NCBI GenBank assembly: GCA_963169645.1
Contig: CAUJCO010000013.1
Location: forward strand, 781,923-845,922
Reading direction: 5' to 3'
Origin: Bacteroidota bacterium
Lineage (GTDB): Bacteria > Bacteroidota > Bacteroidia > Chitinophagales > JADIYW01
Length of the DNA: 64,000 nt
Positions within the stretch are counted from its first letter, which is position 1. Every line of letters starts with the position of its first letter. Shown here piece after piece: positions 1-64,000 of the stretch. The translations under genes and the position numbers were made by a program. The notes below the pieces were generated by a model. It was not told the origin of the DNA, searched no databases, and saw nothing but the letters and a program-made list of their open reading frames with translations.

Positions 1-132
1 CGAAATCAACCCAATAGGAAACGACATCAACACGTTGGCATAATAAGACCAAAAAAAAGAAGTGAGTGCAAACCAAATGGCACAAATCAACGATGCATAA
101 AAATAGCGGGTAGCTTTTTTGGATGTTTCCAT
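1..132 (-). CDS. Membrane protein, N-terminal fragment (cut by window edge)
   Basis: Reading the minus strand from the ATG at 132 gives 44 open codons running off the window start. The protein begins METSKKATRYFYAS and continues into a hydrophobic, Trp- and Phe-rich stretch (about residues 13-43) that looks like one or two membrane segments. No family can be named from this fragment. It is transcribed divergently from the outer-membrane protein gene at 455, with 322 bp between them. It is too short and incomplete for a confident call, but the clean ATG and membrane-like composition support a real gene. Confidence 0.55.
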   Translation of the reverse strand, partial: METSKKATRYFYASLICAIWFALTSFFWSYYANVLMSFPIGLIS

Positions 133-454
133 TTAATTTTTTTTACTAAAGTATCAATATCTAAAATAAAAGATTGAAAATTTGATATAAACAAATAAAC
201 AAATTGAAACAAATATAAATAATTGAATAGTAGATGCTATCCTCTTTCCTTCAACTAATGCACATCTTAACCACTCATTAATTTAAACTTTCAGTAATAA
301 TTGAAAGTATTGGATAATGTTAACTCAACTTTTTAATAAGTTTTTCGCTATTAACGCTTAAAATTCTACTAACAGCTAAATGAAATAAAAGTTTCAATTT
401 TGCTTGAAAGTTTTGAACACTCAAATAAATTATTAAACATTAAAAATAAATGAA
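133..454. other. AT-rich divergent intergenic region
   Basis: This is a 322-bp spacer between two divergent genes and has no convincing ORF. It holds an inverted repeat at 287-308 (ACTTTCA and TGAAAGT around an 8-base loop) that could be an operator or a weak hairpin. I found no clear TANNTTTG promoter box for the gene at 455. Nothing else stands out. Confidence 0.4.
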
Positions 455-1048
455 ATGAAAAAAACAGTTTTATTAGCAGTCGGGTTATTGTTCGGTATTT
501 CCATGTATGCAACAGATAATTTGGAAAATACGACAAGTACAGAAACTATCAGCACCCAAACAGAAGAAAACCTTGATGTAACTGAAACTACTTTAGAAGA
601 TGCAGAAGAAGTAGCTCCGGAAAGACGATTTTCTGCCATTACAGAGGTAGGTTCTGTTATCAGAAAAGACAAATCTTATTTTAGTGTATATCAAGTAGTT
701 GGTATGCGCATCAATCCACATGTATTTATTGGACAAGGTTTAGGCGTGCAAGTAAGTAAAAACAAAGTATATCAGTTGCAAGCAACTTTGGATTTAAGAA
801 CATATGTGTTGGATAAAAAAGTAACACCGATGTTTACGGTACAAGCCGGTATCAATAAATCAAATGAGTTGATGGATAATGAATCTAAAAAACTACATGA
901 TATTCAATTTTTATTAAACGCAGGAACCGGTGTTTTAATAAAAGCAAAAGAAAATGCCTCTTTTACCATTAACGGTGGTTATGCATTATACACCGATTTT
1001 GCTAAAAACGTACATGCCGGATTTGTAAAAGTTGGTTATGTATTTTAA
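455..1048 (+). CDS. Predicted outer-membrane beta-barrel protein
   Basis: The 197-residue protein starts MKKTVLLAVGLLFGISMYA, a standard signal peptide with likely cleavage after YA. An acidic Thr/Glu-rich linker (about residues 20-50) follows, then alternating hydrophobic/polar stretches ending in KVGYVF; a terminal aromatic residue is typical of barrel strands. The size fits a small 8-strand barrel. The ATG at 450 is closed by an in-frame stop after two codons, so 455 is the start. A strong hairpin terminator follows at 1093. Function is unknown; the call rests on composition and termini, not on a recognised family. Confidence 0.6.
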   Translation: MKKTVLLAVGLLFGISMYATDNLENTTSTETISTQTEENLDVTETTLEDAEEVAPERRFSAITEVGSVIRKDKSYFSVYQVVGMRINPHVFIGQGLGVQVSKNKVYQLQATLDLRTYVLDKKVTPMFTVQAGINKSNELMDNESKKLHDIQFLLNAGTGVLIKAKENASFTINGGYALYTDFAKNVHAGFVKVGYVF

Positions 1049-1092
1049 GTAGATGGATTCAGTTGAAATCCAATCTATCTAACCCGAAAAAT

Positions 1093-1127
1093 AAAAGCGA
1101 TGCCAATGGAGATGCATCGCTTTTTTT
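1093..1127. terminator. Bidirectional rho-independent terminator
   Basis: GCGATGC (1097-1103) pairs with GCATCGC (1114-1120), flanked by A4 and T7. It lies between two convergent genes (ends at 1048 and 1144) and can serve both. Confidence 0.85.
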
Positions 1128-1143
1128 ATGCTCGTAACGATAG

Positions 1144-2793
1144 TTAATTTTCCCAAACAATGGTGTTTGCATCTTTATACCAACGCTCGTAATGCGGTGC
1201 TTTTTCTTTTTCTAAAATATTGCGTTTTACTTTTAGAGTTGGTGTAATCATATTATTTTCTATTGTCCACTCCTCTTTCATAATCACTACTTTTTTTAAT
1301 CGTTCATGTTTTTCAAATTGTTGATTTACATCTTGCATCGATGTTTCTAAACTACTTTCTAATGTACGTTTATCTATGTTGTGAGCATCAGCAGATAGCA
1401 CGACCAATGCCATTGTTTGCGGTAAATTCATCCCAACTACGCAAACTTGCTCTATATGTGTATTTTTAGATAATTCCAATTCTATTGGAGCCGGAGCCAC
1501 ATATTTTCCTTTATCTGTTTTAAAAATGTCTTTCACGCGTCCGGTAATTTTCAAGAAATCCTCGTTGTCAATTTCGCCTTGGTCACCGGTTCGCAAAAAT
1601 CCATCTTCTGTAATGGTTTCTTTTGTTTTTTCGGGTTCTTTAAAATATTCCAACATGGTGGCTTCACTTCTAACTTGAATTTCGCCATCTTCAGCAATGC
1701 GTATTTCACAGCTCGGCATTGGTGTGCCTACACTACCGAGTTTCTTATGTCCTTTTCTGGTAAAGTGTGAGTACGCACAGTTTTCAGTCATGGCGTATGC
1801 TTCACAAATATCTATTCCCAATTTATCAAACCAAACCATGGTTGCAACCGGAAGTGGTGCGGCGCCGGTAAAAATATAATTTGCTTTATCTAATCCAAGC
1901 CCTTCTTTTATTTTTTTTCGGATGATGTTTTTTACAAACGGAATATTTAGCAAAATATCTAATTTACTTTGTGGCATTTTAGATAAAATTCCCATTTGGA
2001 ATTTTGTCCAAATACGCGGAACGGCTAAGAATACGGTTGGCTTGGTGTCTTTTAAGTTGGCTGCAAATAAATCCAATGATTCTGCAAACGAAATAGAACC
2101 ACCGGAATATAAAGCACCCATTTCCACTAACATTCTTTCGGCAATATGTGATAAAGGTAAATAGGAGAAGAAACGGTCTTTTGTGCTGATATCATTAATT
2201 TGTGAAAGTGCGCCACAAACGGCAAATGAAAATGTATGAAAAGAATGCACTACACCTTTGGGTAAACCTGTCGTTCCGGAAGTGTAAATGATAGTTGAAA
2301 TGTCTGCACCATCCGGAACAAAATTTCCTTCAAATGGCTCGTTATTCGCAATGATATCATCCCATTTTTCATAACCTTCTTCTGTCCAAAATGGATATGA
2401 AATGCCTTTAACAGAATCCGGTAATCCACTACGTTGTTTGCTCCAAGTATCTAATTTACCAATGAATGCTACTTTTGCTTCGCAGTGTTCCAAACAGTAT
2501 CGAATCAAATCAGCAGAAATAGTTGGATACAATGGAACCGAAACATGCCCGGCCATCATGATGGCTAAATCACTCATTATCCAATGTGCACAATTTTTGG
2601 AGATGATCGCAATCTTACTATGTGGTGGTAATTGCAAGGACCTTAAATAATTGGCCATTCTACGCACTTCATCGTTTGCTTTTTCCCAAGAGTAATGTAT
2701 CCATTCACCATTATAAGGTTGGCGTAAAAAGGTTTGTTTTGGTTGGATGGTACTCCATTCATAGAATTTTTCTAAAGGCGATTGAATTTGCAT
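1144..2793 (-). CDS. Long-chain fatty acid--CoA ligase (AMP-forming)
   Basis: This is an adenylate-forming enzyme of the FadD/ACSL type, which activates fatty acids to acyl-AMP and then acyl-CoA. The P-loop-like motif IIYTSGTTGLPKGVV is near residue 165. The A5-type motif (YAMTENC) and the GYxxTGD-like region (DGFLRTGDQGEI) follow in order, and the C-terminal lid carries ITGRVKDIFKTDKGKYVAP. Length (549 residues) fits bacterial long-chain ligases of the AMP-binding 'FAA1' branch. The open frame extends 25 codons upstream, but MQIQSPLEKF at 2793 matches where the family normally begins; the extra residues look like translated upstream DNA. It ends in the shared terminator at 1093-1127. Chain-length specificity cannot be read from the sequence. 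Confidence 0.9.
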   Translation of the reverse strand: MQIQSPLEKFYEWSTIQPKQTFLRQPYNGEWIHYSWEKANDEVRRMANYLRSLQLPPHSKIAIISKNCAHWIMSDLAIMMAGHVSVPLYPTISADLIRYCLEHCEAKVAFIGKLDTWSKQRSGLPDSVKGISYPFWTEEGYEKWDDIIANNEPFEGNFVPDGADISTIIYTSGTTGLPKGVVHSFHTFSFAVCGALSQINDISTKDRFFSYLPLSHIAERMLVEMGALYSGGSISFAESLDLFAANLKDTKPTVFLAVPRIWTKFQMGILSKMPQSKLDILLNIPFVKNIIRKKIKEGLGLDKANYIFTGAAPLPVATMVWFDKLGIDICEAYAMTENCAYSHFTRKGHKKLGSVGTPMPSCEIRIAEDGEIQVRSEATMLEYFKEPEKTKETITEDGFLRTGDQGEIDNEDFLKITGRVKDIFKTDKGKYVAPAPIELELSKNTHIEQVCVVGMNLPQTMALVVLSADAHNIDKRTLESSLETSMQDVNQQFEKHERLKKVVIMKEEWTIENNMITPTLKVKRNILEKEKAPHYERWYKDANTIVWEN

Positions 2794-2953
2794 AGTTGCG
2801 ATATTGGTTGTCGATGAAATAATAAACTGTAATTTATAAAAAATAATTTGTAATAAATACCATTGCATTGACTTTCATTAAAATAGATAAAATGCCATTA
2901 TGGAATTCCAAAAGATTTGGAATATTGTTACATGCATCGTTATTATTATAAAT

Positions 2954-2983
2954 AAAAAAGAGCACCCTAAGGATGCTCTTTTT
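2954..2983 (-). terminator. Terminator of the Hsp20 gene
   Basis: GAGCA (2960-2964) pairs with TGCTC (2974-2978), extended by A6/T5 flanks that give a U-tract on the minus strand. It lies just beyond the Hsp20 stop codon at 3003. Confidence 0.75.
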
Positions 2984-3002
2984 CTGCTCGTTTCAATATT
3001 TT

Positions 3003-3458
3003 TTAGGAGACAGTGATAGCTTTCACTTTCTTCTCATTTTCTACTTTCACTCGTTTTGGTAGCTGAATTTGCAAAATGCCATTTTCATATCTTGCAGCAA
3101 TGTTTTCTGTATCAATATTTTCTTCATCAATAGTAAAGCTTCTTTCGAATGAAGTGGATACAAATTCTTTTCGAGTAAATTTAGTCGCCTTGTCTGCTTC
3201 TGTTTTCTCTGCTTTTACTTCACCTGCAATGGTTAAAATTCCATCGTTTACTTCAATTTTGAAATCTTCTTTTTGAAATCCGGGAGCAGATACATCTACT
3301 AAAAATGATTTTTCTTCTTCTTTTACATTTACCGCAACGGCATTTTTTGCAAATGTTGCAGGTAAAAAATCGGCATCTTTATGAAAGAAATCATCAAAGA
3401 AAAAACGGTTAAAAGCTGGAAATACAGGTTGTCTTTTTACTAAAGTTCTCATATACAT
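3003..3458 (-). CDS. Hsp20/alpha-crystallin small heat-shock protein
   Basis: The 151-residue protein is a typical bacterial small heat-shock protein, an ATP-independent holdase. The N-terminal arm has the family-like opening MRTLVKRQPVF and an aromatic FFFDDFF stretch. The alpha-crystallin domain spans about residues 45-145 and includes LVDVSAPGFQKEDFKIEV and the hallmark ARYENGILQIQLPK near the C-terminus. ATG codons at 3458 and 3452 are both possible; MRTLVK at 3452 resembles relatives more closely. It is a single gene with its own terminator. I did not find a recognisable heat-shock operator. Confidence 0.93.
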   Translation of the reverse strand: MYMRTLVKRQPVFPAFNRFFFDDFFHKDADFLPATFAKNAVAVNVKEEEKSFLVDVSAPGFQKEDFKIEVNDGILTIAGEVKAEKTEADKATKFTRKEFVSTSFERSFTIDEENIDTENIAARYENGILQIQLPKRVKVENEKKVKAITVS

Positions 3459-3601
3459 TTAATTTTATTTGTTATTAATAATGTACTCAACTTTAGTCAA
3501 ATGCTATTCCATACATAAAAACAAGCCAAAATAGACTTATTTTTATTAAACAACATGACAAAAATGCTGTTTATTTAATTTTATAACGACAAAATGACAT
3601 A

Positions 3602-3928
3602 TTATTGTAATTTTTCGTTGTTTTTATGTCTTTCAGCATCTCTTGTTGTTTTCTTGTTTAAATTTTTTTCAAGTGCTTCTGTTAGGTTTATTCCGGTTTG
3701 GTTGGCAATGCAAATCAGTACAAACAATACATCGGCAAGTTCATCGCCCAAGTCTTTGTCTTTATCCGTTTGTTTAAAAGATTGCTCGCCATATTTTCGT
3801 GCCATTATTCGTGCTACTTCGCCTACTTCTTCCGTTAAAATTGCCATATTCGTTAATTCGTTAAAATAGCGAACACCGGTTGTTTTTATCCATTCATCAA
3901 CAGTAATTTGTGCTTGTTGTATTGTCAT
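3602..3928 (-). CDS. MazG-like nucleotide pyrophosphohydrolase
   Basis: The 108-residue protein carries the all-alpha NTP pyrophosphatase signature: E33-E34-x-x-E37 (TEEVGEVAR), then E63-x-x-D66 (DELADVLF), the Mg-binding acidic residues of the MazG/dUTPase-2 superfamily. Such proteins hydrolyse (d)NTPs to NMP and PPi, often as house-cleaning enzymes; the substrate here is unknown. The open frame extends 26 codons further upstream, but MTIQQAQIT at 3928 is the natural start of this single-domain type. It is transcribed divergently from the SDR at 4064. Confidence 0.85.
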   Translation of the reverse strand: MTIQQAQITVDEWIKTTGVRYFNELTNMAILTEEVGEVARIMARKYGEQSFKQTDKDKDLGDELADVLFVLICIANQTGINLTEALEKNLNKKTTRDAERHKNNEKLQ

Positions 3929-4063
3929 AATAATTGTTTGAACTAAAATTAATAAGTTAATTCGTACTTTTGTAAGAACGTAATTATCTGTAAAGATAAA
4001 AATCATTTCAGACGAATAAATTCAGCATGCTGTTATCAGTCATTTTTTGAAAAACGAACGCTC

Positions 4064-4825
4064 ATGAAAACAATCTTAATTACCGGAGCTACAGCCGGTT
4101 TTGGAGAAGCCACAGCCAAATTATTTGCCCAACATCATTGGAATCTAATTATCACCGGAAGAAGAAAAGATAGATTAGAAAAACTAGAAAAAGAATTAAC
4201 CGCAGCCTATCCAATTGCTGTATTGAGCTTATGTTTTGATGTTCGAAATTTAGAGGAAGTAAAACAAGCGATTGCATCTTTACAAGGTAATTGGAAAAAT
4301 ATAGATGTATTATTAAATAATGCCGGATTAGCAGCCGGCCGAGGCCCAATACAAAACGGACACTACGAAGATTGGGAACAAATGATAGATACCAATATCA
4401 AAGGATTAATATATATGATGCGAGAAGTAGCTCCGTTAATGATTGCCCGAAATCGTGGACACATCATAAATGTAGCATCATTAGCCGGTTGGGAAGCCTA
4501 TGGTGGTGGCAATGTTTATTGTGGTACCAAACATGCAGTTCGTGCCATATCTCGCAGTTCTAGAGTTGATTTGTTGCCGCACCACATTAAAGTATCAGTA
4601 ATTAGTCCGGGTGCTGCCGATACGGAGTTTTCATTAGTTCGTTTTAAAGGCGATAAAGAAAAAGCCGATGCTGTGTACGAAGGATATCAACCGCTTAAAG
4701 CAGAAGATATTGCAAACAGTATTTATTTTATGGCAACACAGCCGGAACATGTCAACATAGAAGAAATTTTTATTTTGCCCACCGCACAAGCCACCGCTAC
4801 CGTTACGCACAAACAAACGAACTAA
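4064..4825 (+). CDS. SDR-family NAD(P)-dependent oxidoreductase (YdfG-like)
   Basis: This classical short-chain dehydrogenase has 253 residues. The dinucleotide-binding TGATAGFG is at residues 7-14, NNAG at 85-88, catalytic Ser139, and Tyr152/Lys156 in the YxxxK motif. The ITGRRKDRLEKL segment after beta-2 suggests NADP preference. The closest remembered group is YdfG-type 3-hydroxy-acid (serine/allo-threonine) dehydrogenase, including the LSLVRFKGD-like C-terminal substrate loop, but I would not assert the substrate. The Nfu-type gene starts 43 bp downstream and may be co-transcribed. Confidence 0.9.
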   Translation: MKTILITGATAGFGEATAKLFAQHHWNLIITGRRKDRLEKLEKELTAAYPIAVLSLCFDVRNLEEVKQAIASLQGNWKNIDVLLNNAGLAAGRGPIQNGHYEDWEQMIDTNIKGLIYMMREVAPLMIARNRGHIINVASLAGWEAYGGGNVYCGTKHAVRAISRSSRVDLLPHHIKVSVISPGAADTEFSLVRFKGDKEKADAVYEGYQPLKAEDIANSIYFMATQPEHVNIEEIFILPTAQATATVTHKQTN

Positions 4826-4868
4826 CGCATCCAATTAAACTAAAAATATACGTAAACGTTATACTACA

Positions 4869-5462
4869 ATGGAAACTAAACAAAAAACACCGGTGATGAT
4901 TTATACAGAAGCCACACCGAATCCAAATACATTAAAATTTGTAACCAATAAAGCTTTGTTGTTAAACGATGCAATTGAATTTCAAACGATAGAAGACACT
5001 ACAGAAGCACCATTGGCTAAAGCACTTTTTGAAATGGAAGGCGTGAGCAATGTTTTTGTGAGCAACAACTTTGTATCTATATCCAAAACGGATGATTTTC
5101 TTTGGGCAGAAATTATGATTCCTATTAAAGAGTTCTTAAAGAAATTTATTGAAGATGGAAATGACATTATCACGGCTAATTATGTGAAGCCTACAAAAAC
5201 AGCCACCAATGCAATTTATGAAAACGATAGCGATTTAGAAATTCGCATTAAAGGTGCATTGGATAAATATGTGAAACCGGCAGTAGAAATGGATGGTGGA
5301 AATATCTCGTTTGTAAAATTTGAAAATGGAATATTAACGGTACAATTACAAGGCTCTTGCAGTGGTTGTCCTTCTAGTACTGTTACGTTGAAACAAGGCA
5401 TCGAAAACTTAATGAAACGGTTTGTGCCCGAAGTGCAAAGCGTTATAGCAGAAAGCGAATAA
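4869..5462 (+). CDS. Nfu-type Fe-S cluster scaffold/carrier protein
   Basis: Two domains are visible in 197 residues. The N-terminal Nfu/scaffold domain (about 10-95) starts with the typical IYTEATPNPNTLKFV. The C-terminal NifU domain (about 122-190) carries CSGC (C164, C167), the cysteine pair that binds a bridging [4Fe-4S] cluster in a dimer. Proteins of this build deliver Fe-S clusters to apo-enzymes. It lies just upstream of the operon for sulfite reductase, itself a [4Fe-4S]-siroheme enzyme, though the attenuator between them suggests separate transcription. The ATG at 4869 fits; a second Met (codon 10) just before IYTEAT is an alternative start. Confidence 0.92.
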   Translation: METKQKTPVMIYTEATPNPNTLKFVTNKALLLNDAIEFQTIEDTTEAPLAKALFEMEGVSNVFVSNNFVSISKTDDFLWAEIMIPIKEFLKKFIEDGNDIITANYVKPTKTATNAIYENDSDLEIRIKGALDKYVKPAVEMDGGNISFVKFENGILTVQLQGSCSGCPSSTVTLKQGIENLMKRFVPEVQSVIAESE

Positions 5463-5553
5463 GAAAGAATCCGTCAAAAGTCAAAAAATAATCCAACACG
5501 TCAATTATTTTATTCGATAAAAAGCAGATTTTCGTTATTAAATTATTAACCAC

Positions 5554-5584
5554 TTTTTTAAATGCATCAAAAAAATTAATTTTA
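5554..5584 (+). promoter_or_regulatory. Putative promoter of the sulfite-reductase leader
   Basis: TTTT (5554-5557), a 19-base spacer, then TAATTTTA (5577-5584) resembles the Bacteroidota TTTG-N19-TANNTTTG promoter with one mismatch in each box. It would start transcription only a few bases before the leader-peptide ATG at 5592. Confidence 0.4.
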
Positions 5585-5591
5585 GTTGCAA

Positions 5592-5642
5592 ATGAAACAA
5601 ATAGTCAGCCTATATAATTGTTGTTGTTCTAATCCACAGTAG
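5592..5642 (+). CDS. Cysteine leader peptide (16 aa)
   Basis: A short ORF reads MKQIVSLYNCCCSNPQ and then TAG. It has three consecutive TGT cysteine codons (5619-5627). The stop codon abuts hairpin segment 2 of the attenuator, and the first half of the ORF overlaps segment 1. A run of codons for the end product of the downstream pathway, followed by mutually exclusive hairpins and a terminator, is the architecture of ribosome-mediated attenuation, as in the amino-acid operon leaders of proteobacteria. Sulfite reductase makes sulfide for cysteine synthesis, so the codon choice fits. The ORF is supported by position and codon content only, not by known homologues. Confidence 0.8.
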   Translation: MKQIVSLYNCCCSNPQ

Positions 5643-5706
5643 TTGGATAGGTTGATTTTATATAAATAAACGAATGTACCTATCTCTTAAGTAGATAGGT
5701 TTTTTT
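5607..5706 (+). promoter_or_regulatory. Ribosome-mediated transcription attenuator (Cys-responsive, predicted)
   Basis: Three competing pairings can be drawn. Segment 1 (5607-5613, AGCCTAT, inside the leader ORF) pairs with segment 2 (5647-5653, ATAGGTT). Segment 2 (5646-5652, GATAGGT) pairs with segment 3 (5678-5684, ACCTATC). Segment 3 (5678-5685) pairs with segment 4 (5693-5700), the terminator. A ribosome stalled on the Cys codons would mask segment 1, free segment 2 to bind segment 3 and let transcription pass. A ribosome that reaches the stop codon at 5640-5642 would cover segment 2 and let the terminator form. The pairings are seen; the mechanism is inferred by analogy. Confidence 0.78.
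5678..5706 (+). terminator. Attenuator terminator upstream of sulfite reductase
   Basis: ACCTATCT (5678-5685) pairs perfectly with AGATAGGT (5693-5700), with a 7-base loop and T7 following. It stands 80 bp before the sulfite reductase ATG, not after a gene, which marks it as a conditional terminator. Confidence 0.85.
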
Positions 5707-5786
5707 ATTAATAGATAAAAGTAAGTGTATAAGAGTAGAATAAAAAATCCACTCCAAATTCCAAACTTGAATCTTAAATCTTAAAT

Positions 5787-7910
5787 ATGAGTGTAACAAT
5801 CACCAAAAACATTTCCCAAGAAGCAGCTCGAGACATCTTTGAATTGCAACACAAAATCAATGCCTTCCAAAAAGGTGAAATTCCGGAAGATAAATTCAAA
5901 TCTTTCCGACTTACCAGAGGCGTATACGGACAGCGACAATTTGGAGTGCAAATGTTTCGTACTAAATTCCCGTTCGGAAAAATTACACCGATTCAGCTTC
6001 GCCGTTTAGCGGATTTGTCTGAGCAATATGCAAGTGCCAATTTGCATTTAACCACGAGACAAAACATTCAAATGCATTACGTGAAAGTTACCGATGCACC
6101 GGCAATGTGGGCAGGGTTGGAAGATGTGGGTGCAACCGCGAGAGAAGCATGTGGAAACACTGTTCGAAATATGACGGGTTCTTCTTTTGCCGGTATTGAT
6201 AAAGATGAATTGTTTGATGTTTCTCCGTACGTGAGAGAAACGTTTGAATATTTTCTTCGCTATCCAATCAACCAAGATATGGGCAGAAAATTTAAGATAG
6301 CCTATTCCTCTTCTGATAAAGATTCTGCGTATACATTCTTGCACGACATTGGTTTTATTCCACGCCTGCAAGATGGTGAACGCGGCTTTAAAGTAGTTGT
6401 TGGTGGTGGCTTAGGTGCACAAGCTGTTTTGGCACAAACTGCACACGAATTTTTACACGAAGACTTAGTGATTCCATTTATTGAAGCGTGCTTGCGGGTG
6501 TTTGATAGATATGGCGAACGTTCACGAAGAAATAAAGCACGTATGAAATACTTGATGAAAGATATTGGCTTAGAAAAATTCATGGAATTAGTTACCATCG
6601 AACATAAAGCCAATAAAGTAAAATCATACAAGTTTGATAGAAACAAAGTAGATGACGGCAAACCAACCCACAATAACATTGCTCCAAGTGTAGAAATAAA
6701 AGATACACAACGATACAATGATTGGTTGAAAACAAACGTGTTTGAACAAAAACAAGCCGGCTATTTTGCCGTTGCATTAAAAGTAACCAAAGGTGATATA
6801 AAACCGGATCAAGCCCGTATTATTGCAGATATGGCGGAGCAATATGCATCTCAAGATATGCGTATTACCATGAATCAAGGTTTATTATTGAAGTTTATTC
6901 CGGAAGCCTCTTTGCCCTATTTCTATCAAGAATTAGATAAATTAGGATTTGCTAATCCGGGTTATGATACCATTGGTGATGTAACCACTTGTCCCGGAAC
7001 AGATACATGTAACTTAGGTGTTACCAACAGTATGACGTTAGGAAAAATTTTAGAAGATGTTATTCAGGATGAATTTTATCATTTAATTTTTGATAGCGAA
7101 ATAAAAATTAAAATAAGTGGCTGCATGAATTCTTGTGGACAACACATGGCTGCTAATATTGGTTTGCACGGAAGTTCCATTAAAGTGGGCGAGCGTGTTG
7201 CACCGGCAATGCAAGTAATTTTAGGCGGTGGTGTAGATGTAAATGGCGTAGGCTTCATCGGCGAAAAAATTGTAAAAATACCAACCAAACGCACACCCGA
7301 AATGTTGCGTATGGTGTTGAACGATTATGAAACCAATAGCACTGTAGGCGAATATTTTAATGATTATTACAAACGTCAAGGTAAAAATTATTTCTATACT
7401 TTATTGAAGCCATTGGCAAATGTTGCATTGTATGTAGATGATGATTTTATTGATTATGGCGGAAGTGAAGCTTATACACCGGAAATTGGTGTAGGTGAAT
7501 GTGCCGGCGTAATGTATGATATGATTGGTATTATTATGAAAGAGGCTGAAATGAAATTAATGGATGCCAAAGAGCATTCAAAAAACAACCGTTTTGCTGA
7601 AGCCATTTATTATGTATATACCGGATTTATTGTAACGGCAAAAGCTTTATTGTTAACGAATGAAGTAGAATGTAATACACAAATAAAAATCATCAAAGAT
7701 TTTGATACACATTTTGTTCAAACAAATAAAATAACTTGTCCGGACAGTTTTGAAAACTTGGTTTTACAAATTAACCAATTCGAACCGGAACAAGCATTTG
7801 CCGAAAAATATATTCAACAGTTTGAAACATTTCTAAAAGATGCAGTAGCACTTCGAGAGGTAATTGTTAATGCCGAAAAAGTAGTGGTAGAAAGCAACTA
7901 CAAAGCGTAA
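5787..7910 (+). CDS. Sulfite (nitrite/sulfite) reductase hemoprotein with C-terminal HEPN-like domain
   Basis: This is a siroheme/[4Fe-4S] enzyme reducing sulfite to sulfide in assimilation. Two ferredoxin-like half-domains and two siroheme domains are present in the usual order. The cluster ligands are C402-x5-C408 (TCPGTDTC) and C446-x3-C450 (GCMNSC). The catalytic core ends near residue 570. About 120 further residues (KEAEMKLMDAKEH, then FAEAIYYVYTGFIVTAKALLL) look like a HEPN-type helical domain; the RxxxxH nuclease motif is not seen, so a binding or scaffold role is more likely. Nitrite reduction cannot be excluded, but the adjacent siroheme methyltransferase and the Cys leader favour sulfite. 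Expression is probably set by the attenuator at 5607-5706. Heptamer repeats (5763-5783) lie directly before the ATG. Confidence 0.92.
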   Translation: MSVTITKNISQEAARDIFELQHKINAFQKGEIPEDKFKSFRLTRGVYGQRQFGVQMFRTKFPFGKITPIQLRRLADLSEQYASANLHLTTRQNIQMHYVKVTDAPAMWAGLEDVGATAREACGNTVRNMTGSSFAGIDKDELFDVSPYVRETFEYFLRYPINQDMGRKFKIAYSSSDKDSAYTFLHDIGFIPRLQDGERGFKVVVGGGLGAQAVLAQTAHEFLHEDLVIPFIEACLRVFDRYGERSRRNKARMKYLMKDIGLEKFMELVTIEHKANKVKSYKFDRNKVDDGKPTHNNIAPSVEIKDTQRYNDWLKTNVFEQKQAGYFAVALKVTKGDIKPDQARIIADMAEQYASQDMRITMNQGLLLKFIPEASLPYFYQELDKLGFANPGYDTIGDVTTCPGTDTCNLGVTNSMTLGKILEDVIQDEFYHLIFDSEIKIKISGCMNSCGQHMAANIGLHGSSIKVGERVAPAMQVILGGGVDVNGVGFIGEKIVKIPTKRTPEMLRMVLNDYETNSTVGEYFNDYYKRQGKNYFYTLLKPLANVALYVDDDFIDYGGSEAYTPEIGVGECAGVMYDMIGIIMKEAEMKLMDAKEHSKNNRFAEAIYYVYTGFIVTAKALLLTNEVECNTQIKIIKDFDTHFVQTNKITCPDSFENLVLQINQFEPEQAFAEKYIQQFETFLKDAVALREVIVNAEKVVVESNYKA

Positions 7911-8119
7911 TAATACGCTATTATTAAATGCGATTTATTCTTTTTAATGTAGGATTTAAGATTGGAATCGTTGGTTGTAGTCGGTAGAAAAATGGAGTTT
8001 TTCGAATGTAAAAAAGCAACTTAATTTCCAACCTACCGGATACAAATTGAAATTGAAAGAGCAATATTCCATTAACAAAATCTAAATACTACACTCCAAA
8101 ATAATGTTTATATTTAAGT

Positions 8120-8326
8120 ATGCAAATTCAACAAGACAACGATAGCCTGATTATTTCAATACCAAATAATATTGATGCTTTTGGAAAACAAAAGTTAATT
8201 GAATATGCAAAATATTTGGAGCTTACTGCCGGTAAAAAAATTAAACAGGAAGAAGCTGATACATTAGCTGAAGAACTGAAATCTACATGGTGGAAAAAAA
8301 ATAAGAAGCGTTTCGTTAAATCATGA
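8120..8326 (+). CDS. Putative antitoxin of a PIN-domain toxin-antitoxin pair
   Basis: The 68-residue protein consists of a short beta-rich N-terminus (MQIQQDNDSLIISIPNN) followed by charged helices ending in WWKKNKKRFVKS. Its stop codon overlaps the start of the PIN gene in an ATGA arrangement, the usual antitoxin-toxin coupling. I do not recognise its family; the antitoxin role is inferred from size and position. It sits 209 bp after sulfite reductase, on the same strand. Confidence 0.7.
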   Translation: MQIQQDNDSLIISIPNNIDAFGKQKLIEYAKYLELTAGKKIKQEEADTLAEELKSTWWKKNKKRFVKS

Positions 8327-8754
8327 AAATAATTGTAGATGCCAACATAGCATTTAGTGCAATTTTAAATACGAATGGTAAAATTGCTGACCTACTGATT
8401 AATTGTACAAATGTAAAATTTATTGCACCGGATTTACTTAGATTAGAAATCCGCAAATACCACAATAAGTTGGCAAAAACAAAAAAAATAAGTCCTTCTG
8501 ATATTCAAGAAATTGAATATTTTATCTTTCAAAATATTGTGTTTATCTCGGAAATTCAAATCGAAGAAAAGTATTGGAAACAAGCATACGAATTATTAAA
8601 AGATATTGACGAAAAAGATACTCCTTATATAGCGTATGCTTTAAAATTCAAATGTAAACTTTGGACTGGAGATAAAAAGTTAGTAAATGGATTGAAAAAG
8701 AAAAATCGTTCGCTAACTATTTCTACAAATGAATTATATGAGTTGCTAAATTAA
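8323..8754 (+). CDS. PIN-domain ribonuclease, probable toxin
   Basis: The 143-residue protein has the PIN fold signature. It starts MKIIVDANIAFSAIL with Asp6; further acidic positions are Glu42, Asp99 (DEKDTPYIAYAL) and Asp117 (LWTGDKKL), which would form the Mg-dependent nuclease site. PIN toxins usually cleave tRNA or mRNA. It overlaps the preceding small gene by 4 bp and ends 6 bp before the siroheme methyltransferase gene, so this pair sits inside the sulfite-reduction operon and could be read through from it. All four acidic residues are intact, so it is probably active when released from its partner. Confidence 0.85.
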   Translation: MKIIVDANIAFSAILNTNGKIADLLINCTNVKFIAPDLLRLEIRKYHNKLAKTKKISPSDIQEIEYFIFQNIVFISEIQIEEKYWKQAYELLKDIDEKDTPYIAYALKFKCKLWTGDKKLVNGLKKKNRSLTISTNELYELLN

Positions 8755-8760
8755 ATACCA

Positions 8761-9480
8761 ATGCTTAAAAAACTTATTCTTGTGGGTGCAGGTCCGGGCG
8801 ATGCCGAATTAATTTCTTTAAAAGGCATTAAAGCTTTACAACAAGCTAATGTGGTCATGTATGATGCGTTGGTAAGTGAAGAATTATTGCAATATGCACC
8901 GAATGCAAAAATAATTTTTTGCGGTAAACGTGCCGGAACGCATTACATGAAACAAGATGAAATCAACCAAACTATCGTATCCAATGTTGAAATGCATGGT
9001 ATAGTAGTACGTTTAAAAGGCGGCGATCCGTTTGTATTTGGTCGAGGTCACGAAGAAATACAGTATGCAGAAAAACATGGCATTATCACCGAAATTATTC
9101 CGGGAATTTCCAGTGCTACAGCATTAGCCACCGTGCACAAAATACCACTTACCAAACGTGGTGTTACAGAAAGTGCATGGATAACAACAGGCACTACGTC
9201 GTGTGGCAAACTATCCGAAGATATTGAATTGGCGGCCCAATCCAATGCTACAGTCGTGGTATTAATGGGCGTTGGAAAGTTAGCTGAAATTGTAGCCGTA
9301 TTTCGAAAATACAAGCCTTCCTCTTATCCGATTTCTATTATCCAAAATGGTACTATGCCCAATGAGAAATGGATTAATGGAAATTTAGAGAATATACAAG
9401 CATTGGCACTTGCTGAAAATATTCAACCACCTGCCGTTATTCTAATTGGCAAGGTGGTGGAAGTAAATGATGTGAATTAA
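8761..9480 (+). CDS. cobA: Uroporphyrinogen-III C-methyltransferase
   Basis: The 239-residue SAM-dependent enzyme methylates uroporphyrinogen III at C2 and C7 to give precorrin-2, the first step towards siroheme (and cobalamin). Family motifs are visible in order: LVGAGPGDAELISLKG at the N-terminus, VVRLKGGDPFVFGRGHEE, then IPGISSATA and TVVVLMGVGKL. Length fits the single-domain SUMT form without CysG dehydrogenase/chelatase. Its position after sulfite reductase indicates siroheme supply for that enzyme. Its 3' end overlaps the convergent cyclophilin gene by 4 bp (9477-9480). Confidence 0.95.
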   Translation: MLKKLILVGAGPGDAELISLKGIKALQQANVVMYDALVSEELLQYAPNAKIIFCGKRAGTHYMKQDEINQTIVSNVEMHGIVVRLKGGDPFVFGRGHEEIQYAEKHGIITEIIPGISSATALATVHKIPLTKRGVTESAWITTGTTSCGKLSEDIELAAQSNATVVVLMGVGKLAEIVAVFRKYKPSSYPISIIQNGTMPNEKWINGNLENIQALALAENIQPPAVILIGKVVEVNDVN

Positions 9481-10166
9481 TGAGGTTCTATTACGCTAAT
9501 TCTCATGCGTACATCGTTTGTTGGTCGGTCGTTGCCATCTTTGGGTAAAGTGGCAATCTTATCAACCACTTCCATACCCGAAACTACTTCGCCAAATACG
9601 GTATAGTTCATATCTAAGAAAGGCGTTCCACCTACTTCTTCGTATGTTTTTAATTGCTCTTCTGTCCAGCTATTTCCGGTGCGAGCTGCTAAAGTTGTTA
9701 ATTCTTGTTTGGTATATTTTTTTCCTTGCACAATATAAAATTGGCAGGATGAACTTGCTTTTGCCGGATTATTATCACGAGCTGCTGCTAATGCACCGCG
9801 TTTGTGAAACAAATTTTTATTAAACTCCGATGGAACTCGATAGTTCAAACTACCCATTCCTAAAGGTTGTCCGGGTTGTGCATTTTTAGAGTTCGGGTCG
9901 CCACCTTGAATCATAAATTCAGCAATTACCCGATGAAAAAGCGTACTGTCAATCACACCATCTTTAATAATTTTTATAAAGTTGGCTTTGTGTTGCGGCG
10001 TTTCTTCATAAAGTTTAATTTTTATGTCGCCTAAATTAGTCGAAATTAATACATACGTTGATGTGTCCATAATAGTTGTCGTACTTTTTGTTGGTTGATT
10101 ACCTGCTAATATTGTTTGCACAGCAAAGATGCATAAAAACGTTAAACTTAAAAATCTCAATTTCAT
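9477..10166 (-). CDS. Cyclophilin-type peptidyl-prolyl isomerase, exported
   Basis: The 229-residue protein starts with a signal peptide (MKLRFLSLTFLCIFAVQTILAG). A cyclophilin domain follows: STNLGDIKIKLYEETPQHKANF, FHRVIAEFMIQGGDP, a CQFYIV segment and FGEVVSGMEVVDKIA. The FHR and QGGDP residues of the active site are kept. It probably acts on proteins in the periplasm. An insertion of about 25 residues between CQFYIV and the FGEVVSG segment (TKQELTTLAARTGNSW...) is also common in other Bacteroidota cyclophilins. It is the last gene of a minus-strand run starting at 11314. Confidence 0.92.
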   Translation of the reverse strand: MKLRFLSLTFLCIFAVQTILAGNQPTKSTTTIMDTSTYVLISTNLGDIKIKLYEETPQHKANFIKIIKDGVIDSTLFHRVIAEFMIQGGDPNSKNAQPGQPLGMGSLNYRVPSEFNKNLFHKRGALAAARDNNPAKASSSCQFYIVQGKKYTKQELTTLAARTGNSWTEEQLKTYEEVGGTPFLDMNYTVFGEVVSGMEVVDKIATLPKDGNDRPTNDVRMRISVIEPH

Positions 10167-10175
10167 TTTTTTTAA

Positions 10176-10532
10176 TTAGAGTTCTTGAAAATATTCAATA
10201 ATCATTTTCTTGAGTAATTTTTCTTGATCATCCGGTTGTAGTTTTTCTTTATTACGATTGTATTCGTAATGCGGCCAACCATCTTCATCAGAGGCAATGT
10301 AGGTGTAATATTGTGCTCTACTTAATAATGCACACACACCAATATGCATTAAATCTTGTTTTTGTTCTTTGGAAATCTTCACCCAATTTTTCCCTAATTC
10401 TCTATGACCAATCAAGAAAGTAATGGTTTGTATATCCGGTTTTTTACCAAATCTTTTTTCGAGCGTAGTTAATACCTGCTGCCATTCTGCCTCATTATAT
10501 GCAATATCTATTGTATTATTTTCCACGCTCAA
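10176..10532 (-). CDS. Conserved uncharacterised protein
   Basis: The 118-residue soluble protein shows no signal peptide or membrane segment. It is helical and charged, with segments such as FLIGHRELGKNW, KEQKQDLMHIGVCALLS and DEDGWPHYEYN that look strongly constrained. I recall similar short proteins in Bacteroidota genomes but no assigned function. It lies 14 bp after the nitrilase-family gene and 9 bp before the cyclophilin gene, so the three probably form an operon. The spacing and clean ATG support expression. Confidence 0.75.
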   Translation of the reverse strand: MSVENNTIDIAYNEAEWQQVLTTLEKRFGKKPDIQTITFLIGHRELGKNWVKISKEQKQDLMHIGVCALLSRAQYYTYIASDEDGWPHYEYNRNKEKLQPDDQEKLLKKMIIEYFQEL

Positions 10533-10546
10533 AAATACGGTATTCT

Positions 10547-13418
<2,872 letters not shown>

Positions 13419-13462
13419 TATTTTATCAATTTAGATGAGAAAAATGTTTTAAATGTATTTGT

Positions 13463-13470
13463 TATTTTTG
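13463..13470 (+). promoter_or_regulatory. -7 promoter box of the GH16 gene
   Basis: TATTTTTG fits TANNTTTG and ends only 4 bases before the ATG at 13475, which implies an almost leaderless mRNA. No clear -33 TTTG is seen. Confidence 0.5.
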
Positions 13471-13474
13471 TTAG

Positions 13475-14479
13475 ATGAAAAAATATAAAACCCTTACCAT
13501 TGCTATTGCTTTAATTTCCCTTAGCATATTTGGTATTACGAGTTGTATTCCGCCAACCGGAACACCAACCACACCAACCGGGAACGATGTAAGTATTCCG
13601 GTGCTGGGAAAAGATGGATGGTATGAAGTTTTTAGAGATGATTTTAATGGAACTTCTTTAGATGCTTCGATTTGGACATATTCACCGCACGCAGTAAGAT
13701 GGACGAGCACGAACGCTGCCAATCAAGCACTATGGACTTCCCATTGGTGTCCGGATATGGTTACAGTTAAAGATGGAAATGTAGAAATTAGAGCTATTCA
13801 AAGCACAAACCATGTGTGTTCCCAAGGTGTTTGCCCAAGTGTAGGCCGTTTTTCCGGTGGTTTTGAAACAAGAAAAATTGTAAGTAATCCAAATGACAAC
13901 AAAGGCACTGCAGATGAATTATTATTTTCCCAAGCATATGGATATTTTGAAACACGTGTAAAATTCCCCAAAGCAGAAGGTTTGTGGAGTGCCTTCTGGT
14001 TGCAATCTTCTAACCAACGTAAAATAGGAAATGCAGGAAAAGATGGTACGGAAATCGATGTGTTTGAATCAGCATTTATAAAGAATCCTAAAAACATGGG
14101 ACACGCATTAATTTGGGATGGATATGGTACGCAATCTAAGTCGGCCGTAAAACGATTAGACACCGGAACAGATTTGTACGATGGTTTTCATACGTATGCA
14201 TTAAAATGGACACCTACATATTATGTTTTTTATATAGATGGGAAACCAACTTGGACAACAAATGCCGGTGAGGTGAGTCGTGTAAAAGAGTTTTTACGTT
14301 TTACAGTAGAAATGGATGAAGGCAATGGCGATGGTCCGCAAGCACAAAAAATAGGATTGTTTACAGATAACAATAGCATCTTTTATGTAGATTATATTAA
14401 AGTTTGGCAAAACAGTAATTATATCAGTCAAATACAAGAAGATAGTGTGTTTGTTGGTACATTAGATGGAGCAAATTAA
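13475..14479 (+). CDS. Glycoside hydrolase family 16 lipoprotein (beta-glucanase type)
   Basis: The 334-residue lipoprotein has a signal peptide ending in the lipobox ITSC (Cys24). A Pro/Thr-rich linker follows, then a GH16 jelly-roll domain. The catalytic motif EIDVFE places the nucleophile at Glu193, the assisting Asp at 195 and the acid/base at Glu198. Flanking blocks (YGYFETRVKFPKAEGLWSAFWL before it, DGFHTYALKWTP after it) are typical of laminarinases and other bacterial beta-glucanases/agarases. The exact polysaccharide cannot be read from these motifs. It is probably anchored in the outer membrane. A long terminator follows. Confidence 0.92.
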   Translation: MKKYKTLTIAIALISLSIFGITSCIPPTGTPTTPTGNDVSIPVLGKDGWYEVFRDDFNGTSLDASIWTYSPHAVRWTSTNAANQALWTSHWCPDMVTVKDGNVEIRAIQSTNHVCSQGVCPSVGRFSGGFETRKIVSNPNDNKGTADELLFSQAYGYFETRVKFPKAEGLWSAFWLQSSNQRKIGNAGKDGTEIDVFESAFIKNPKNMGHALIWDGYGTQSKSAVKRLDTGTDLYDGFHTYALKWTPTYYVFYIDGKPTWTTNAGEVSRVKEFLRFTVEMDEGNGDGPQAQKIGLFTDNNSIFYVDYIKVWQNSNYISQIQEDSVFVGTLDGAN

Positions 14480-14502
14480 ACTTGTTTTCCAGTTAAATTT
14501 AT

Positions 14503-14541
14503 AAACAAAGAACGTGTGCCATTGGTACACGTTCTTTGTTT
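14503..14541. terminator. Long bidirectional terminator hairpin
   Basis: An 18-bp stem (14503-14520 with 14524-14541, one G-T wobble, 3-base loop) lies between the convergent GH16 and metH genes. A- and T-rich stem ends allow function in both directions. Confidence 0.85.
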
Positions 14542-14567
14542 ATATGCTGATGTAGTAGCTATTTGTG

Positions 14568-17267
14568 TTACACATCATAATTCAACACGCTGTGCAGCCA
14601 GCGTTCCATATCTTCGGTTTTCATATTTTTGCGTTTGGCGTAATCTTCTACTTGGTCTTTTGCAATTTTACCAATGCCAAAATATTTACTATCCGGATGC
14701 GAAAAATACCAACCACTCACACTCGAAGCCGGATACATGGCATTACTTTCGGTAAGTGTAATGCCGGCATTTTCTTCGGCATTTAATAACTTAAACAACA
14801 TTGGTTTTTCTGTATGGTCCGGACACGCAGGATAACCCGGCGCCGGACGAATGCCATTGTATTTTTCTTTTATCAATTCTTCATTTGATAGATTTTCGTT
14901 GGTATCGTATTTCCAGAATTCTTTGCGAACTCGCTCGTGCATACGCTCTGCCAAGGCTTCTGCAAGTCGGTCGGCTAATGCCGCAATCATAATTTTATTG
15001 TAATCGTCGTGCGTATCTTGATAATATTGAATCCATTTTTCGATACCAATACCAGATGTTACGGCAAATCCACCAATATAATCTTGTTTGCCACTTTCTT
15101 TCGGTGCAATAAAATCACTCAAACAATAATTGGGCAATCCTTCTCCTTTTTTGTTTTGTTGGCGTAAATGATGCAATACCGATTTGCGTTTGTCTGTTAA
15201 TGTTGCATCGTTGCTGATGTCTTTTAATACAATATCATCTTCATGACTATTGGCTTCAAAAAATCCGATTACGGCATTGGCAGTTATCATTTTCTCAGCA
15301 ATGATTCTATCTAATAAAAGATTGGCATCTTTGAAAACTTTTCGAGCTTCTTCCCCTACAATCTTATCTTCTAATATAGATGGATATTTTCCGTGTAATT
15401 CCCAAGTAGAGAAGAAAGGTGTCCAGTCTAAGTAATCTCTTAATTCGGCTAAATCATAATCATTAAAAACTTTTATTCCAAGAAAAGATGGTTTGGGTGG
15501 TGTATAATTTGCCCAGTCGAGTTGCAATTTATTTTTTCGTGCTTCATTAATTGGAATGTAATCTTTGATTACTTGTTTGCTTAGATGACGTTGACGCATC
15601 ATTTCATATTCAGCCCGAATTTCCTCTTCAAATCTTTCTTTATTCGATGTGTTTAATAAATTGCTCGCCACCGGCACACTGCGCGATGCATCTAATACGT
15701 GTACAGTTGCTTGGTTGTAACAGGGTTCAATTTTTACAGCAGTATGAATTTTAGACGTAGTGGCACCACCAATTAATAAAGGTTGTTTCATGCCGCGACG
15801 TTTCATTTCTTTAGCTACAAAAACCATTTCATCTAATGATGGCGTAATCAATCCACTTAATCCGATGATGTCCACGTTTTCTTTTTCTGCGGTGTCTAAA
15901 ATTTTATCGCAAGGCACCATCACACCTAAATCAATAATATCAAAATTATTACAAGCCAATACAACGCCTACAATATTTTTTCCGATATCGTGTACATCAC
16001 CTTTAACTGTAGCTAATAATATTTTTCCATTTTTATTACTTTCATTATCCTCTTTTGATGCTTCAATAAAAGGTAATAAATAGGCTACGGATTTTTTCAT
16101 CACGCGGGCAGATTTTACCACTTGTGGTAAAAACATTTTTCCGGCACCAAATAAATCACCCACCACATTCATGCCATCCATTAATGGTCCTTCAATCACA
16201 CTGAGTGGTTTGTCGAATTGCAAACGACATTCTTCGGTATCGGCTTCAATAAAATCTACAATGCCTTTTACTAAAGCATGTTTCAAGCGCTCGTTTACGG
16301 GTTGGTTTCGCCAAGATAAATCTTCTTCTTTTTTCTTAGAACTGCCTTTTACGGTTTCTGCAAATTCCAATAAGCGTTCGGTTGCATCATCTCGTCTATT
16401 TAATAAAACATCTTCTACGTGTTCTAATAATTTTTTGTCTATATCATCATACACTTCCAACATGGATGGGTTCACGATGCCCATGTCCATTCCTTCTTTA
16501 ATGGCATGATATAAAAACGCAGAGTGCATTGCCTCGCGCACGGCATTATTTCCTCTGAAAGAGAAAGAAACGTTGGAAACACCACCACTTACATGTGCAC
16601 CTTTTAGATTAGTACGAATCCATTTGGTTGCACGGAAAAAATCCATAGCGTTATTGCGGTGTTCTTCCATGCCGGTGGCTACCGGAAATATATTTGGGTC
16701 GAAAATAATATCGTTCGGATTGAAATGAACTTTCTCTACTAATACACGATAACTTCTTTCACAAATTTCAATTCTTCGTTCGTAACTATCGGCTTGTCCA
16801 GCTTCGTCAAAAGCCATCACAACGGTAGCTGCACCATATTTTTTTATCAATTTAGCTTGTCGAATAAATTCTTCTTCACCGCCTTTTAATGAAATCGAGT
16901 TGACGATAGATTTTCCTTGTACACATTTCAATCCGGCTTCAATAATTTCCCATTTAGATGAGTCTATCATAATAGGAATACGTGCAATTTCCGGCTCGGA
17001 AGCTATGAGGTTTAAAAATTTTACCATCGCTTTCTCACCATCAATCATCCCTTCATCCATATTGACATCGAGGATTTGTGCACCACCACGTACCTGATCC
17101 ATCGCAACGGCTAACGCGTCTTCAAAACGTTCTTCTTTTATCATTTTAAGAAAAACCTTGGAGCCTGTTACATTGGTGCGTTCACCTATATTTACGAAAT
17201 TAGATTCCTTAGTAACCAATAATGGTTCAAGTCCTGAAAGTTTTAATATGTTACAATCTATTTCCAT
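14568..17267 (-). CDS. metH: Methionine synthase, folate/B12/activation part (split MetH)
   Basis: The 899-residue protein holds the three C-terminal modules of cobalamin-dependent methionine synthase. The pterin (methyl-THF) binding domain spans about 20-280 ([26 protein letters not shown]). The B12 cap and Rossmann domain spans about 320-560, with DVHDIGKN supplying the lower cobalt ligand His426. The AdoMet-dependent reactivation domain forms the C-terminus ([17 protein letters not shown]). The homocysteine-binding, Zn-containing module is absent here and is encoded by the gene at 17692-18714; together they make a complete MetH. The split is common in Bacteroidota. It is probably under the SAM-I riboswitch upstream of the first half. 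Confidence 0.95.
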
Positions 17268-17285
17268 TTATGAGATTTATTTAAA

Positions 17286-17405
17286 CACGGACAATACGGA
17301 TAATCGAATTGACACGGATTAGTTTTCGTAAAAATTTTCTTTTGTTATCTATTATATATTTTTTAGAACATGGATAATACTTATAAAGCAGATTATCACG
17401 GATTT
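17286..17405 (-). repeat. Degenerate ATCCGTG-type repeats flanking a remnant ORF
   Basis: On the minus strand, copies resembling AATCCGTGTNAAT occur at about 17404-17392, 17320-17308, 17301-17292 and 17291-17283. They bracket the non-coding stretch between the chimeric ORF and the second metH half. I recall such repeats beside GxxExxY-type genes in Bacteroidota; that association is from memory and untested here. Confidence 0.5.
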
Positions 17406-17683
17406 TCTATTGTGATTTTTTTCTTATCGTTAGTAAATATTTTTCGTCTAAATTCCGGCTTCTTTCCAAAATTAAATAGTAACCCAATTTCTTTATCTGT
17501 TGCTCTTAAATAATCTAAAAGTTGTAGTTCATTTTCTTGAACGAATGATTCGGCTGCTCTTCTTATTTGAGGTGATAATACATATTCTTCTCTCTTAGGA
17601 AATGTAAAACTTAATTCATCTATTTCTCCACTTAAGTTTAAAGCCATCTGCCAAACTCTTAAATTTTCAAATTTTAATCCCAT
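17396..17683 (-). pseudogene. Chimeric remnant: four-helix-bundle protein N-part joined to GxxExxY protein C-part
   Basis: The 95-codon ORF reads as two families. Residues 1-45 (FENLRVWQMAL; LSPQIRRAAES) match the start of the 23S rRNA-intervening-sequence/four-helix-bundle family, which normally runs about 115-120 residues. Residues 50-90 (ELQLLDYLRAT; IGLLFNFGKKPEFRRKIF) match the end of the GxxExxY (PDDEXK_3-like) family, normally about 125 residues. An in-frame deletion joining two adjacent genes explains this. The nuclease motif part of GxxExxY is lost, so the product is probably non-functional. It sits between the two metH halves, 8 bp after the first. Confidence 0.72.
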
Positions 17684-17691
17684 TTTATAAT

Positions 17692-18714
17692 CTATTGACT
17701 ATCGACCATCGACAGTTGACCAACAACTTTTCTTGGTTTATAATTCTTTGCTACTTCTGCAAAACATTTAATGTGTTCGGGTGTGGTGCCGCAACATCCA
17801 CCTAAAATATTGATTAAGCCTAATTCCAAATATTCTTTGGTTGCTTCCGCCATTTGTTCCGGTGTCTCATCATAACCACCGAAAGCGTTTGGCAAACCGG
17901 CATTTGGATAAGCACTTACAAAGAAGGGCGCTTCTTTTGCCAAAATTTGTAGGTATGGCAACAACTCTTTGGCGCCTAAGGCACAATTTAAGCCAACCGA
18001 AAATAAAGGAACATGTGAAACCGAAATCAAAAATGCTTCGGTGGTTTGTCCGCTCAACGTTCTGCCGCTGGCGTCTGTTATTGTACCGGAAATAGAAACA
18101 GGATATTCTTTTCCGATGTCTTCAAATAAAGATTGTACAGCAAACAAAGCCGCCTTTGCATTTAAGGTATCAAAGATGGTTTCTATCAATAAAATATCTA
18201 CACCACCATCAATTAGTGCCTTTGCCTGATCGTAATATGCTGTTACTAATTGGTCAAAAGTTACAGCTCTGAAACCAGGATCGTTTACATCCGGTGAGAT
18301 AGAACAAGTTCTATTTGTTGGGCCTATGGCACCGGCAACAAAACGCGGTTTATGTGGTTCTTTGGCGGTGATTTCATCGGCTACTTCGCGTGCAATTTTT
18401 GCACTTTGAAAGTTAATGTCATATACAGCATCTTCTAAATGATAATCTGCTTGCGCAATAGTAGTTCCACTAAAAGTATTGGTTTCAACAATATCAGCAC
18501 CGGCTTCAAAATATTGGCGATGTATTTCTTTGATTATATCCGGACGCGTAATAGACAGCAAATCGTTATTGCCTTTTAATGGAAAAGCGTGGTCTTTAAA
18601 TACGTTACCGCGAAAATCTTCTTCTTGCAATTGGTAGCGTTGTATCATGGTGCCCATAGCACCGTCTAAAATTAAGATGCGCTCTTGAGCTATTTGATAT
18701 AAGTTATTGGTCAT
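17692..18714 (-). CDS. metH: Methionine synthase, homocysteine-binding part (split MetH)
   Basis: The 340-residue protein is the Zn-dependent homocysteine S-methyltransferase module of MetH. It opens with [15 protein letters not shown]. Zinc ligands are Cys244 (GLNCALG) and Cys307/Cys308 ([10 protein letters not shown]). It lacks folate and B12 domains, which are supplied by the gene at 14568-17267. The ATG at 18714 is preceded by an overlapping five-codon frame (ATG at 18721) in a repeated ATGACCA context. It is the first gene after a SAM-I riboswitch, so high SAM should lower its expression. Confidence 0.94.
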
Positions 18715-18797
18715 TGGTCATTAGTTTTGAGACGAACTGTACTGTTCATTCAAAACGAATTACGAAATAAGGTAAGAGAATGAAAATTGATTTACTT
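18715..18797 (-). promoter_or_regulatory. Predicted expression platform of the SAM riboswitch
   Basis: No U-tract terminator is present. On the minus strand, AAATAAGTAAG (18805-18795), which includes the 3' side of aptamer stem P1, can instead pair with CTTACCTTATTT (18776-18765). A second hairpin pairs TCAAAAC/GTTTTGA (18750-18756 and 18724-18730) within about 10-16 bases of the metH start. Translational control is therefore more likely than termination; this is inference from pairing. Confidence 0.45.
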
Positions 18798-18961
18798 ACT
18801 TATTTTTCTTTGCTATGCAAAAGTAGGATTTGGCACCTTTTTTAGAGAAGAGAAATGAGATTTAAAGAGATAAGAAAACTTATTTTCACATCTCATATCT
18901 TTTTATCTAAAAGGTTGCCAAGACATCATAGAGCCTATTCTCTCCGTCTTTCGTAATAAGT
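18798..18961 (-). ncRNA. SAM-I (S-box) riboswitch aptamer
   Basis: Read on the minus strand, the S-box core is present. P1 is ACTTATT (18961-18955) with AATAAGT (18804-18798). The P2 arm GACGGAGAGA...GGCTCTATGATGTC leads to the conserved TTGGCAACC. The P3 stem is CCTTTTAGA with TCTAAAAAAGG and carries an unusually long insertion. The junction GGTGCCAAATCC follows, then P4 CTTTTGC/GCAAAG. The pseudoknot is supported: TAGG in the P2 loop (18937-18934) pairs with CCTA (18827-18824). S-boxes repress methionine genes when SAM is high, and the next gene is metH. Confidence 0.92.
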
Positions 18962-18986
18962 CATGAATTAAAGAACAATTGTTAGG

Positions 18987-19017
18987 CGAAGATACGATAA
19001 GGAAACGAGAAAACAAA
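18987..19017 (-). promoter_or_regulatory. Promoter of the riboswitch-metH transcript
   Basis: On the minus strand TTTG (19017-19014), a 19-base spacer and TATCTTCG (18994-18987) match the Bacteroidota promoter with one mismatch. It starts transcription about 20-25 bases before the aptamer. Confidence 0.7.
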
Positions 19018-19032
19018 TTGCCATAGGGCAAT

Positions 19033-19066
19033 AAAAAAAGCTGCCTTTTATAAGACAGCTTTTTTA
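19033..19066 (-). terminator. Terminator of the first tandem lipoprotein gene
   Basis: GCTG/CAGC with an inner CTTTTATAAG hairpin, flanked by A7 and T7. The same hairpin sequence recurs at 19776 behind the paralogue. Confidence 0.75.
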
Positions 19067-19081
19067 TTTATTTTTAAATTA

Positions 19082-19669
19082 TCATTCAGTTTCATAAGTA
19101 AAGTCAGCTATTCCTGCAATGTAGTAGTTAGGAAAAGTAACGGGATATAAAGCAGGTGTATTATTACCAAATCTATATCCGTATTTTGTTATTTTAATAT
19201 TACCTTTTGTAATTGGATATGTATAAATTGCTCCAGCTGTTCTTTCACGCCAATAATAGTCATTAGATAGCATTGTAATTGCATATTTTTTTCCTGTAGT
19301 TAATGAAACAGCAGTTGGAAGTGTTAAAAATTTAGGTGTATGAGCTACTGCAGAAATAGAAGATTGAGCTATTACAGAAGTGTCTGTCAAATCCCAAATT
19401 GATACTCTAATGTTTCCGGCATCCGGATTCTTTGTCCCAAGTTGTGTTATTTTTCCATTTTTAGTTACTTCAAATTCAAATCCAAATTCATAGTAAGAGT
19501 CATTAATAGAAGTTTCATTCTCAGAAATATCGCTAAGCATATCGTCTGCAAATAGAGCAGAAAAAGGTTGTTCTGAAAAGGTAGATGTGGTGTCTTTCTT
19601 GCAACCAGAAATACTAAAGGCAATAAATAAAATTGCTACTGATAAGATAGATAAGATTTTCTTTTTCAT
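19082..19669 (-). CDS. Lipoprotein, DUF4082-like; tandem paralogue A
   Basis: The 195-residue protein has a signal peptide with lipobox ISGC (Cys23). The mature part carries the pattern YYEFGFEFEVTKNGKITQLG followed by RVSIWDLTDTSVIAQSS, which resembles the DUF4082 jelly-roll domain found on bacterial surface and carbohydrate-linked proteins. It shares order and key words (GKIT-LG, RVSxWD, GKYAITMLSND/TRYVLSVNNTD) with the gene at 19827-20417, so the two are tandem duplicates, now quite divergent. Each has its own promoter and terminator. Function is unknown. Confidence 0.75.
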   Translation of the reverse strand: MKKKILSILSVAILFIAFSISGCKKDTTSTFSEQPFSALFADDMLSDISENETSINDSYYEFGFEFEVTKNGKITQLGTKNPDAGNIRVSIWDLTDTSVIAQSSISAVAHTPKFLTLPTAVSLTTGKKYAITMLSNDYYWRERTAGAIYTYPITKGNIKITKYGYRFGNNTPALYPVTFPNYYIAGIADFTYETE

Positions 19670-19690
19670 TATTATATAATTTTCTTATTA

Positions 19691-19722
19691 CAATATTAAT
19701 TTTCTTGTTGATTAATGACAAA
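19691..19722 (-). promoter_or_regulatory. Promoter of paralogue A
   Basis: On the minus strand TTTG (19722-19719), 20-base spacer, TAATATTG (19698-19691). The same boxes and spacing precede paralogue B. The predicted 5' leader is about 15-20 bases. Confidence 0.7.
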
Positions 19723-19775
19723 CATAATTAGTATTCGTAGTGTTTTATTGAGAATTTGGGAAATTAATAAAAAAT

Positions 19776-19798
19776 GCTGCCTTTTATAAGACAGCTTT
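19776..19798 (-). terminator. Terminator of the second tandem lipoprotein gene
   Basis: Same hairpin core as at 19033-19066 (GCTG, CTTTTATAAG, CAGC), but with only T3 before A-rich sequence, so possibly weaker. Confidence 0.6.
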
Positions 19799-19826
19799 AA
19801 AAGTATATTAAAAATAGATATATCGA

Positions 19827-20417
19827 TTATTCTTCATATTCAAATTGTAAATCCGGAACGCCTGCAAAGTAGGTATCAGAAATTGTTGGTAAAGGAAATA
19901 CTGAGGTAGCTGAGGCTGTTTCATGATGAGACTCGTACGTTACGCTTCCATTAGTAAATGGGAAGATAGTTCCACCTGTTTTCTTTGTATAAATATAATA
20001 TAATTTATCATTTCCTCCGTCTGTATTATTTACAGAAAGTACATAGCGTGTATTTGCCACAACATCTACAGGAGAAATGCTATTATAAATAAATTTTGTG
20101 CTGTCTGTTACATTGATTGTAGTTGCTACAATCAAATTTTTAGTTGCCTCATCCCATAAGGATACTCTAAAGTTTCCTTTATTTCCCATCATACATCCTA
20201 ATTTAGTGATTTTTCCATTTCTTGAAAAGTATAATTTCTCTCCCAATTCCCAATAGTTATTTGAAAATAACCGATTTGAATCTACCACAATTTTCTCCGC
20301 TACCACTTTTTGCATTGGGTTTTCAATTTTAGTTTTGTCTTTTGCACAGGAGATGGCCATAAGTGCTATGATACATAGCATTGTCGTTAATTTTAGTGTG
20401 TTTTTCATATTTTTCAT
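19827..20417 (-). CDS. Lipoprotein, DUF4082-like; tandem paralogue B
   Basis: The 196-residue protein has a signal peptide with lipobox AISC (about Cys24). The mature domain shows NYWELGEKLYFSRNGKITKLG and FRVSLWDEATKNLIVATTI, matching paralogue A position by position. A GAGG sequence lies 9-12 bases upstream of the ATG at 20417; ATG at 20408 is the alternative. It probably sits on the cell surface or in the periplasm. Role unknown; possibly a binding module without an enzyme. Confidence 0.75.
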   Translation of the reverse strand: MKNMKNTLKLTTMLCIIALMAISCAKDKTKIENPMQKVVAEKIVVDSNRLFSNNYWELGEKLYFSRNGKITKLGCMMGNKGNFRVSLWDEATKNLIVATTINVTDSTKFIYNSISPVDVVANTRYVLSVNNTDGGNDKLYYIYTKKTGGTIFPFTNGSVTYESHHETASATSVFPLPTISDTYFAGVPDLQFEYEE

Positions 20418-20427
20418 TTTAATACCT

Positions 20428-20459
20428 CAATATTAAGTAATTTATTGATTTATGTCAAA
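20428..20459 (-). promoter_or_regulatory. Promoter of paralogue B
   Basis: On the minus strand TTTG (20459-20456), 20-base spacer, TAATATTG (20435-20428), identical in boxes and spacing to the promoter of paralogue A. Confidence 0.7.
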
Positions 20460-20554
20460 CAAAATTAGTATTTGGACGGTTTCAGTTAGTATTTGGGATT
20501 TTTTAGGATAATCGTTTCCAATTTCCTATTTTCGTTTCCTATTTGATAAAAAGT

Positions 20555-21511
20555 ATGAGAGTAACCGATATATTATCTGCTAATAATGATAAAACTTTAG
20601 TTTCCTTTGAAATATTACCACCGTTAAAAGGTAAAAGCATTGATGCCATCACTAAAATTTTAGATCCTTTAATGGAGTTTAAACCACCTTTTATTGATGT
20701 TACTTATCACCGCGAAGAATTTGAATATAAGCAAACTACAGAAGGCTATTTTGAAAAAGTAGCCGTGCGCAAACGTCCGGGAACAGTAGGTATTTGTGCG
20801 GCCATCAAATACAGATATAATGTAGAAGCCGTGCCGCATTTTTTATGTGGTGGTTTTAGCAAAGAAGAAACCGAAAATGCCTTAATAGATTTAGGTTTTT
20901 TGGGTATTCATAATATTTTGGCATTGCGCGGCGATGCCCGTAAATTGGAAAAGAAATTTGTGCCTGAACCCGACGGACATCCTTTTGCTTTGGATTTGGT
21001 ACAACAAATTCACGATATGAATTGTGGTAAATACCTCGATCATGACTTAATCAATCCGGTAAAAACAGATTTTTGTATCGGTGTGGCCGGTTATCCGGAA
21101 AAACATTTCGAAGCAGCCAACTACGAGCAAGATTTACAGTATCTAAAACAAAAAATTGATGCCGGTGGCGATTACATCGTTACGCAAATGTTTTTTGATA
21201 ATAATGCCTATTTTAAATTTGTAGAAGATTGTAGAAAAATTGGAATTAATGTGCCGATTATCCCGGGCATTAAACCCATTACCAAAATGGGACAACTAAA
21301 CAGCATTCCATCGGCATTTTTCATCAATCTGCCGGAAAATTTAGTGAAAGAAGTACGCAAGTGTAAAGATGATAACGAAGTAAAACAAGTAGGCATTGAA
21401 TGGTGTATTCAACAAAGCAAAGACTTAGTGAAATTTGGTGTGCCTTGTTTGCATTACTATACCATGGGCGACGTAAAAACTATCTCGACAATTTGTTCGG
21501 AATTGGTGTAA
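20555..21511 (+). CDS. metF: Methylenetetrahydrofolate reductase
   Basis: The 318-residue flavoprotein reduces 5,10-methylene-THF to 5-methyl-THF, the methyl donor of MetH. Family features: VSFEILPPLKGK at the N-terminus (catalytic Glu in the FEI/LPP region), VDVTYHR-like block, NILALRGDARK, and GVAGYPEKHFEA, then IVTQMFFDN. Length is that of bacterial MetF. ATG at 20555 is chosen over an upstream in-frame TTG. It is divergent from the lipoprotein gene and lies near the metH halves. No riboswitch was seen upstream of it. Confidence 0.96.
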   Translation: MRVTDILSANNDKTLVSFEILPPLKGKSIDAITKILDPLMEFKPPFIDVTYHREEFEYKQTTEGYFEKVAVRKRPGTVGICAAIKYRYNVEAVPHFLCGGFSKEETENALIDLGFLGIHNILALRGDARKLEKKFVPEPDGHPFALDLVQQIHDMNCGKYLDHDLINPVKTDFCIGVAGYPEKHFEAANYEQDLQYLKQKIDAGGDYIVTQMFFDNNAYFKFVEDCRKIGINVPIIPGIKPITKMGQLNSIPSAFFINLPENLVKEVRKCKDDNEVKQVGIEWCIQQSKDLVKFGVPCLHYYTMGDVKTISTICSELV

Positions 21512-21556
21512 TTTACTTCGCGAATAAACCGATTTTTTATTTAAACATCGAATAAG

Positions 21557-22030
21557 ATGGAAATAGCAAACGTATTTATGCAACGAGCAATCGAGTTGTC
21601 TAAACTTGGAATGCAAGGTGGGAAAGGTGGTCCATTTGGTTGCGTTATTGTGAAAGATGGAAAGATTGTAGGCGAAGGATATAATCAAGTAACATCTAAT
21701 AACGACCCAACGGCTCATGCTGAAATTACGGCCATACGCGATGCCTGTAAAAAACTACAAACATTCCAATTAGATGGATGTGAAATATACACTTCTTGCG
21801 AGCCATGCCCAATGTGTTTAGGTGCTATTTATTGGGCTCGACCGGATAAAATTTATTTTGCTAACACACGAGAAGATGCACAAAGTATTGGCTTTGACGA
21901 TTCCTTTATTTATGATGAAATTCCATTAGCCATAACAGCAAGAAAAATTCCGATGGAACAACTAAACAGAGATGCAGCAAAGCTGGTTTTTGACGAATGG
22001 AATAATAAAACAGATAAAATAGAATATTAA
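21557..22030 (+). CDS. Guanine deaminase-like nucleoside/purine deaminase
   Basis: The 157-residue zinc enzyme is of the cytidine-deaminase fold. It has His54-Ala-Glu56 and the CEPCPMC block (Cys84, Cys87) for zinc and catalysis. LGAIYWARPDKIYFA and GFDDSFIYDEI match the small bacterial guanine deaminases (guanine to xanthine) rather than TadA, which has a different C-terminus. It follows metF by 45 bp on the same strand. Assignment as guanine deaminase is from motif resemblance; tRNA or other purine substrates remain possible. Confidence 0.85.
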   Translation: MEIANVFMQRAIELSKLGMQGGKGGPFGCVIVKDGKIVGEGYNQVTSNNDPTAHAEITAIRDACKKLQTFQLDGCEIYTSCEPCPMCLGAIYWARPDKIYFANTREDAQSIGFDDSFIYDEIPLAITARKIPMEQLNRDAAKLVFDEWNNKTDKIEY

Positions 22031-22134
22031 TACTCGTGGCTATAGATGTAGCTAACTTTTATGCAATAAATAAGATGGTTGTTGTGTTATTGATGTTGCG
22101 TACATTTAGATACAAGAATTAAGTATAACAAACA

Positions 22135-22752
22135 TTACTCTCTAAAATTTAATTTTGGTAAACTCCATTCGTAACGTACGGCAAAATATCTAAATAATAC
22201 AATAAACGCCACACAACTCATAAAGTTGATATTGGTGTTTACTTCTAAAACGTATAATAATACAAACAAGGTAGAACCCAATAAACAAGGTGTTGCGTAC
22301 ATTTCTTTCCTAAAAATTAATGGAATTTCATTTAGTAATGTATCGCGGATAACACCACCAAAAATACCACTTACCATACCTAAAACTACGGCAGCTAAGA
22401 GGTTGACGTCGTATGCAATACTTTTTTGCACACCTAATACCACATAAATAGCCATCCCGATAGTATCAAAAATGCTCAGCGTTCTGGATATGCGAATGAT
22501 GTATTTTCTAAATAAAAGTGTAAACAACACGCCGCCAAAAATGGCCATCAAATAATTCATATCATCAATCCAAACAACAGGATAGGCACCCAGTGTTACG
22601 TCACGGATGGTGCCGCCACCTATTGCTGTTATAAAACCTGTAAAGAATACAGAAAAAATATCGTGATGATGTTTCTTGTCAGATGCCGCTAATGCACCGG
22701 AAATGGTGAATACAAACGTACCTGCAAGATCAATGGCATAGATAAATGACAT
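22135..22752 (-). CDS. TRIC-like/UPF0126 membrane protein
   Basis: The 205-residue protein has about seven hydrophobic segments and the two glycine-rich repeats of the UPF0126/TRIC family: FFTGFITAIGGGTIRDV and VLGMVSGIFGGVIRDTL. The repeats reflect an internal duplication, and the GGG/GG-xIRD motifs line the pore in trimeric cation channels. Bacterial members are thought to conduct K+ or to transport glycine; which applies here is unknown. The frame opens five codons earlier, but those codons are the -7 promoter box, so MSFIYAID at 22752 is the start. Confidence 0.88.
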   Translation of the reverse strand: MSFIYAIDLAGTFVFTISGALAASDKKHHHDIFSVFFTGFITAIGGGTIRDVTLGAYPVVWIDDMNYLMAIFGGVLFTLLFRKYIIRISRTLSIFDTIGMAIYVVLGVQKSIAYDVNLLAAVVLGMVSGIFGGVIRDTLLNEIPLIFRKEMYATPCLLGSTLFVLLYVLEVNTNINFMSCVAFIVLFRYFAVRYEWSLPKLNFRE

Positions 22753-22756
22753 GCCA

Positions 22757-22764
22757 CAAAGATA
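22757..22764 (-). promoter_or_regulatory. -7 promoter box, 4 bp from the TRIC-like start codon
   Basis: TATCTTTG on the minus strand matches TANNTTTG exactly and ends 4 bases before the ATG, predicting a leaderless transcript. No good -33 box was found. Confidence 0.6.
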
Positions 22765-22780
22765 CAAAGAAGTTACTAGC

Positions 22781-23242
22781 TTATTTGAATTTCAATACCA
22801 CTTGGTTGCCTACCAAAAGTTGTAGTTTTCCATCTACTATTTTGAAAGCATCTACTTTATTTAAATGAGCGAAAAATAAATCTTCATTTTTCATTTCCGG
22901 CTCACAATACATTTTAGTGCTACCTACGTTTCCTACTTTAAAAGTTGAAGCGTAATTGCTATCAAAGCTACCAAAGTACGAGTTACACGGTGCTTTCCCG
23001 TTTAGTTGGTTAGTTTTTGTATCTATTTGCATAAATACATCGCCACTCATTCCGCTTATTTTACCTTCAGCACCTTCCATTTCTGTTAGAATCCATTTTT
23101 TGTTTAATGTTGTTTTCATATCGGTTTGGATGTGTTCTGTTTGGTGTTTGTTGTTTTTCTTTTTGTGTCTTTTACAAGCTAAGCCGGTTGAAAATAATCC
23201 CATTACCGCTAATACAAATAATACCGCTTTGATTGATTTCAT
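22781..23242 (-). CDS. META-domain (HslJ-like) lipoprotein
   Basis: The 153-residue lipoprotein has a signal peptide with lipobox-like GLAC (Cys23), a Lys/His-rich linker, then a META domain: KKWILTEMEG, NGKAPCNSYFGSF, VGSTKMYCEPEMKNEDLF and KLQLLVGN. The two Cys (APCNS and MYCEP) are the usual conserved pair of this family. HslJ-like proteins sit in the envelope and have been linked to heat stress and novobiocin tolerance in E. coli; the role here is unknown. Confidence 0.88.
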   Translation of the reverse strand: MKSIKAVLFVLAVMGLFSTGLACKRHKKKNNKHQTEHIQTDMKTTLNKKWILTEMEGAEGKISGMSGDVFMQIDTKTNQLNGKAPCNSYFGSFDSNYASTFKVGNVGSTKMYCEPEMKNEDLFFAHLNKVDAFKIVDGKLQLLVGNQVVLKFK

Positions 23243-23346
23243 TTTTAATTGATTTTATTTATTCTAAAAATTTGTAACAATATGTAAACAGAAAAATCTA
23301 TGCCAAGTTTTGCCCTTAACGTAAATTTGAATTTAATTTTTCATTG

Positions 23347-24084
23347 ATGCAACGACTACGAATACACCACATACAACATGTTCCTTTTGAAGGATTAGGT
23401 TTAATAGCTTCTTGGATTGATTTACATCAACACCTTCATACACAAACGCACATTTATAAAAATGAAATATTGCCTAGTGTAAATGAAATAGATGTGTTGA
23501 TTGTGATGGGTGGCCCAATGAGTGTAAATGACGATGCAACAATTGCTTGGATTGCAGCAGAAAAAGCATTTATTAAACAAGCTATTGATGCCGGTAAAAT
23601 CGTAATGGGCATCTGTTTGGGTGCACAATTTATTGCATCGGTTTTGGGTGCAACGGTTTATAAAAATTCCCAAAAAGAGATAGGTTGGTTTCCATTGCAG
23701 AAAATGGAAATTAGCCCAACAAATTCCACATCGCTTTCGGAAACTATTACATTGTTATTAAGTAATCAAACAGTTTTTCTTTGGCATGGCGAAACATTCC
23801 AACTACCCGAGAATGCAATCGGTCTGCTATCTTCAGAAGCTTGCGTAAATCAGGCTTTTTTATATCGCGATAGCGTGTTGGGATTGCAGTTTCATGTAGA
23901 AATGGACGAAACTTCTATTGATACGATTGTTGACAATTGTAGAGCAGAATTAATTCCTTCTGAATACATCCAAACAGAAGAAATGATCAAACAGAAAATG
24001 GAAAAATATATTGAAGAAAATAAAAAATTATTGTTTGATTTATTAGATGAATTTATTGAGAAAAAGAATAAACGAATCATCTAA
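23347..24084 (+). CDS. Class-I glutamine amidotransferase-like protein
   Basis: The 245-residue stand-alone GATase1 domain resembles the C-terminal domain of GMP synthase. The catalytic triad is visible: Cys90 (MGICLGAQFIA), His183 and Glu185 (QFHVEMDE). VMGGPMSVNDD forms the oxyanion region. Members of this group include YfeJ/YLR126C-type proteins and gamma-glutamyl hydrolases; the partner and substrate are unknown. ATG at 23347 is preferred to the TTG one codon earlier. It converges on thiL with 16 bp between. Confidence 0.85.
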   Translation: MQRLRIHHIQHVPFEGLGLIASWIDLHQHLHTQTHIYKNEILPSVNEIDVLIVMGGPMSVNDDATIAWIAAEKAFIKQAIDAGKIVMGICLGAQFIASVLGATVYKNSQKEIGWFPLQKMEISPTNSTSLSETITLLLSNQTVFLWHGETFQLPENAIGLLSSEACVNQAFLYRDSVLGLQFHVEMDETSIDTIVDNCRAELIPSEYIQTEEMIKQKMEKYIEENKKLLFDLLDEFIEKKNKRII

Positions 24085-24100
24085 TGACCAAAATATCCGA

Positions 24101-25141
24101 TTAATCTTCATCTTTCAAACTATTCCAACCTAAAGAAATAATATCGTGGTAATTACCACCTTTGGTAAATAATTTCACACCCAAATTGGCATCTAATATT
24201 TCGCCAATAATACTGATGTCCGGATGTTGTTTCACTTTTGTTCTGTCTTCTGCGGCAATTGTAAACAATAGCTCATAATCTTCGCCACCGCTCAAAGCAC
24301 AGTTTATCGGGTCTATTCCAAATTCTAATGCTTTGTTATATGTTTCTTCTGCAATGGGTACGTGCTCTTCATTTAATTGGCAACCCACATTGCTTTGTTT
24401 ACAAAGATGCATAATTTCAGAGCTTAAACCATCCGAAACATCAATCATAGATGTTGGAATAATTTGATGTTCTGCAAAGAACTCTATTACATCTTTGCGT
24501 GCTTCCGGTTTCAATTGTTTGCCTACAATAAAATCATTTCCGGCTAAATCAATGCTGGCTTCCGGTGCATTTAAAAATACTTGTTTCTCTCGTTGTAAGA
24601 GTGTTAAACCCATATAGGCTGCACCTAAATCGCCGGAAACACACAGTAAATCACCTTCTTTGGCCGTGTTGCGTTGCACTATTTTTGTACGTTCTTGTTC
24701 ACCAATTGCCACTACATTTATTATCAATCCTTTTTGTGATGCCGTGGTGTCGCCACCCACTAAATCGACTTTATATTTTTTACAAGCCAACTTCACGCCT
24801 TCGTAAATTTCTTCAATAGCTTCCACCGAAAATCGATTGGAAATAGCTATTGAAACCAATATTTGTTTCGGAATAGCATTCATTGCATACACATCCGAAA
24901 GGTTGACAATTACACTTTTGTAGCCGAGATGTTTTAAAGGGGTGTACACCAAATCGAAATGGATACCTTCTACCAAAATATCAGTGGTTACAACTTGTGT
25001 TTTTTCTGCTTCTATGATGGCAGCATCATCGCCAATTCCTTTTATACTAGATGTATGGTGTAGTTCAATGTTTTGTGTAATTCTATCAATCAACCCAAAT
25101 TCACCTAATGATGAAATCTCGGTACGTTTAGCTTTTTCCAT
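24101..25141 (-). CDS. thiL: Thiamine-monophosphate kinase
   Basis: The 346-residue enzyme phosphorylates TMP to TPP. Motifs of the PurM/ThiL fold are present: SSLGEFGLIDRI, GIGDDAAIIE, TDILVEGIHFDL, NLSDVYAMNA, KVDLVGGDTTAS, LCVSGDLGAAYMGL, and SMIDVSDGLSSEI followed by CALSGGEDYELLF. Metal-binding Asp residues in GDDAA and DVSDG are intact. Start is the ATG at 25141; a longer frame reading MSYLCG includes the promoter box. A 53-bp tandem duplication covers the promoter box and first 11 codons. No TPP riboswitch is seen upstream. Confidence 0.95.
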   Translation of the reverse strand: MEKAKRTEISSLGEFGLIDRITQNIELHHTSSIKGIGDDAAIIEAEKTQVVTTDILVEGIHFDLVYTPLKHLGYKSVIVNLSDVYAMNAIPKQILVSIAISNRFSVEAIEEIYEGVKLACKKYKVDLVGGDTTASQKGLIINVVAIGEQERTKIVQRNTAKEGDLLCVSGDLGAAYMGLTLLQREKQVFLNAPEASIDLAGNDFIVGKQLKPEARKDVIEFFAEHQIIPTSMIDVSDGLSSEIMHLCKQSNVGCQLNEEHVPIAEETYNKALEFGIDPINCALSGGEDYELLFTIAAEDRTKVKQHPDISIIGEILDANLGVKLFTKGGNYHDIISLGWNSLKDED

Positions 25142-25213
25142 ACCGCAAAGATACGACAAGATGATGAAATCTCGGTACGTTTAGCTTTTTCCATACCGCA
25201 AAGATACGACAAG
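25108..25213. repeat. 53-bp perfect tandem duplication over the thiL promoter and start
   Basis: Positions 25108-25160 and 25161-25213 are identical. Each copy contains, on the minus strand, a TATCTTTG box, a 4-base gap, ATG and the first 11 thiL codons. Because 53 is not a multiple of 3, the upstream ATG (25194) reads out of frame into the second copy and stops after about 29 codons. Confidence 0.95.
25146..25153 (-). promoter_or_regulatory. -7 promoter box of thiL (second copy at 25199-25206)
   Basis: TATCTTTG on the minus strand, 4 bases from the thiL ATG, suggesting leaderless mRNA. The duplicated box 53 bp upstream would make a longer transcript starting at the decoy ATG. Confidence 0.6.
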
Positions 25214-25281
25214 AAAATTACCTTCACCACAATTTAATCAAATCCAACTATACATTAAAAAATATTTCATAGCTTTATTCT

Positions 25282-27957
25282 ATGTTTTTTGGCAACGATA
25301 ACGATAAAAAAAGTGAAAAAGATGATTTTGTAAAATACAAATTCAAAAACATCTATGTATATAGCTCAGATGAGTGGATGGCAAATTCTGTAAAAAAATA
25401 CAGAACCGTTTTTGATAAAGCAGAAACCACTTATATCCGTTGTGAAATATCTTTTTATAATAAACTTTTTGATGAAGAAGATTGGAAATGCAAAGTTACT
25501 TTAAAAGCATTTGATATCACCAACGGAAAACGAGATGAATTGTGCAGCTTAGATAAAGATATAGATGTTTCTAAAGAGGATAACATTGTTTATGCGCGTG
25601 ATGGTTGGGGCAATAAAGAAATAGGAGCTTTTTGGTTTAAAGGTGCTTATTGTTGGGAAGCTTATATTGACGATGTTTGTGTTGGAAAATGCAACTTCTT
25701 CGTTAATGATATTGGGTTGGTTACAGCAAACAAAAATCCGTATTTTTCTGTAGAGTATATTAAATTATTTAATGGTGATATATATGGCTGGAAACAAGAT
25801 CCTAGTACACGAATTTATTATCAACAAATTTCAAAAAAAGATACGCGTTATTTATGGGCAGAAATAAAAATAACGAACCTAACAACATTAGATTGGAATT
25901 ATGAACTTTTTCTCAACTATTATGATGATGCAGGACAGCACAAAGCCGTAACATCCAGAATTGGAAAAATAGAAGCCGGGAAAAAAGATTGGACCTACAC
26001 GTTCGACATTGGTTGGGGTACCGAAGAAGGTGGTTCATGGAAAGATGACCAATACACCATTGAGTTAGTATTTATGGATGTTTTGGTTGCTGCAGCTGCA
26101 TTTACTTGTGGCGATACTTTCATTGAAGGCGATATAGAATTAACACAAACTACAATTGCACCAGCTATTCTAAATGCAAATATTGAACAAGGAGTCACGA
26201 ATCTATACGATACGAAAACCTTAGATGAACTTTTAGCCGAGTTAGATAAGTTGATTGGCTTGCAAAATGTAAAAAAACATATCAAAGACCAAATAACACT
26301 CATCAACTTTAATAAACTACGCAAAGAACAAGGCGTGGAAGATAATACCATGTTGTCATTACACAGTGTCGCTATAGGCAATCCCGGAACAGGAAAAACG
26401 ACCGTAATGCGTTTGCTCGGTAAAATTTATCACAAATTGGGCTTGCTCTCCAAAGGACATGTTTTGGAAGTAGATAGAGTAGATTTAGTTGGCGAATATA
26501 TCGGACAAACTGCACCTAAAACACAAAAACAAATTGACGAAGCACGCGGTGGAATTCTATTTATTGATGAAGCCTATTCTTTAGCACGAAGCAATGAAGA
26601 TAGTCGAGACTACGGCAAAGAAGTAATAGAAATTTTATTAAAAGAAATGAGCGACGGACCCGGCGATATTGCCATTTTTGTAGCCGGATATCCGAAAGAA
26701 ATGTATGCTTTTATTGAGTCCAATCCGGGATTAAAATCTCGTTTTGCCCAATATTTTATTTTTGATGATTACCTGCCGGAAGAATTATATGATATTGGCA
26801 TATCCATCGCCGACAAGCTCAAATTATATATAGAGGATGAAGCTCGAAAATCATTAAAATTAGAGCTGACAGAAGCATTTAGAAACAGAGATAAAAATTT
26901 TGGGAATGCCCGTTTTGTAGAAGGTGTAATTCAAAAATCTAAAATGTTGATGGCGTTGCGATTGATGAATGTACCGAATCAAAAAACATTAACCAAAGAA
27001 CAACTGTCTACCATTACCAATGAAGATATCAAAAATGTTTTTGCCGATACCAAACGCAAAGAATTGAAATTGGCTATTAACGAAGCGGAATTAAAATTAG
27101 CTCTCGATGAATTGCATGAACTCATCGGAATGCAAAATGTAAAAACAGAAATAGATGAACTCGTTCGGTTAATTCGATATTACAATGAAATCGGAAAAGA
27201 TGTGTTGAATAAATTCTCCTTACATTCCATTTTTACAGGCAATCCGGGCACCGGAAAAACCACCGTAGCACGCATCTTAGGTAAAATATTTAAAGCGCTC
27301 GGTATCTTAGAAAGAGGTCATACCGTTGAAACAGATAGAGAAGGTTTGATAGCAGGATTTATTGGGCAAACAGCCATCAAAACAGCATCCAAAATTGATG
27401 AAGCAATGGGCGGTGTTTTATTTATTGATGAAGCGTATGCACTTAGCAGTGGAGGCACTTCTCAAAATGATTTTGGTGCAGAAGCTATCAGCACTATTTT
27501 AAAGCGCATGGAAGATAACAGAGGCAAGTTTTTAGTATTTGTGGCAGGTTATCCGGATAATATGAATGATTTTTTAGCCGCTAATCCGGGATTAAATTCT
27601 CGTTTTGATAAAAAATTACATTTTGACGATTATTCACCGGAAGAAATGATGCAAATTGCTCAGGTTATCTTAAAACAAGAGGATTTGCAATTAGACGAAG
27701 CGGCTACAGCACACCTTGAAACGTATTTTGCAGCCTTGTACAAAAACAAAGATAAGTTTTTCGGAAATGCACGTACCGTTCGACAAACCATCGGCGAAGC
27801 CATCAAAAATCAAAACTTGCGAATGGCAAATGTTCCGTCTACAGAACGGCAAAAACAAGATATCCATCGAATTATTCTGGAAGATGTTTCCGAGTTCGTA
27901 TATCAAGGAAATACAATTAGAAAGACCGTAGGATTTAGGCTCGGCGGTAACCAATAG
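25282..27957 (+). CDS. Double AAA+ ATPase (CbbX/SpoVK type) with duplicated N-terminal beta domains
   Basis: The 891-residue protein carries two AAA+ modules of the CbxX/CfqX-SpoVK-EccA branch: Walker A GNPGTGKT at 366-373 and 653-660, each with Walker B LFIDEAY and a NPGLxSRF arginine-finger block. Both look catalytically intact. The first about 290 residues are unlike known AAA+ N-domains and contain two similar units (about 45-150 and 185-285), each with an aromatic strand pattern and a conserved GWG turn (DGWGNKEIG; IGWGTEEGG), probably beta-sandwiches. Proteins of this branch remodel partner complexes such as Rubisco or secretion systems. The target is unknown. No signal peptide, so cytoplasmic. 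Confidence 0.85.
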   Translation: MFFGNDNDKKSEKDDFVKYKFKNIYVYSSDEWMANSVKKYRTVFDKAETTYIRCEISFYNKLFDEEDWKCKVTLKAFDITNGKRDELCSLDKDIDVSKEDNIVYARDGWGNKEIGAFWFKGAYCWEAYIDDVCVGKCNFFVNDIGLVTANKNPYFSVEYIKLFNGDIYGWKQDPSTRIYYQQISKKDTRYLWAEIKITNLTTLDWNYELFLNYYDDAGQHKAVTSRIGKIEAGKKDWTYTFDIGWGTEEGGSWKDDQYTIELVFMDVLVAAAAFTCGDTFIEGDIELTQTTIAPAILNANIEQGVTNLYDTKTLDELLAELDKLIGLQNVKKHIKDQITLINFNKLRKEQGVEDNTMLSLHSVAIGNPGTGKTTVMRLLGKIYHKLGLLSKGHVLEVDRVDLVGEYIGQTAPKTQKQIDEARGGILFIDEAYSLARSNEDSRDYGKEVIEILLKEMSDGPGDIAIFVAGYPKEMYAFIESNPGLKSRFAQYFIFDDYLPEELYDIGISIADKLKLYIEDEARKSLKLELTEAFRNRDKNFGNARFVEGVIQKSKMLMALRLMNVPNQKTLTKEQLSTITNEDIKNVFADTKRKELKLAINEAELKLALDELHELIGMQNVKTEIDELVRLIRYYNEIGKDVLNKFSLHSIFTGNPGTGKTTVARILGKIFKALGILERGHTVETDREGLIAGFIGQTAIKTASKIDEAMGGVLFIDEAYALSSGGTSQNDFGAEAISTILKRMEDNRGKFLVFVAGYPDNMNDFLAANPGLNSRFDKKLHFDDYSPEEMMQIAQVILKQEDLQLDEAATAHLETYFAALYKNKDKFFGNARTVRQTIGEAIKNQNLRMANVPSTERQKQDIHRIILEDVSEFVYQGNTIRKTVGFRLGGNQ

Positions 27958-28028
27958 TCGTTAGACGTATCATGAAAATGAAAAAATATAGAATGCAACA
28001 TACAAAAGGCATGTATTTTGCGTTGTAG

Positions 28029-28066
28029 AAAATGATGTTTGACAATAATAATTGACGCATCATTTT
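28029..28066. repeat. Inverted repeat before the DUF3089 gene
   Basis: AAAATGATG (28029-28037) pairs with CATCATTTT (28058-28066) across 20 bases that hold two TTGAC copies. It could be an operator or the weak terminator of the AAA+ gene. Confidence 0.4.
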
Positions 28067-28081
28067 AATAAGTTGAAATAA

Positions 28082-29059
28082 ATGGATAAAATGAGATTAC
28101 TCGCTTTTTTTATTGTACTATGTGGTTGTAATGTTGTTCAAGCAATTGATTATTCATTGCAACAAAATTGGGCAGCCTTGCCAACAATGCAAGACAATGC
28201 CGATTGGACACCTGAAGGATTAAGCAACAATCAAGATAGTGCGTTGGTAGATGTATTTTTTTTGCATCCAACTTCTGCCTTTACCGGATTTAAAGGCAAT
28301 GCAGATATAGACGATAATTTGGTAAACAAACAAACCGATAAATATGCCATCAAATATCAAGCGAGTGTATTTAACGGCAGTTGCAAAATTTATGCACCAC
28401 GTTATCAGCAAGCTGTACTCAATAATTTTTTTACTAAAAATACAGAACGCGCTCAAGATGCATTTAATGTTGCCTATGCCGATATCAAAACAGCGTTTGA
28501 GTACTATTTAAAACATTACAATAACGGACGGCCCATCATCATTGCCGGACATTCGCAAGGCAGCAAACATGCACAACGTTTACTGCAAGAATTTTTTGAT
28601 GGAAAACCATTGCAAAAACAATTAGTAGAAGCCTACATCATCGGTTTCCCAACCAAAGCATCACAATTCCAATATTTGAAAGTATCTGAAAAAGCGGACA
28701 CTTTCGGCGGGTACATTTCTTACTCTACTTTCGGGCAAGATTCTAAAATTGCTACCATTGCACCCGATTACAATACAGCTGTGTCCGTCAATCCTTTAAG
28801 CTGGACTACCGATAAATTATTTGTTTCCGGCAAAGAACACAAAGGAGCATTGCAACCTAAAAACGGCAAAATTATACATACATATTTTGGTGCAAAAAAT
28901 GGAATAGGCATAGTAGAAATTCAGAAGCCACAAGAAGGAAATTTTGTTCCGATGGTGATGAAAAATTATCACACACACGATTATAGTTTATTTTACATGA
29001 ACATCCGAGAAAATGTAGCACTTAGAATAAAAAAATATCTCGATTCAATTCAACCATAA
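28082..29059 (+). CDS. DUF3089 alpha/beta-hydrolase-like exported protein
   Basis: The 325-residue protein has an N-terminal signal sequence; cleavage could be after VQA, or a lipobox-like LCGC (Cys16) could be lipidated. The DUF3089 domain follows: VFFLHPTSAF, KIYAPRYQQA, AYADIKTAFEYYL and the nucleophile elbow AGHSQGS with Ser158. Late Asp and His residues (NYHTHDYSLF) could complete the triad. The family is thought to be lipase/esterase-like, without a known substrate. It is followed after 37 bp by the giant alpha-2-macroglobulin gene, with which it is probably co-transcribed. Confidence 0.85.
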   Translation: MDKMRLLAFFIVLCGCNVVQAIDYSLQQNWAALPTMQDNADWTPEGLSNNQDSALVDVFFLHPTSAFTGFKGNADIDDNLVNKQTDKYAIKYQASVFNGSCKIYAPRYQQAVLNNFFTKNTERAQDAFNVAYADIKTAFEYYLKHYNNGRPIIIAGHSQGSKHAQRLLQEFFDGKPLQKQLVEAYIIGFPTKASQFQYLKVSEKADTFGGYISYSTFGQDSKIATIAPDYNTAVSVNPLSWTTDKLFVSGKEHKGALQPKNGKIIHTYFGAKNGIGIVEIQKPQEGNFVPMVMKNYHTHDYSLFYMNIRENVALRIKKYLDSIQP

Positions 29060-29096
29060 ATCAATTCCTTTTTAGGATTCAAAAAATAATAAAAGT

Positions 29097-32000
29097 ATGA
29101 GCAGAATATTCAATAAAACAGGATTTTTTATCTTGATTTTTATCTTGATAAACCAACAAATTATGGCACAAACCAACTATGAAACCAACTGGAAAAGCGT
29201 TGTAAAATTGGAGTCGGAAGGCAAAACAAAAGATGCCTTGCAGAAAGTTACATCCATTTTGGAACAATCCAAAAAAGATAAGAACAACGCACAAACCGTA
29301 AAGGCGTTAATGTATAAATACAAATACATGATGAAGCTGGAAGAAGAGGCAGAATATAAAATCATCAATGAATTAAAAACAGAAATACAACAAGTCGATG
29401 CCGTAGAAAAGGCCGTGTTACATAGCATCTTAGCAGAATTGTATTATCAATATTATCAAGAAAATACATGGCGGTTTGCAGATAGAACTGCAACAGATAC
29501 ACTTCAAAGCAACGATTTCAGAACTTGGGATTTGCAAACTTTGATAAAAGAAATTAATACGAATTACGTAGCTTCTTTAGCAGATAAGGATATCCTGCAA
29601 CAAACAAAATTAGATGGACTTACACCTATCTTAACCAAACAAGAAGGGTCTGTTGTCTATCGTCCGACACTCTATGATTTATTAGCATTCCGAGCCATTG
29701 AATATTTTAACCATGATAAAAGCAATTTAGCAGAACCAAGTAATGCGTTTTCTATTAATCAACCTATTTATTTTACAACGGCCGCTTCCTTTATAAAATT
29801 ACCATTACTTCCTGAAGACTCGAGTTCACAAACATACCATGCATTACGAATTTTTCAAGATGTATTGGCTTTTCGCTTAAATGATAAATCAAATATAGAT
29901 GCACTTGCAGATGCCGATTTAAAACGCATACAATACATCAAAGAGCATTATTTTAATAAAGATGAAAATGAAACATTGTATTATGATGCATTGAAACGTT
30001 TGCAATTGGAATATACCAATAGTAAAGTTGCTGCAATGGTGAATTATGAGATGGCTAAATATATTTACCAACAAGCCAAACAACAAAATACCACTTCTAA
30101 ATTTACTTTAAGTGATGTGTTGGCATTAATCCAAAAAACGCAACAAACATATCCAAATTCGGAAGGTGCAACAAATTGCGAGGTGCTGAAAACATTGGTG
30201 CTGAAAAAAGAAATACAAATTACAACCGAAGAAACCGTTGTACCGAATGAACCGTTTAAAGCACTAGTAAAATATGCCAATATAGCAAAAGTATATGTGA
30301 AGATTGTGCCGATTGATTACACCAAAAAAGATGAATTGTTTGAAATAAAAAATAAAGAAACACAAGCTACTGTTATTGCTCGGTTAAATGCACTTAAACC
30401 CATAAAAAAATGGAATGTAAACTTACCCGGAAGTGATGACTATAACGAACACAGCACCGAAATAAAAGTAGATGGAATTAAACATGGTTTTTATGCCGTA
30501 ATGGTTGCTACCAATCCAGATTTTTCTATTACTTCCGGTGCAAATGCCGTTGCAGTTTCTACATTGTTTGCATCCAATATTAGTTTTACACAACAAAGTA
30601 ATGCAACTATTGAAAATGTAGAATTGTATGTGTTAGATAGAAACAGCGGACAGCCATTGCCAAACGCTACGGTACAATTTTATATCAATGATTATGATTA
30701 TCAAAAAAGAAAATACATTCGTAAAGATTTAGGCACCGCAAAAGCAGATGCAAATGGCCTTGTTTCTAAAAAAATTGCAGCCAATTCGTATGATTATCAT
30801 TCCAGAAATTATCAGTTTGATATAAAATATAAAGATGATTTTTTACCAAGTAAACAATCGTATTATAAATATTACGCACCAGATGTGTCAACATCCAAGC
30901 CCGACAAACAAGTACATCTATTTACAGATAGAAGTATTTATCGTCCAGGACAAACCATCTATTTTAAAGGCATTGTAACACAACGCAATAATGAAACGTA
31001 TAACACGCTTGCCGATAATTTTGTAGTGGTAACTTTTAAAGATGTCAACTATCAAGACATTCAAGTCAAAGATTTTAGAACCAATGAGTTTGGTTCTTTC
31101 ACCGGAACATTCACTGCACCAAGTACCGGATTATTAGGCAACATGACGTTGGAAACAGGATATGGTGCTGTGAACGTGCAAGTAGAAGAATACAAACGCC
31201 CAAAATTTGAAGTGATATTTGATGACATAAAAAAATCGTACAATTTAAACGATACGGTTCAAGTTAGTGGCAAAGCACTTTCGTATTCCGGTGCTACGAT
31301 TGATAATGCAGAAGTAAAATATTCCGTGCGCCGTGTAGCACAATTTCCAATATGGTGTTTTTGGGGTTGGTATCGTCCGTGGATGCCTCCATCATCCGAA
31401 AAAATAATTGCGTTTGGCACATCTACAACCGATGCAGATGGTGCGTTTACAATAGATTTTGCTGCTATTCCGGATTTGTCCGTATCCAAAGAATTTAAAC
31501 CATATTTTAATTATGAAATCACCGCAGATGTGGTTGATATTAACGGGGAAACACACAGCAGTACAACAACTGTACGTGTTGGATATATTGCTATTGATGC
31601 AACGATGACGCTTGATGATAAAATCGATTATACGCAAGATAATAACATCACTATTACTACAAATAATTTAAACGGACAACCAGAGCCTACGGATGTTACG
31701 ATCTCTATTTATGAACTGAAAGAACCAACGCATCCAAAGAAAGAGCGACTGTGGAGTAAGCCGGATAAATATGTATTATCACCAAAAGAGCACGAGCAAT
31801 ATTTTCCGTATGATGCATACAACGAAAAAGACGAACAAAGCCAATGGGAAAGAGGCAACGAAATAAAAACATATTTCATCAATACCGGCAAACAACAAGT
31901 AATAAACTTGCAAGAGTTTACATTGAGAAGCGGTGCATATTTAATTTCCTTTTCTTGCCAAGATAAAAAGGGAAATAAGATAGAATTTAACAAACCAATT

Positions 32001-35000
32001 GTGGCATCTTCTTTACAAGATGAAGTGCTTAAACCAAAAGCATTTGCTTACTTTAATGTAGATAAAAAATCAGCAAAAGTAGGAGAGACGTTGTATTATC
32101 AAATTGGAACAACGCTCCAACAGGTATATGCTATTATTGATATTGCATATAAAGGTAAAATAGTGGAAAAAAAATATGTGCAATTATCCAATCAAATAAA
32201 AACATTTGAATTGCCTATAACAAAGAGTTGGGTAGGTGGTGTGGAATTATCTTATTCCATCGTACAAAAAAACAGAATCTATTCAGATAAAGTATATGTA
32301 GATGTTCCGTATGACAATACTGATTTAAGTGTAGAATGGATTTCTTTTAGAGATAAGATATTGCCGGGTTCAAAAGAGCAATGGAAACTAAAAATATCGG
32401 GACCGAAAAAAGAAAAAGTAAGTGCCGAATTATTAGCCATAATGTACGATGCATCGTTAGATGCCTTTTTGCCACATAGCTTCCATTTCTTATTGCCAAA
32501 ATCCTATTATTCCGGCTATCTACACGCATATTCTACTGATGCATTCGGCTCTGTAGGAAGCAGTTTGTACATTTCTAAAAATTGGGATGTGTTCAAAAAT
32601 TTGGTACATCACGGATATGATGATTTGAATTTGTTTGGATTGAGTTTTGGCTATACAAGATATTATAAGTATGCCTTGATGAAAAGCACCATGATGAAAT
32701 CGGAATCGGTTGCATTCAGTGCAAAAGAAACAGATGCCTTCGACGCGGCGATGGCAGCACCATCACCCGAAGCACCACCAATGGAAGAAGGAAGCGCCGG
32801 TGCCATGTTCGATAAAAAAGCGAGCGACACCAATGCTAATAAACCAGCCAAAAAAGACATCACGCCGCGAACCAACTTGAAGGAAACAGCATTTTTCTTT
32901 CCGCAATTACAAACGGATGCAGATGGAAATATTATATTGAATTTTGACATGCCGGAAGCATTAACGAAATGGAATTTCTTAGGCTTGGCTCATACAAAAG
33001 CGTTAAATTATCAGTACTTCACTAAATCAGTGGTAACACAAAAAGAATTAATGGTAACACCGAACGCACCACGTTTTTTACGCGAAGGTGATGTGCTGGA
33101 TTTTACCTCTAAAATTAGCAATTTGTCCGATAGAGATTTATCCGGCGTAGCCAATATTGCAATATATGATGCTGCTACAATGCACGATATCACCACGCAG
33201 TTTATGTCTATAAATGGTGGAAAAGCTACTTTTTTTGGAAAAGATTTTTTTGTAGAAAAAGGAAAAAATACGGCTGTGCGTTGGCAGTTACACGTGCCAC
33301 AAGGTGTAGATGCCATCGTGTATAAAGTAGTGGCACAAGCCGATAATTTCAGCGATGGTGAGCAGGCTTCATGTGTAGTGTTGCCTAATAGAATGTTGGT
33401 AACAGAAACCATGCCTTTATGGATTAATGGAAAATCTAAAAAATCATTTACATTTAAAAAATTAGTAGAAAACAAATCTAAAACAGCAAAAAATTATAAC
33501 CTTACATTAGAGATGTCTTCGCAGCCGGTTTGGTATGCCGTGCAGGCATTGCCCTATATGATGGAATATCCGTATGAGTGTGCCGAACAATTATTTTCTC
33601 GATATTATGCTAATTCATTGGCAACCTTCATTGCGAATGAAAATCCCAAAATAAAATCAGTATTTGAAAAATGGAAAAACACCGATGCATTGCTTTCTAA
33701 TTTGGAAAAAAATCAAGAATTAAAAAATGTATTGTTAGAAGAAACACCTTGGGTGCGCGATGCACAAAATGAAACCGAACAAAAAAAACGCATCGCTTTG
33801 TTGTTTGATTTAACTAAGATGGCAAATGAACAACAAAAAGCATTTGATAAATTAGAGCAAATGCAATCGCCTAATGGTGGCTTTATGTGGTTTGCTGGAA
33901 TGCCGGATAATCGCTATATCACACAACATATTGTGGCAGGTTTAGGTCATTTGGCAAAACTGCAAGTGGTAGATATTTCTAATAAATCTAAATTAGATAA
34001 AATGCTACAAAATGCGGTTCGTTATTTGGATGAAAGATTAAAAGAAGATTTTGAGAATATCAAAAAATACGACAAAGATTATCTAACTAAAAATCATCTG
34101 TATTACAATAGTATTCATGCTTTGTATGCACGTTCTTTCTTTAACTATAAAATTGAAAAACAATATCAAGCAGCGTATGATTATTTTTTAAATCAAGAAA
34201 AAAAATATGCTTTAGAACAAAGCCTTTATTCAAAAGCATTGATTGCATTAACCCTGCAACGCAATAATGAAAAAGCAACAGCAGATAAAATTATTACAGC
34301 ACTCAAACAAAATGCCATCAACAGTGAAGAGTTCGGTATGTATTGGAAAGAAAACGAAAAAGCCGGTTGGTATTGGTATCAAGCACCGGTTGAAACACAA
34401 GCCGCTTTAATAGAAGCCTTTCACGAAGTTGCCAATGACACCAAATCTGTAGATGCCATGAAAGTGTGGTTGTTGAAACAAAAACAAACCACTTCATGGA
34501 AATCAACAAAAGCAACGGCAGAAGCTTGTTATGCGTTGTTATTACAAGGAAAAGATTGGTCAAAATCCGACAAGTTGGTATCGGTAAAAATGAATAAAAA
34601 CAACATTGACCTACAACAACTACAAGCCATCGTAGAGCCCGGAACCGGTTATTATAAAATTAATTGGAAAGGTGATGACATAAAGCCGGAAATGGGAAAA
34701 ATAGAATTATCAAAATCCGACAATGGTCCGGCATTTGGTGCAGTGTATTGGCAATATTTTGAAGATATAGACAAAATATCCGGAGCCAATACAGCGTTAC
34801 AATTGAGTAAAAAATTATTTAAAGAAGTGAACACCACTTCCGGTAAAAAATTACTTTCAATTACAGAAAATACACCTTTAAAAGTAGGCGATGTTGTAAA
34901 AGTTCGCATAGAATTACGCACTGATAGAAACTTGGAATATGTGCACCTGAAAGATATGCGTGCATCCGGTTTTGAACCAATTAATGTGTTGTCACAATAT

Positions 35001-35219
35001 AAATATCAAGATGGTTTGGGATATTACGAAAGCACCAAAGATGTAGCGACACATTTCTTTATGGATTGGATGCAGAAAGGTATATATGTGTTTGAATATG
35101 CGATGCGGGCAACAATAGCGGGCAATTTTTCTAATGGAATTACGTCTATTGAAAGTATGTATGCACCGGAATTTAAAGCACATTCCAAAGGAGAACGCGT
35201 AATAATTGTAAATAAATAA
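29097..35219 (+). CDS. Alpha-2-macroglobulin-family protein, very large
   Basis: The 2040-residue exported protein (signal peptide ending near MAQ, residue 24) belongs to the bacterial alpha-2-macroglobulin/MG-domain group. Recognisable blocks: an all-helical N-part, several MG domains with the signature HLFTDRSIYRPGQTIYFKG near residue 605, the alpha-2-macroglobulin domain with FFPQLQTDADGNIILNFDMPEALTKW near 1265, and a thioester-domain motif PYECAEQ with Cys1495 and Gln1498. C-x-E-Q is the thioester-forming pattern, so the protein may covalently trap proteases. MG-domain proteins of this length are frequent in Bacteroidota. No C-terminal sorting domain or clear lipobox is seen; it is probably periplasmic or surface exposed. 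Confidence 0.92.
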   Translation: MSRIFNKTGFFILIFILINQQIMAQTNYETNWKSVVKLESEGKTKDALQKVTSILEQSKKDKNNAQTVKALMYKYKYMMKLEEEAEYKIINELKTEIQQVDAVEKAVLHSILAELYYQYYQENTWRFADRTATDTLQSNDFRTWDLQTLIKEINTNYVASLADKDILQQTKLDGLTPILTKQEGSVVYRPTLYDLLAFRAIEYFNHDKSNLAEPSNAFSINQPIYFTTAASFIKLPLLPEDSSSQTYHALRIFQDVLAFRLNDKSNIDALADADLKRIQYIKEHYFNKDENETLYYDALKRLQLEYTNSKVAAMVNYEMAKYIYQQAKQQNTTSKFTLSDVLALIQKTQQTYPNSEGATNCEVLKTLVLKKEIQITTEETVVPNEPFKALVKYANIAKVYVKIVPIDYTKKDELFEIKNKETQATVIARLNALKPIKKWNVNLPGSDDYNEHSTEIKVDGIKHGFYAVMVATNPDFSITSGANAVAVSTLFASNISFTQQSNATIENVELYVLDRNSGQPLPNATVQFYINDYDYQKRKYIRKDLGTAKADANGLVSKKIAANSYDYHSRNYQFDIKYKDDFLPSKQSYYKYYAPDVSTSKPDKQVHLFTDRSIYRPGQTIYFKGIVTQRNNETYNTLADNFVVVTFKDVNYQDIQVKDFRTNEFGSFTGTFTAPSTGLLGNMTLETGYGAVNVQVEEYKRPKFEVIFDDIKKSYNLNDTVQVSGKALSYSGATIDNAEVKYSVRRVAQFPIWCFWGWYRPWMPPSSEKIIAFGTSTTDADGAFTIDFAAIPDLSVSKEFKPYFNYEITADVVDINGETHSSTTTVRVGYIAIDATMTLDDKIDYTQDNNITITTNNLNGQPEPTDVTISIYELKEPTHPKKERLWSKPDKYVLSPKEHEQYFPYDAYNEKDEQSQWERGNEIKTYFINTGKQQVINLQEFTLRSGAYLISFSCQDKKGNKIEFNKPIVASSLQDEVLKPKAFAYFNVDKKSAKVGETLYYQIGTTLQQVYAIIDIAYKGKIVEKKYVQLSNQIKTFELPITKSWVGGVELSYSIVQKNRIYSDKVYVDVPYDNTDLSVEWISFRDKILPGSKEQWKLKISGPKKEKVSAELLAIMYDASLDAFLPHSFHFLLPKSYYSGYLHAYSTDAFGSVGSSLYISKNWDVFKNLVHHGYDDLNLFGLSFGYTRYYKYALMKSTMMKSESVAFSAKETDAFDAAMAAPSPEAPPMEEGSAGAMFDKKASDTNANKPAKKDITPRTNLKETAFFFPQLQTDADGNIILNFDMPEALTKWNFLGLAHTKALNYQYFTKSVVTQKELMVTPNAPRFLREGDVLDFTSKISNLSDRDLSGVANIAIYDAATMHDITTQFMSINGGKATFFGKDFFVEKGKNTAVRWQLHVPQGVDAIVYKVVAQADNFSDGEQASCVVLPNRMLVTETMPLWINGKSKKSFTFKKLVENKSKTAKNYNLTLEMSSQPVWYAVQALPYMMEYPYECAEQLFSRYYANSLATFIANENPKIKSVFEKWKNTDALLSNLEKNQELKNVLLEETPWVRDAQNETEQKKRIALLFDLTKMANEQQKAFDKLEQMQSPNGGFMWFAGMPDNRYITQHIVAGLGHLAKLQVVDISNKSKLDKMLQNAVRYLDERLKEDFENIKKYDKDYLTKNHLYYNSIHALYARSFFNYKIEKQYQAAYDYFLNQEKKYALEQSLYSKALIALTLQRNNEKATADKIITALKQNAINSEEFGMYWKENEKAGWYWYQAPVETQAALIEAFHEVANDTKSVDAMKVWLLKQKQTTSWKSTKATAEACYALLLQGKDWSKSDKLVSVKMNKNNIDLQQLQAIVEPGTGYYKINWKGDDIKPEMGKIELSKSDNGPAFGAVYWQYFEDIDKISGANTALQLSKKLFKEVNTTSGKKLLSITENTPLKVGDVVKVRIELRTDRNLEYVHLKDMRASGFEPINVLSQYKYQDGLGYYESTKDVATHFFMDWMQKGIYVFEYAMRATIAGNFSNGITSIESMYAPEFKAHSKGERVIIVNK

Positions 35220-35321
35220 CAAATTCTAATTAGGAACTACCGATTAATAAGTATTTTAATTAACACGCATATAGAATTCTATTTTTGGTATTAAATTTGT
35301 TTATCTTTCAAAAAATGATTT

Positions 35322-36029
35322 ATGAAAAAATTAACAGCATTATTAACAATCACAACATTAACCCTTACTTCAATTTTTGCTAGAGATATTTCCGAGAAAA
35401 AACATTTGTTTGGAGTCAATGGTGGTTTTTCTTTTAATACGATGGGTTTAGATAAAAACTCAACCTATAAAAACAGCAAAAATTCCGTTAAACCAGGTGG
35501 CGTTGTGGGTATTAGTTATGAGTACAGAGCACCGAAAGTATTTGGATTAGAAATTGGAGCCAACTATGCCAATAAAGGTGTGCAGCAAAAAATTTCAGAT
35601 CCGGCATTAGAAAAACGCTCTTTCAATCGTCTTAATTTCCACACAATTGAAGTGCCGTTAATTATGAAATTTTACATGGGCAAAAAGAAAGTATTTAACT
35701 TAAACGTAGGTGGTTACGCGTCTTATTCTGCAGAAGTACAAAATAGATTAAAATTAGACTTTAAGAATAATCCACCATCTGATTATGATGAAACAACTAA
35801 ACATTTATTAAAAGACCATAATGATAAAGACATCAATGGCGAAAGACCTTTCCGTCCGTATGATGCCGGTGTAAATGTAGGTTTTGAGTTTATCTCTAAA
35901 GCCGGCTTTGGTGTAGGTGCAAGAGTACAACAAGGTTTTGTGGATTTTACGAACCCTAAATTTATTTTAGATGATGATAAAAAGGTACTTAATACCAACG
36001 CAATTATTTATGCTATCATCAAAATATAA
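35322..36029 (+). CDS. Outer-membrane beta-barrel (PorT-like) protein
   Basis: The 235-residue protein starts with a signal peptide (MKKLTALLTITTLTLTSIFA). The mature part alternates short amphipathic strands (KHLFGVNGGFSFNTMG; GVVGISYEYRA; GLEIGANYANKGVQQ; IEVPLIMKFYMG; VFNLNVGGYASYS; GFGVGARVQQGFVDF), the pattern of the PorT/OmpW-like outer-membrane barrel family common in this phylum. Function unknown. It has its own strong terminator at 36063 and starts 102 bp after the macroglobulin gene. Confidence 0.82.
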   Translation: MKKLTALLTITTLTLTSIFARDISEKKHLFGVNGGFSFNTMGLDKNSTYKNSKNSVKPGGVVGISYEYRAPKVFGLEIGANYANKGVQQKISDPALEKRSFNRLNFHTIEVPLIMKFYMGKKKVFNLNVGGYASYSAEVQNRLKLDFKNNPPSDYDETTKHLLKDHNDKDINGERPFRPYDAGVNVGFEFISKAGFGVGARVQQGFVDFTNPKFILDDDKKVLNTNAIIYAIIKI

Positions 36030-36062
36030 AATCTAAATTCTTATAACCATGAGAATAATGTT

Positions 36063-36094
36063 GCTGTCTTGCATTGAGCGAGACAGCATTTTTT
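36063..36094 (+). terminator. Terminator after the OM barrel gene
   Basis: GCTGTCTTGC (36063-36072) pairs with GCGAGACAGC (36078-36087), one G-T wobble, 5-base loop, then T6. Confidence 0.88.
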
Positions 36095-36157
36095 GTTTTA
36101 ACACTAAAAAAATACAGAAACACCGCACAAATGCTGAATATCCAATAACTTTATACA

Positions 36158-36571
36158 ATGAAGATAGAAATTGAAAGAGTAAATGATAAAGTGCATCTTG
36201 AAGCCAAGAACGAACAAGGTATCGTCGTGCACATGGATGGCTCACCGGAAATAGGCGGAGAAGATTTAGGTGCAAGACCAATGCAGTTGGTATTAATGGC
36301 GTTAGGTGGTTGCACATCGATGGATGTGTTATCGATGTTGAAGAAGATGCGCGAAGACGTGAAAAGTTACAAAGTAACAGTTGATGCAGAGCGTGCTACC
36401 GAACATCCAATGGTGTTCACAAAGGCACATATACATTATGTACTTCAAGGAAATTTAAAAATTGAAAACGTAGAACGTGCTATCCAACTATCTATGGATA
36501 AATATTGTAGCGTTACACATATTCTCAATAAAACTGCAACAATTACACATAGCTTTGAAATAATAAATTAG
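36158..36571 (+). CDS. OsmC/Ohr-family peroxidase-like protein
   Basis: The 137-residue protein has the OsmC fold. The two redox cysteines are in LGGCTSMDVLSML (about Cys48) and DKYCSVTH (about Cys112), the pair that reduces organic or lipoyl-linked peroxides. A Glu/Arg partner set is expected from the family. It is of the short YhfA-like type rather than Ohr. It lies 74 bp upstream of the MetZ-like gene on the same strand, with a heptamer repeat between. Confidence 0.88.
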   Translation: MKIEIERVNDKVHLEAKNEQGIVVHMDGSPEIGGEDLGARPMQLVLMALGGCTSMDVLSMLKKMREDVKSYKVTVDAERATEHPMVFTKAHIHYVLQGNLKIENVERAIQLSMDKYCSVTHILNKTATITHSFEIIN

Positions 36572-36606
36572 ATAAAATAGATGTGAGAAATGAGATGAGA
36601 GAAAAG

Positions 36607-36641
36607 AGTCTCAAGTCTCAAATCTCAAGTCTTAAATCTCA
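36607..36641 (+). repeat. Heptanucleotide array (5 units), consensus ARTCTYA
   Basis: Units AGTCTCA, AGTCTCA, AATCTCA, AGTCTTA, AATCTCA run without gaps and end 4 bases before the ATG of the next gene. The same unit family occurs at 5763-5783, 7953-7966 (reverse) and 55992-56122. Confidence 0.8.
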
Positions 36642-36645
36642 CTAT

Positions 36646-37821
36646 ATGAAAAAATATACACACTTTGCTACCAATGCCATTCGCACACAAGAGCCACCAA
36701 CTCGCCGTGAACACAGTGTTCCTTTATATTTAACATCTTCTTTTACTTTCGAAGATGCCGAGCAAGCTCGTGCCTTATTTGCTGATGAATATGTAGATAA
36801 TATCTATTCTCGCTTCTCTAATCCAAATGTAAATGAGTTTGTAGACAAGATGTGTATTTTGGAAGGCACAGAAGATGGATTTGGCACGGCAACAGGAATG
36901 GCAGCCGTGTTTGCTTCTATGATGCCGTTTTTAAAATCCGGCGATCACGTATTGGCATCATCCGCTTTGTTTGCCTCAACGACCAGAATTATAAAAGATT
37001 ATTTTCCAAAATGGAATATAGAATTTTCATTTTTTGATATCAGCAAACCCGAAACATGGGAAAGCGAAATTCGTCCGAACACAAAAATGATTTTTGCCGA
37101 AACACCATCCAATCCGGGATTGGTACTGATAGATTTGCAATTTTTGTGTGCCATCGGAAAAAAACACAATATATTAGTCAATATTGATAATTGCTTTGCT
37201 ACACCGTATTTGCAAACACCGGCACAATATGGTGCAGACATCATCACCCATTCTGCTACAAAATTTATTGACGGACAAGGTAGAGTGTGCGGTGGCGTCG
37301 TGTTAGGCAGTAAAGAAATCATCAAAGAGGTGCGTGCATTTTGCCGACAAACCGGACCGGCAATGTCGCCGTTTAATGCATGGGTTTTATCCAAAAGCTT
37401 GGAAACACTGCACGTGCGTATGGATAGACATTGTGAAAATGCGTTAGCATTAGCACAATGGCTAGAAACACACGATGAAATTGAAGACGTGAAATATCCT
37501 TTTTTACCATCGCATCCGCAATACGAATTAGCCCAAAAACAAATGAAACAAGGCGGTGGCGTGGTAACTTTTATTGTAAAAGGTGGTATTGATAGAGGTC
37601 GAAAATTTTTAGATAGTTTGCAAATGTTTTCGCATACAGCAAATTTGGGCGATTGCCGTTCTATTGCTACACATCCGGCATCTACCACCCATTCTAAAAT
37701 AGACGAAAAAGTACGCGAGGCAGCCGGCATTTTTGGAGGCACCATTCGCACTTCTATCGGCTTAGAACATATCGAAGATATTAAAGCTGATATACAACAA
37801 GCATTGGAAAAAAGTAAGTAA
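36646..37821 (+). CDS. metZ: Trans-sulfuration PLP enzyme (O-succinyl/acetylhomoserine sulfhydrylase-like)
   Basis: The 391-residue enzyme is of the Cys/Met-metabolism PLP family. Schiff-base Lys206 lies in THSATKFIDG, and Asp181 in NIDNCFATP binds the pyridine nitrogen. The N-terminal THFATNAIRTQEPP and the ETPSNPGLVLIDL block fit the direct-sulfhydrylation (MetZ) group, which makes homocysteine from activated homoserine and sulfide; cystathionine gamma-synthase or methionine gamma-lyase activity is not excluded. Sulfide would come from the sulfite reductase at 5787. A longer frame (21 more codons) only translates the heptamer array, so the ATG at 36646 is chosen. Confidence 0.82.
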   Translation: MKKYTHFATNAIRTQEPPTRREHSVPLYLTSSFTFEDAEQARALFADEYVDNIYSRFSNPNVNEFVDKMCILEGTEDGFGTATGMAAVFASMMPFLKSGDHVLASSALFASTTRIIKDYFPKWNIEFSFFDISKPETWESEIRPNTKMIFAETPSNPGLVLIDLQFLCAIGKKHNILVNIDNCFATPYLQTPAQYGADIITHSATKFIDGQGRVCGGVVLGSKEIIKEVRAFCRQTGPAMSPFNAWVLSKSLETLHVRMDRHCENALALAQWLETHDEIEDVKYPFLPSHPQYELAQKQMKQGGGVVTFIVKGGIDRGRKFLDSLQMFSHTANLGDCRSIATHPASTTHSKIDEKVREAAGIFGGTIRTSIGLEHIEDIKADIQQALEKSK

Positions 37822-37824
37822 ACA

Positions 37825-39192
37825 TTGATAAAGACATTGCTTGCAAAGGAGAAAATCTACCTATCCATTTTCTGGATAATGTATGCGTTTCTTAGCTTAT
37901 ATTTTTATCAAGAACGAAGCACCTTTGCCGATAATAGTTATTACTTAACAGAAATTATTCAGCATCAAACATTCTGTATTCAATATGGAAGATATTTTGC
38001 CGTACTTACACAATGGTTGCCGCTACTTGCCGTAAAATGGCATTTGCCCTTGCAACAAATAATGTGGGCATTTACTATTAGTCCACTTGTTTTACACGTT
38101 GTTGTTTTTTTATTAATTCGATGGTTGACAACGGAGAAATGGATTTCTTATATCTATTTATTTTCAATATTGTTAACAGCACACGATGCCTTTTTTTATA
38201 CGAATGATGAAATGAACCAAGCAGCAGGTTTATTGATTACATTGATAGCAATTCTTCGCTCTAATAAAATTACCGGTATTAGAAAGTTAACTGCATTGCT
38301 GATACTGATTGTTACATTACACATAGCACATCTATTTTTATTGTTAGTTGCAGCGGCTTTGTTGTTTCTATTTTATTTAGAAAAAAGAGATAAAACGGCA
38401 ATAGCTGGATGTATTGTAGTTGGTATACTACTTTTGTTACGCATTGTAGTTTTTAAAAGTGGCCGTGATGGAGCAAGTATTGATTCATTGAGTGTACATT
38501 TTATTACATTCAAAAATGCATATACATCCGCATTTGCCCAATTTGTTTCAAAAGAAATTATTCAATTTTATTTACCATCAATTGCATTGCTTGCACTTTT
38601 CTTTTATATAAATCCAGTACGTAGAATTGTAGGATTTGCCACCCTATTTACACTCATCGTATTTTATATTGTCTTGTTTGTTTTTTTGCGAAATGGCGCT
38701 ACAGATAGTTATAATGATAGATATTTAGCCGTTTTATTTTTGATAGGTTGGTCGGTGTTGGCAATGGTAATTGAAGATAAAAAAATGAATCAACCCTACA
38801 TTATTGTAATATGCATATTCGTTGTGTTTTTTTCTTTCTTTAAATTGATTACGGAAAAAAGATACACCCAAAAAATCCAATATTTAAAACAATTGATGCG
38901 GAAAAAACCTACAAAACAACTATTTATTTATGAAAAAATGCCCGAAGCTATTCAGGGAACGTATTGGTCAATTCCCTATGAAACTTTATTGATAAGTAGC
39001 TTAGACGACGAAACAAAAACGGTGTTCATCCAGCGTCAACATTATCAAATTCAACAATATTTATCGGATTCAACCTTGTTTTTAGGTGCTGAATGGACAT
39101 TTGGGAATCCAAATACATTGGACACAACTTATTTTCCATTACAACCTGTTGTGTATCAATATGCATCACCTACATATAACGATTTTAAATAG
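37825..39192 (+). CDS. Multi-pass membrane protein, unknown (GT-C-like topology)
   Basis: The 455-residue protein has around ten hydrophobic helices over residues 10-345 and a hydrophilic C-terminal part of about 110 residues (GTYWSIPYETLL; TVFIQRQHYQIQQYL). The topology, a first loop rich in aromatic and acidic residues (YQERSTFADNSYYL) and the C-terminal soluble part recall polytopic GT-C glycosyltransferases, but I cannot point to a family motif. The start is uncertain: TTG at 37825, 3 bp after the previous stop, or ATG at 37879. It is probably translationally linked to the MetZ-like gene. Confidence 0.65.
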   Translation: MIKTLLAKEKIYLSIFWIMYAFLSLYFYQERSTFADNSYYLTEIIQHQTFCIQYGRYFAVLTQWLPLLAVKWHLPLQQIMWAFTISPLVLHVVVFLLIRWLTTEKWISYIYLFSILLTAHDAFFYTNDEMNQAAGLLITLIAILRSNKITGIRKLTALLILIVTLHIAHLFLLLVAAALLFLFYLEKRDKTAIAGCIVVGILLLLRIVVFKSGRDGASIDSLSVHFITFKNAYTSAFAQFVSKEIIQFYLPSIALLALFFYINPVRRIVGFATLFTLIVFYIVLFVFLRNGATDSYNDRYLAVLFLIGWSVLAMVIEDKKMNQPYIIVICIFVVFFSFFKLITEKRYTQKIQYLKQLMRKKPTKQLFIYEKMPEAIQGTYWSIPYETLLISSLDDETKTVFIQRQHYQIQQYLSDSTLFLGAEWTFGNPNTLDTTYFPLQPVVYQYASPTYNDFK

Positions 39193-39263
39193 CGAAATAA
39201 GTAGAAAATCTAAAAAAACATTGAAAATACGGGCATTCATTTTTTTTTTCAAAATGGAATATG

Positions 39264-39271
39264 TATCTTTG
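39264..39271 (+). promoter_or_regulatory. -7 promoter box of tRNA-Phe
   Basis: TATCTTTG matches TANNTTTG exactly and ends 14 bases before the mature tRNA. A TTTT at 39241-39244 lies 19 bases upstream, a partial -33 match. Confidence 0.65.
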
Positions 39272-39285
39272 CCACTCGAAAATTC

Positions 39286-39358
39286 GGTGCGGTAGCTCAG
39301 TCGGTAGAGCAAAGGACTGAAAATCCTTGTGTCGGCGGTTCGATCCCGCCCCACACCA
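39286..39358 (+). tRNA. tRNA-Phe (anticodon GAA)
   Basis: A full cloverleaf of 73 bases: D-stem GCTC/GAGC, anticodon stem AAGGA/TCCTT with loop CTGAAAA (GAA anticodon), variable GTGTC, T-stem GGCGG/CCGCC with TTCGATC loop. The acceptor GGTGCGG/CCACACC has one non-canonical pair, C5-A68. Discriminator is A73 and CCA is not encoded. Confidence 0.95.
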
Positions 39359-39364
39359 CGAAGA

Positions 39365-39390
39365 GGTTGCAAATATTTGCAGCCTTTTTT
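39365..39390 (+). terminator. Terminator after tRNA-Phe
   Basis: GGTTGCA (39365-39371) pairs with TGCAGCC (39378-39384, one G-T wobble) and can extend through AAT/ATT; T6 follows. Confidence 0.8.
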
Positions 39391-39492
39391 GTTTTGGAAT
39401 CTGCAAATTTAAGCATCCTATAAAATACACACTCGAGCCGAACACTACAACATCTCAAAAAGTTCTTGCCGTATTAAATTCAAAAAAATAGA

Positions 39493-39500
39493 TACATTTG
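39493..39500 (+). promoter_or_regulatory. -7 promoter box of the flippase gene
   Basis: TACATTTG matches TANNTTTG and ends 11 bases before the ATG at 39512. Confidence 0.55.
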
Positions 39501-39511
39501 TACCATTCAAT

Positions 39512-40957
39512 ATGTCAATAATAAAACGTTTAGCCGGCGACACAGCAGCGTATGGTGTGAGTAGCATTCTCGCCCGTTTGATAAATTTCTTATTCGGTTT
39601 TCTAATTATTCGTTATATCACACCGGCTGAGTTTGGTACGTTTACAAATTTTTACGCTTATGCCGGTTTTATTTTGGTCGTGCTCACACATGGTATGGAA
39701 ACCGCTTATTTCCGATTTGTAAATAAAGCAGAAAGTGCAGAAAATGCATTTTCCACTTCTTTTTTTTCCATTGCATTGGTCGTTTCTTTATTTATGTTGA
39801 TGTGTTATATTTTCCAACAACCCATAGCAGCATACGTAAAAGAGCCCACTTTATATGTACAGTTTTTTGCTTGGATGATGGCATTTGATGCGTTATCTGC
39901 CATTCCGTTTGCTTCTTTGAGAAAACAAGGCAGACCTATTTTATTTGCTGTATTAAAAGTGTGCAATATCTTATTCTTTATTGTGTTTAATGTTTTATTT
40001 TTTATTGTATTTCCCTTGTTTAAGATAGAAATTCCGTTCACTAAAGTCTCTTATATTTTTATTGCCAATATTATTGCCAGCGTGTGTACGTTTATCTTGT
40101 TGTTGCAACAATTTAAACAGCTGCAATTCAATTTAAATACAACCCTCTACAAACAAATGTTGGTGTATGCCATGCCAATTATGTTGGTAGGTTTCGCCGG
40201 TATGATAAATGAAGTGTTAGACCGAATTATCATGACAAGATTGTTAACCGGAAGTGATGTAGAAAATAAAATACAATTAGGTATTTATGGCTTCAATTAT
40301 AAGTTTGCTATGTTGGTTTCTATGTTTTTGCAAGCATACCGTTATGCCGCAGAACCCTTATTTTTTAAGCATGCAGAAAAATCAGATAGTAAGCAAGTGT
40401 TGGCTTCGACTATGAAATATTATACGATTTCTGTATGCTTGTTGTTTTTATCCATAGTGCTTTTTTTACCATTAATTCAAGCACTTTTTATTTTGTATTC
40501 TCCCAATTCGGCAACCTATTTTGTGGGTGCAGATATTATACCCATTTTGCTACTGGCCAATATTTGTTTAGGTGTCTATTTTAATATTTCTACATGGTAT
40601 AAAATTACCGACAAAACATATATTGGAGCTATTATTGCCATTATTGGTGCCGTTATTACAATTGTTTCCAATGTACTTTTAGTGCCCAAAATGGGATATC
40701 ACGGTGCTGCTTGGGCAACGCTAATTTGTTATGTTTCGATGGTAATTATGGGTTATATCACCGAACAAAAATATTATCCAATTAATTATGAGTACAAAAA
40801 AATCTTGTTTTATATCGGCTTTGCTGTTGCTTTATATCTTGTATTAAAATTGGGAATCTTACCGATGCAATTTTCCTTGTTTATAAATACACTCATTGCT
40901 ATGCTGATGTTGTCATCCTATGGTTTGTTTGCCTATTTTTTAGAGCGAAATAAATAA
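39512..40957 (+). CDS. Polysaccharide/lipid-linked oligosaccharide flippase (Wzx/MOP superfamily)
   Basis: The 481-residue inner-membrane protein has 12-14 predicted helices. The N-terminus (LAGDTAAYGVSSILARLINF, then IIRYITPAEFGTFTNFYAYAGF) and the central MLVYAMPIMLVGFAGMINEVLDRII are typical of the polysaccharide-biosynthesis flippase family. Such proteins move lipid-linked sugars across the membrane for surface polysaccharide or peptidoglycan. No glycosyltransferases are adjacent, so the cargo is unknown. In this phylum it often precedes dut and envelope genes, as here. Confidence 0.88.
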   Translation: MSIIKRLAGDTAAYGVSSILARLINFLFGFLIIRYITPAEFGTFTNFYAYAGFILVVLTHGMETAYFRFVNKAESAENAFSTSFFSIALVVSLFMLMCYIFQQPIAAYVKEPTLYVQFFAWMMAFDALSAIPFASLRKQGRPILFAVLKVCNILFFIVFNVLFFIVFPLFKIEIPFTKVSYIFIANIIASVCTFILLLQQFKQLQFNLNTTLYKQMLVYAMPIMLVGFAGMINEVLDRIIMTRLLTGSDVENKIQLGIYGFNYKFAMLVSMFLQAYRYAAEPLFFKHAEKSDSKQVLASTMKYYTISVCLLFLSIVLFLPLIQALFILYSPNSATYFVGADIIPILLLANICLGVYFNISTWYKITDKTYIGAIIAIIGAVITIVSNVLLVPKMGYHGAAWATLICYVSMVIMGYITEQKYYPINYEYKKILFYIGFAVALYLVLKLGILPMQFSLFINTLIAMLMLSSYGLFAYFLERNK

Positions 40958-40978
40958 GAGTGTAAATAAAAAACTCAC

Positions 40979-40986
40979 TATATTTG
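40979..40986 (+). promoter_or_regulatory. Possible -7 promoter box of dut
   Basis: TATATTTG matches TANNTTTG; it lies 60 bases before the dut ATG, giving a longer leader than most promoters here. Confidence 0.45.
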
Positions 40987-41046
40987 TAAGAGATTCAAGG
41001 TGGACGTTACCTATATTTTATTGCTCAAATTTTATATCATACTTCT

Positions 41047-41481
41047 ATGAAATTAAAAATCGTAAATACATCAGATAATCCATTACCGGCTTATGAAACA
41101 GTTGGCTCAGCCGGTGTAGATTTACGGGCACAATTACAAGAGCCTGTTTTGTTAAAGCCGTTACAACGTGCTTTAATTCCAACCGGATTGTATATTGAGT
41201 TGCCGGATGGTTACGAAGCACAAGTGCGCCCGAGAAGTGGATTGGCATTGAAAAAAGGCGTTACTGTTTTAAATTCACCCGGAACAATAGATTCAGATTA
41301 TCGCGGCGAAATAAAAGTAATTATGATTAACCTTTCCAATGAAACTACAGTAATAAACACTGGCGAACGCATTGCACAGTTGATTGTTTCCAAATATGAA
41401 CGCGTACAATTTAAAGAAGTAGATGAATTAAATGAAACAGAGCGTGGTGAAGGTGGATTTGGACATACCGGCGTAAAGTAG
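41047..41481 (+). CDS. dut: dUTP diphosphatase
   Basis: The 144-residue trimeric dUTPase hydrolyses dUTP to dUMP and PPi. The five conserved motifs are present in order: [30 protein letters not shown] (catalytic Asp), GERIAQLIV and the C-terminal [11 protein letters not shown]-loop-like arm. Length is standard. It is followed by a hairpin terminator and then the TPR gene. Confidence 0.97.
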
Positions 41482-41490
41482 TATCATGCT

Positions 41491-41526
41491 AAAAAAGGTT
41501 AATTAACCAAGCTGTTAACCTTTTAG
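41491..41526 (+). terminator. Terminator after dut with an alternative hairpin
   Basis: AAAAGGTTAA (41493-41502) pairs with TTAACCTTTT (41515-41524). GGTTAA can also pair with the adjacent TTAACC at 41503-41508, and a third TTAACC touches the next start codon at 41561-41566. Confidence 0.6.
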
Positions 41527-41566
41527 AATAGTTAATTTCGTTATTTTAGAAAAGAAGGAATTAACC

Positions 41567-43363
41567 TTGCATTCATCCATTAAATTAAATGTCTTGAGAA
41601 ATAAATTTTGCTATTCGTTTTTGTTGTTGTCACTTTTCTTATTAGTGCATTCAAATGCAGTGTTTGCTAAGAAAAAGAAGAAAAGTAAAACAACAGAAAT
41701 TTCCAATGTAGTTACCAAAGAAGATGTAGAACAACAAGCCATTTTTATTTCCGGTGTGCAAGCTTATTTGTTGGGCAATTCTCAAGAAGCTATTACGCGT
41801 TTCAACGAAGTATTAAGGATGAATCCGAAAAATGATGCTGCCTATTACGAATTATCCAGAATCGCATTTGAGTCGAAAAATATGGATAAAGCAATTGAGT
41901 ATGCCACTAAAGCAATCGAAATTAATCCAAATAATGAGTTTTATTATCAATACTTAGCAGAAGCCAAAGGTGAGAAAAACGACTACGCAGGTGCGGCGAA
42001 AACGTATGAGAAATTGATAAAATTAAAACCTAAAGAGTACGATTATTATTACGATTGGGCTTATATGCTGTCAAAAGCAGAAAAATACAGCGATGCCATT
42101 GATGTCTATAATTTATTAGAAAGTAAGATTGGTGTTCAAGAAGAATTAGTTTTCCAAAAACAACCGTTGTTTATTAAACAAGGTAAAATAGAAGAAAGCG
42201 TACAAGATATAGAAAAATTAGTGAAGGCGTATCCGGACGAATTACGTTATATCGGCTTGATTGGAGAAGTATATCAAGCTAATAAAATGTACGATAAAGC
42301 CATAAAATCGTATAATAGAATCTTAGAAAAAGATTCCGATAATTCAGAAGCGTTAATGTCTATCGCAGAAACGTATCGCAAAATGGGCGACTCCAAAAAA
42401 CACGATGAATACATTCAAAAAATCTTTAAAAACGAACACATTGATATTGACACCAAAATATTGACTTTTATTCCATACATAGAACGTCTTTCTAAAGATA
42501 CTTCCTCCAACGATGCGGTATTAAAAATGGCAGATATGTTGGTTGCAATGTATCCAAATGATGTAAAAACAATCACCGCACGTGCCGATGTGTTGTATAA
42601 TATTGGTAAAAAGAAAGAAGCACAAGAAGCATACGTTAAAGCTATTTCATTAAACGATGTGCCCAATACGGTGTGGATTCAGTTATATATTTTAGATGCA
42701 GAGTTAGAAGATTACGACCATTTAACTGAAATTACAAAACAAGGTATTCAAAAAAATCCGAAGGATCCGTTTGGTTATTTTTACCACGCATTGGCACAAC
42801 AACAAAAAAATAACAATCAAGCAGCGGCTGATGTATTGTTGAAATCATTTGAGGTAAAAAGAGAATTGGCAGATGACTTAACTGTGTACACACCACAATT
42901 AACGTTGCAAATGCTGATTACATTAGGTGATGTTTCATTTCAACTTAAAAACTATGAACGTGCAGATAGCAGTTACGAAGCTGCATTGGAAATAGATCCT
43001 AATAATGCCACTGTGTTAAACAATTATGCCTATTATCTTTCTGAAAGAAATACAAAATTAGAGAAAGCAGAAAGGATGAGCAAAAAATCCAATTTATTGG
43101 AAGACAATAATTCCGCATTTTTGGATACCTATGCCTGGATTATGTATAAAATGAAGAATTACAAAGAAGCCTTGGTGTGGATAGAGCAAGCTTTAGAATT
43201 ACCCGATGCTCAAAACAGAGCAGAGTTGCTCACACATTACGGCGATATATTGTTTAAGCTAGGCGAAGTGGATAAAGCAATAATTCAATGGGAAAAAGCA
43301 ATGGGAAAAGGTGGCGATAAAGTCGCATTGGAAAACAGAATCAAAAACAAAAAAATCAATTAA
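41567..43363 (+). CDS. Tetratricopeptide-repeat protein, exported
   Basis: The 598-residue protein has a signal peptide (cleavage near VFA, about residue 35) followed by a basic KKKKKSK segment and many TPR helices across the rest. Clear units include AITRFNEVLRMNPKNDAAYYELSR, AIEYATKAIEINPNNEFYYQYLA and, near the C-terminus, YERADSSYEAALEIDPNNATVLNNYAYYLSE. No in-frame ATG precedes the signal peptide; the TTG at 41567, with AAGGAA about 6 bases upstream, is the likely start. It probably scaffolds an envelope complex; it heads the cluster with DUF4292, EnvC-like and LptC genes. Confidence 0.85.
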   Translation: MHSSIKLNVLRNKFCYSFLLLSLFLLVHSNAVFAKKKKKSKTTEISNVVTKEDVEQQAIFISGVQAYLLGNSQEAITRFNEVLRMNPKNDAAYYELSRIAFESKNMDKAIEYATKAIEINPNNEFYYQYLAEAKGEKNDYAGAAKTYEKLIKLKPKEYDYYYDWAYMLSKAEKYSDAIDVYNLLESKIGVQEELVFQKQPLFIKQGKIEESVQDIEKLVKAYPDELRYIGLIGEVYQANKMYDKAIKSYNRILEKDSDNSEALMSIAETYRKMGDSKKHDEYIQKIFKNEHIDIDTKILTFIPYIERLSKDTSSNDAVLKMADMLVAMYPNDVKTITARADVLYNIGKKKEAQEAYVKAISLNDVPNTVWIQLYILDAELEDYDHLTEITKQGIQKNPKDPFGYFYHALAQQQKNNNQAAADVLLKSFEVKRELADDLTVYTPQLTLQMLITLGDVSFQLKNYERADSSYEAALEIDPNNATVLNNYAYYLSERNTKLEKAERMSKKSNLLEDNNSAFLDTYAWIMYKMKNYKEALVWIEQALELPDAQNRAELLTHYGDILFKLGEVDKAIIQWEKAMGKGGDKVALENRIKNKKIN

Positions 43364-43456
43364 ACTTGGTTTGGCATAAATAATGCAATAATTAAATGAT
43401 TTCCAATAGAAATCGACGCTGTCGGCATAAAACCATCACCAAAAATTGACATTAAA

Positions 43457-44281
43457 ATGAAGATAAAATACAGTGCATATATTGTTTGTTTGATAATGAT
43501 ATTATCGGCATGCAAGCATACTCAGAAAGCAAAGAAAACTACTGCACAAGAGCCGACAACTACAACGCAACCAACACCTATCCAAACACCAATAAAAATT
43601 GCACCAGCAGCAGATGTGAATGCATTGGCATTAATGAAACAAGTGCAATCCAATGCCTTGCCATTTAAAGAGTTAAGTGCAAAGATGAAAACTAAAATGG
43701 TGTCTTCTACCATCAATCAAAGTTTCACAACTAACATTCGTTGGAAAAAAGGCGAAAAAATATGGCTTTCTATGTCTATTATTGGCATCGAAGGAGCACG
43801 CGTATTGATTACAAAAGACAGCATCAAAATCATGGATAAATTGAACAACCGATATATCTTAAAACCTTTATCGTATATCAAGCAAAAAGCGTTGGTTGAT
43901 TTATCTTTTGCTGATATTGAGAATATTTTTTTAGGCCAATTGGTTTTTGTTGATTCATCAAAAGCAAAGTATTCAATCAATCCAACGAATAGTTCGATAC
44001 TTTCAGATGCTACCCGATTTCTAACAAATGTTCTTTTTGATAAATCTTCCAAAAATATCACTTCCATTTTTGTTACAGATAAACAAAATGCACAAACCTT
44101 AGAATCTCTGTATAGCAACTATCAAACACAAATGGGAAAACCTTTTGCGATGGACAGAGTGTTAACGATGAAAAACAGTAAGGAAACAGTAGAACTTACT
44201 TTTAAATTCCAAAATATTGAAGCCAAACAAAATTTAGAATATCCGTTTTCCATTAACCCAAATTATAAAATAGAAAAATAA
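43457..44281 (+). CDS. DUF4292 lipoprotein
   Basis: The 274-residue lipoprotein has lipobox LSAC (Cys19), a Thr/Pro-rich linker and then a LolA/LolB-like DUF4292 domain, with segments such as LPFKELSAKMKTKM, GEKIWLSMSIIGIEGARVLITKDSI and DKLNNRYILKPL. Proteins with this fold bind lipid or lipoprotein acyl chains, so a role in outer-membrane lipid or lipoprotein traffic is plausible. Position between a TPR protein and EnvC/LptC-like genes is shared with other Bacteroidota genomes as I recall. Confidence 0.85.
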   Translation: MKIKYSAYIVCLIMILSACKHTQKAKKTTAQEPTTTTQPTPIQTPIKIAPAADVNALALMKQVQSNALPFKELSAKMKTKMVSSTINQSFTTNIRWKKGEKIWLSMSIIGIEGARVLITKDSIKIMDKLNNRYILKPLSYIKQKALVDLSFADIENIFLGQLVFVDSSKAKYSINPTNSSILSDATRFLTNVLFDKSSKNITSIFVTDKQNAQTLESLYSNYQTQMGKPFAMDRVLTMKNSKETVELTFKFQNIEAKQNLEYPFSINPNYKIEK

Positions 44282-44306
44282 AGCAGAAATCTGTTGCCCT
44301 ATCTAC

Positions 44307-45722
44307 ATGTTGCCGTCATTCGAAAATAGAATCCAAAAATTGCTTTCAATAAATAAACAGTTGTTTTTCTCAACAAGTAGAACAGCCGTTTCCATGCTTG
44401 TAGTATTTTTATGTTTGTTTATTTCCATATCATCAAACGCACAAGATAAAAAAGCAACCTTAGAGGCCAAAAAACAAAAGCTTTTGCAAGAAATAGAATA
44501 CACACAAAAATTATTATCAGAAACAAAAGCAAATAAGAAAGCCAGCTTGGCTGATGTTCAAGCATTGACAAAGCAAGTGGAACTCCGCAAAAAATTAATT
44601 AAAGAAATAGAATCCGAAGTGAACAGTTATACGGAAAAAATAAATGAAAATATTGAAGCACTACGGACAGAAGAAACCCATTTAGACGCACTTAAAAAAG
44701 AATATGCAGATGCCGTGGTGCGTATTTATAAATCACAACGATTCAATAATAAATTGTTGTTTATTTTGAACTCCAATTCATTTTCTGAAGCCTTAAGACG
44801 CTTAAATTATCTTCGAAAATATGCCAATTTCCGCCAGCAACAAGCAACGCAAATTGTTTCTAAAAAATCGGATATCAGTACCATGATTGCTTCTATTGAT
44901 GAAAAGAAAAAATCAAAAGAAGAATTATTGAACAATAAAGTAAAAGAAAAACAAACATTGGATGTAACCGTGAAAAAGAAAAATGTGGTGGTGCAATCAT
45001 TAAAACAAAAAGAAAAAGAATTACAAGGAAATATTGCCACCAAACAAAAAGCGGCCGCTAAATTAGATGCTCAAATTGAAGCCATCATTAAAAAAGAAAT
45101 TGAATTAGCACGCTTGGCAGAAGAGAAAAAACAAAAAGAAGTAGCGGCCAAAGCAGCCAAAGAAGCAGCAGAAAAGAAAAAAGCAGCTGAGTTAGCGATA
45201 CAAAAAGCAAAAGAACAAGGCAAAGAACCTTCCAAAGCAGATTTGGAAACGGTGAAAAAACAAGAAACGACTCCGGTGAAATTAACCACAACTCCGGAAT
45301 ACGATAAGCTTTCTTCCGGCTTTATGAACAACAAAGGGAAATTGCCTTGGCCGGTGGAAAAAGGCTTTGTGAGCAAAGGTTTTGGACCATATACCGTTGC
45401 TGAAACCAATATCAAAATGCAAAATAATGGTATTGATATTCGTACGGATGCCAATAGCAGTGTGCGTTGTGTGTTTGAAGGAAGTGTGGTTGGTATCTTA
45501 AATAATCCAACATTCAAAAATGCCGTTATTGTGAGCCATGGTACCTATTTTACGGTGTATTCCAAACTTGAGTCGGTGAATGTAAGCAAAGGTCAAAAAG
45601 TATCTACCAAACAAGTTATCGGGTCGGCCTATACAGATGAAGACAACATAACGGAAGTGCATTTAGAAGTATGGAAAGGTGCTGCTAAGCTCGATCCGGA
45701 ATCGTGGATTTATAAGAAATAA
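44307..45722 (+). CDS. EnvC-like murein hydrolase activator (degenerate LytM/M23)
   Basis: The 471-residue exported protein has a signal segment (MLVVFLCLFISISSNAQ), long coiled-coils (about 50-310, Lys/Glu/Ala-rich) and a C-terminal LytM/M23 domain (about 345-470). The metalloprotease ligands are altered: the His of the HxxxD motif is Asn in NNGIDIRT and the first His of the HxH motif is Glu in TEVHLEVW. It is therefore probably not a peptidase but, like EnvC, an activator of amidases during division. Start is ATG 44307 or ATG 44394. It lies 25 bp after DUF4292. Confidence 0.88.
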   Translation: MLPSFENRIQKLLSINKQLFFSTSRTAVSMLVVFLCLFISISSNAQDKKATLEAKKQKLLQEIEYTQKLLSETKANKKASLADVQALTKQVELRKKLIKEIESEVNSYTEKINENIEALRTEETHLDALKKEYADAVVRIYKSQRFNNKLLFILNSNSFSEALRRLNYLRKYANFRQQQATQIVSKKSDISTMIASIDEKKKSKEELLNNKVKEKQTLDVTVKKKNVVVQSLKQKEKELQGNIATKQKAAAKLDAQIEAIIKKEIELARLAEEKKQKEVAAKAAKEAAEKKKAAELAIQKAKEQGKEPSKADLETVKKQETTPVKLTTTPEYDKLSSGFMNNKGKLPWPVEKGFVSKGFGPYTVAETNIKMQNNGIDIRTDANSSVRCVFEGSVVGILNNPTFKNAVIVSHGTYFTVYSKLESVNVSKGQKVSTKQVIGSAYTDEDNITEVHLEVWKGAAKLDPESWIYKK

Positions 45723-45733
45723 ACGAAATCGGT

Positions 45734-46351
45734 ATGCTAAAAATCCATCGTTTCATCTTAACCAAAACACAGAAAAAATCGTCTTTTATTCCTTTAAATT
45801 GGAATAATCTTTTCTTTGTTATGTCGATGATATGGATGGCATTTACCGCTTGTAAAGAGAACGATATTACGCAAGTGAAAGCCTTGTTTGATGAAACCCA
45901 AGCACAAATTGAAAAAGCAGACAGTGCCACCTTTACCTACAAAGAAGGTGCTTACATTCGTGCGGTAGTAACCGGTAAAACCATACATCGATATGTTAAT
46001 GCACAAAATAAAATTGTTTTTCCCGATGGTTTGTTAGTTAAATTCTATCAAGAACTCAATCTTATTTCGGTGCTAAAAGCAAATTATGCCGAAAACGATG
46101 ATGCCAAACAAATGATTATTGTTTCGGGTGATGTGTATATGGAAAACCACAAACATGAAATTTTGCAAACACCTTCGTTAACGTGGAATATGCAAACCAA
46201 AAAAGTATATACCGATCAAGCCATTAAAATCAAAACACCGGATCATATCATCAGCGGAATTGGTTTTAATGCCGATGAAGATTTTTCCAATTATACCATT
46301 CACAGAGTAACAGGCATTGTATCTGTTAGCAATAGCAACGACTTTAAATAA
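45734..46351 (+). CDS. lptC: LPS export protein LptC
   Basis: The 205-residue protein has an N-terminal hydrophobic segment ending in FTAC (about Cys40), possibly lipidated, then a twisted beta-jelly-roll: YIRAVVTGKTIHRYVNAQNKIVFPDGLLVKFYQE, MIIVSGDVYMEN, ILQTPSLTWNMQTKKVYTDQAIKIKTPDHIISGIGF. This matches the LptC family, which passes LPS from the LptBFG transporter to LptA in the periplasm. It starts 11 bp after the EnvC-like gene. Confidence 0.85.
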   Translation: MLKIHRFILTKTQKKSSFIPLNWNNLFFVMSMIWMAFTACKENDITQVKALFDETQAQIEKADSATFTYKEGAYIRAVVTGKTIHRYVNAQNKIVFPDGLLVKFYQELNLISVLKANYAENDDAKQMIIVSGDVYMENHKHEILQTPSLTWNMQTKKVYTDQAIKIKTPDHIISGIGFNADEDFSNYTIHRVTGIVSVSNSNDFK

Positions 46352-46372
46352 CGCATATCATTTCCTTTTTCC

Positions 46373-46380
46373 TATATTTG
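46373..46380 (+). promoter_or_regulatory. -7 promoter box of the CorC/HlyC-like gene
   Basis: TATATTTG matches TANNTTTG and ends 7 bases before the ATG at 46388. No -33 TTG at the right distance. Confidence 0.5.
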
Positions 46381-46387
46381 TACTAAC

Positions 46388-47671
46388 ATGAGTGTCGGAA
46401 CTATTTTATTATTGATGTTGATTGCCTTGGTGTTTTCTGCCATATTTTCCGGAATTGAAATCGCCTTTCTATCTGCAAATAAATTAAAGATAGAACTTAG
46501 CTATCAACGCGGCACATATTCCGGTAAATTACTAAACGATTACATCAAAAATCCGTCAAAGTTTATCATCACAACACTCTTAGGAAACAACATTGCTTTG
46601 ATTGCATTTGGTATCCTCACTTCCATGTTGTTAGAGCCACTGTTAGAGCCATTATTTGAACAATATGTTCGCAATCCGGAACTGTTTGTTTTTATCACAC
46701 AAACCATCATTTCTACAAGTATAATCTTGTTATTAGGTGAGTTTATCCCAAAAGTATTGTTTAAAGTATTTGCTGATTCTATTTTGCCGGTTATGGTTTT
46801 GCCCTACAAATTAATTGATATTATTTTAGCGCCGGGCGTACTATTGATAACCGGTTTGTCAACGCTTGTATTCAAGCTATTTGGCATCAAAGTAGCCGGA
46901 CAAGATATCCAATTTTCTTCAGTTGATTTGGAAAAATTTATCAAAGAACATGGCAAAAAAGAAGGCGAAGATGAAGAGGAAGTAGATACAGAATTATTCG
47001 AAAATGCTTTGTATTTAAAGAAACTGCGCGTACGCGATTGCATGGTGCCACGTAGAGAAATCACCTCCATCGATATACATAGTAGCTTGGATAATTTGAA
47101 AAAATTAATCATCGAAACCAACCATTCGCGTGTTCTGGTTTATGAGGATGTTATTGATAAGATTGTAGGTTATATTCACCACTTCGATTTACACAAAAAA
47201 CCAAGTGATATCAAATCTATTTTGATACCCATAAAAGTAGTACCCGAAACTTTGCACATCCAACAACTGCTCAATGAATTTATTAAAGAAAATAAAAGCA
47301 TTGCTTGGGTAGTGAATGAATATGGCGGTACTGCCGGTGTAATTACGTTGGAAGATATATTAGAAGAAATTTTTGGTGAAATAGATGATGAATACGATAA
47401 AAACGAATTGGTTGTAAATCAACTTTCCAAAAATGAATTTATCTTATCCGGCAGAGTAGAGATTGACAGATTGAACGAAGAATTTGATTTGGAAATTCCG
47501 GATGGCGATTACGATACTATTTCCGGTTTTATCATCGACTACCATGAATCTATCCCGGAAAAAAATGAAGAGATAGAAATTGGTAAGTTTCTGTTTAAAA
47601 TATTAGATGTTTCTGAAACAAAAATTGAAACAGTCAAATTAGAAATTAAAAAAGAAACTGAAAATCAATAA
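46388..47671 (+). CDS. CNNM/CorC-type transporter (hemolysin family)
   Basis: The 427-residue protein has an N-terminal CNNM/DUF21 membrane domain (about 1-180; FSAIFSGIEIAFLSANKLKIEL, TTLLGNNIALIAFGIL), two CBS domains (about 205-330; MVPRREITSIDI and IAWVVNEYGGTAGVITLEDILEEIFGEI) and a C-terminal CorC_HlyC domain. Family members are linked to Mg2+ or Co2+ export. In Bacteroidota a related protein (GldE) is tied to gliding and lies near gld genes; this one is in an LptC/PpiD setting, so I leave the role general. Confidence 0.9.
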   Translation: MSVGTILLLMLIALVFSAIFSGIEIAFLSANKLKIELSYQRGTYSGKLLNDYIKNPSKFIITTLLGNNIALIAFGILTSMLLEPLLEPLFEQYVRNPELFVFITQTIISTSIILLLGEFIPKVLFKVFADSILPVMVLPYKLIDIILAPGVLLITGLSTLVFKLFGIKVAGQDIQFSSVDLEKFIKEHGKKEGEDEEEVDTELFENALYLKKLRVRDCMVPRREITSIDIHSSLDNLKKLIIETNHSRVLVYEDVIDKIVGYIHHFDLHKKPSDIKSILIPIKVVPETLHIQQLLNEFIKENKSIAWVVNEYGGTAGVITLEDILEEIFGEIDDEYDKNELVVNQLSKNEFILSGRVEIDRLNEEFDLEIPDGDYDTISGFIIDYHESIPEKNEEIEIGKFLFKILDVSETKIETVKLEIKKETENQ

Positions 47672-47734
47672 GTTGATAAAAACGAATCCCATCTTTCTTT
47701 CGTACTCAAATTACCACGATTTCAAATTTAATCG

Positions 47735-47742
47735 TATCTTTG
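47735..47742 (+). promoter_or_regulatory. -7 promoter box of the PpiD-like gene
   Basis: TATCTTTG matches TANNTTTG and ends 24 bases before the ATG at 47767. Confidence 0.6.
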
Positions 47743-47766
47743 CACACTTTAAAAAATCATTAGAAT

Positions 47767-49938
47767 ATGGCAATCATAGGAAAAATTAGACAACGCTCAT
47801 GGATTTTATTTGGATTTATTGCGATAGCGTTATTTATTTTCATTTTAGAAGCAGCTTTAGATAAAAATTCATTATTTGGTGGAGGTGGAAATGGTAAAGA
47901 TGCCATTGCAAAAATAAATGGATCTAAAATCACACTCAACGAATACAGCAAGAGTATCACTCAATACGAAGAAGGCTTGAAAATGTTGAATCCAAACTTT
48001 CAAGTAAACGATCAAGTACAAGCCCAAATTCAAGAAGAAGTTTGGAGTACTATCGCGTCTAATAAACTTTTAGCAGATGCATACGCATCATTAGGTTTGT
48101 CTGTTTCCGAAGCAGAAATGGGCGATTTAATGTGGGGCAGAATGCCGCATCCTTTAGCTCAGAATTTCATCATGAAAGTAAGAGAAGTAAAACCGGATGT
48201 AATCACCAAAGAAGGACAAGTAGACCAAGCTAAAATGCGCGAGTTTATTACTAATATCGACCAAATTGACAAACAAAATAAAACGAACTTCCGCGAGATG
48301 TTAGGTTATATTGAGAACCTAATTAAAGATGATCAAGTAAAACAAAAATATGCCGCTTTAGTTGGCCAATCTTTTTATATGCCAACATTTATGGCAAAGG
48401 AAGTAGTAAACTCCGGAAGAGCTGCCAAAACAGCATTTGTAGCCGTTCCGTATGCTGCCATTCCCGATGAAAAATATAAAGTGAGCGATGCAGAAATTAC
48501 AGAATACATCAAAGCACATAAAGCACGTTTCGAGCAAGAAGCCACTCGTGTAGTAGATATCGTTTCTTTTAATGTTATTCCATCTTCGGATGATACAGCA
48601 CAAGCGGTATCTAAAATCAATCAACTTAGAACAGACTATTTAGCAGCTTTGCCAAACGATTCAGCATTTGTTGCACGCAATTCTATTCAAGGCGACCGTG
48701 TTGATTATTACTCTAAACAAGAAGTGGCACAAACCAACAGAAATGCAGATACACTTTTCTCATTGCCGGTCGGAACTTTAACGAATGTTTATAAAGAAGG
48801 TGCTTACTATATGTTTACTAAAATCGAAGATAGACGTATAGCACCGGATACCGTTCGTGCGGCACATATCTTATTGTCTTTAAATAAAGGTACAGATGAA
48901 GATAAATTAGCAACCAACAAAACAGCAGATAGCCTGATTCAATTAATGGCAAGTGGTCAAAAACAATTTGGACAAATCGCAGCTGAAAACTCATTAGACC
49001 AAGGTTCTAAAGATAAAGGTGGCGACTTAGGCTATTTCTCCCGTGGTCAAATGGTGAAAGCATTTAACGACCAAGTTTTCTATAAAGGCATGTTGCCAAA
49101 CCAAATTGCCAAAGTAGAATCGCCGTATGGTTTGCATATCATTTTATTGATAGACGCAAAAGCACCAACAGTAGTTACTAAATTTGCAGATTTCGTAGTG
49201 GAATTAACACCGGGAGACGAAACAGAAAAATTAGCGTATGACAAAGCGGTTACTTTCCAACAAAAAAATCAAACTGCCGAGCAATTTGATAAAGCATCCA
49301 AAACAGAAGACTTAGCTAAAAATATTGTCCTAACACAAAATATGGTGGATGTGCCACAAATAGGTAGTGCACGTAAATTAGTGCAATGGGCTTTCCAACA
49401 AGACAAACCGAATGCTGTTGAGTTTTTTGATAACGACAGTCGCTACATGATTGCTAAATTGAGCAAAGTAACACCAAAAGGATTACCGAAAGCAGAAGAT
49501 GTTAGCGGTGAAGTAACGATTTTAGTTCGCAATGAGAAAAAAGGAAAAGATTTAGTGCAACAATTAGACAAAGCAGCAATAGGAACTACAGATTTACACA
49601 CAATTGCTTCTAAAGTTAAAGATGCATTTGTAGTAGATACAGCTTTAGTTCGTTTCTCATCTGCGTATGTGGCAGGCTTAGGTAACGAGCCAAAATTAGT
49701 AGGTACTGTATTCGGTATTCCGGTTGATAAAGTATCGAAGGCTGTTGCCGGCGAGCAAGCAGCATTTATGGTAAAACCAAAATCTATTGATGAAACTACA
49801 CCGGAAATGTCAGGCGATATAAATGCATATAAAAAACAAATGCAATTGATGTTTATCTCACGGTTGAATTTCAAAAGCATTTTTGATGCGATTCAAAAGA
49901 AAGCAAACGTTGAAGATATGCGCTATAAATTCTATTAA
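47767..49938 (+). CDS. Membrane-anchored parvulin-type foldase (PpiD/SurA-like)
   Basis: The 723-residue protein has a single N-terminal anchor (about 10-35), a SurA-N-like helical chaperone region (about 45-260), and a parvulin isomerase domain (about 365-460: VRAAHILLSLNKG, FGQIAAENSLDQGSKDKGGDLGYFSRGQMVKAFNDQVF, YGLHIILLID). Layout and length fit PpiD-like periplasmic chaperones that assist outer-membrane proteins leaving the Sec channel. A strong terminator follows. The catalytic parvulin histidines (AAHILL and GLHII) are present. Confidence 0.92.
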   Translation: MAIIGKIRQRSWILFGFIAIALFIFILEAALDKNSLFGGGGNGKDAIAKINGSKITLNEYSKSITQYEEGLKMLNPNFQVNDQVQAQIQEEVWSTIASNKLLADAYASLGLSVSEAEMGDLMWGRMPHPLAQNFIMKVREVKPDVITKEGQVDQAKMREFITNIDQIDKQNKTNFREMLGYIENLIKDDQVKQKYAALVGQSFYMPTFMAKEVVNSGRAAKTAFVAVPYAAIPDEKYKVSDAEITEYIKAHKARFEQEATRVVDIVSFNVIPSSDDTAQAVSKINQLRTDYLAALPNDSAFVARNSIQGDRVDYYSKQEVAQTNRNADTLFSLPVGTLTNVYKEGAYYMFTKIEDRRIAPDTVRAAHILLSLNKGTDEDKLATNKTADSLIQLMASGQKQFGQIAAENSLDQGSKDKGGDLGYFSRGQMVKAFNDQVFYKGMLPNQIAKVESPYGLHIILLIDAKAPTVVTKFADFVVELTPGDETEKLAYDKAVTFQQKNQTAEQFDKASKTEDLAKNIVLTQNMVDVPQIGSARKLVQWAFQQDKPNAVEFFDNDSRYMIAKLSKVTPKGLPKAEDVSGEVTILVRNEKKGKDLVQQLDKAAIGTTDLHTIASKVKDAFVVDTALVRFSSAYVAGLGNEPKLVGTVFGIPVDKVSKAVAGEQAAFMVKPKSIDETTPEMSGDINAYKKQMQLMFISRLNFKSIFDAIQKKANVEDMRYKFY

Positions 49939-49959
49939 TCTTTTAAGATAATTAAACAG

Positions 49960-49990
49960 AAAAGCGGAAAACTATTTTCCGCTTTTTTTT
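49960..49990 (+). terminator. Terminator after the PpiD-like gene
   Basis: A 12-bp perfect stem AAAAGCGGAAAA (49960-49971) with TTTTCCGCTTTT (49975-49986), 3-base loop, ending in T8. Confidence 0.92.
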
Positions 49991-50038
49991 GTTTCATTTT
50001 TTTCTAGATTATTCTTTATCTTACTAAATTATACAACC

Positions 50039-50539
50039 ATGGAACTTATTAATAAAGTAGCGGAAAGTGGCATCATCACATTAGATTTGGAAAATTATTT
50101 TCCAACAAATGATATAATAGAAATTGACATCAAAGATTTTTTATTCCGCGGTTTAATACTAAAAGAAAAGGAATTTAGAGAAGCACTCAAACAACAAAAT
50201 TGGGCATCCTATCAAGATAAAACGGTTGCCCTATTTTGCAGTTCAGATGCCATTTTACCACAATGGTCTGTGATGTTAATGACGACTTATTTATTGCCAT
50301 ATACAAATCAAATTTATTTTGGAAACCAGCAAGCAGTAGCTTACAAAATCTTTCTAAAAAATATAGAACAAATTCAAGTCGATACATTTACAGATGCACG
50401 TGTGGTGATAAAAGGTTGTGGTACAAAAATTGTAAATAGTGATGCATATATGGCAATTACGCAAAAATTGCAACCGGTTGTAAAATCGTTGATGTTTGGT
50501 GAGCCATGTTCAACGGTTCCTGTTTATAAACGAAAATAA
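50039..50539 (+). CDS. DUF2480 family protein
   Basis: The 166-residue soluble protein matches the DUF2480 pattern known from Bacteroidota: VAESGIITLDLENYFP, IEIDIKDFLFRGLILKEKEFREALK, VALFCSSDAILPQWSVMLM and VIKGCGTKIV. Function is unknown. It lies 6 bp before a lytic transglycosylase gene and is probably co-transcribed with it. Confidence 0.85.
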   Translation: MELINKVAESGIITLDLENYFPTNDIIEIDIKDFLFRGLILKEKEFREALKQQNWASYQDKTVALFCSSDAILPQWSVMLMTTYLLPYTNQIYFGNQQAVAYKIFLKNIEQIQVDTFTDARVVIKGCGTKIVNSDAYMAITQKLQPVVKSLMFGEPCSTVPVYKRK

Positions 50540-50545
50540 AAAACA

Positions 50546-51475
50546 ATGAAAAATCGCACACTCTATTTTTTTACCAGCATAGCTATTTTGCTTTGGATGG
50601 CATTGTTTATAAACGCAACAATGGATAATTCGAGCAGCTATTTCCCGTTTCTAAAATCAAAAGAAAAAAAAGAAAATTTAGCATTGCCGGTGCAAACAAC
50701 CTTTGCCGTGAAAATTCCGGAACAACTTACATTTGCCGGAGAACAAGTGCCTTTAGACGATTTAGAAGTTAGAGAACGGTTGGATAGAGAAATAACAGTG
50801 AATGCTTATTTTCAATCATCTACGCTTATTATGTTGAAACGTGCAAACAGATGGCTGCCAACCATTGAGAAAATATTAAAGGAAGAAAACATACCGGACG
50901 ATTTTAAATACTTGTGCATGGCTGAAAGCTCGTTGGATAATGTAATCTCACCATCCGGAGCAGCAGGCTTTTGGCAATTTATGAAAACCACCGCAACACA
51001 ATATGGTTTGTTGCTAAACAGCGAAATAGATGAACGGTATAATTTGGAAAAAGCTACGCGTGCAGCGTGTCAATATTTAAGAGATGCTAAAATAAAAACA
51101 GGCTCGTGGACAGCTGCTGCTGCCGGCTATAATATGGGAACTGCCGGCATCATCAATCAACAAATAAAACAAGCCGATTCATCCTATTATAATCTGTTTT
51201 TAAACAGTGAAACCAGCAGGTATGTGCAACGCATTTTAGCGTTAAAAATTATCCATCTAAACCAAAAAGATTTTGGCTATTATTTAACTAATGAAGATTT
51301 GTATCCGGAATTAAAATATACCACACAAACGGTGCAAGGCAGCGTTAATTGGGTAAGTTTTGCTAAACAAAACCAAACTACATATAAATTATTGCGGTTG
51401 TATAATCCTTGGATTCGCGATTATAATTTATCGAATAGAGAAAACAGAATATTTGAAGTAAAAATTCCAAGCTAA
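50546..51475 (+). CDS. Lytic transglycosylase (SLT domain)
   Basis: The 309-residue protein has an N-terminal signal or anchor and an SLT/lysozyme-like domain with catalytic Glu127 in CMAESSLDN. The following blocks SGAAGFWQFMKTTATQYGL and AAAAGYNMGTAGI are hallmark. It cleaves peptidoglycan glycan strands with formation of 1,6-anhydroMurNAc, as MltD-type enzymes do, but lacks LysM repeats in its roughly 60-residue C-terminal tail. It converges on the T9SS gene with 6 bp between. Confidence 0.92.
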   Translation: MKNRTLYFFTSIAILLWMALFINATMDNSSSYFPFLKSKEKKENLALPVQTTFAVKIPEQLTFAGEQVPLDDLEVRERLDREITVNAYFQSSTLIMLKRANRWLPTIEKILKEENIPDDFKYLCMAESSLDNVISPSGAAGFWQFMKTTATQYGLLLNSEIDERYNLEKATRAACQYLRDAKIKTGSWTAAAAGYNMGTAGIINQQIKQADSSYYNLFLNSETSRYVQRILALKIIHLNQKDFGYYLTNEDLYPELKYTTQTVQGSVNWVSFAKQNQTTYKLLRLYNPWIRDYNLSNRENRIFEVKIPS

Positions 51476-51481
51476 TTTTCC

Positions 51482-53356
51482 TTATCGTATTAACATAACA
51501 GTGCCATTTACTTGATAGTCTTGCCCGTTTTTTCCTCTGTATTTAATTAAATATAAATAACCATCCAATGGAGCCGGAGCACCTTTGTATGTTCCATCCC
51601 AACTCTCATTTTGGTCGTTGGTTGAGAATACAAGATGATACCATCTGTCATATATTTGGAACGAATAATTATCCGGAACTGTGTAAATTAAAAACGGCTT
51701 AAATGCTTTATTGTGTCCTTCCGGAGCAAAGGCTTGCGGAACAAAAGCTTTTGGTATTGGTTGCACACACACGATGTTGGAGTGACTTTGCAATAATGCT
51801 CGTGGTGTAGCATCATTGTTATTATAAAAATGAGCTGTTACTCGATAACAAACTTCATCAATAGAATCCAATCTATAATCAAACAATTGTGCCTCGGCAT
51901 ATTTTGTTTCGTTTCTGTTATAAGTGCCAATAAGAAAGGTGTCTGTTTCCACTATTTTTTCTAAAGTAAAATGTTGGAATTGGATGTTTTGAATGTCAAA
52001 ACCTGTCCAAGTTAAATCAGCTTTGTTATTGCCTTTATCTTTTAATCCTAACCGCAAAGTGGTAGCTGTATCCGAGAAATGAAAAGTGCCACACGGCATA
52101 TTCATCCGCACCATATACGAAAACGAATTGTTTGATGGGTTGACATTTTCATTCGCTACATCTGAATAGATTAAACGATAAGCATCGGCAAAATCCGGTG
52201 TGTTGTTGAGCGGAAGGAATACAATGCCATCTGCACTTCTATATAAAATTGGATTTCCAATCGGTGGCGAAGCCAACGTATCTTTTACATATTCGATATA
52301 CATATTTCCATTTTCTATGGATACATTTCGGACGTAATCATTTTTGGGAACTTGTACTACTTTTAAACTATCAAAACACAATTCGTTGGAGAAGGATGTA
52401 TTTCCATTTTTTAAGTTAGCCTTGATGCGAATGCAATATTTTACCAAATAAGGAATTTGTTGTACAATATGTGTGTTTACGGTATTGATAACGGTTGCTT
52501 GTGTAGTAAATCCGGCGTTGTTGTTATTGGTTTGCACTTCGTAATTCAACACACTATCAGATGTGGAGCCTACTAAATAATGCGACCAATTGATAGCAAC
52601 AGTTTGCGAACAGGAATCGGGTTGAGTTTGGTTGTTTAAACGCATCGTAGCATGTCGTTTGTCGGGTGGCGTGATGCTACCTTCTAAATAATTCGGCAAG
52701 GCAGATTGGCAACTGTAAAATGCCCGTATAGCATAAGTAATGGGAGCACTTTTAGGATTGTGAAAAGCATCGGTAAAAGTAGTGGTATTTCTGCCATAAA
52801 CCGTATCCGGAACATTAAATCCACCGGTAGAACCATCGGCATTATTATAAATAAAATAGCCAATTACTTCAGGGCTGGATGATGGTTCCCAAGTTACCAC
52901 AATTTGATTGTTTACCACACTTACTTTCTGTATGGTGATAGCCGTTGGCTTGTCAGAAAATAATGTATCTGAGGTTGTTTTTGTCGGCGGTGTCGGGTTA
53001 TTGCACGTGCCTCTATTTACGATATAGAAATAATAATACGGTGGATTTCCGGTGCTTAAATTAAGTGTGATGCTGGTTTGTAGTGGATTGGTTACCGTTC
53101 CTTGTAAAGTATATGGTCCGTTTTTGTTTCCGGCAGAAGCATAAATTTCGTATGCACTAAAACAAGGATTCGCACTCAACGGTAAATCCCAATTTAATTC
53201 GGTTTGACTGGCAATTGGACGAACACAGGTGAGTTTAGGTGGTTCGTAAGCAGTCTGTGCCATCAAACTAAGTTGTACGAAGCATAAAAAAATGAGCAAA
53301 AGTAGGTTGCTTACTTTGCTATATGAAACGCTTTTATGTCTATTAATTTCTTGCAT
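51482..53356 (-). CDS. Exported protein with T9SS type B sorting domain
   Basis: The 624-residue protein has a signal peptide (ending near LMAQ, about residue 34), several fibronectin-III-like beta domains (for example VNNQIVVTWEPSSSPEVIGYFIY) and a C-terminal gliding-motility-type domain over the last about 90 residues: PQAFAPEGHNKAFKPFL, FQIYDRWYHLVFST and WDGTYKGAPAPLDGYLYLIKY. That domain targets proteins to the type IX secretion system, so it is likely secreted or surface-bound. It starts 18 bp after the M16 peptidase gene and may belong to that operon. Function of the body is unknown. Confidence 0.88.
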   Translation of the reverse strand: MQEINRHKSVSYSKVSNLLLLIFLCFVQLSLMAQTAYEPPKLTCVRPIASQTELNWDLPLSANPCFSAYEIYASAGNKNGPYTLQGTVTNPLQTSITLNLSTGNPPYYYFYIVNRGTCNNPTPPTKTTSDTLFSDKPTAITIQKVSVVNNQIVVTWEPSSSPEVIGYFIYNNADGSTGGFNVPDTVYGRNTTTFTDAFHNPKSAPITYAIRAFYSCQSALPNYLEGSITPPDKRHATMRLNNQTQPDSCSQTVAINWSHYLVGSTSDSVLNYEVQTNNNNAGFTTQATVINTVNTHIVQQIPYLVKYCIRIKANLKNGNTSFSNELCFDSLKVVQVPKNDYVRNVSIENGNMYIEYVKDTLASPPIGNPILYRSADGIVFLPLNNTPDFADAYRLIYSDVANENVNPSNNSFSYMVRMNMPCGTFHFSDTATTLRLGLKDKGNNKADLTWTGFDIQNIQFQHFTLEKIVETDTFLIGTYNRNETKYAEAQLFDYRLDSIDEVCYRVTAHFYNNNDATPRALLQSHSNIVCVQPIPKAFVPQAFAPEGHNKAFKPFLIYTVPDNYSFQIYDRWYHLVFSTNDQNESWDGTYKGAPAPLDGYLYLIKYRGKNGQDYQVNGTVMLIR

Positions 53357-53374
53357 TTGTTTTTGTTCTATGGT

Positions 53375-54637
53375 TTATCCAACTACAACCTCAAACATAC
53401 TTTCTTTGGTAAAATATTTTTGAGCCAATTGTTGTAAAGTTACAGCATCCGTTTGTTTTATGATGGAAACAAATTGTTCAAATTGACGTATATCGATGCC
53501 TTCCACAAAATAACTTTTAAAAACATCAATTTGGTTGAAAACGCCATCTGTTCTACTTAAATATTTTCCTAAAAGATAATTTCGTGCCAATGTTATTTCT
53601 TCAGCTTGAATTGGTTTATTTTGTAAACGCTCCATTTCAAAATATATTTCTTGCAAGCATACTTTTAGATTCTCTAAATTCGTATCTGTTTGTATGGCAA
53701 GAATACCGGTGTGTTTTAAAGTGGAAAGGCTGGAATAAATCCCGTACGTTAATCCTTTTTCTTCTCGGATATTACTCATTAATCTAGAACCAAAATAACC
53801 GCCAAAGATAGTATTGAGCAAAACAAACGATGCATAATCTGTATGGTGTTTATTTATAAATTCTTTTCCGATAACAATAGATGCTTGCACCGATTTTTCA
53901 TTTTTTATATGTAAATGTTGTGGTGTGCTATTGCTTGAAATATACGTTTTAGCGTCAAGATTATTTTTTAGATTACTTGACCAATTTCCTAAATACAAAT
54001 CAATTAAATCTAATTCCGTTTGGCTGTATTTTCCGGCAATAAAAAGCGTACAATTTTCCGGTCGAATATCTTTTTCATAAAATGCCAACAATAAATCTCG
54101 GTTAATGGCTTGTATGGCAGTTTCATTTACATCGTAACCATAAGGATGCGTATCACCGAAAAGTTGTTTTTTAAACAACATATTGGCCACATAATCATTT
54201 TTTTCGATGTTTACTTTAAGTTTGGCAAGTGCATTTTTTTGCATCAATGCCATCTCGTGTTCAGGAAAAATGAGTTCTGTTAAGCAAGCAATTAATAATT
54301 GCAAAGAAGGTTCCAAAAACCGATGCATGCAATACAAGGATACATTAAACGTATTGTGTCCGGCGTTGCATTTAATGGTCGTCCCGTAATAGTCTATTGC
54401 TTCGTTCAGTTCATAAGCAGTGCGTTGTGCGGTTCCACTTTTAAAAAGTTTGGCTACCGATTCAGCAATTAAAGGTGCGGGTTCTGTCCATCTTCCGGAA
54501 TCAAAAACTAAATCAATTCGAAGAATATCATTTTTTGCACCGTTAAAACCATAACCCGAAATTCCATTTTTTAATTCTAATTTTTCCGGATATGGAAAGA
54601 TAATTTTCTCAATTGTATGTATCGTAGGTATGTTCAT
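53375..54637 (-). CDS. M16 peptidase-like subunit, lacking zinc site
   Basis: The 420-residue protein is the non-catalytic partner type of the M16 (insulinase/processing-peptidase) family. The HxxEH zinc motif is replaced by AESVAKL. The R/Y pair region (EEKGLTYGIYSS, near residue 290) that completes the active site of a partner is kept. It follows the intact M16 gene by 56 bp, so the two probably form an alpha/beta-like heterodimer, as in other bacterial M16B pairs. No signal peptide is evident; cytoplasmic location is likely. Confidence 0.88.
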   Translation of the reverse strand: MNIPTIHTIEKIIFPYPEKLELKNGISGYGFNGAKNDILRIDLVFDSGRWTEPAPLIAESVAKLFKSGTAQRTAYELNEAIDYYGTTIKCNAGHNTFNVSLYCMHRFLEPSLQLLIACLTELIFPEHEMALMQKNALAKLKVNIEKNDYVANMLFKKQLFGDTHPYGYDVNETAIQAINRDLLLAFYEKDIRPENCTLFIAGKYSQTELDLIDLYLGNWSSNLKNNLDAKTYISSNSTPQHLHIKNEKSVQASIVIGKEFINKHHTDYASFVLLNTIFGGYFGSRLMSNIREEKGLTYGIYSSLSTLKHTGILAIQTDTNLENLKVCLQEIYFEMERLQNKPIQAEEITLARNYLLGKYLSRTDGVFNQIDVFKSYFVEGIDIRQFEQFVSIIKQTDAVTLQQLAQKYFTKESMFEVVVG

Positions 54638-54693
54638 GTATGTTGAGTTGTATAAAATTAAAGCAATACAGTTGCTTAATGCAGGTTGATAGA

Positions 54694-55932
54694 TTATACT
54701 TCTTTTTTTAAATAAAACAATGTATTGCTGCTGTTTTTATTCAATGTATTTTGTGCAAATCGTTGGATATCTTGTGCCTTTATGGCTTCGTATTTTTTCT
54801 CTTCTGTATTGATGAGATTAGCATCACCAATCAGTTCGTAGTATGCTAAACTAATCGCTCTGTTTAGCAAACTCGATTCGGAAAAATGTTGGTACGTCAA
54901 CACTTTGTTTTTACATTTTTCCAATTCTTTTTCTTGTACTAACTCTTGTTGTAAAATGTTGATTTCTTTCCAAATTAAATCTGTCGCTTCTTGTACAGAA
55001 AATTGGTCGCTTATTTTTCCTTCAAACACAAACATGCCAATGTCATTACTTGCGGTGATGTATGCATCTATTTCTACAAATGCTTTGGCTTCTTTTACCA
55101 ATCGTTGATGTAAACGAGAGGAAGTGCCATTGGATAAAATATCGGATGTTAAATCAGCTACATAGTAATCGGGATGCAAGCGGTCGCACATTTTAAATGC
55201 AATATAAATGGCATTTAAAGGCACATCGTCATATACTGTTTTTTCGGTTGCATGTGTTTGTACCGGTTCCGAGAAAGTAGGGTGATGTATGTCAGTCGAT
55301 TTTATCTTATTAAAATAAGAATTGACTAATTGAATAGTAGCCTCTTTCTCTATATTTCCGGCTACCACCAATATGGCATTCTTGGGTTGGTAGTAGTGGT
55401 TGTAAAATGCTTGTACATCATCTAATGTAGCATCTTCTATATGTTTTAATTCTTTACCGATGGTAGGCCATTTATATGGATGGTTTTGATACACTAATGC
55501 TCTCAATAAATGCCAAGTATTGCCATAAGGTTGGTTGATGTAGTTTTCTTTAAATTCTTCACACACTACTTTGCGTTGCACTTCTAAACTTTTTTTATTA
55601 ATGTTTAGATGTTGCATTCTGTCGGCTTCCAATGCTAATGGAATTTCAATATTAATTGCCGGAACGATGTCGTAGTAATTGGTGTAATCATTGTTGGTAA
55701 AAGCATTGTTTTCGCCGCCGGCTTCTTGTAGAGGTTTGTCAAAATCTTTAAAATGTTTGCTACCGCTAAACATAAGGTGTTCAAATAAATGAGCAAATCC
55801 CGTTTTTGTTTCTTGTTCGTCTTTTGCTCCAACCTTATATAAAGTATTCACTACTACAAAGGGTGTAGTTGCATCGTAATGATGTAGGATAGTTAACCCA
55901 TTTTCTAATATCTCTTTGGAATATTCAATCAT
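54694..55932 (-). CDS. M16 zinc peptidase, catalytic subunit
   Basis: The 412-residue protein has the inverted zinc motif H48-L-F-E51-H52 (FAHLFEHLMF) plus the following helix with the third ligand expected about 75 residues on. The C-terminal half lacks the R/Y motif typical of the partner. It pairs with the zinc-less gene downstream. M16B pairs degrade peptides or process proteins; the substrate is unknown. It diverges from mqnC across a 253-bp region that holds two opposed heptamer arrays. Confidence 0.92.
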   Translation of the reverse strand: MIEYSKEILENGLTILHHYDATTPFVVVNTLYKVGAKDEQETKTGFAHLFEHLMFSGSKHFKDFDKPLQEAGGENNAFTNNDYTNYYDIVPAINIEIPLALEADRMQHLNINKKSLEVQRKVVCEEFKENYINQPYGNTWHLLRALVYQNHPYKWPTIGKELKHIEDATLDDVQAFYNHYYQPKNAILVVAGNIEKEATIQLVNSYFNKIKSTDIHHPTFSEPVQTHATEKTVYDDVPLNAIYIAFKMCDRLHPDYYVADLTSDILSNGTSSRLHQRLVKEAKAFVEIDAYITASNDIGMFVFEGKISDQFSVQEATDLIWKEINILQQELVQEKELEKCKNKVLTYQHFSESSLLNRAISLAYYELIGDANLINTEEKKYEAIKAQDIQRFAQNTLNKNSSNTLFYLKKEV

Positions 55933-55991
55933 GGTGCGAAAATACAGATTTATATCTAATGTTTAATTCTTGATTTAGATGTTCAAGGAGA

Positions 55992-56122
55992 GATATAAGA
56001 CATGAGATAGGAGACGTAAGATGTAAGACTGGAGATGGTTGAATCAATTAGTAATCCCAAATCTAAAGTCTCTGCTCTCAATACTTAATACTTAATACTT
56101 AATACTCAACACTCAATACTCT
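55992..56122. repeat. Two opposed heptanucleotide arrays between divergent genes
   Basis: 55992-56040 holds seven units (GATATAA, GACATGA, GATAGGA, GACGTAA, GATGTAA, GACTGGA, GATGGTT). 56060-56122 holds nine units (AATCTAA, AGTCTCT, GCTCTCA, ATACTTA x3, ATACTCA, ACACTCA, ATACTCT). The first array, reverse-complemented, follows the same NRTCTYA-like pattern as the second, so they are inverted relative to each other. Confidence 0.8.
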
Positions 56123-56138
56123 ACTCAACACACAGTCT

Positions 56139-56170
56139 CTTGTCTTTTTATAGATTAATCAGTAACTTTG
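56139..56170 (+). promoter_or_regulatory. Promoter of mqnC
   Basis: CTTG (56139-56142), 20-base spacer, TAACTTTG (56163-56170) closely fits the Bacteroidota promoter. The box ends 15 bases before the ATG at 56186. Confidence 0.7.
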
Positions 56171-56185
56171 CCGTCGATTTTTTGC

Positions 56186-57304
56186 ATGCAACTTTCAAAT
56201 TTATACGATAAAGCATTACACTTCGACTTTTTAAGCATCGATGAAGGCGTTTTTTTGTTTGAACATGCACCTACGGCAGAGTTGATGACGATTGCACATC
56301 AATTGCGTAAAATTCAAAAACCGGATAATATCGTAACTTGGCAAATTGACAGAAATGTGAATACAACCAATGTGTGTGTGGCCAATTGCAAATTCTGCAA
56401 TTTTTATAGAAAACCCGGACACGAAGAAGCCTATATTACCGACATAGAAACATATAAACGTAAAATTGAAGAAACCATCCGTTACGGTGGCGATCAATTA
56501 TTACTTCAAGGCGGCCATCATCCGGATTTGGGTTTGCGATTTTATGTAGATTTATTTTCATCTCTTAAAAAACTCTTTCCACAAATTCGATTACATGCTT
56601 TAGGGCCACCGGAAATCGCACATATTTGCAAATTAGAAGGCTTGTCGCATACAGAAGTGCTGACTGCCTTAAAAAATGCCGGTTTAGATTCTTTGCCCGG
56701 AGCAGGTGCAGAAATATTAAACGATAGAGTACGCCGCTTGTTAGCGAAAGGAAAATGTAGCGGAGAAGAGTGGTTAAACATTATGCGAGCAGCACATCAA
56801 TTGCATATTACCACATCGGCCACAATGATGTTTGGACATATAGAAACTATATATGAACGAATGGAACATTTGGTGTGGTTGAGAACAGTACAGCATGAAA
56901 AGCCGAATGACGCCAATGGTTTTTTAGCATTTATCCCATGGCCATATCAAGATGAAGGCACATTGCTAAAGAAAATGCGCAATATCCGAAATCAAGTTAC
57001 CGGCGATGAATACGTACGTATGTTAGCCATTTCGCGCATGATGTTGCCGAATATAAAAAACATACAAGCCTCGTGGCTTACAGTAGGTAAGCCCATTGCA
57101 CAAGCTTGTTTGTATGCCGGAGCAAATGACTTTGGCTCTATCATGATAGAAGAGAATGTAGTATCTGCTGCGGGTGCACCACATCGTTTCACATCTGCCA
57201 GTATTCAACAGGCTATAAAAGACGCCGGTTTTGAGCCTAAATTGCGAAACCAACTCTATGAATTCCGGGCTATTCCGGAAAGTATAGAAGAGCAAATTTT
57301 TTAA
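56186..57304 (+). CDS. mqnC: Cyclic dehypoxanthinylfutalosine synthase (radical SAM)
   Basis: The 372-residue radical SAM enzyme carries Cys64-x3-Cys68-x2-Cys71 (CVANCKFC). The blocks LLQGGHHPDLGL, LPGAGAEILNDRVR, TTSATMMFGHIET and FLAFIPWPYQ are the MqnC pattern (rather than MqnE or CofH). It cyclises dehypoxanthinylfutalosine in the futalosine route to menaquinone. The upstream six codons of the open frame overlap the promoter box; ATG at 56186 is the start. No other mqn genes are in the window. Confidence 0.9.
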   Translation: MQLSNLYDKALHFDFLSIDEGVFLFEHAPTAELMTIAHQLRKIQKPDNIVTWQIDRNVNTTNVCVANCKFCNFYRKPGHEEAYITDIETYKRKIEETIRYGGDQLLLQGGHHPDLGLRFYVDLFSSLKKLFPQIRLHALGPPEIAHICKLEGLSHTEVLTALKNAGLDSLPGAGAEILNDRVRRLLAKGKCSGEEWLNIMRAAHQLHITTSATMMFGHIETIYERMEHLVWLRTVQHEKPNDANGFLAFIPWPYQDEGTLLKKMRNIRNQVTGDEYVRMLAISRMMLPNIKNIQASWLTVGKPIAQACLYAGANDFGSIMIEENVVSAAGAPHRFTSASIQQAIKDAGFEPKLRNQLYEFRAIPESIEEQIF

Positions 57305-57450
57305 AAATCGAAATCCAATTTTAAATCTATTTTTAATCTACGTTGGAATACATTTCAGCATAGAATTGATTTGGCTCAAATAATCAAGCAACTGTAAATC
57401 GGTATTTTACGTCAATGTTATTAGAAAGCATTAAAAATTCTTAAAAAAAC

Positions 57451-57481
57451 CTTGTTTCTTTAAAAATTTGTAGTAATATTG
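57451..57481 (+). promoter_or_regulatory. Promoter of the SusC/SusD locus
   Basis: CTTG (57451-57454), 19-base spacer, TAATATTG (57474-57481). The predicted leader before the ATG is about 50 bases. The -7 box equals those of the tandem lipoprotein genes near 20 kb. Confidence 0.65.
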
Positions 57482-57536
57482 CACCTTAACATACATTAAC
57501 TTCTTTAAGAATTATTAACAAAACCAGTTAGTCTTT

Positions 57537-60500
57537 ATGAAAAAAACGTTATTATTATGGTTGCTTGGGTTGTTGTTTACGGTCCAAGTTTATGCGCAGA
57601 ATCGCTCGCTAAGTGGTACTGTAACAGATGCAGCCACCGGTGAGGCACTGATAGGTGTAAACGTTACTGGTAAAGGTACGACAATCGGTACCGTTACTGA
57701 CATTGATGGTAAGTACACATTAGAATTACCAAAAGATGTAAACACCTTAGTTTTCTCTTATGTTGGCTACACCAATGTAGAAAAGCCGATTTTATCATTG
57801 GTTATTAATGCAACAATGGCTTCCGATGCGAAAGTAGTGGATGAAGTAGTTGTAACGGCATTAGCAATTAAAAGAGAAGCAAGAAGTACTGGTTATACCA
57901 CCAATACTGTTAAAAGCGATGACTTTAACAAAACAGCAACAGATGTGTTTGGTGCTTTACAGGCAAAAACGCCTGGTTTAAGTATCAACAATATCTCTGG
58001 TCAAATGGGAGCATCTGCAAGAATCGTTGTTCGTGGACCTTCTTCTTTTAGTGGTTCTAACAATGCCTTGATTATTGTAGATGGTGTGCAAGTAAACAAT
58101 AACGTTGCAAATGGTTTTGAAAATAATTCCGGTGAGAACGTTGACTTTGGTAACCGTGGTTTGGATATCGATCCAAATAATATCGAAGCGGTTACAGTGT
58201 TAAAAGGTGGTGCCGCTACTGCTTTATATGGTGTTCGTGGTAAATATGGTGTTATCATGATTACGACAAAATCAGGTAAAAGCATGGCAAAAGAAGATAA
58301 AAAATTCAGCGTAACATTAAATACAGGTGTTACTTTTGATAAAGTATATCTTCAAATTAAACGCCAAAACCAATTTGGTCAAGGTTATGACAATGTTCCG
58401 GATCCAATTGAGAACTTCTCTTGGGGACCTGCATTTGATGGAGTAGTTCGTCCATGGACTAGAGCGGTAACAACGCCAAATGGTGTTTCTCAGTTAATCA
58501 GACCGTATTCTGCCATTAAGAACCAACTTGAAGATGCATTCAATATAGGAACAACTTTTAAAACAGGTGTTTCTGTAGAAGGTGGTAGTGATAAATACAC
58601 GTATTTCTTATCGTATAACAACGTAAAAAACAACGGTATTTTTGATAACCAATTTTACAAAAGACATAACATTACTGCAAATGCTTCTGCTAAGTTTAGC
58701 GATAAAATTTCTTCTAAGTTTAGTATCCAATATGCTAGAATAGATCAACGTCAAGTAACCAATGCAGGAAGCTCAAACTTTAATGCTCCTTATCAATCTT
58801 TCTTACAACAAGCTATTAATATTCCAATTAACGAGTTGAGAGATTATAATAGTATTTATCATGATTTCTTAGGATACTATGGTGGTTATACGCCTAATCC
58901 ATATTATATTATGAACCATGAAAACAATGATGCAAAAATTGATAACATCATTGGTTCTGCTGAGGTAGAAATTAAACCGGTTGATTATATCTCTTTATTG
59001 GGAAGAATCGGTACGAACTTCACGTTAACAAATATTACTCAAGAGTCTCCTAAATTTACTTATCCTTTCTCTTCAGCAGCCGGTATCGGTCGTTATGTAG
59101 AAGAATATGACAAACGTAATCAGTTAACATTAGACTTTATTGCATCTTTCAATAAAAATGTAATTAAAGATTTGAATATTAATGCAATGGCAGGTTATAA
59201 CTTCCAAGACGGTAGAGTTAATAACTTACAAAGCTCCACACAAGGTGGTTTGGTAATTCCGGGCTTCTATGATTTAAGTAACTCTTCATCAACTCCATTT
59301 GTAGATAATGCCGGTTTACATACGCGCTTATTTGGTGTGTACGGAAGTGTTGGTGTAGGTTATAAAAACTTAATCTTTGCTAACTACTCAGCAAGAAATG
59401 ACTGGTCTTCAACTTTACCTGCTAAAAACAATAGTTTCTTCTACCAATCTGGTGATGTGGCTTTTGTTCCAACAGAGTTAATTAAGAAAGATAAATTCAA
59501 ACAAAATGAATGGTTAAGCTACTGGAAAATTAGAGCGAGTGTAGGTACTGCAGGTGGTGACCCGGGTGCTTATGCAACTACTACGTATTTCTTAGCAAAT
59601 CCTCGTTTTGATGATTATTTAGAAGGAAATTATCCTATTCAATTTCCTGTAATCGGATTAAATGGACAAACAGTTCCTGGTTACACCTTAGATAATACAT
59701 TGGGTAATCCGGAATTAGAGCCGGAAAAAACATTCTCGTGGGATATCGGTACGGATATGACATTCTTAAAAGAATATGTAAACTTAGAATATACCTATTA
59801 TCAAAAGATAGATAAAAATTTGATTGTAAATGTTGAGTTACCGGCTTCTTCCGGTTACAGATTTACAAGTGTTAACATTGGAAAAATGACAAACAAAGGT
59901 CATGAGTTATTGTTAAATGTATATGCACTGAAAAATATTAAAAATTCAGGTGTTGACTGGAAATTCAACTTTAGCTTTACTAAAAACAACAACAAAGTGG
60001 TGAAAGTATCTGAACAATCTGATGAGATTTCTTTAAATACCGGTGGTGTTCAAGTAGTAGCAAAAGAAGGTATGCCATTTGGAACATTTAAAGCATTAGA
60101 TTATGTAAGAGATTCTTTAGGTCGAATTGTAGTTGGCGAAACTGGAGCACCACTTGCTGCAGTTGACTATAGCTACTTTGGTTCATATCAAGAAAAATAC
60201 AGAATCGGTTTAGGTTCTACTTTCTCTTGGAACGGTTTAACCGTAAATGTTCAATTTGATATCAAAAAAGGCGGGCAATTCTATTCCGGAACTAAATCTG
60301 CCGGAGACTTTAACGGTACTTCTTTAACGTCTATGGTGAATAATAGAGAGCCGTACGTAATTCCAAACTCAGTAGTAGATAACGGAGACGGTACATATTC
60401 TACAAATACTACACCATTAACTAACTTATTTACAATGGTGGGTAGCTATCCGGAGTCTCAAGACTTGATCGATGCAAGTTATGTTAAATTAAGAGAAGCG

Positions 60501-60725
60501 AGCATCTCTTATACAGTAGGTAAAAAATACTTGAAAAATGTTCCTATCAATGCCATTTCTATAGGCTTAGTTGGTAGAAACTTGAAATTCTGGTTACCAA
60601 AAGAAAACGTATTCGCAGATCCTGAGTCTAACTCATTTGGACAAAACGGAAACGTTCAAGGTATGGAATTTAGCCAATCTCCTACTACAAGAAACATAGG
60701 GTTTGACTTTAAAATTCAATTTTAA
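57537..60725 (+). CDS. SusC/RagA-type TonB-dependent receptor
   Basis: The 1062-residue outer-membrane transporter has a signal peptide (MKKTLLLWLLGLLFTVQVYA), a CarboxypepD_reg-like domain (about 24-105; GTVTDAATGEALIGVNV), a TonB box-like VDEVVVTALAIKRE, the plug (about 120-240; LQAKTPGLSINN, IVVRGPSSFSGSNNALIIVDGV, LKGGAATALYGVRG) and a 22-strand barrel ending in DFKIQF. It lacks an N-terminal STN/FecR-interacting domain, so anti-sigma signalling is unlikely. With the SusD gene 20 bp on, it imports an oligomeric nutrient; nothing in the locus names it. Confidence 0.95.
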   Translation: MKKTLLLWLLGLLFTVQVYAQNRSLSGTVTDAATGEALIGVNVTGKGTTIGTVTDIDGKYTLELPKDVNTLVFSYVGYTNVEKPILSLVINATMASDAKVVDEVVVTALAIKREARSTGYTTNTVKSDDFNKTATDVFGALQAKTPGLSINNISGQMGASARIVVRGPSSFSGSNNALIIVDGVQVNNNVANGFENNSGENVDFGNRGLDIDPNNIEAVTVLKGGAATALYGVRGKYGVIMITTKSGKSMAKEDKKFSVTLNTGVTFDKVYLQIKRQNQFGQGYDNVPDPIENFSWGPAFDGVVRPWTRAVTTPNGVSQLIRPYSAIKNQLEDAFNIGTTFKTGVSVEGGSDKYTYFLSYNNVKNNGIFDNQFYKRHNITANASAKFSDKISSKFSIQYARIDQRQVTNAGSSNFNAPYQSFLQQAINIPINELRDYNSIYHDFLGYYGGYTPNPYYIMNHENNDAKIDNIIGSAEVEIKPVDYISLLGRIGTNFTLTNITQESPKFTYPFSSAAGIGRYVEEYDKRNQLTLDFIASFNKNVIKDLNINAMAGYNFQDGRVNNLQSSTQGGLVIPGFYDLSNSSSTPFVDNAGLHTRLFGVYGSVGVGYKNLIFANYSARNDWSSTLPAKNNSFFYQSGDVAFVPTELIKKDKFKQNEWLSYWKIRASVGTAGGDPGAYATTTYFLANPRFDDYLEGNYPIQFPVIGLNGQTVPGYTLDNTLGNPELEPEKTFSWDIGTDMTFLKEYVNLEYTYYQKIDKNLIVNVELPASSGYRFTSVNIGKMTNKGHELLLNVYALKNIKNSGVDWKFNFSFTKNNNKVVKVSEQSDEISLNTGGVQVVAKEGMPFGTFKALDYVRDSLGRIVVGETGAPLAAVDYSYFGSYQEKYRIGLGSTFSWNGLTVNVQFDIKKGGQFYSGTKSAGDFNGTSLTSMVNNREPYVIPNSVVDNGDGTYSTNTTPLTNLFTMVGSYPESQDLIDASYVKLREASISYTVGKKYLKNVPINAISIGLVGRNLKFWLPKENVFADPESNSFGQNGNVQGMEFSQSPTTRNIGFDFKIQF

Positions 60726-60745
60726 TAACTTGTAAATTACTAAAA

Positions 60746-62227
60746 ATGAAAATAAATAATATGATGTATAAATTAAGATGGTTACTTGCATGCGTGGCAT
60801 TTGTGAGTATCTCGTCTTGCCAAAAAGCATTGGATATCAACGTAGATCCAAACAAGGCATTGAACGCTTCTCCTAATTTAGTATTACCTGCAGCACAAGT
60901 TGAATTGGGTTTAACTGTTGGTCATACATGGAATTTTGTAGGATCTATGTGGGCACAATACTGGACAGGCGGTCATGGTGTAAGTACTTCTAATTTAGAG
61001 TATTATACGATGCAATCTGTAGATGTTCAGTCAGCTTGGACTCGTTCGTATGAAAGATGCTTGAAAGATTTTGACTATTTAATCAATAGCGGTGAGCCAA
61101 TCTATGCTGGTATGGCTAAAATATGCACAGCTTACGAATATCAAATGTTAGTAGATTTATTTGGAGATATTCCTTTTTCAGAAGCATTAAAAGGAGACGA
61201 AGGTATCTTCACTCCTAAATTTGACAAAGAACAAGATGTATATGCTGCATTAATTCCGATGATTGACGAAGGTATCGCGGATATTCAATCTACAGACCCT
61301 GCAGCTACCGTTCCAGGGAATGATGACTTGATGTATGGCGGTGATATCAGTAAATGGATTGCGTTTGCGAATACATTAAAATTAAAAGTACTTATTCGTC
61401 AAGGAAGCTATGCTGATGCAAAAACTTTAGTACAAAGCGGTGCAACTTTCATTGCTGACAACGCAGATAATGCACAAATTTCTTGGGCAGAAACAACAAA
61501 AAATACCAACCCACTTTGGGCACTTTTTAATTCAAGAACGGGTATTGAGATGTATTATGTAGCTACAACAACTATTATTAATAAATTAGTTAGCTTAAAT
61601 GACCCACGTGTAGATTACTTCTTCAAAAAACCATCACGTCCGGCTCCAAATTCACCACATTTAGGTGTTATTGCAGGTGATGTGAATGAAGATAACCAAT
61701 ATATCAGTACACCTCCGGTTACAGGTACTTCTGACCAAAGAAGAGAAAACTTCTCTCAAGTTAGCAGCTTAGTATTCTCTGAAACAACACCAACTATTTT
61801 CATCAGTGCATGGGAAAGTAAATTCTTACAAGCAGAAGCATTGATAAGAAATGGTGATAATGCAGATGTGTTATTTGAGGAAGCAGTACAAGCATCCTTT
61901 GATTTCTTAGGTGCCGGATCTGCAAGTGCGTATGTTACTTCATTAAGTTTTGGTGGTTCAATGGATAACCAATTGAACATCTTAGCTATCCAAAAATGGA
62001 TTTCAATGACATCATTACAAATGGCTGAAGGCTGGTTAGAAACCGTTCGTTTCAACAGAGCCGGAAATGAAATATTTACCAACGGAACCTTTACAAGTCC
62101 TATTTTAAATTCATTGGGATCTTTCAAATTCCCAACTTCATTTGTGTATCCAACACAAGAAATTGCGTTGAATCCAAATACTCCAAATAGAACTGTAACA
62201 GATAAGAGATTCTGGGATGCTAACTAA
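60746..62227 (+). CDS. SusD/RagB-family substrate-binding lipoprotein
   Basis: The 493-residue lipoprotein has a signal peptide with lipobox SSC (about Cys25) and the SusD fold. N-terminal LDINVDPNKALNASPNLVLPAAQVELG and AKICTAYEYQMLVDLFGDIPFSEALKG are hallmark sequences of the SusD-like_2 subgroup. The C-terminal part has QEIALNPNTPNRTVTDKRFWDAN. It caps the SusC channel on the cell surface and binds the nutrient. Confidence 0.94.
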   Translation: MKINNMMYKLRWLLACVAFVSISSCQKALDINVDPNKALNASPNLVLPAAQVELGLTVGHTWNFVGSMWAQYWTGGHGVSTSNLEYYTMQSVDVQSAWTRSYERCLKDFDYLINSGEPIYAGMAKICTAYEYQMLVDLFGDIPFSEALKGDEGIFTPKFDKEQDVYAALIPMIDEGIADIQSTDPAATVPGNDDLMYGGDISKWIAFANTLKLKVLIRQGSYADAKTLVQSGATFIADNADNAQISWAETTKNTNPLWALFNSRTGIEMYYVATTTIINKLVSLNDPRVDYFFKKPSRPAPNSPHLGVIAGDVNEDNQYISTPPVTGTSDQRRENFSQVSSLVFSETTPTIFISAWESKFLQAEALIRNGDNADVLFEEAVQASFDFLGAGSASAYVTSLSFGGSMDNQLNILAIQKWISMTSLQMAEGWLETVRFNRAGNEIFTNGTFTSPILNSLGSFKFPTSFVYPTQEIALNPNTPNRTVTDKRFWDAN

Positions 62228-62240
62228 TAAATAATCGAAT

Positions 62241-62927
62241 ATGAAAAATATAAGAATAAATTCAATTTTCGCTGTATTAGCTCTAACCTTGTTATTTTCA
62301 GGTTGTGCTAAAGATAAAAATGAACCATCAAAACCTACGTTTTGGCCAAACTTAACTGTTACAGGAGATAAGCTTGTAATTATTAATGAAGGAGATGTAT
62401 ATGATGACGCAGGTGCAGTTGCAACAGTTAATGGAGTACCTGTTGATGTTACCGTAAGTAGTAATGTTGATGCATCTACAGCAGGCGTTTACGAAGTAGC
62501 ATATTCTGCTTTAAACGATGATGGTATTGCTGCAAAAGACGGACGAACCGTTATTGTTTTACCTCCAGGAACTTTATTTGATGCTAGTAGTTATTTATTA
62601 GGAGATTATACATTATCTGCACCAGTTCGTCCTGCACCAGTTCCATCTATGTCTATTTCAGAAGTGGCACCAGGTTTGTACTTACTAACTAATATGTATG
62701 GTTCTAATGGATCAAATCAAGTTATTGAGGTGCCGGCTTATATCTATTCTACTGATGGTATTACCTTTACTGTTTTAGATGGATCTAATGTGTCAGCATT
62801 TGGCGGTTATGTAGCTTCAGGAGGTACAGCAGTATGGAATGGTGTTACTAGTAAATTAGCTTGTAGTTTCAACATTGCAGCGGTTGGTCCTGGAACAACG
62901 TTTTCCCGTACTTGGGCACACAACTAA
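62241..62927 (+). CDS. Surface lipoprotein with DUF5011-like Ig domain
   Basis: The 228-residue lipoprotein has lipobox FSGC (about Cys22), then an Ig-like domain of DUF5011 type (about 35-110; VIINEGDVYDDAGAVATVNG, YEVAYSALNDDG) and a C-terminal Gly/Ser-rich beta domain (about 118-228). It lies 13 bp after SusD and is probably co-transcribed. A role as an accessory binding protein at the cell surface is inferred from the locus, not from a known activity. Confidence 0.78.
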   Translation: MKNIRINSIFAVLALTLLFSGCAKDKNEPSKPTFWPNLTVTGDKLVIINEGDVYDDAGAVATVNGVPVDVTVSSNVDASTAGVYEVAYSALNDDGIAAKDGRTVIVLPPGTLFDASSYLLGDYTLSAPVRPAPVPSMSISEVAPGLYLLTNMYGSNGSNQVIEVPAYIYSTDGITFTVLDGSNVSAFGGYVASGGTAVWNGVTSKLACSFNIAAVGPGTTFSRTWAHN

Positions 62928-62969
62928 CCAGTTATGTACATAATTTTTTATAAAAATAAATCTAAATAA

Positions 62970-63524
62970 ATGAGATCAATTACTAAAACTTTTATAGGAA
63001 TATTTTTAATACCAGTGGTACTCTCATCTTGTCAAGAAACATACGAAGCACCAAAATCTGCTACACAAGCAATGGCTGGTAGATGGTATGTAGAGTTGTT
63101 TGCTGACCCAACACAAACAGGTGTTCCTGATCATAATGAACTTATCTTTGCTTATGAAGATTTTGGGCAATATGGCTTGGTTACAACAAATACCGCAGCA
63201 AATGATGCTGACTCGGTAATCATTACGGATCAATTTGCACCATCTTCAAGTCTGAGATGGCCATATAAAATTGTAAGTGCAGTTGATTTAGCAAACCTTA
63301 AATTTACGAATACTACCGGCCCTAACATTCATACTGCTTATGCAGGTAGTGGAGAAACCGTTACGGTACACGAAGGGGAAATCTTAAAAGGTGCTGGTCA
63401 TGCTAAATCTGGAAGAGCAGCTGATAGTATCAGAGTGGTGGTAGAATTCTCTGATGATCCGGGTAATCACTATATTTATTCTGGTCATAGAGATTCAGGT
63501 CAACCGGAAGATCAATACCATTAA
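62970..63524 (+). CDS. Lipid_bd-like (lipocalin-type) surface lipoprotein
   Basis: The 184-residue lipoprotein has lipobox LSSC (about Cys21), followed by MAGRWYVELFADPTQTGVPDH and VTTNTAANDADSVIITDQFA, matching the Bacteroidota 'lipid-binding' (Lipid_bd) family, thought to have a lipocalin-like barrel. It is the last gene of the SusC/SusD locus and is followed by a terminator. The ligand is unknown. Confidence 0.78.
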   Translation: MRSITKTFIGIFLIPVVLSSCQETYEAPKSATQAMAGRWYVELFADPTQTGVPDHNELIFAYEDFGQYGLVTTNTAANDADSVIITDQFAPSSSLRWPYKIVSAVDLANLKFTNTTGPNIHTAYAGSGETVTVHEGEILKGAGHAKSGRAADSIRVVVEFSDDPGNHYIYSGHRDSGQPEDQYH

Positions 63525-63554
63525 TTCAACTGTTTTTAACAGTAAAATGTATAT

Positions 63555-63584
63555 AAAAGCCTTAGAATTTTCTAAGGCTTTTTT
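63555..63584 (+). terminator. Terminator of the SusC/SusD locus
   Basis: AAAAGCCTTAGAA (63555-63567) pairs perfectly with TTCTAAGGCTTTT (63570-63582... T run to 63584), 2-4-base loop. Confidence 0.9.
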
Positions 63585-63635
63585 GTCTTAACACACATTT
63601 AATTTTGTATCGTTCAGAATATTTATATTCAAACG

Positions 63636-63643
63636 TATCTTTG
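63636..63643 (+). promoter_or_regulatory. -7 promoter box of the ATP synthase gene
   Basis: TATCTTTG matches TANNTTTG and ends 19 bases before the GTG at 63663. Confidence 0.6.
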
Positions 63644-63662
63644 CACCGCATTTTATTTCATC

Positions 63663-64000
63663 GTGATACAGAAATTCAACATATACAGCTTATTGTTGCT
63701 CTTGTCAATCTCCTTTACAAGTATTGCCAATACTGCACATTCATCAGCACATACTACTGATTCTACTAAATCAGAAACTAAAGATGTATCTGCTGAAGTG
63801 GTGGAGCATATTATGAACCACGTTTCAGATGCAAACCAAAACCACATCGCCACTATACACGAAGACGGCAAAGAGCCAAAGCATATCAGCATTCCATTGC
63901 CATGTATTTTGTGGAATAAAAATACAGGTAAGTTGGACGTGTTTATGTCCTCTAAATTTCACCATGGACATGAAGCATATAACGGCTATATATTAGATGC
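63663..64000 (+). CDS. atpB: F0F1 ATP synthase subunit a, N-terminal part (runs off window)
   Basis: Open from GTG 63663 to the window end (112 codons). It begins with a signal-like hydrophobic stretch (IYSLLLLLSISFTSIANTAHS), then a His-rich periplasmic region EHIMNHVSDANQNH, IPLPCILWNKNTGKLDVFMSSKFHHG. That region is the distinctive N-terminal extension of subunit a in Bacteroidota. The membrane helices with the proton-channel Arg lie beyond the window. No in-frame ATG precedes it, so GTG is the likely start, which is why simple ATG-based ORF calling misses it. Confidence 0.85.
   Translation, partial: MIQKFNIYSLLLLLSISFTSIANTAHSSAHTTDSTKSETKDVSAEVVEHIMNHVSDANQNHIATIHEDGKEPKHISIPLPCILWNKNTGKLDVFMSSKFHHGHEAYNGYILD

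Follow-up and report, generated by a model that had tools for sequence, protein, structure and literature searches.

The window analyzed here, a stretch of 64,000 nucleotides from a member of the Chitinophagales (Bacteroidota), contains a sulfite reductase (SiR) gene that is preceded by a short ORF with consecutive cysteine codons and by a terminator-like hairpin, which raises the question of whether, and how, this gene is controlled by cysteine. The anatomy of the locus, the alternative pairings of the leader RNA, their spacing, the conservation of the element, the partner-specific covariation of its arms, and its association with sulfur genes together argue that this is very probably a classical (trp/his-type) ribosome-mediated transcription attenuator that senses Cys-tRNA(Cys).

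The gene predicted to be regulated (5787–7910, + strand) encodes a sulfite reductase hemoprotein with two NIR_SIR 4Fe-4S domains and two ferredoxin-like half domains (Pfam PF01077 and PF03460). The NCBIfam scores of this protein are under every curated cut-off, so that an exact assignment to CysI or to ferredoxin-SiR is not attainable and the protein is named here as a member of the SiR/NirA group; this naming is supported by the nearby gene for uroporphyrinogen-III C-methyltransferase, an enzyme of siroheme synthesis (8761–9480, + strand; NCBIfam NF004790/TIGR01469, above the cut-off). The terminator scan found no terminator-like site on the + strand in the region 7910–8200, and the methyltransferase gene is possibly cotranscribed with SiR. 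Between these two genes (8120–8754, + strand), there is a small ORF followed by a gene for a PIN-domain toxin-like protein, with a weak NCBIfam match under the cut-off; the pair resembles an inserted toxin-antitoxin system.

Leader ORF and mutually exclusive pairings

The leader peptide ORF MKQIVSLYNCCCSNPQ (5592–5642, + strand) consists of 16 codons followed by TAG and contains three consecutive Cys codons, TGTTGTTGT (TGT TGT TGT, 5619–5627, + strand), i.e., a codon run for the end product of the pathway and the proposed site of ribosome stalling. Seven nucleotides 5' of the leader ATG lies a promoter-like -7 box, TAATTTTA (5577–5584, + strand), which differs from the Bacteroidota pattern TAnnTTTG by one mismatch; in congeners, the box TACTTTTA is likewise located 7 nt from the ATG. 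Such boxes precede 25 of 47 leaders, against 15.9 expected from AT-rich shuffles, a weak enrichment. The TAATTTTA box is the putative promoter box of the leader, the 5' UTR of which is likely to be very short or absent.

The leader RNA can form three mutually exclusive pairings. Segment 1 (5603–5613, + strand), the 5' arm of the protector, pairs with the 5647–5657 portion of segment 2 (5636–5657, + strand) in the minimum-energy fold, together with an inner stem (5615–5624 with 5636–5645), for a total of -18.4 kcal/mol. The antiterminator arm of segment 2 (5645–5652) pairs with segment 3 (5678–5685, + strand) at -9.4 kcal/mol, and segment 3 is also the 5' arm of the terminator, in which it pairs with segment 4 (5693–5700, + strand) at -8.5 kcal/mol. 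The resulting intrinsic terminator, with an 8-bp stem, a loop of 7 nt and a T7 tract (5700–5706, + strand), occupies 5678–5706, between the leader ORF and SiR, the start of which is 80 nt past the T tract; it was recovered independently by the terminator scan. The leader stop codon (5640–5642) lies within the 1:2 helix and directly before the 2:3 core, the antiterminator arm beginning 3 nt past it, close enough for a terminating ribosome to reach it, and segment 1 ends 5 nt upstream of the first Cys codon, so that a ribosome on the Cys codons would cover it. Thus, the layout that the sequence-only reading had proposed, namely a 16-codon ORF with three consecutive Cys codons, a stop codon touching segment 2, segment 1 just before the Cys codons, and three exclusive pairings with an 8-bp, T7 terminator, is borne out by folding and by the terminator scan.

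Folding of partial transcripts is compatible with a switch between these pairings. With segment 1 removed, mimicking a stalled ribosome, the minimum-energy fold of 5637–5702 is 2:3, whereas the fold of 5656–5706 alone, mimicking a ribosome at the stop codon, is 3:4. A fold that starts at 5630 (5630–5702) returns to 3:4, so the exact edge of the ribosome matters. The 2:3 hairpin is ahead of 3:4 by just 0.9 kcal/mol, which implies that 2:3 must form first, the kinetic preference that is usual for antiterminators. Compared with dinucleotide shuffles, the fold of the whole leader has z = -3.0; in the window, 2:3 is reached at a frequency of 0.02 and 1:2 in 0 of 100 shuffles.

The proposed mechanism follows the classical scheme. 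The ribosome would trail RNA polymerase along the short ORF. When Cys-tRNA(Cys) is scarce, it would stall at 5619–5627 and mask segment 1; segment 2 would then be available to segment 3, and their pairing would block the terminator and allow sulfite reductase to be transcribed. With ample cysteine, the ribosome would get to the stop codon at 5640–5642 and mask segment 2, whereupon 3:4 would form and terminate transcription. If the leader is not translated, 1:2 would form and 3:4 would again cause termination. We infer each of the three components of this scheme, the stalling, the termination, and the response to cysteine.

Conservation of the leader before sulfite reductase genes

SiR is present in 76 of the 299 Chitinophagales genomes, and 35 of 73 upstream regions in this order contain a poly-Cys leader with an intrinsic terminator. 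When residue triples were counted in ORF-plus-terminator units of these 73 regions, Cys was found 35 times, Leu 5 times, Asn 3 times, and every other residue at most once; on the antisense strand of the same regions, which served as a control, no residue exceeded 3. Within the genus, all 7 readable SiR upstream regions (that of the window genome included) contain a Cys leader ORF followed by a terminator; these leaders are 15–16 codons long, begin with MK, and contain a run of two or three Cys. The same arrangement is found in both other members of the family with a readable SiR upstream region. Across the order, the leaders span about 14–43 residues and mostly contain 3–11 consecutive Cys.

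According to named GTDB records, leaders are present also in Cytophagales (Marinoscillum, Flexithrix, Fulvivirga and others) and in Pedobacter. No Cys leader was found before SiR in Neolewinella (g50) and in most of family f21, nor in the sampled Flavobacteriaceae-like and more distant genomes of the phylum, except for one short ORF with CC. In Pedobacter (L149, L155, L159 and L166), the SiR leaders end in a similar motif, M(C/CY)CCKT(Q/R/K), and genes for Rrf2-type regulators are located nearby. The possibility that an Rrf2-type regulator substitutes for the leader where the latter is missing was rejected given that the two co-occur in Pedobacter and Mucilaginibacter.

In the genome from which the window derives, a covariance model built for the genus gives a convincing score for the SiR leader alone, and none of the other matches (E of 0.004 or higher) is accompanied by a corresponding Cys leader ORF. 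A degenerate pattern (TGY x3 ... TAG) produced 203 matches in this genome and was too unspecific; a search for TGY x5 in nine relatives was useful, with most matches being repeats in other frames.

Covariation and partner specificity of the pairings

The sequence-only reading had named the lack of a conserved short ORF or of covarying hairpins in relatives as the outcome that would speak against it. In the alignment of the genus, the Cys ORFs are conserved and the 3:4 helix shows compensatory changes in two pairs (GC/AU/GU and AU/GC); the 1:2 helix has one compensatory change and is 86% paired, and all sequences keep 2:3 (100%), via single-side changes through G-U. The attenuator reading thus survives this check. 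For a broader comparison, 84 candidate units were collected, of which the 80 that are placed before a gene were kept. In these 80 leaders, the antiterminator arms pair with their own partner at -12.96 kcal/mol compared with -8.67 +/- 0.27 kcal/mol for permuted partners, and the protector arms at -16.7 compared with -13.6 +/- 0.36 kcal/mol, the values for own partners being reached in 0 of 5000 permutations in both cases. The outcome of the permutations is unchanged when close relatives are dropped (71 leaders left). A correlation of both arms could also arise from genome composition, which was controlled for by exchanging arms within 17 tandem pairs, each from a single genome; the own partner is better here as well (P = 1.5e-4 for 2:3 and 5.9e-5 for 1:2). 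Taken singly, 50 of the 80 leaders reach P<=0.05 against dinucleotide shuffles for 2:3 and 25 of 80 for 1:2, so that the antiterminator is general and the protector less so. On this comparative evidence, the view of the predicted element as a product of chance is untenable.

The same data bear on the other explanations of the locus. The poly-Cys ORF could, like its mycobacterial counterparts, act mainly on translation or on access of Rho, and the hairpin could be a terminator that serves the upstream gene and has nothing to do with the ORF. This is the most viable of the alternatives, given that mycobacterial cys genes are reportedly under poly-Cys translation attenuation (PMC13236596) and that SAM-linked poly-Cys ORFs of Cytophagales are not followed by an intrinsic terminator, but it appears improbable: the terminators of the SiR/cysK leaders lie at a median of 29 nt past the leader stop (80 leaders), the 5' arm of the terminator pairs specifically with segment 2 of its own leader, and the leader sits between the end of the upstream gene and the terminator even where the upstream gene is a different one. 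Another explanation is that the Cys-rich peptide itself is the product, perhaps metal-binding or modified, and that the hairpin simply ends its transcript. The conservation of the short ORF and the runs of up to 11 consecutive Cys are in line with such a role, but outside the genus the Cys run is the sole conserved part of the peptide, which fits a sensor, and the longest run varies from 2 to 11 among leaders; furthermore, the ORF is linked to sulfur genes, and the alternative pairings would be superfluous for a plain terminator, making this reading very improbable. Finally, a metabolite riboswitch or a T-box with a fortuitous ORF, which could be suspected from a structured leader with a terminator before a biosynthetic gene in genomes where SAM riboswitches are common, is hardly credible, given that Rfam covariance models (5400–5900, E up to 10) yield no match near the gathering score, RF01692 (Bacteroid-trp) has no match at the leader locus, and the leader sequence is free to vary as long as the Cys codons and the pairings stay.

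A predicted cysteine regulon and putative tandem attenuators

The attenuator reading is extended by the genes that the leaders precede. The placement before sulfite reductase, as noted from the sequence alone, is correct for the window, where SiR starts at 5787, but it is not peculiar to SiR. A search for Cys runs in nine relatives, followed by reading of the loci, reveals a poly-Cys leader unit also before a cysteine synthase gene (Pfam PALP). In the window's family, all 7 members that possess this gene, three congeners included, have the leader; the genome of the window lacks that gene, its best match showing 33% identity. In relatives, there is also a tandem pair of leaders before another cysteine synthase and a single leader before a MetY-like enzyme. 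Thus, the leaders form a predicted cysteine regulon that includes SiR, cysteine synthase, and MetY.

In Chitinophagales, two complete predicted Cys attenuators frequently follow one another. Among the relatives, 17 loci have two successive poly-Cys leader-plus-terminator units before one gene (including L010, L031, L035, L038, L043, L046, L055, L056 and L061; further loci are L108, L109, L120 and L204, among others). If correctly predicted, such tandem attenuators would be a natural two-stage RNA circuit with a steeper response.

Poly-Cys ORFs joined to SAM-I riboswitches

Inspection of 79 SAM aptamers (RF00162), most from 194 Cytophagales genomes, with another eight taken from named records and one from the window itself, identified 35 that are followed by a Cys-rich ORF, the ATG of which lies at a median of 9 nt downstream (range 4–15). 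One of these (L311) contains scattered Cys only and was removed from later counts, leaving 34. The composite loci include L098, L101, L102, L107, L112, L118, L123 and L127, with others among L279–L344. The Cys codons of these ORFs usually abut the stop codon, and by the criterion used none of the 34 is followed by an intrinsic terminator within 150 nt.

The composites are associated with particular downstream genes, which were named from sequence motifs. The ORF was found at 14 of 18 aptamers before metY, 6 of 7 before metB/Z (with or without a ferredoxin gene), 5 of 5 before SiR, 2 of 7 before metX, 0 of 17 before metH, and 0 of 2 before metK; the loci are the best-scoring ones plus others hand-picked for family spread and include several close relatives, and these fractions are not population estimates. 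For metH and metK combined, the share is 0 of 19 compared with 26 of 34 for metY, metB/Z, SiR, and cysH (Fisher P = 2.4e-8, a mere guide given that the pattern was already known when the gene classes were compared). At four metY aptamers (L288, L291, L295 and L301), there is a short ORF at the 9–10 nt spacing without a Cys run. The window's own SAM riboswitch (18797–18962, - strand; 71.9 bits) was considered as a composite and rejected; it is a plain one, located before the methionine synthase gene metH (17692–18714), and spans 166 nt against a model of 108 positions, indicative of long insertions.

In Chitinophagales, 2 of the 30 inspected aptamers have a poly-Cys ORF downstream, at a distance of 13 nt (L366) and 146 nt (L345). 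In the former, from a member of the window's family (G009), the SAM riboswitch and the poly-Cys ORF are followed by a gene without an evident role as a sulfur enzyme (MSTNIKASFETLIGQLKSQ...), possibly a new member of the regulon.

On balance, we lean towards the view that poly-Cys leaders joined to SAM-I riboswitches are two-input RNA devices that would be on only when SAM and cysteine are both low. In the composites, the P1 helix ends about 9 nt 5' of the leader ATG and, with SAM bound, would plausibly interfere with the start of translation. The untranslated leader RNA would be the off state, whereas the translated leader would read the cysteine supply; with the untranslated leader off, the genes would be on only if SAM and Cys-tRNA are both low. 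The fixed spacing and the choice of genes are observed and suggest a two-input control of sulfur genes, in which the gating by SAM is presumed. If true, these fusions would be a natural two-input RNA circuit.

Comparison with known attenuators

In the trp and his attenuators of Proteobacteria, a leader peptide with many residues of the regulated amino acid is combined with an intrinsic terminator and three mutually exclusive pairings. The window element shares these three features and the position of the stop codon at segment 2, but differs in the proposed sensing of cysteine, the control of sulfite reductase, the occurrence in Bacteroidota, the likely very short 5' UTR, and the frequent doubling of the attenuators in relatives.

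For Mycobacterium, Canestrari (2020) reportedly described poly-Cys leaders of cys operons. The leaders of Mycobacterium and other Actinobacteria are, like that of the window, short ORFs with Cys runs 5' of sulfur genes; they are leaderless in mycobacteria, and the window leader is probably nearly so. Unlike the mycobacterial type, which is terminator-free, the window element has an intrinsic terminator coupled to the leader. In actinobacterial cys operons with poly-Cys leaders, no conserved terminator hairpin was found (PMC1262725), and for M. smegmatis, translation attenuation by such leaders is reported (PMC13236596). Besides the mycobacterial ORFs named in the sequence-only reading, the precedents include Rhodobacterales cysS leaders with intrinsic terminators. 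In Rhodobacterales, the uORFC-8-2 motif that precedes cysS has tandem Cys codons, hairpins, and a U-run terminator, and attenuation by Cys-tRNA has been proposed for it (PMC8632094). This short ORF is similar to the window element in all three of these features but differs in the target, cysteinyl-tRNA synthetase, in belonging to Alphaproteobacteria, and in having two Cys codons that lie within the first stem; the window element is located 5' of SiR, not of cysS.

In the same phylum as the window, candidate attenuators include the Bacteroid-trp motif RF01692 (PMC2864571) and those of Flavobacterium psychrophilum, for which leader-peptide attenuation is noted and the main text names no case involving cysteine or SiR (PMC9723704). 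The sequence-only reading knew of no description for a Bacteroidota sulfite reductase, and none of a Cys leader in Bacteroidota, SiR included, was found in the literature searched, the coverage of which is incomplete, so that an earlier description is possible. The present observations offer a concrete candidate for cysteine control over sulfur assimilation in Chitinophagales and parts of Cytophagales and Sphingobacteriales, which are widespread in the environment, and suggest that terminator-type, Cys-reading transcription attenuators extend well beyond Proteobacteria. Taken alone, the window element is a further case of a known type, Cys-leader attenuation; the wider set, with its tandem and SAM-linked forms, would extend that type.
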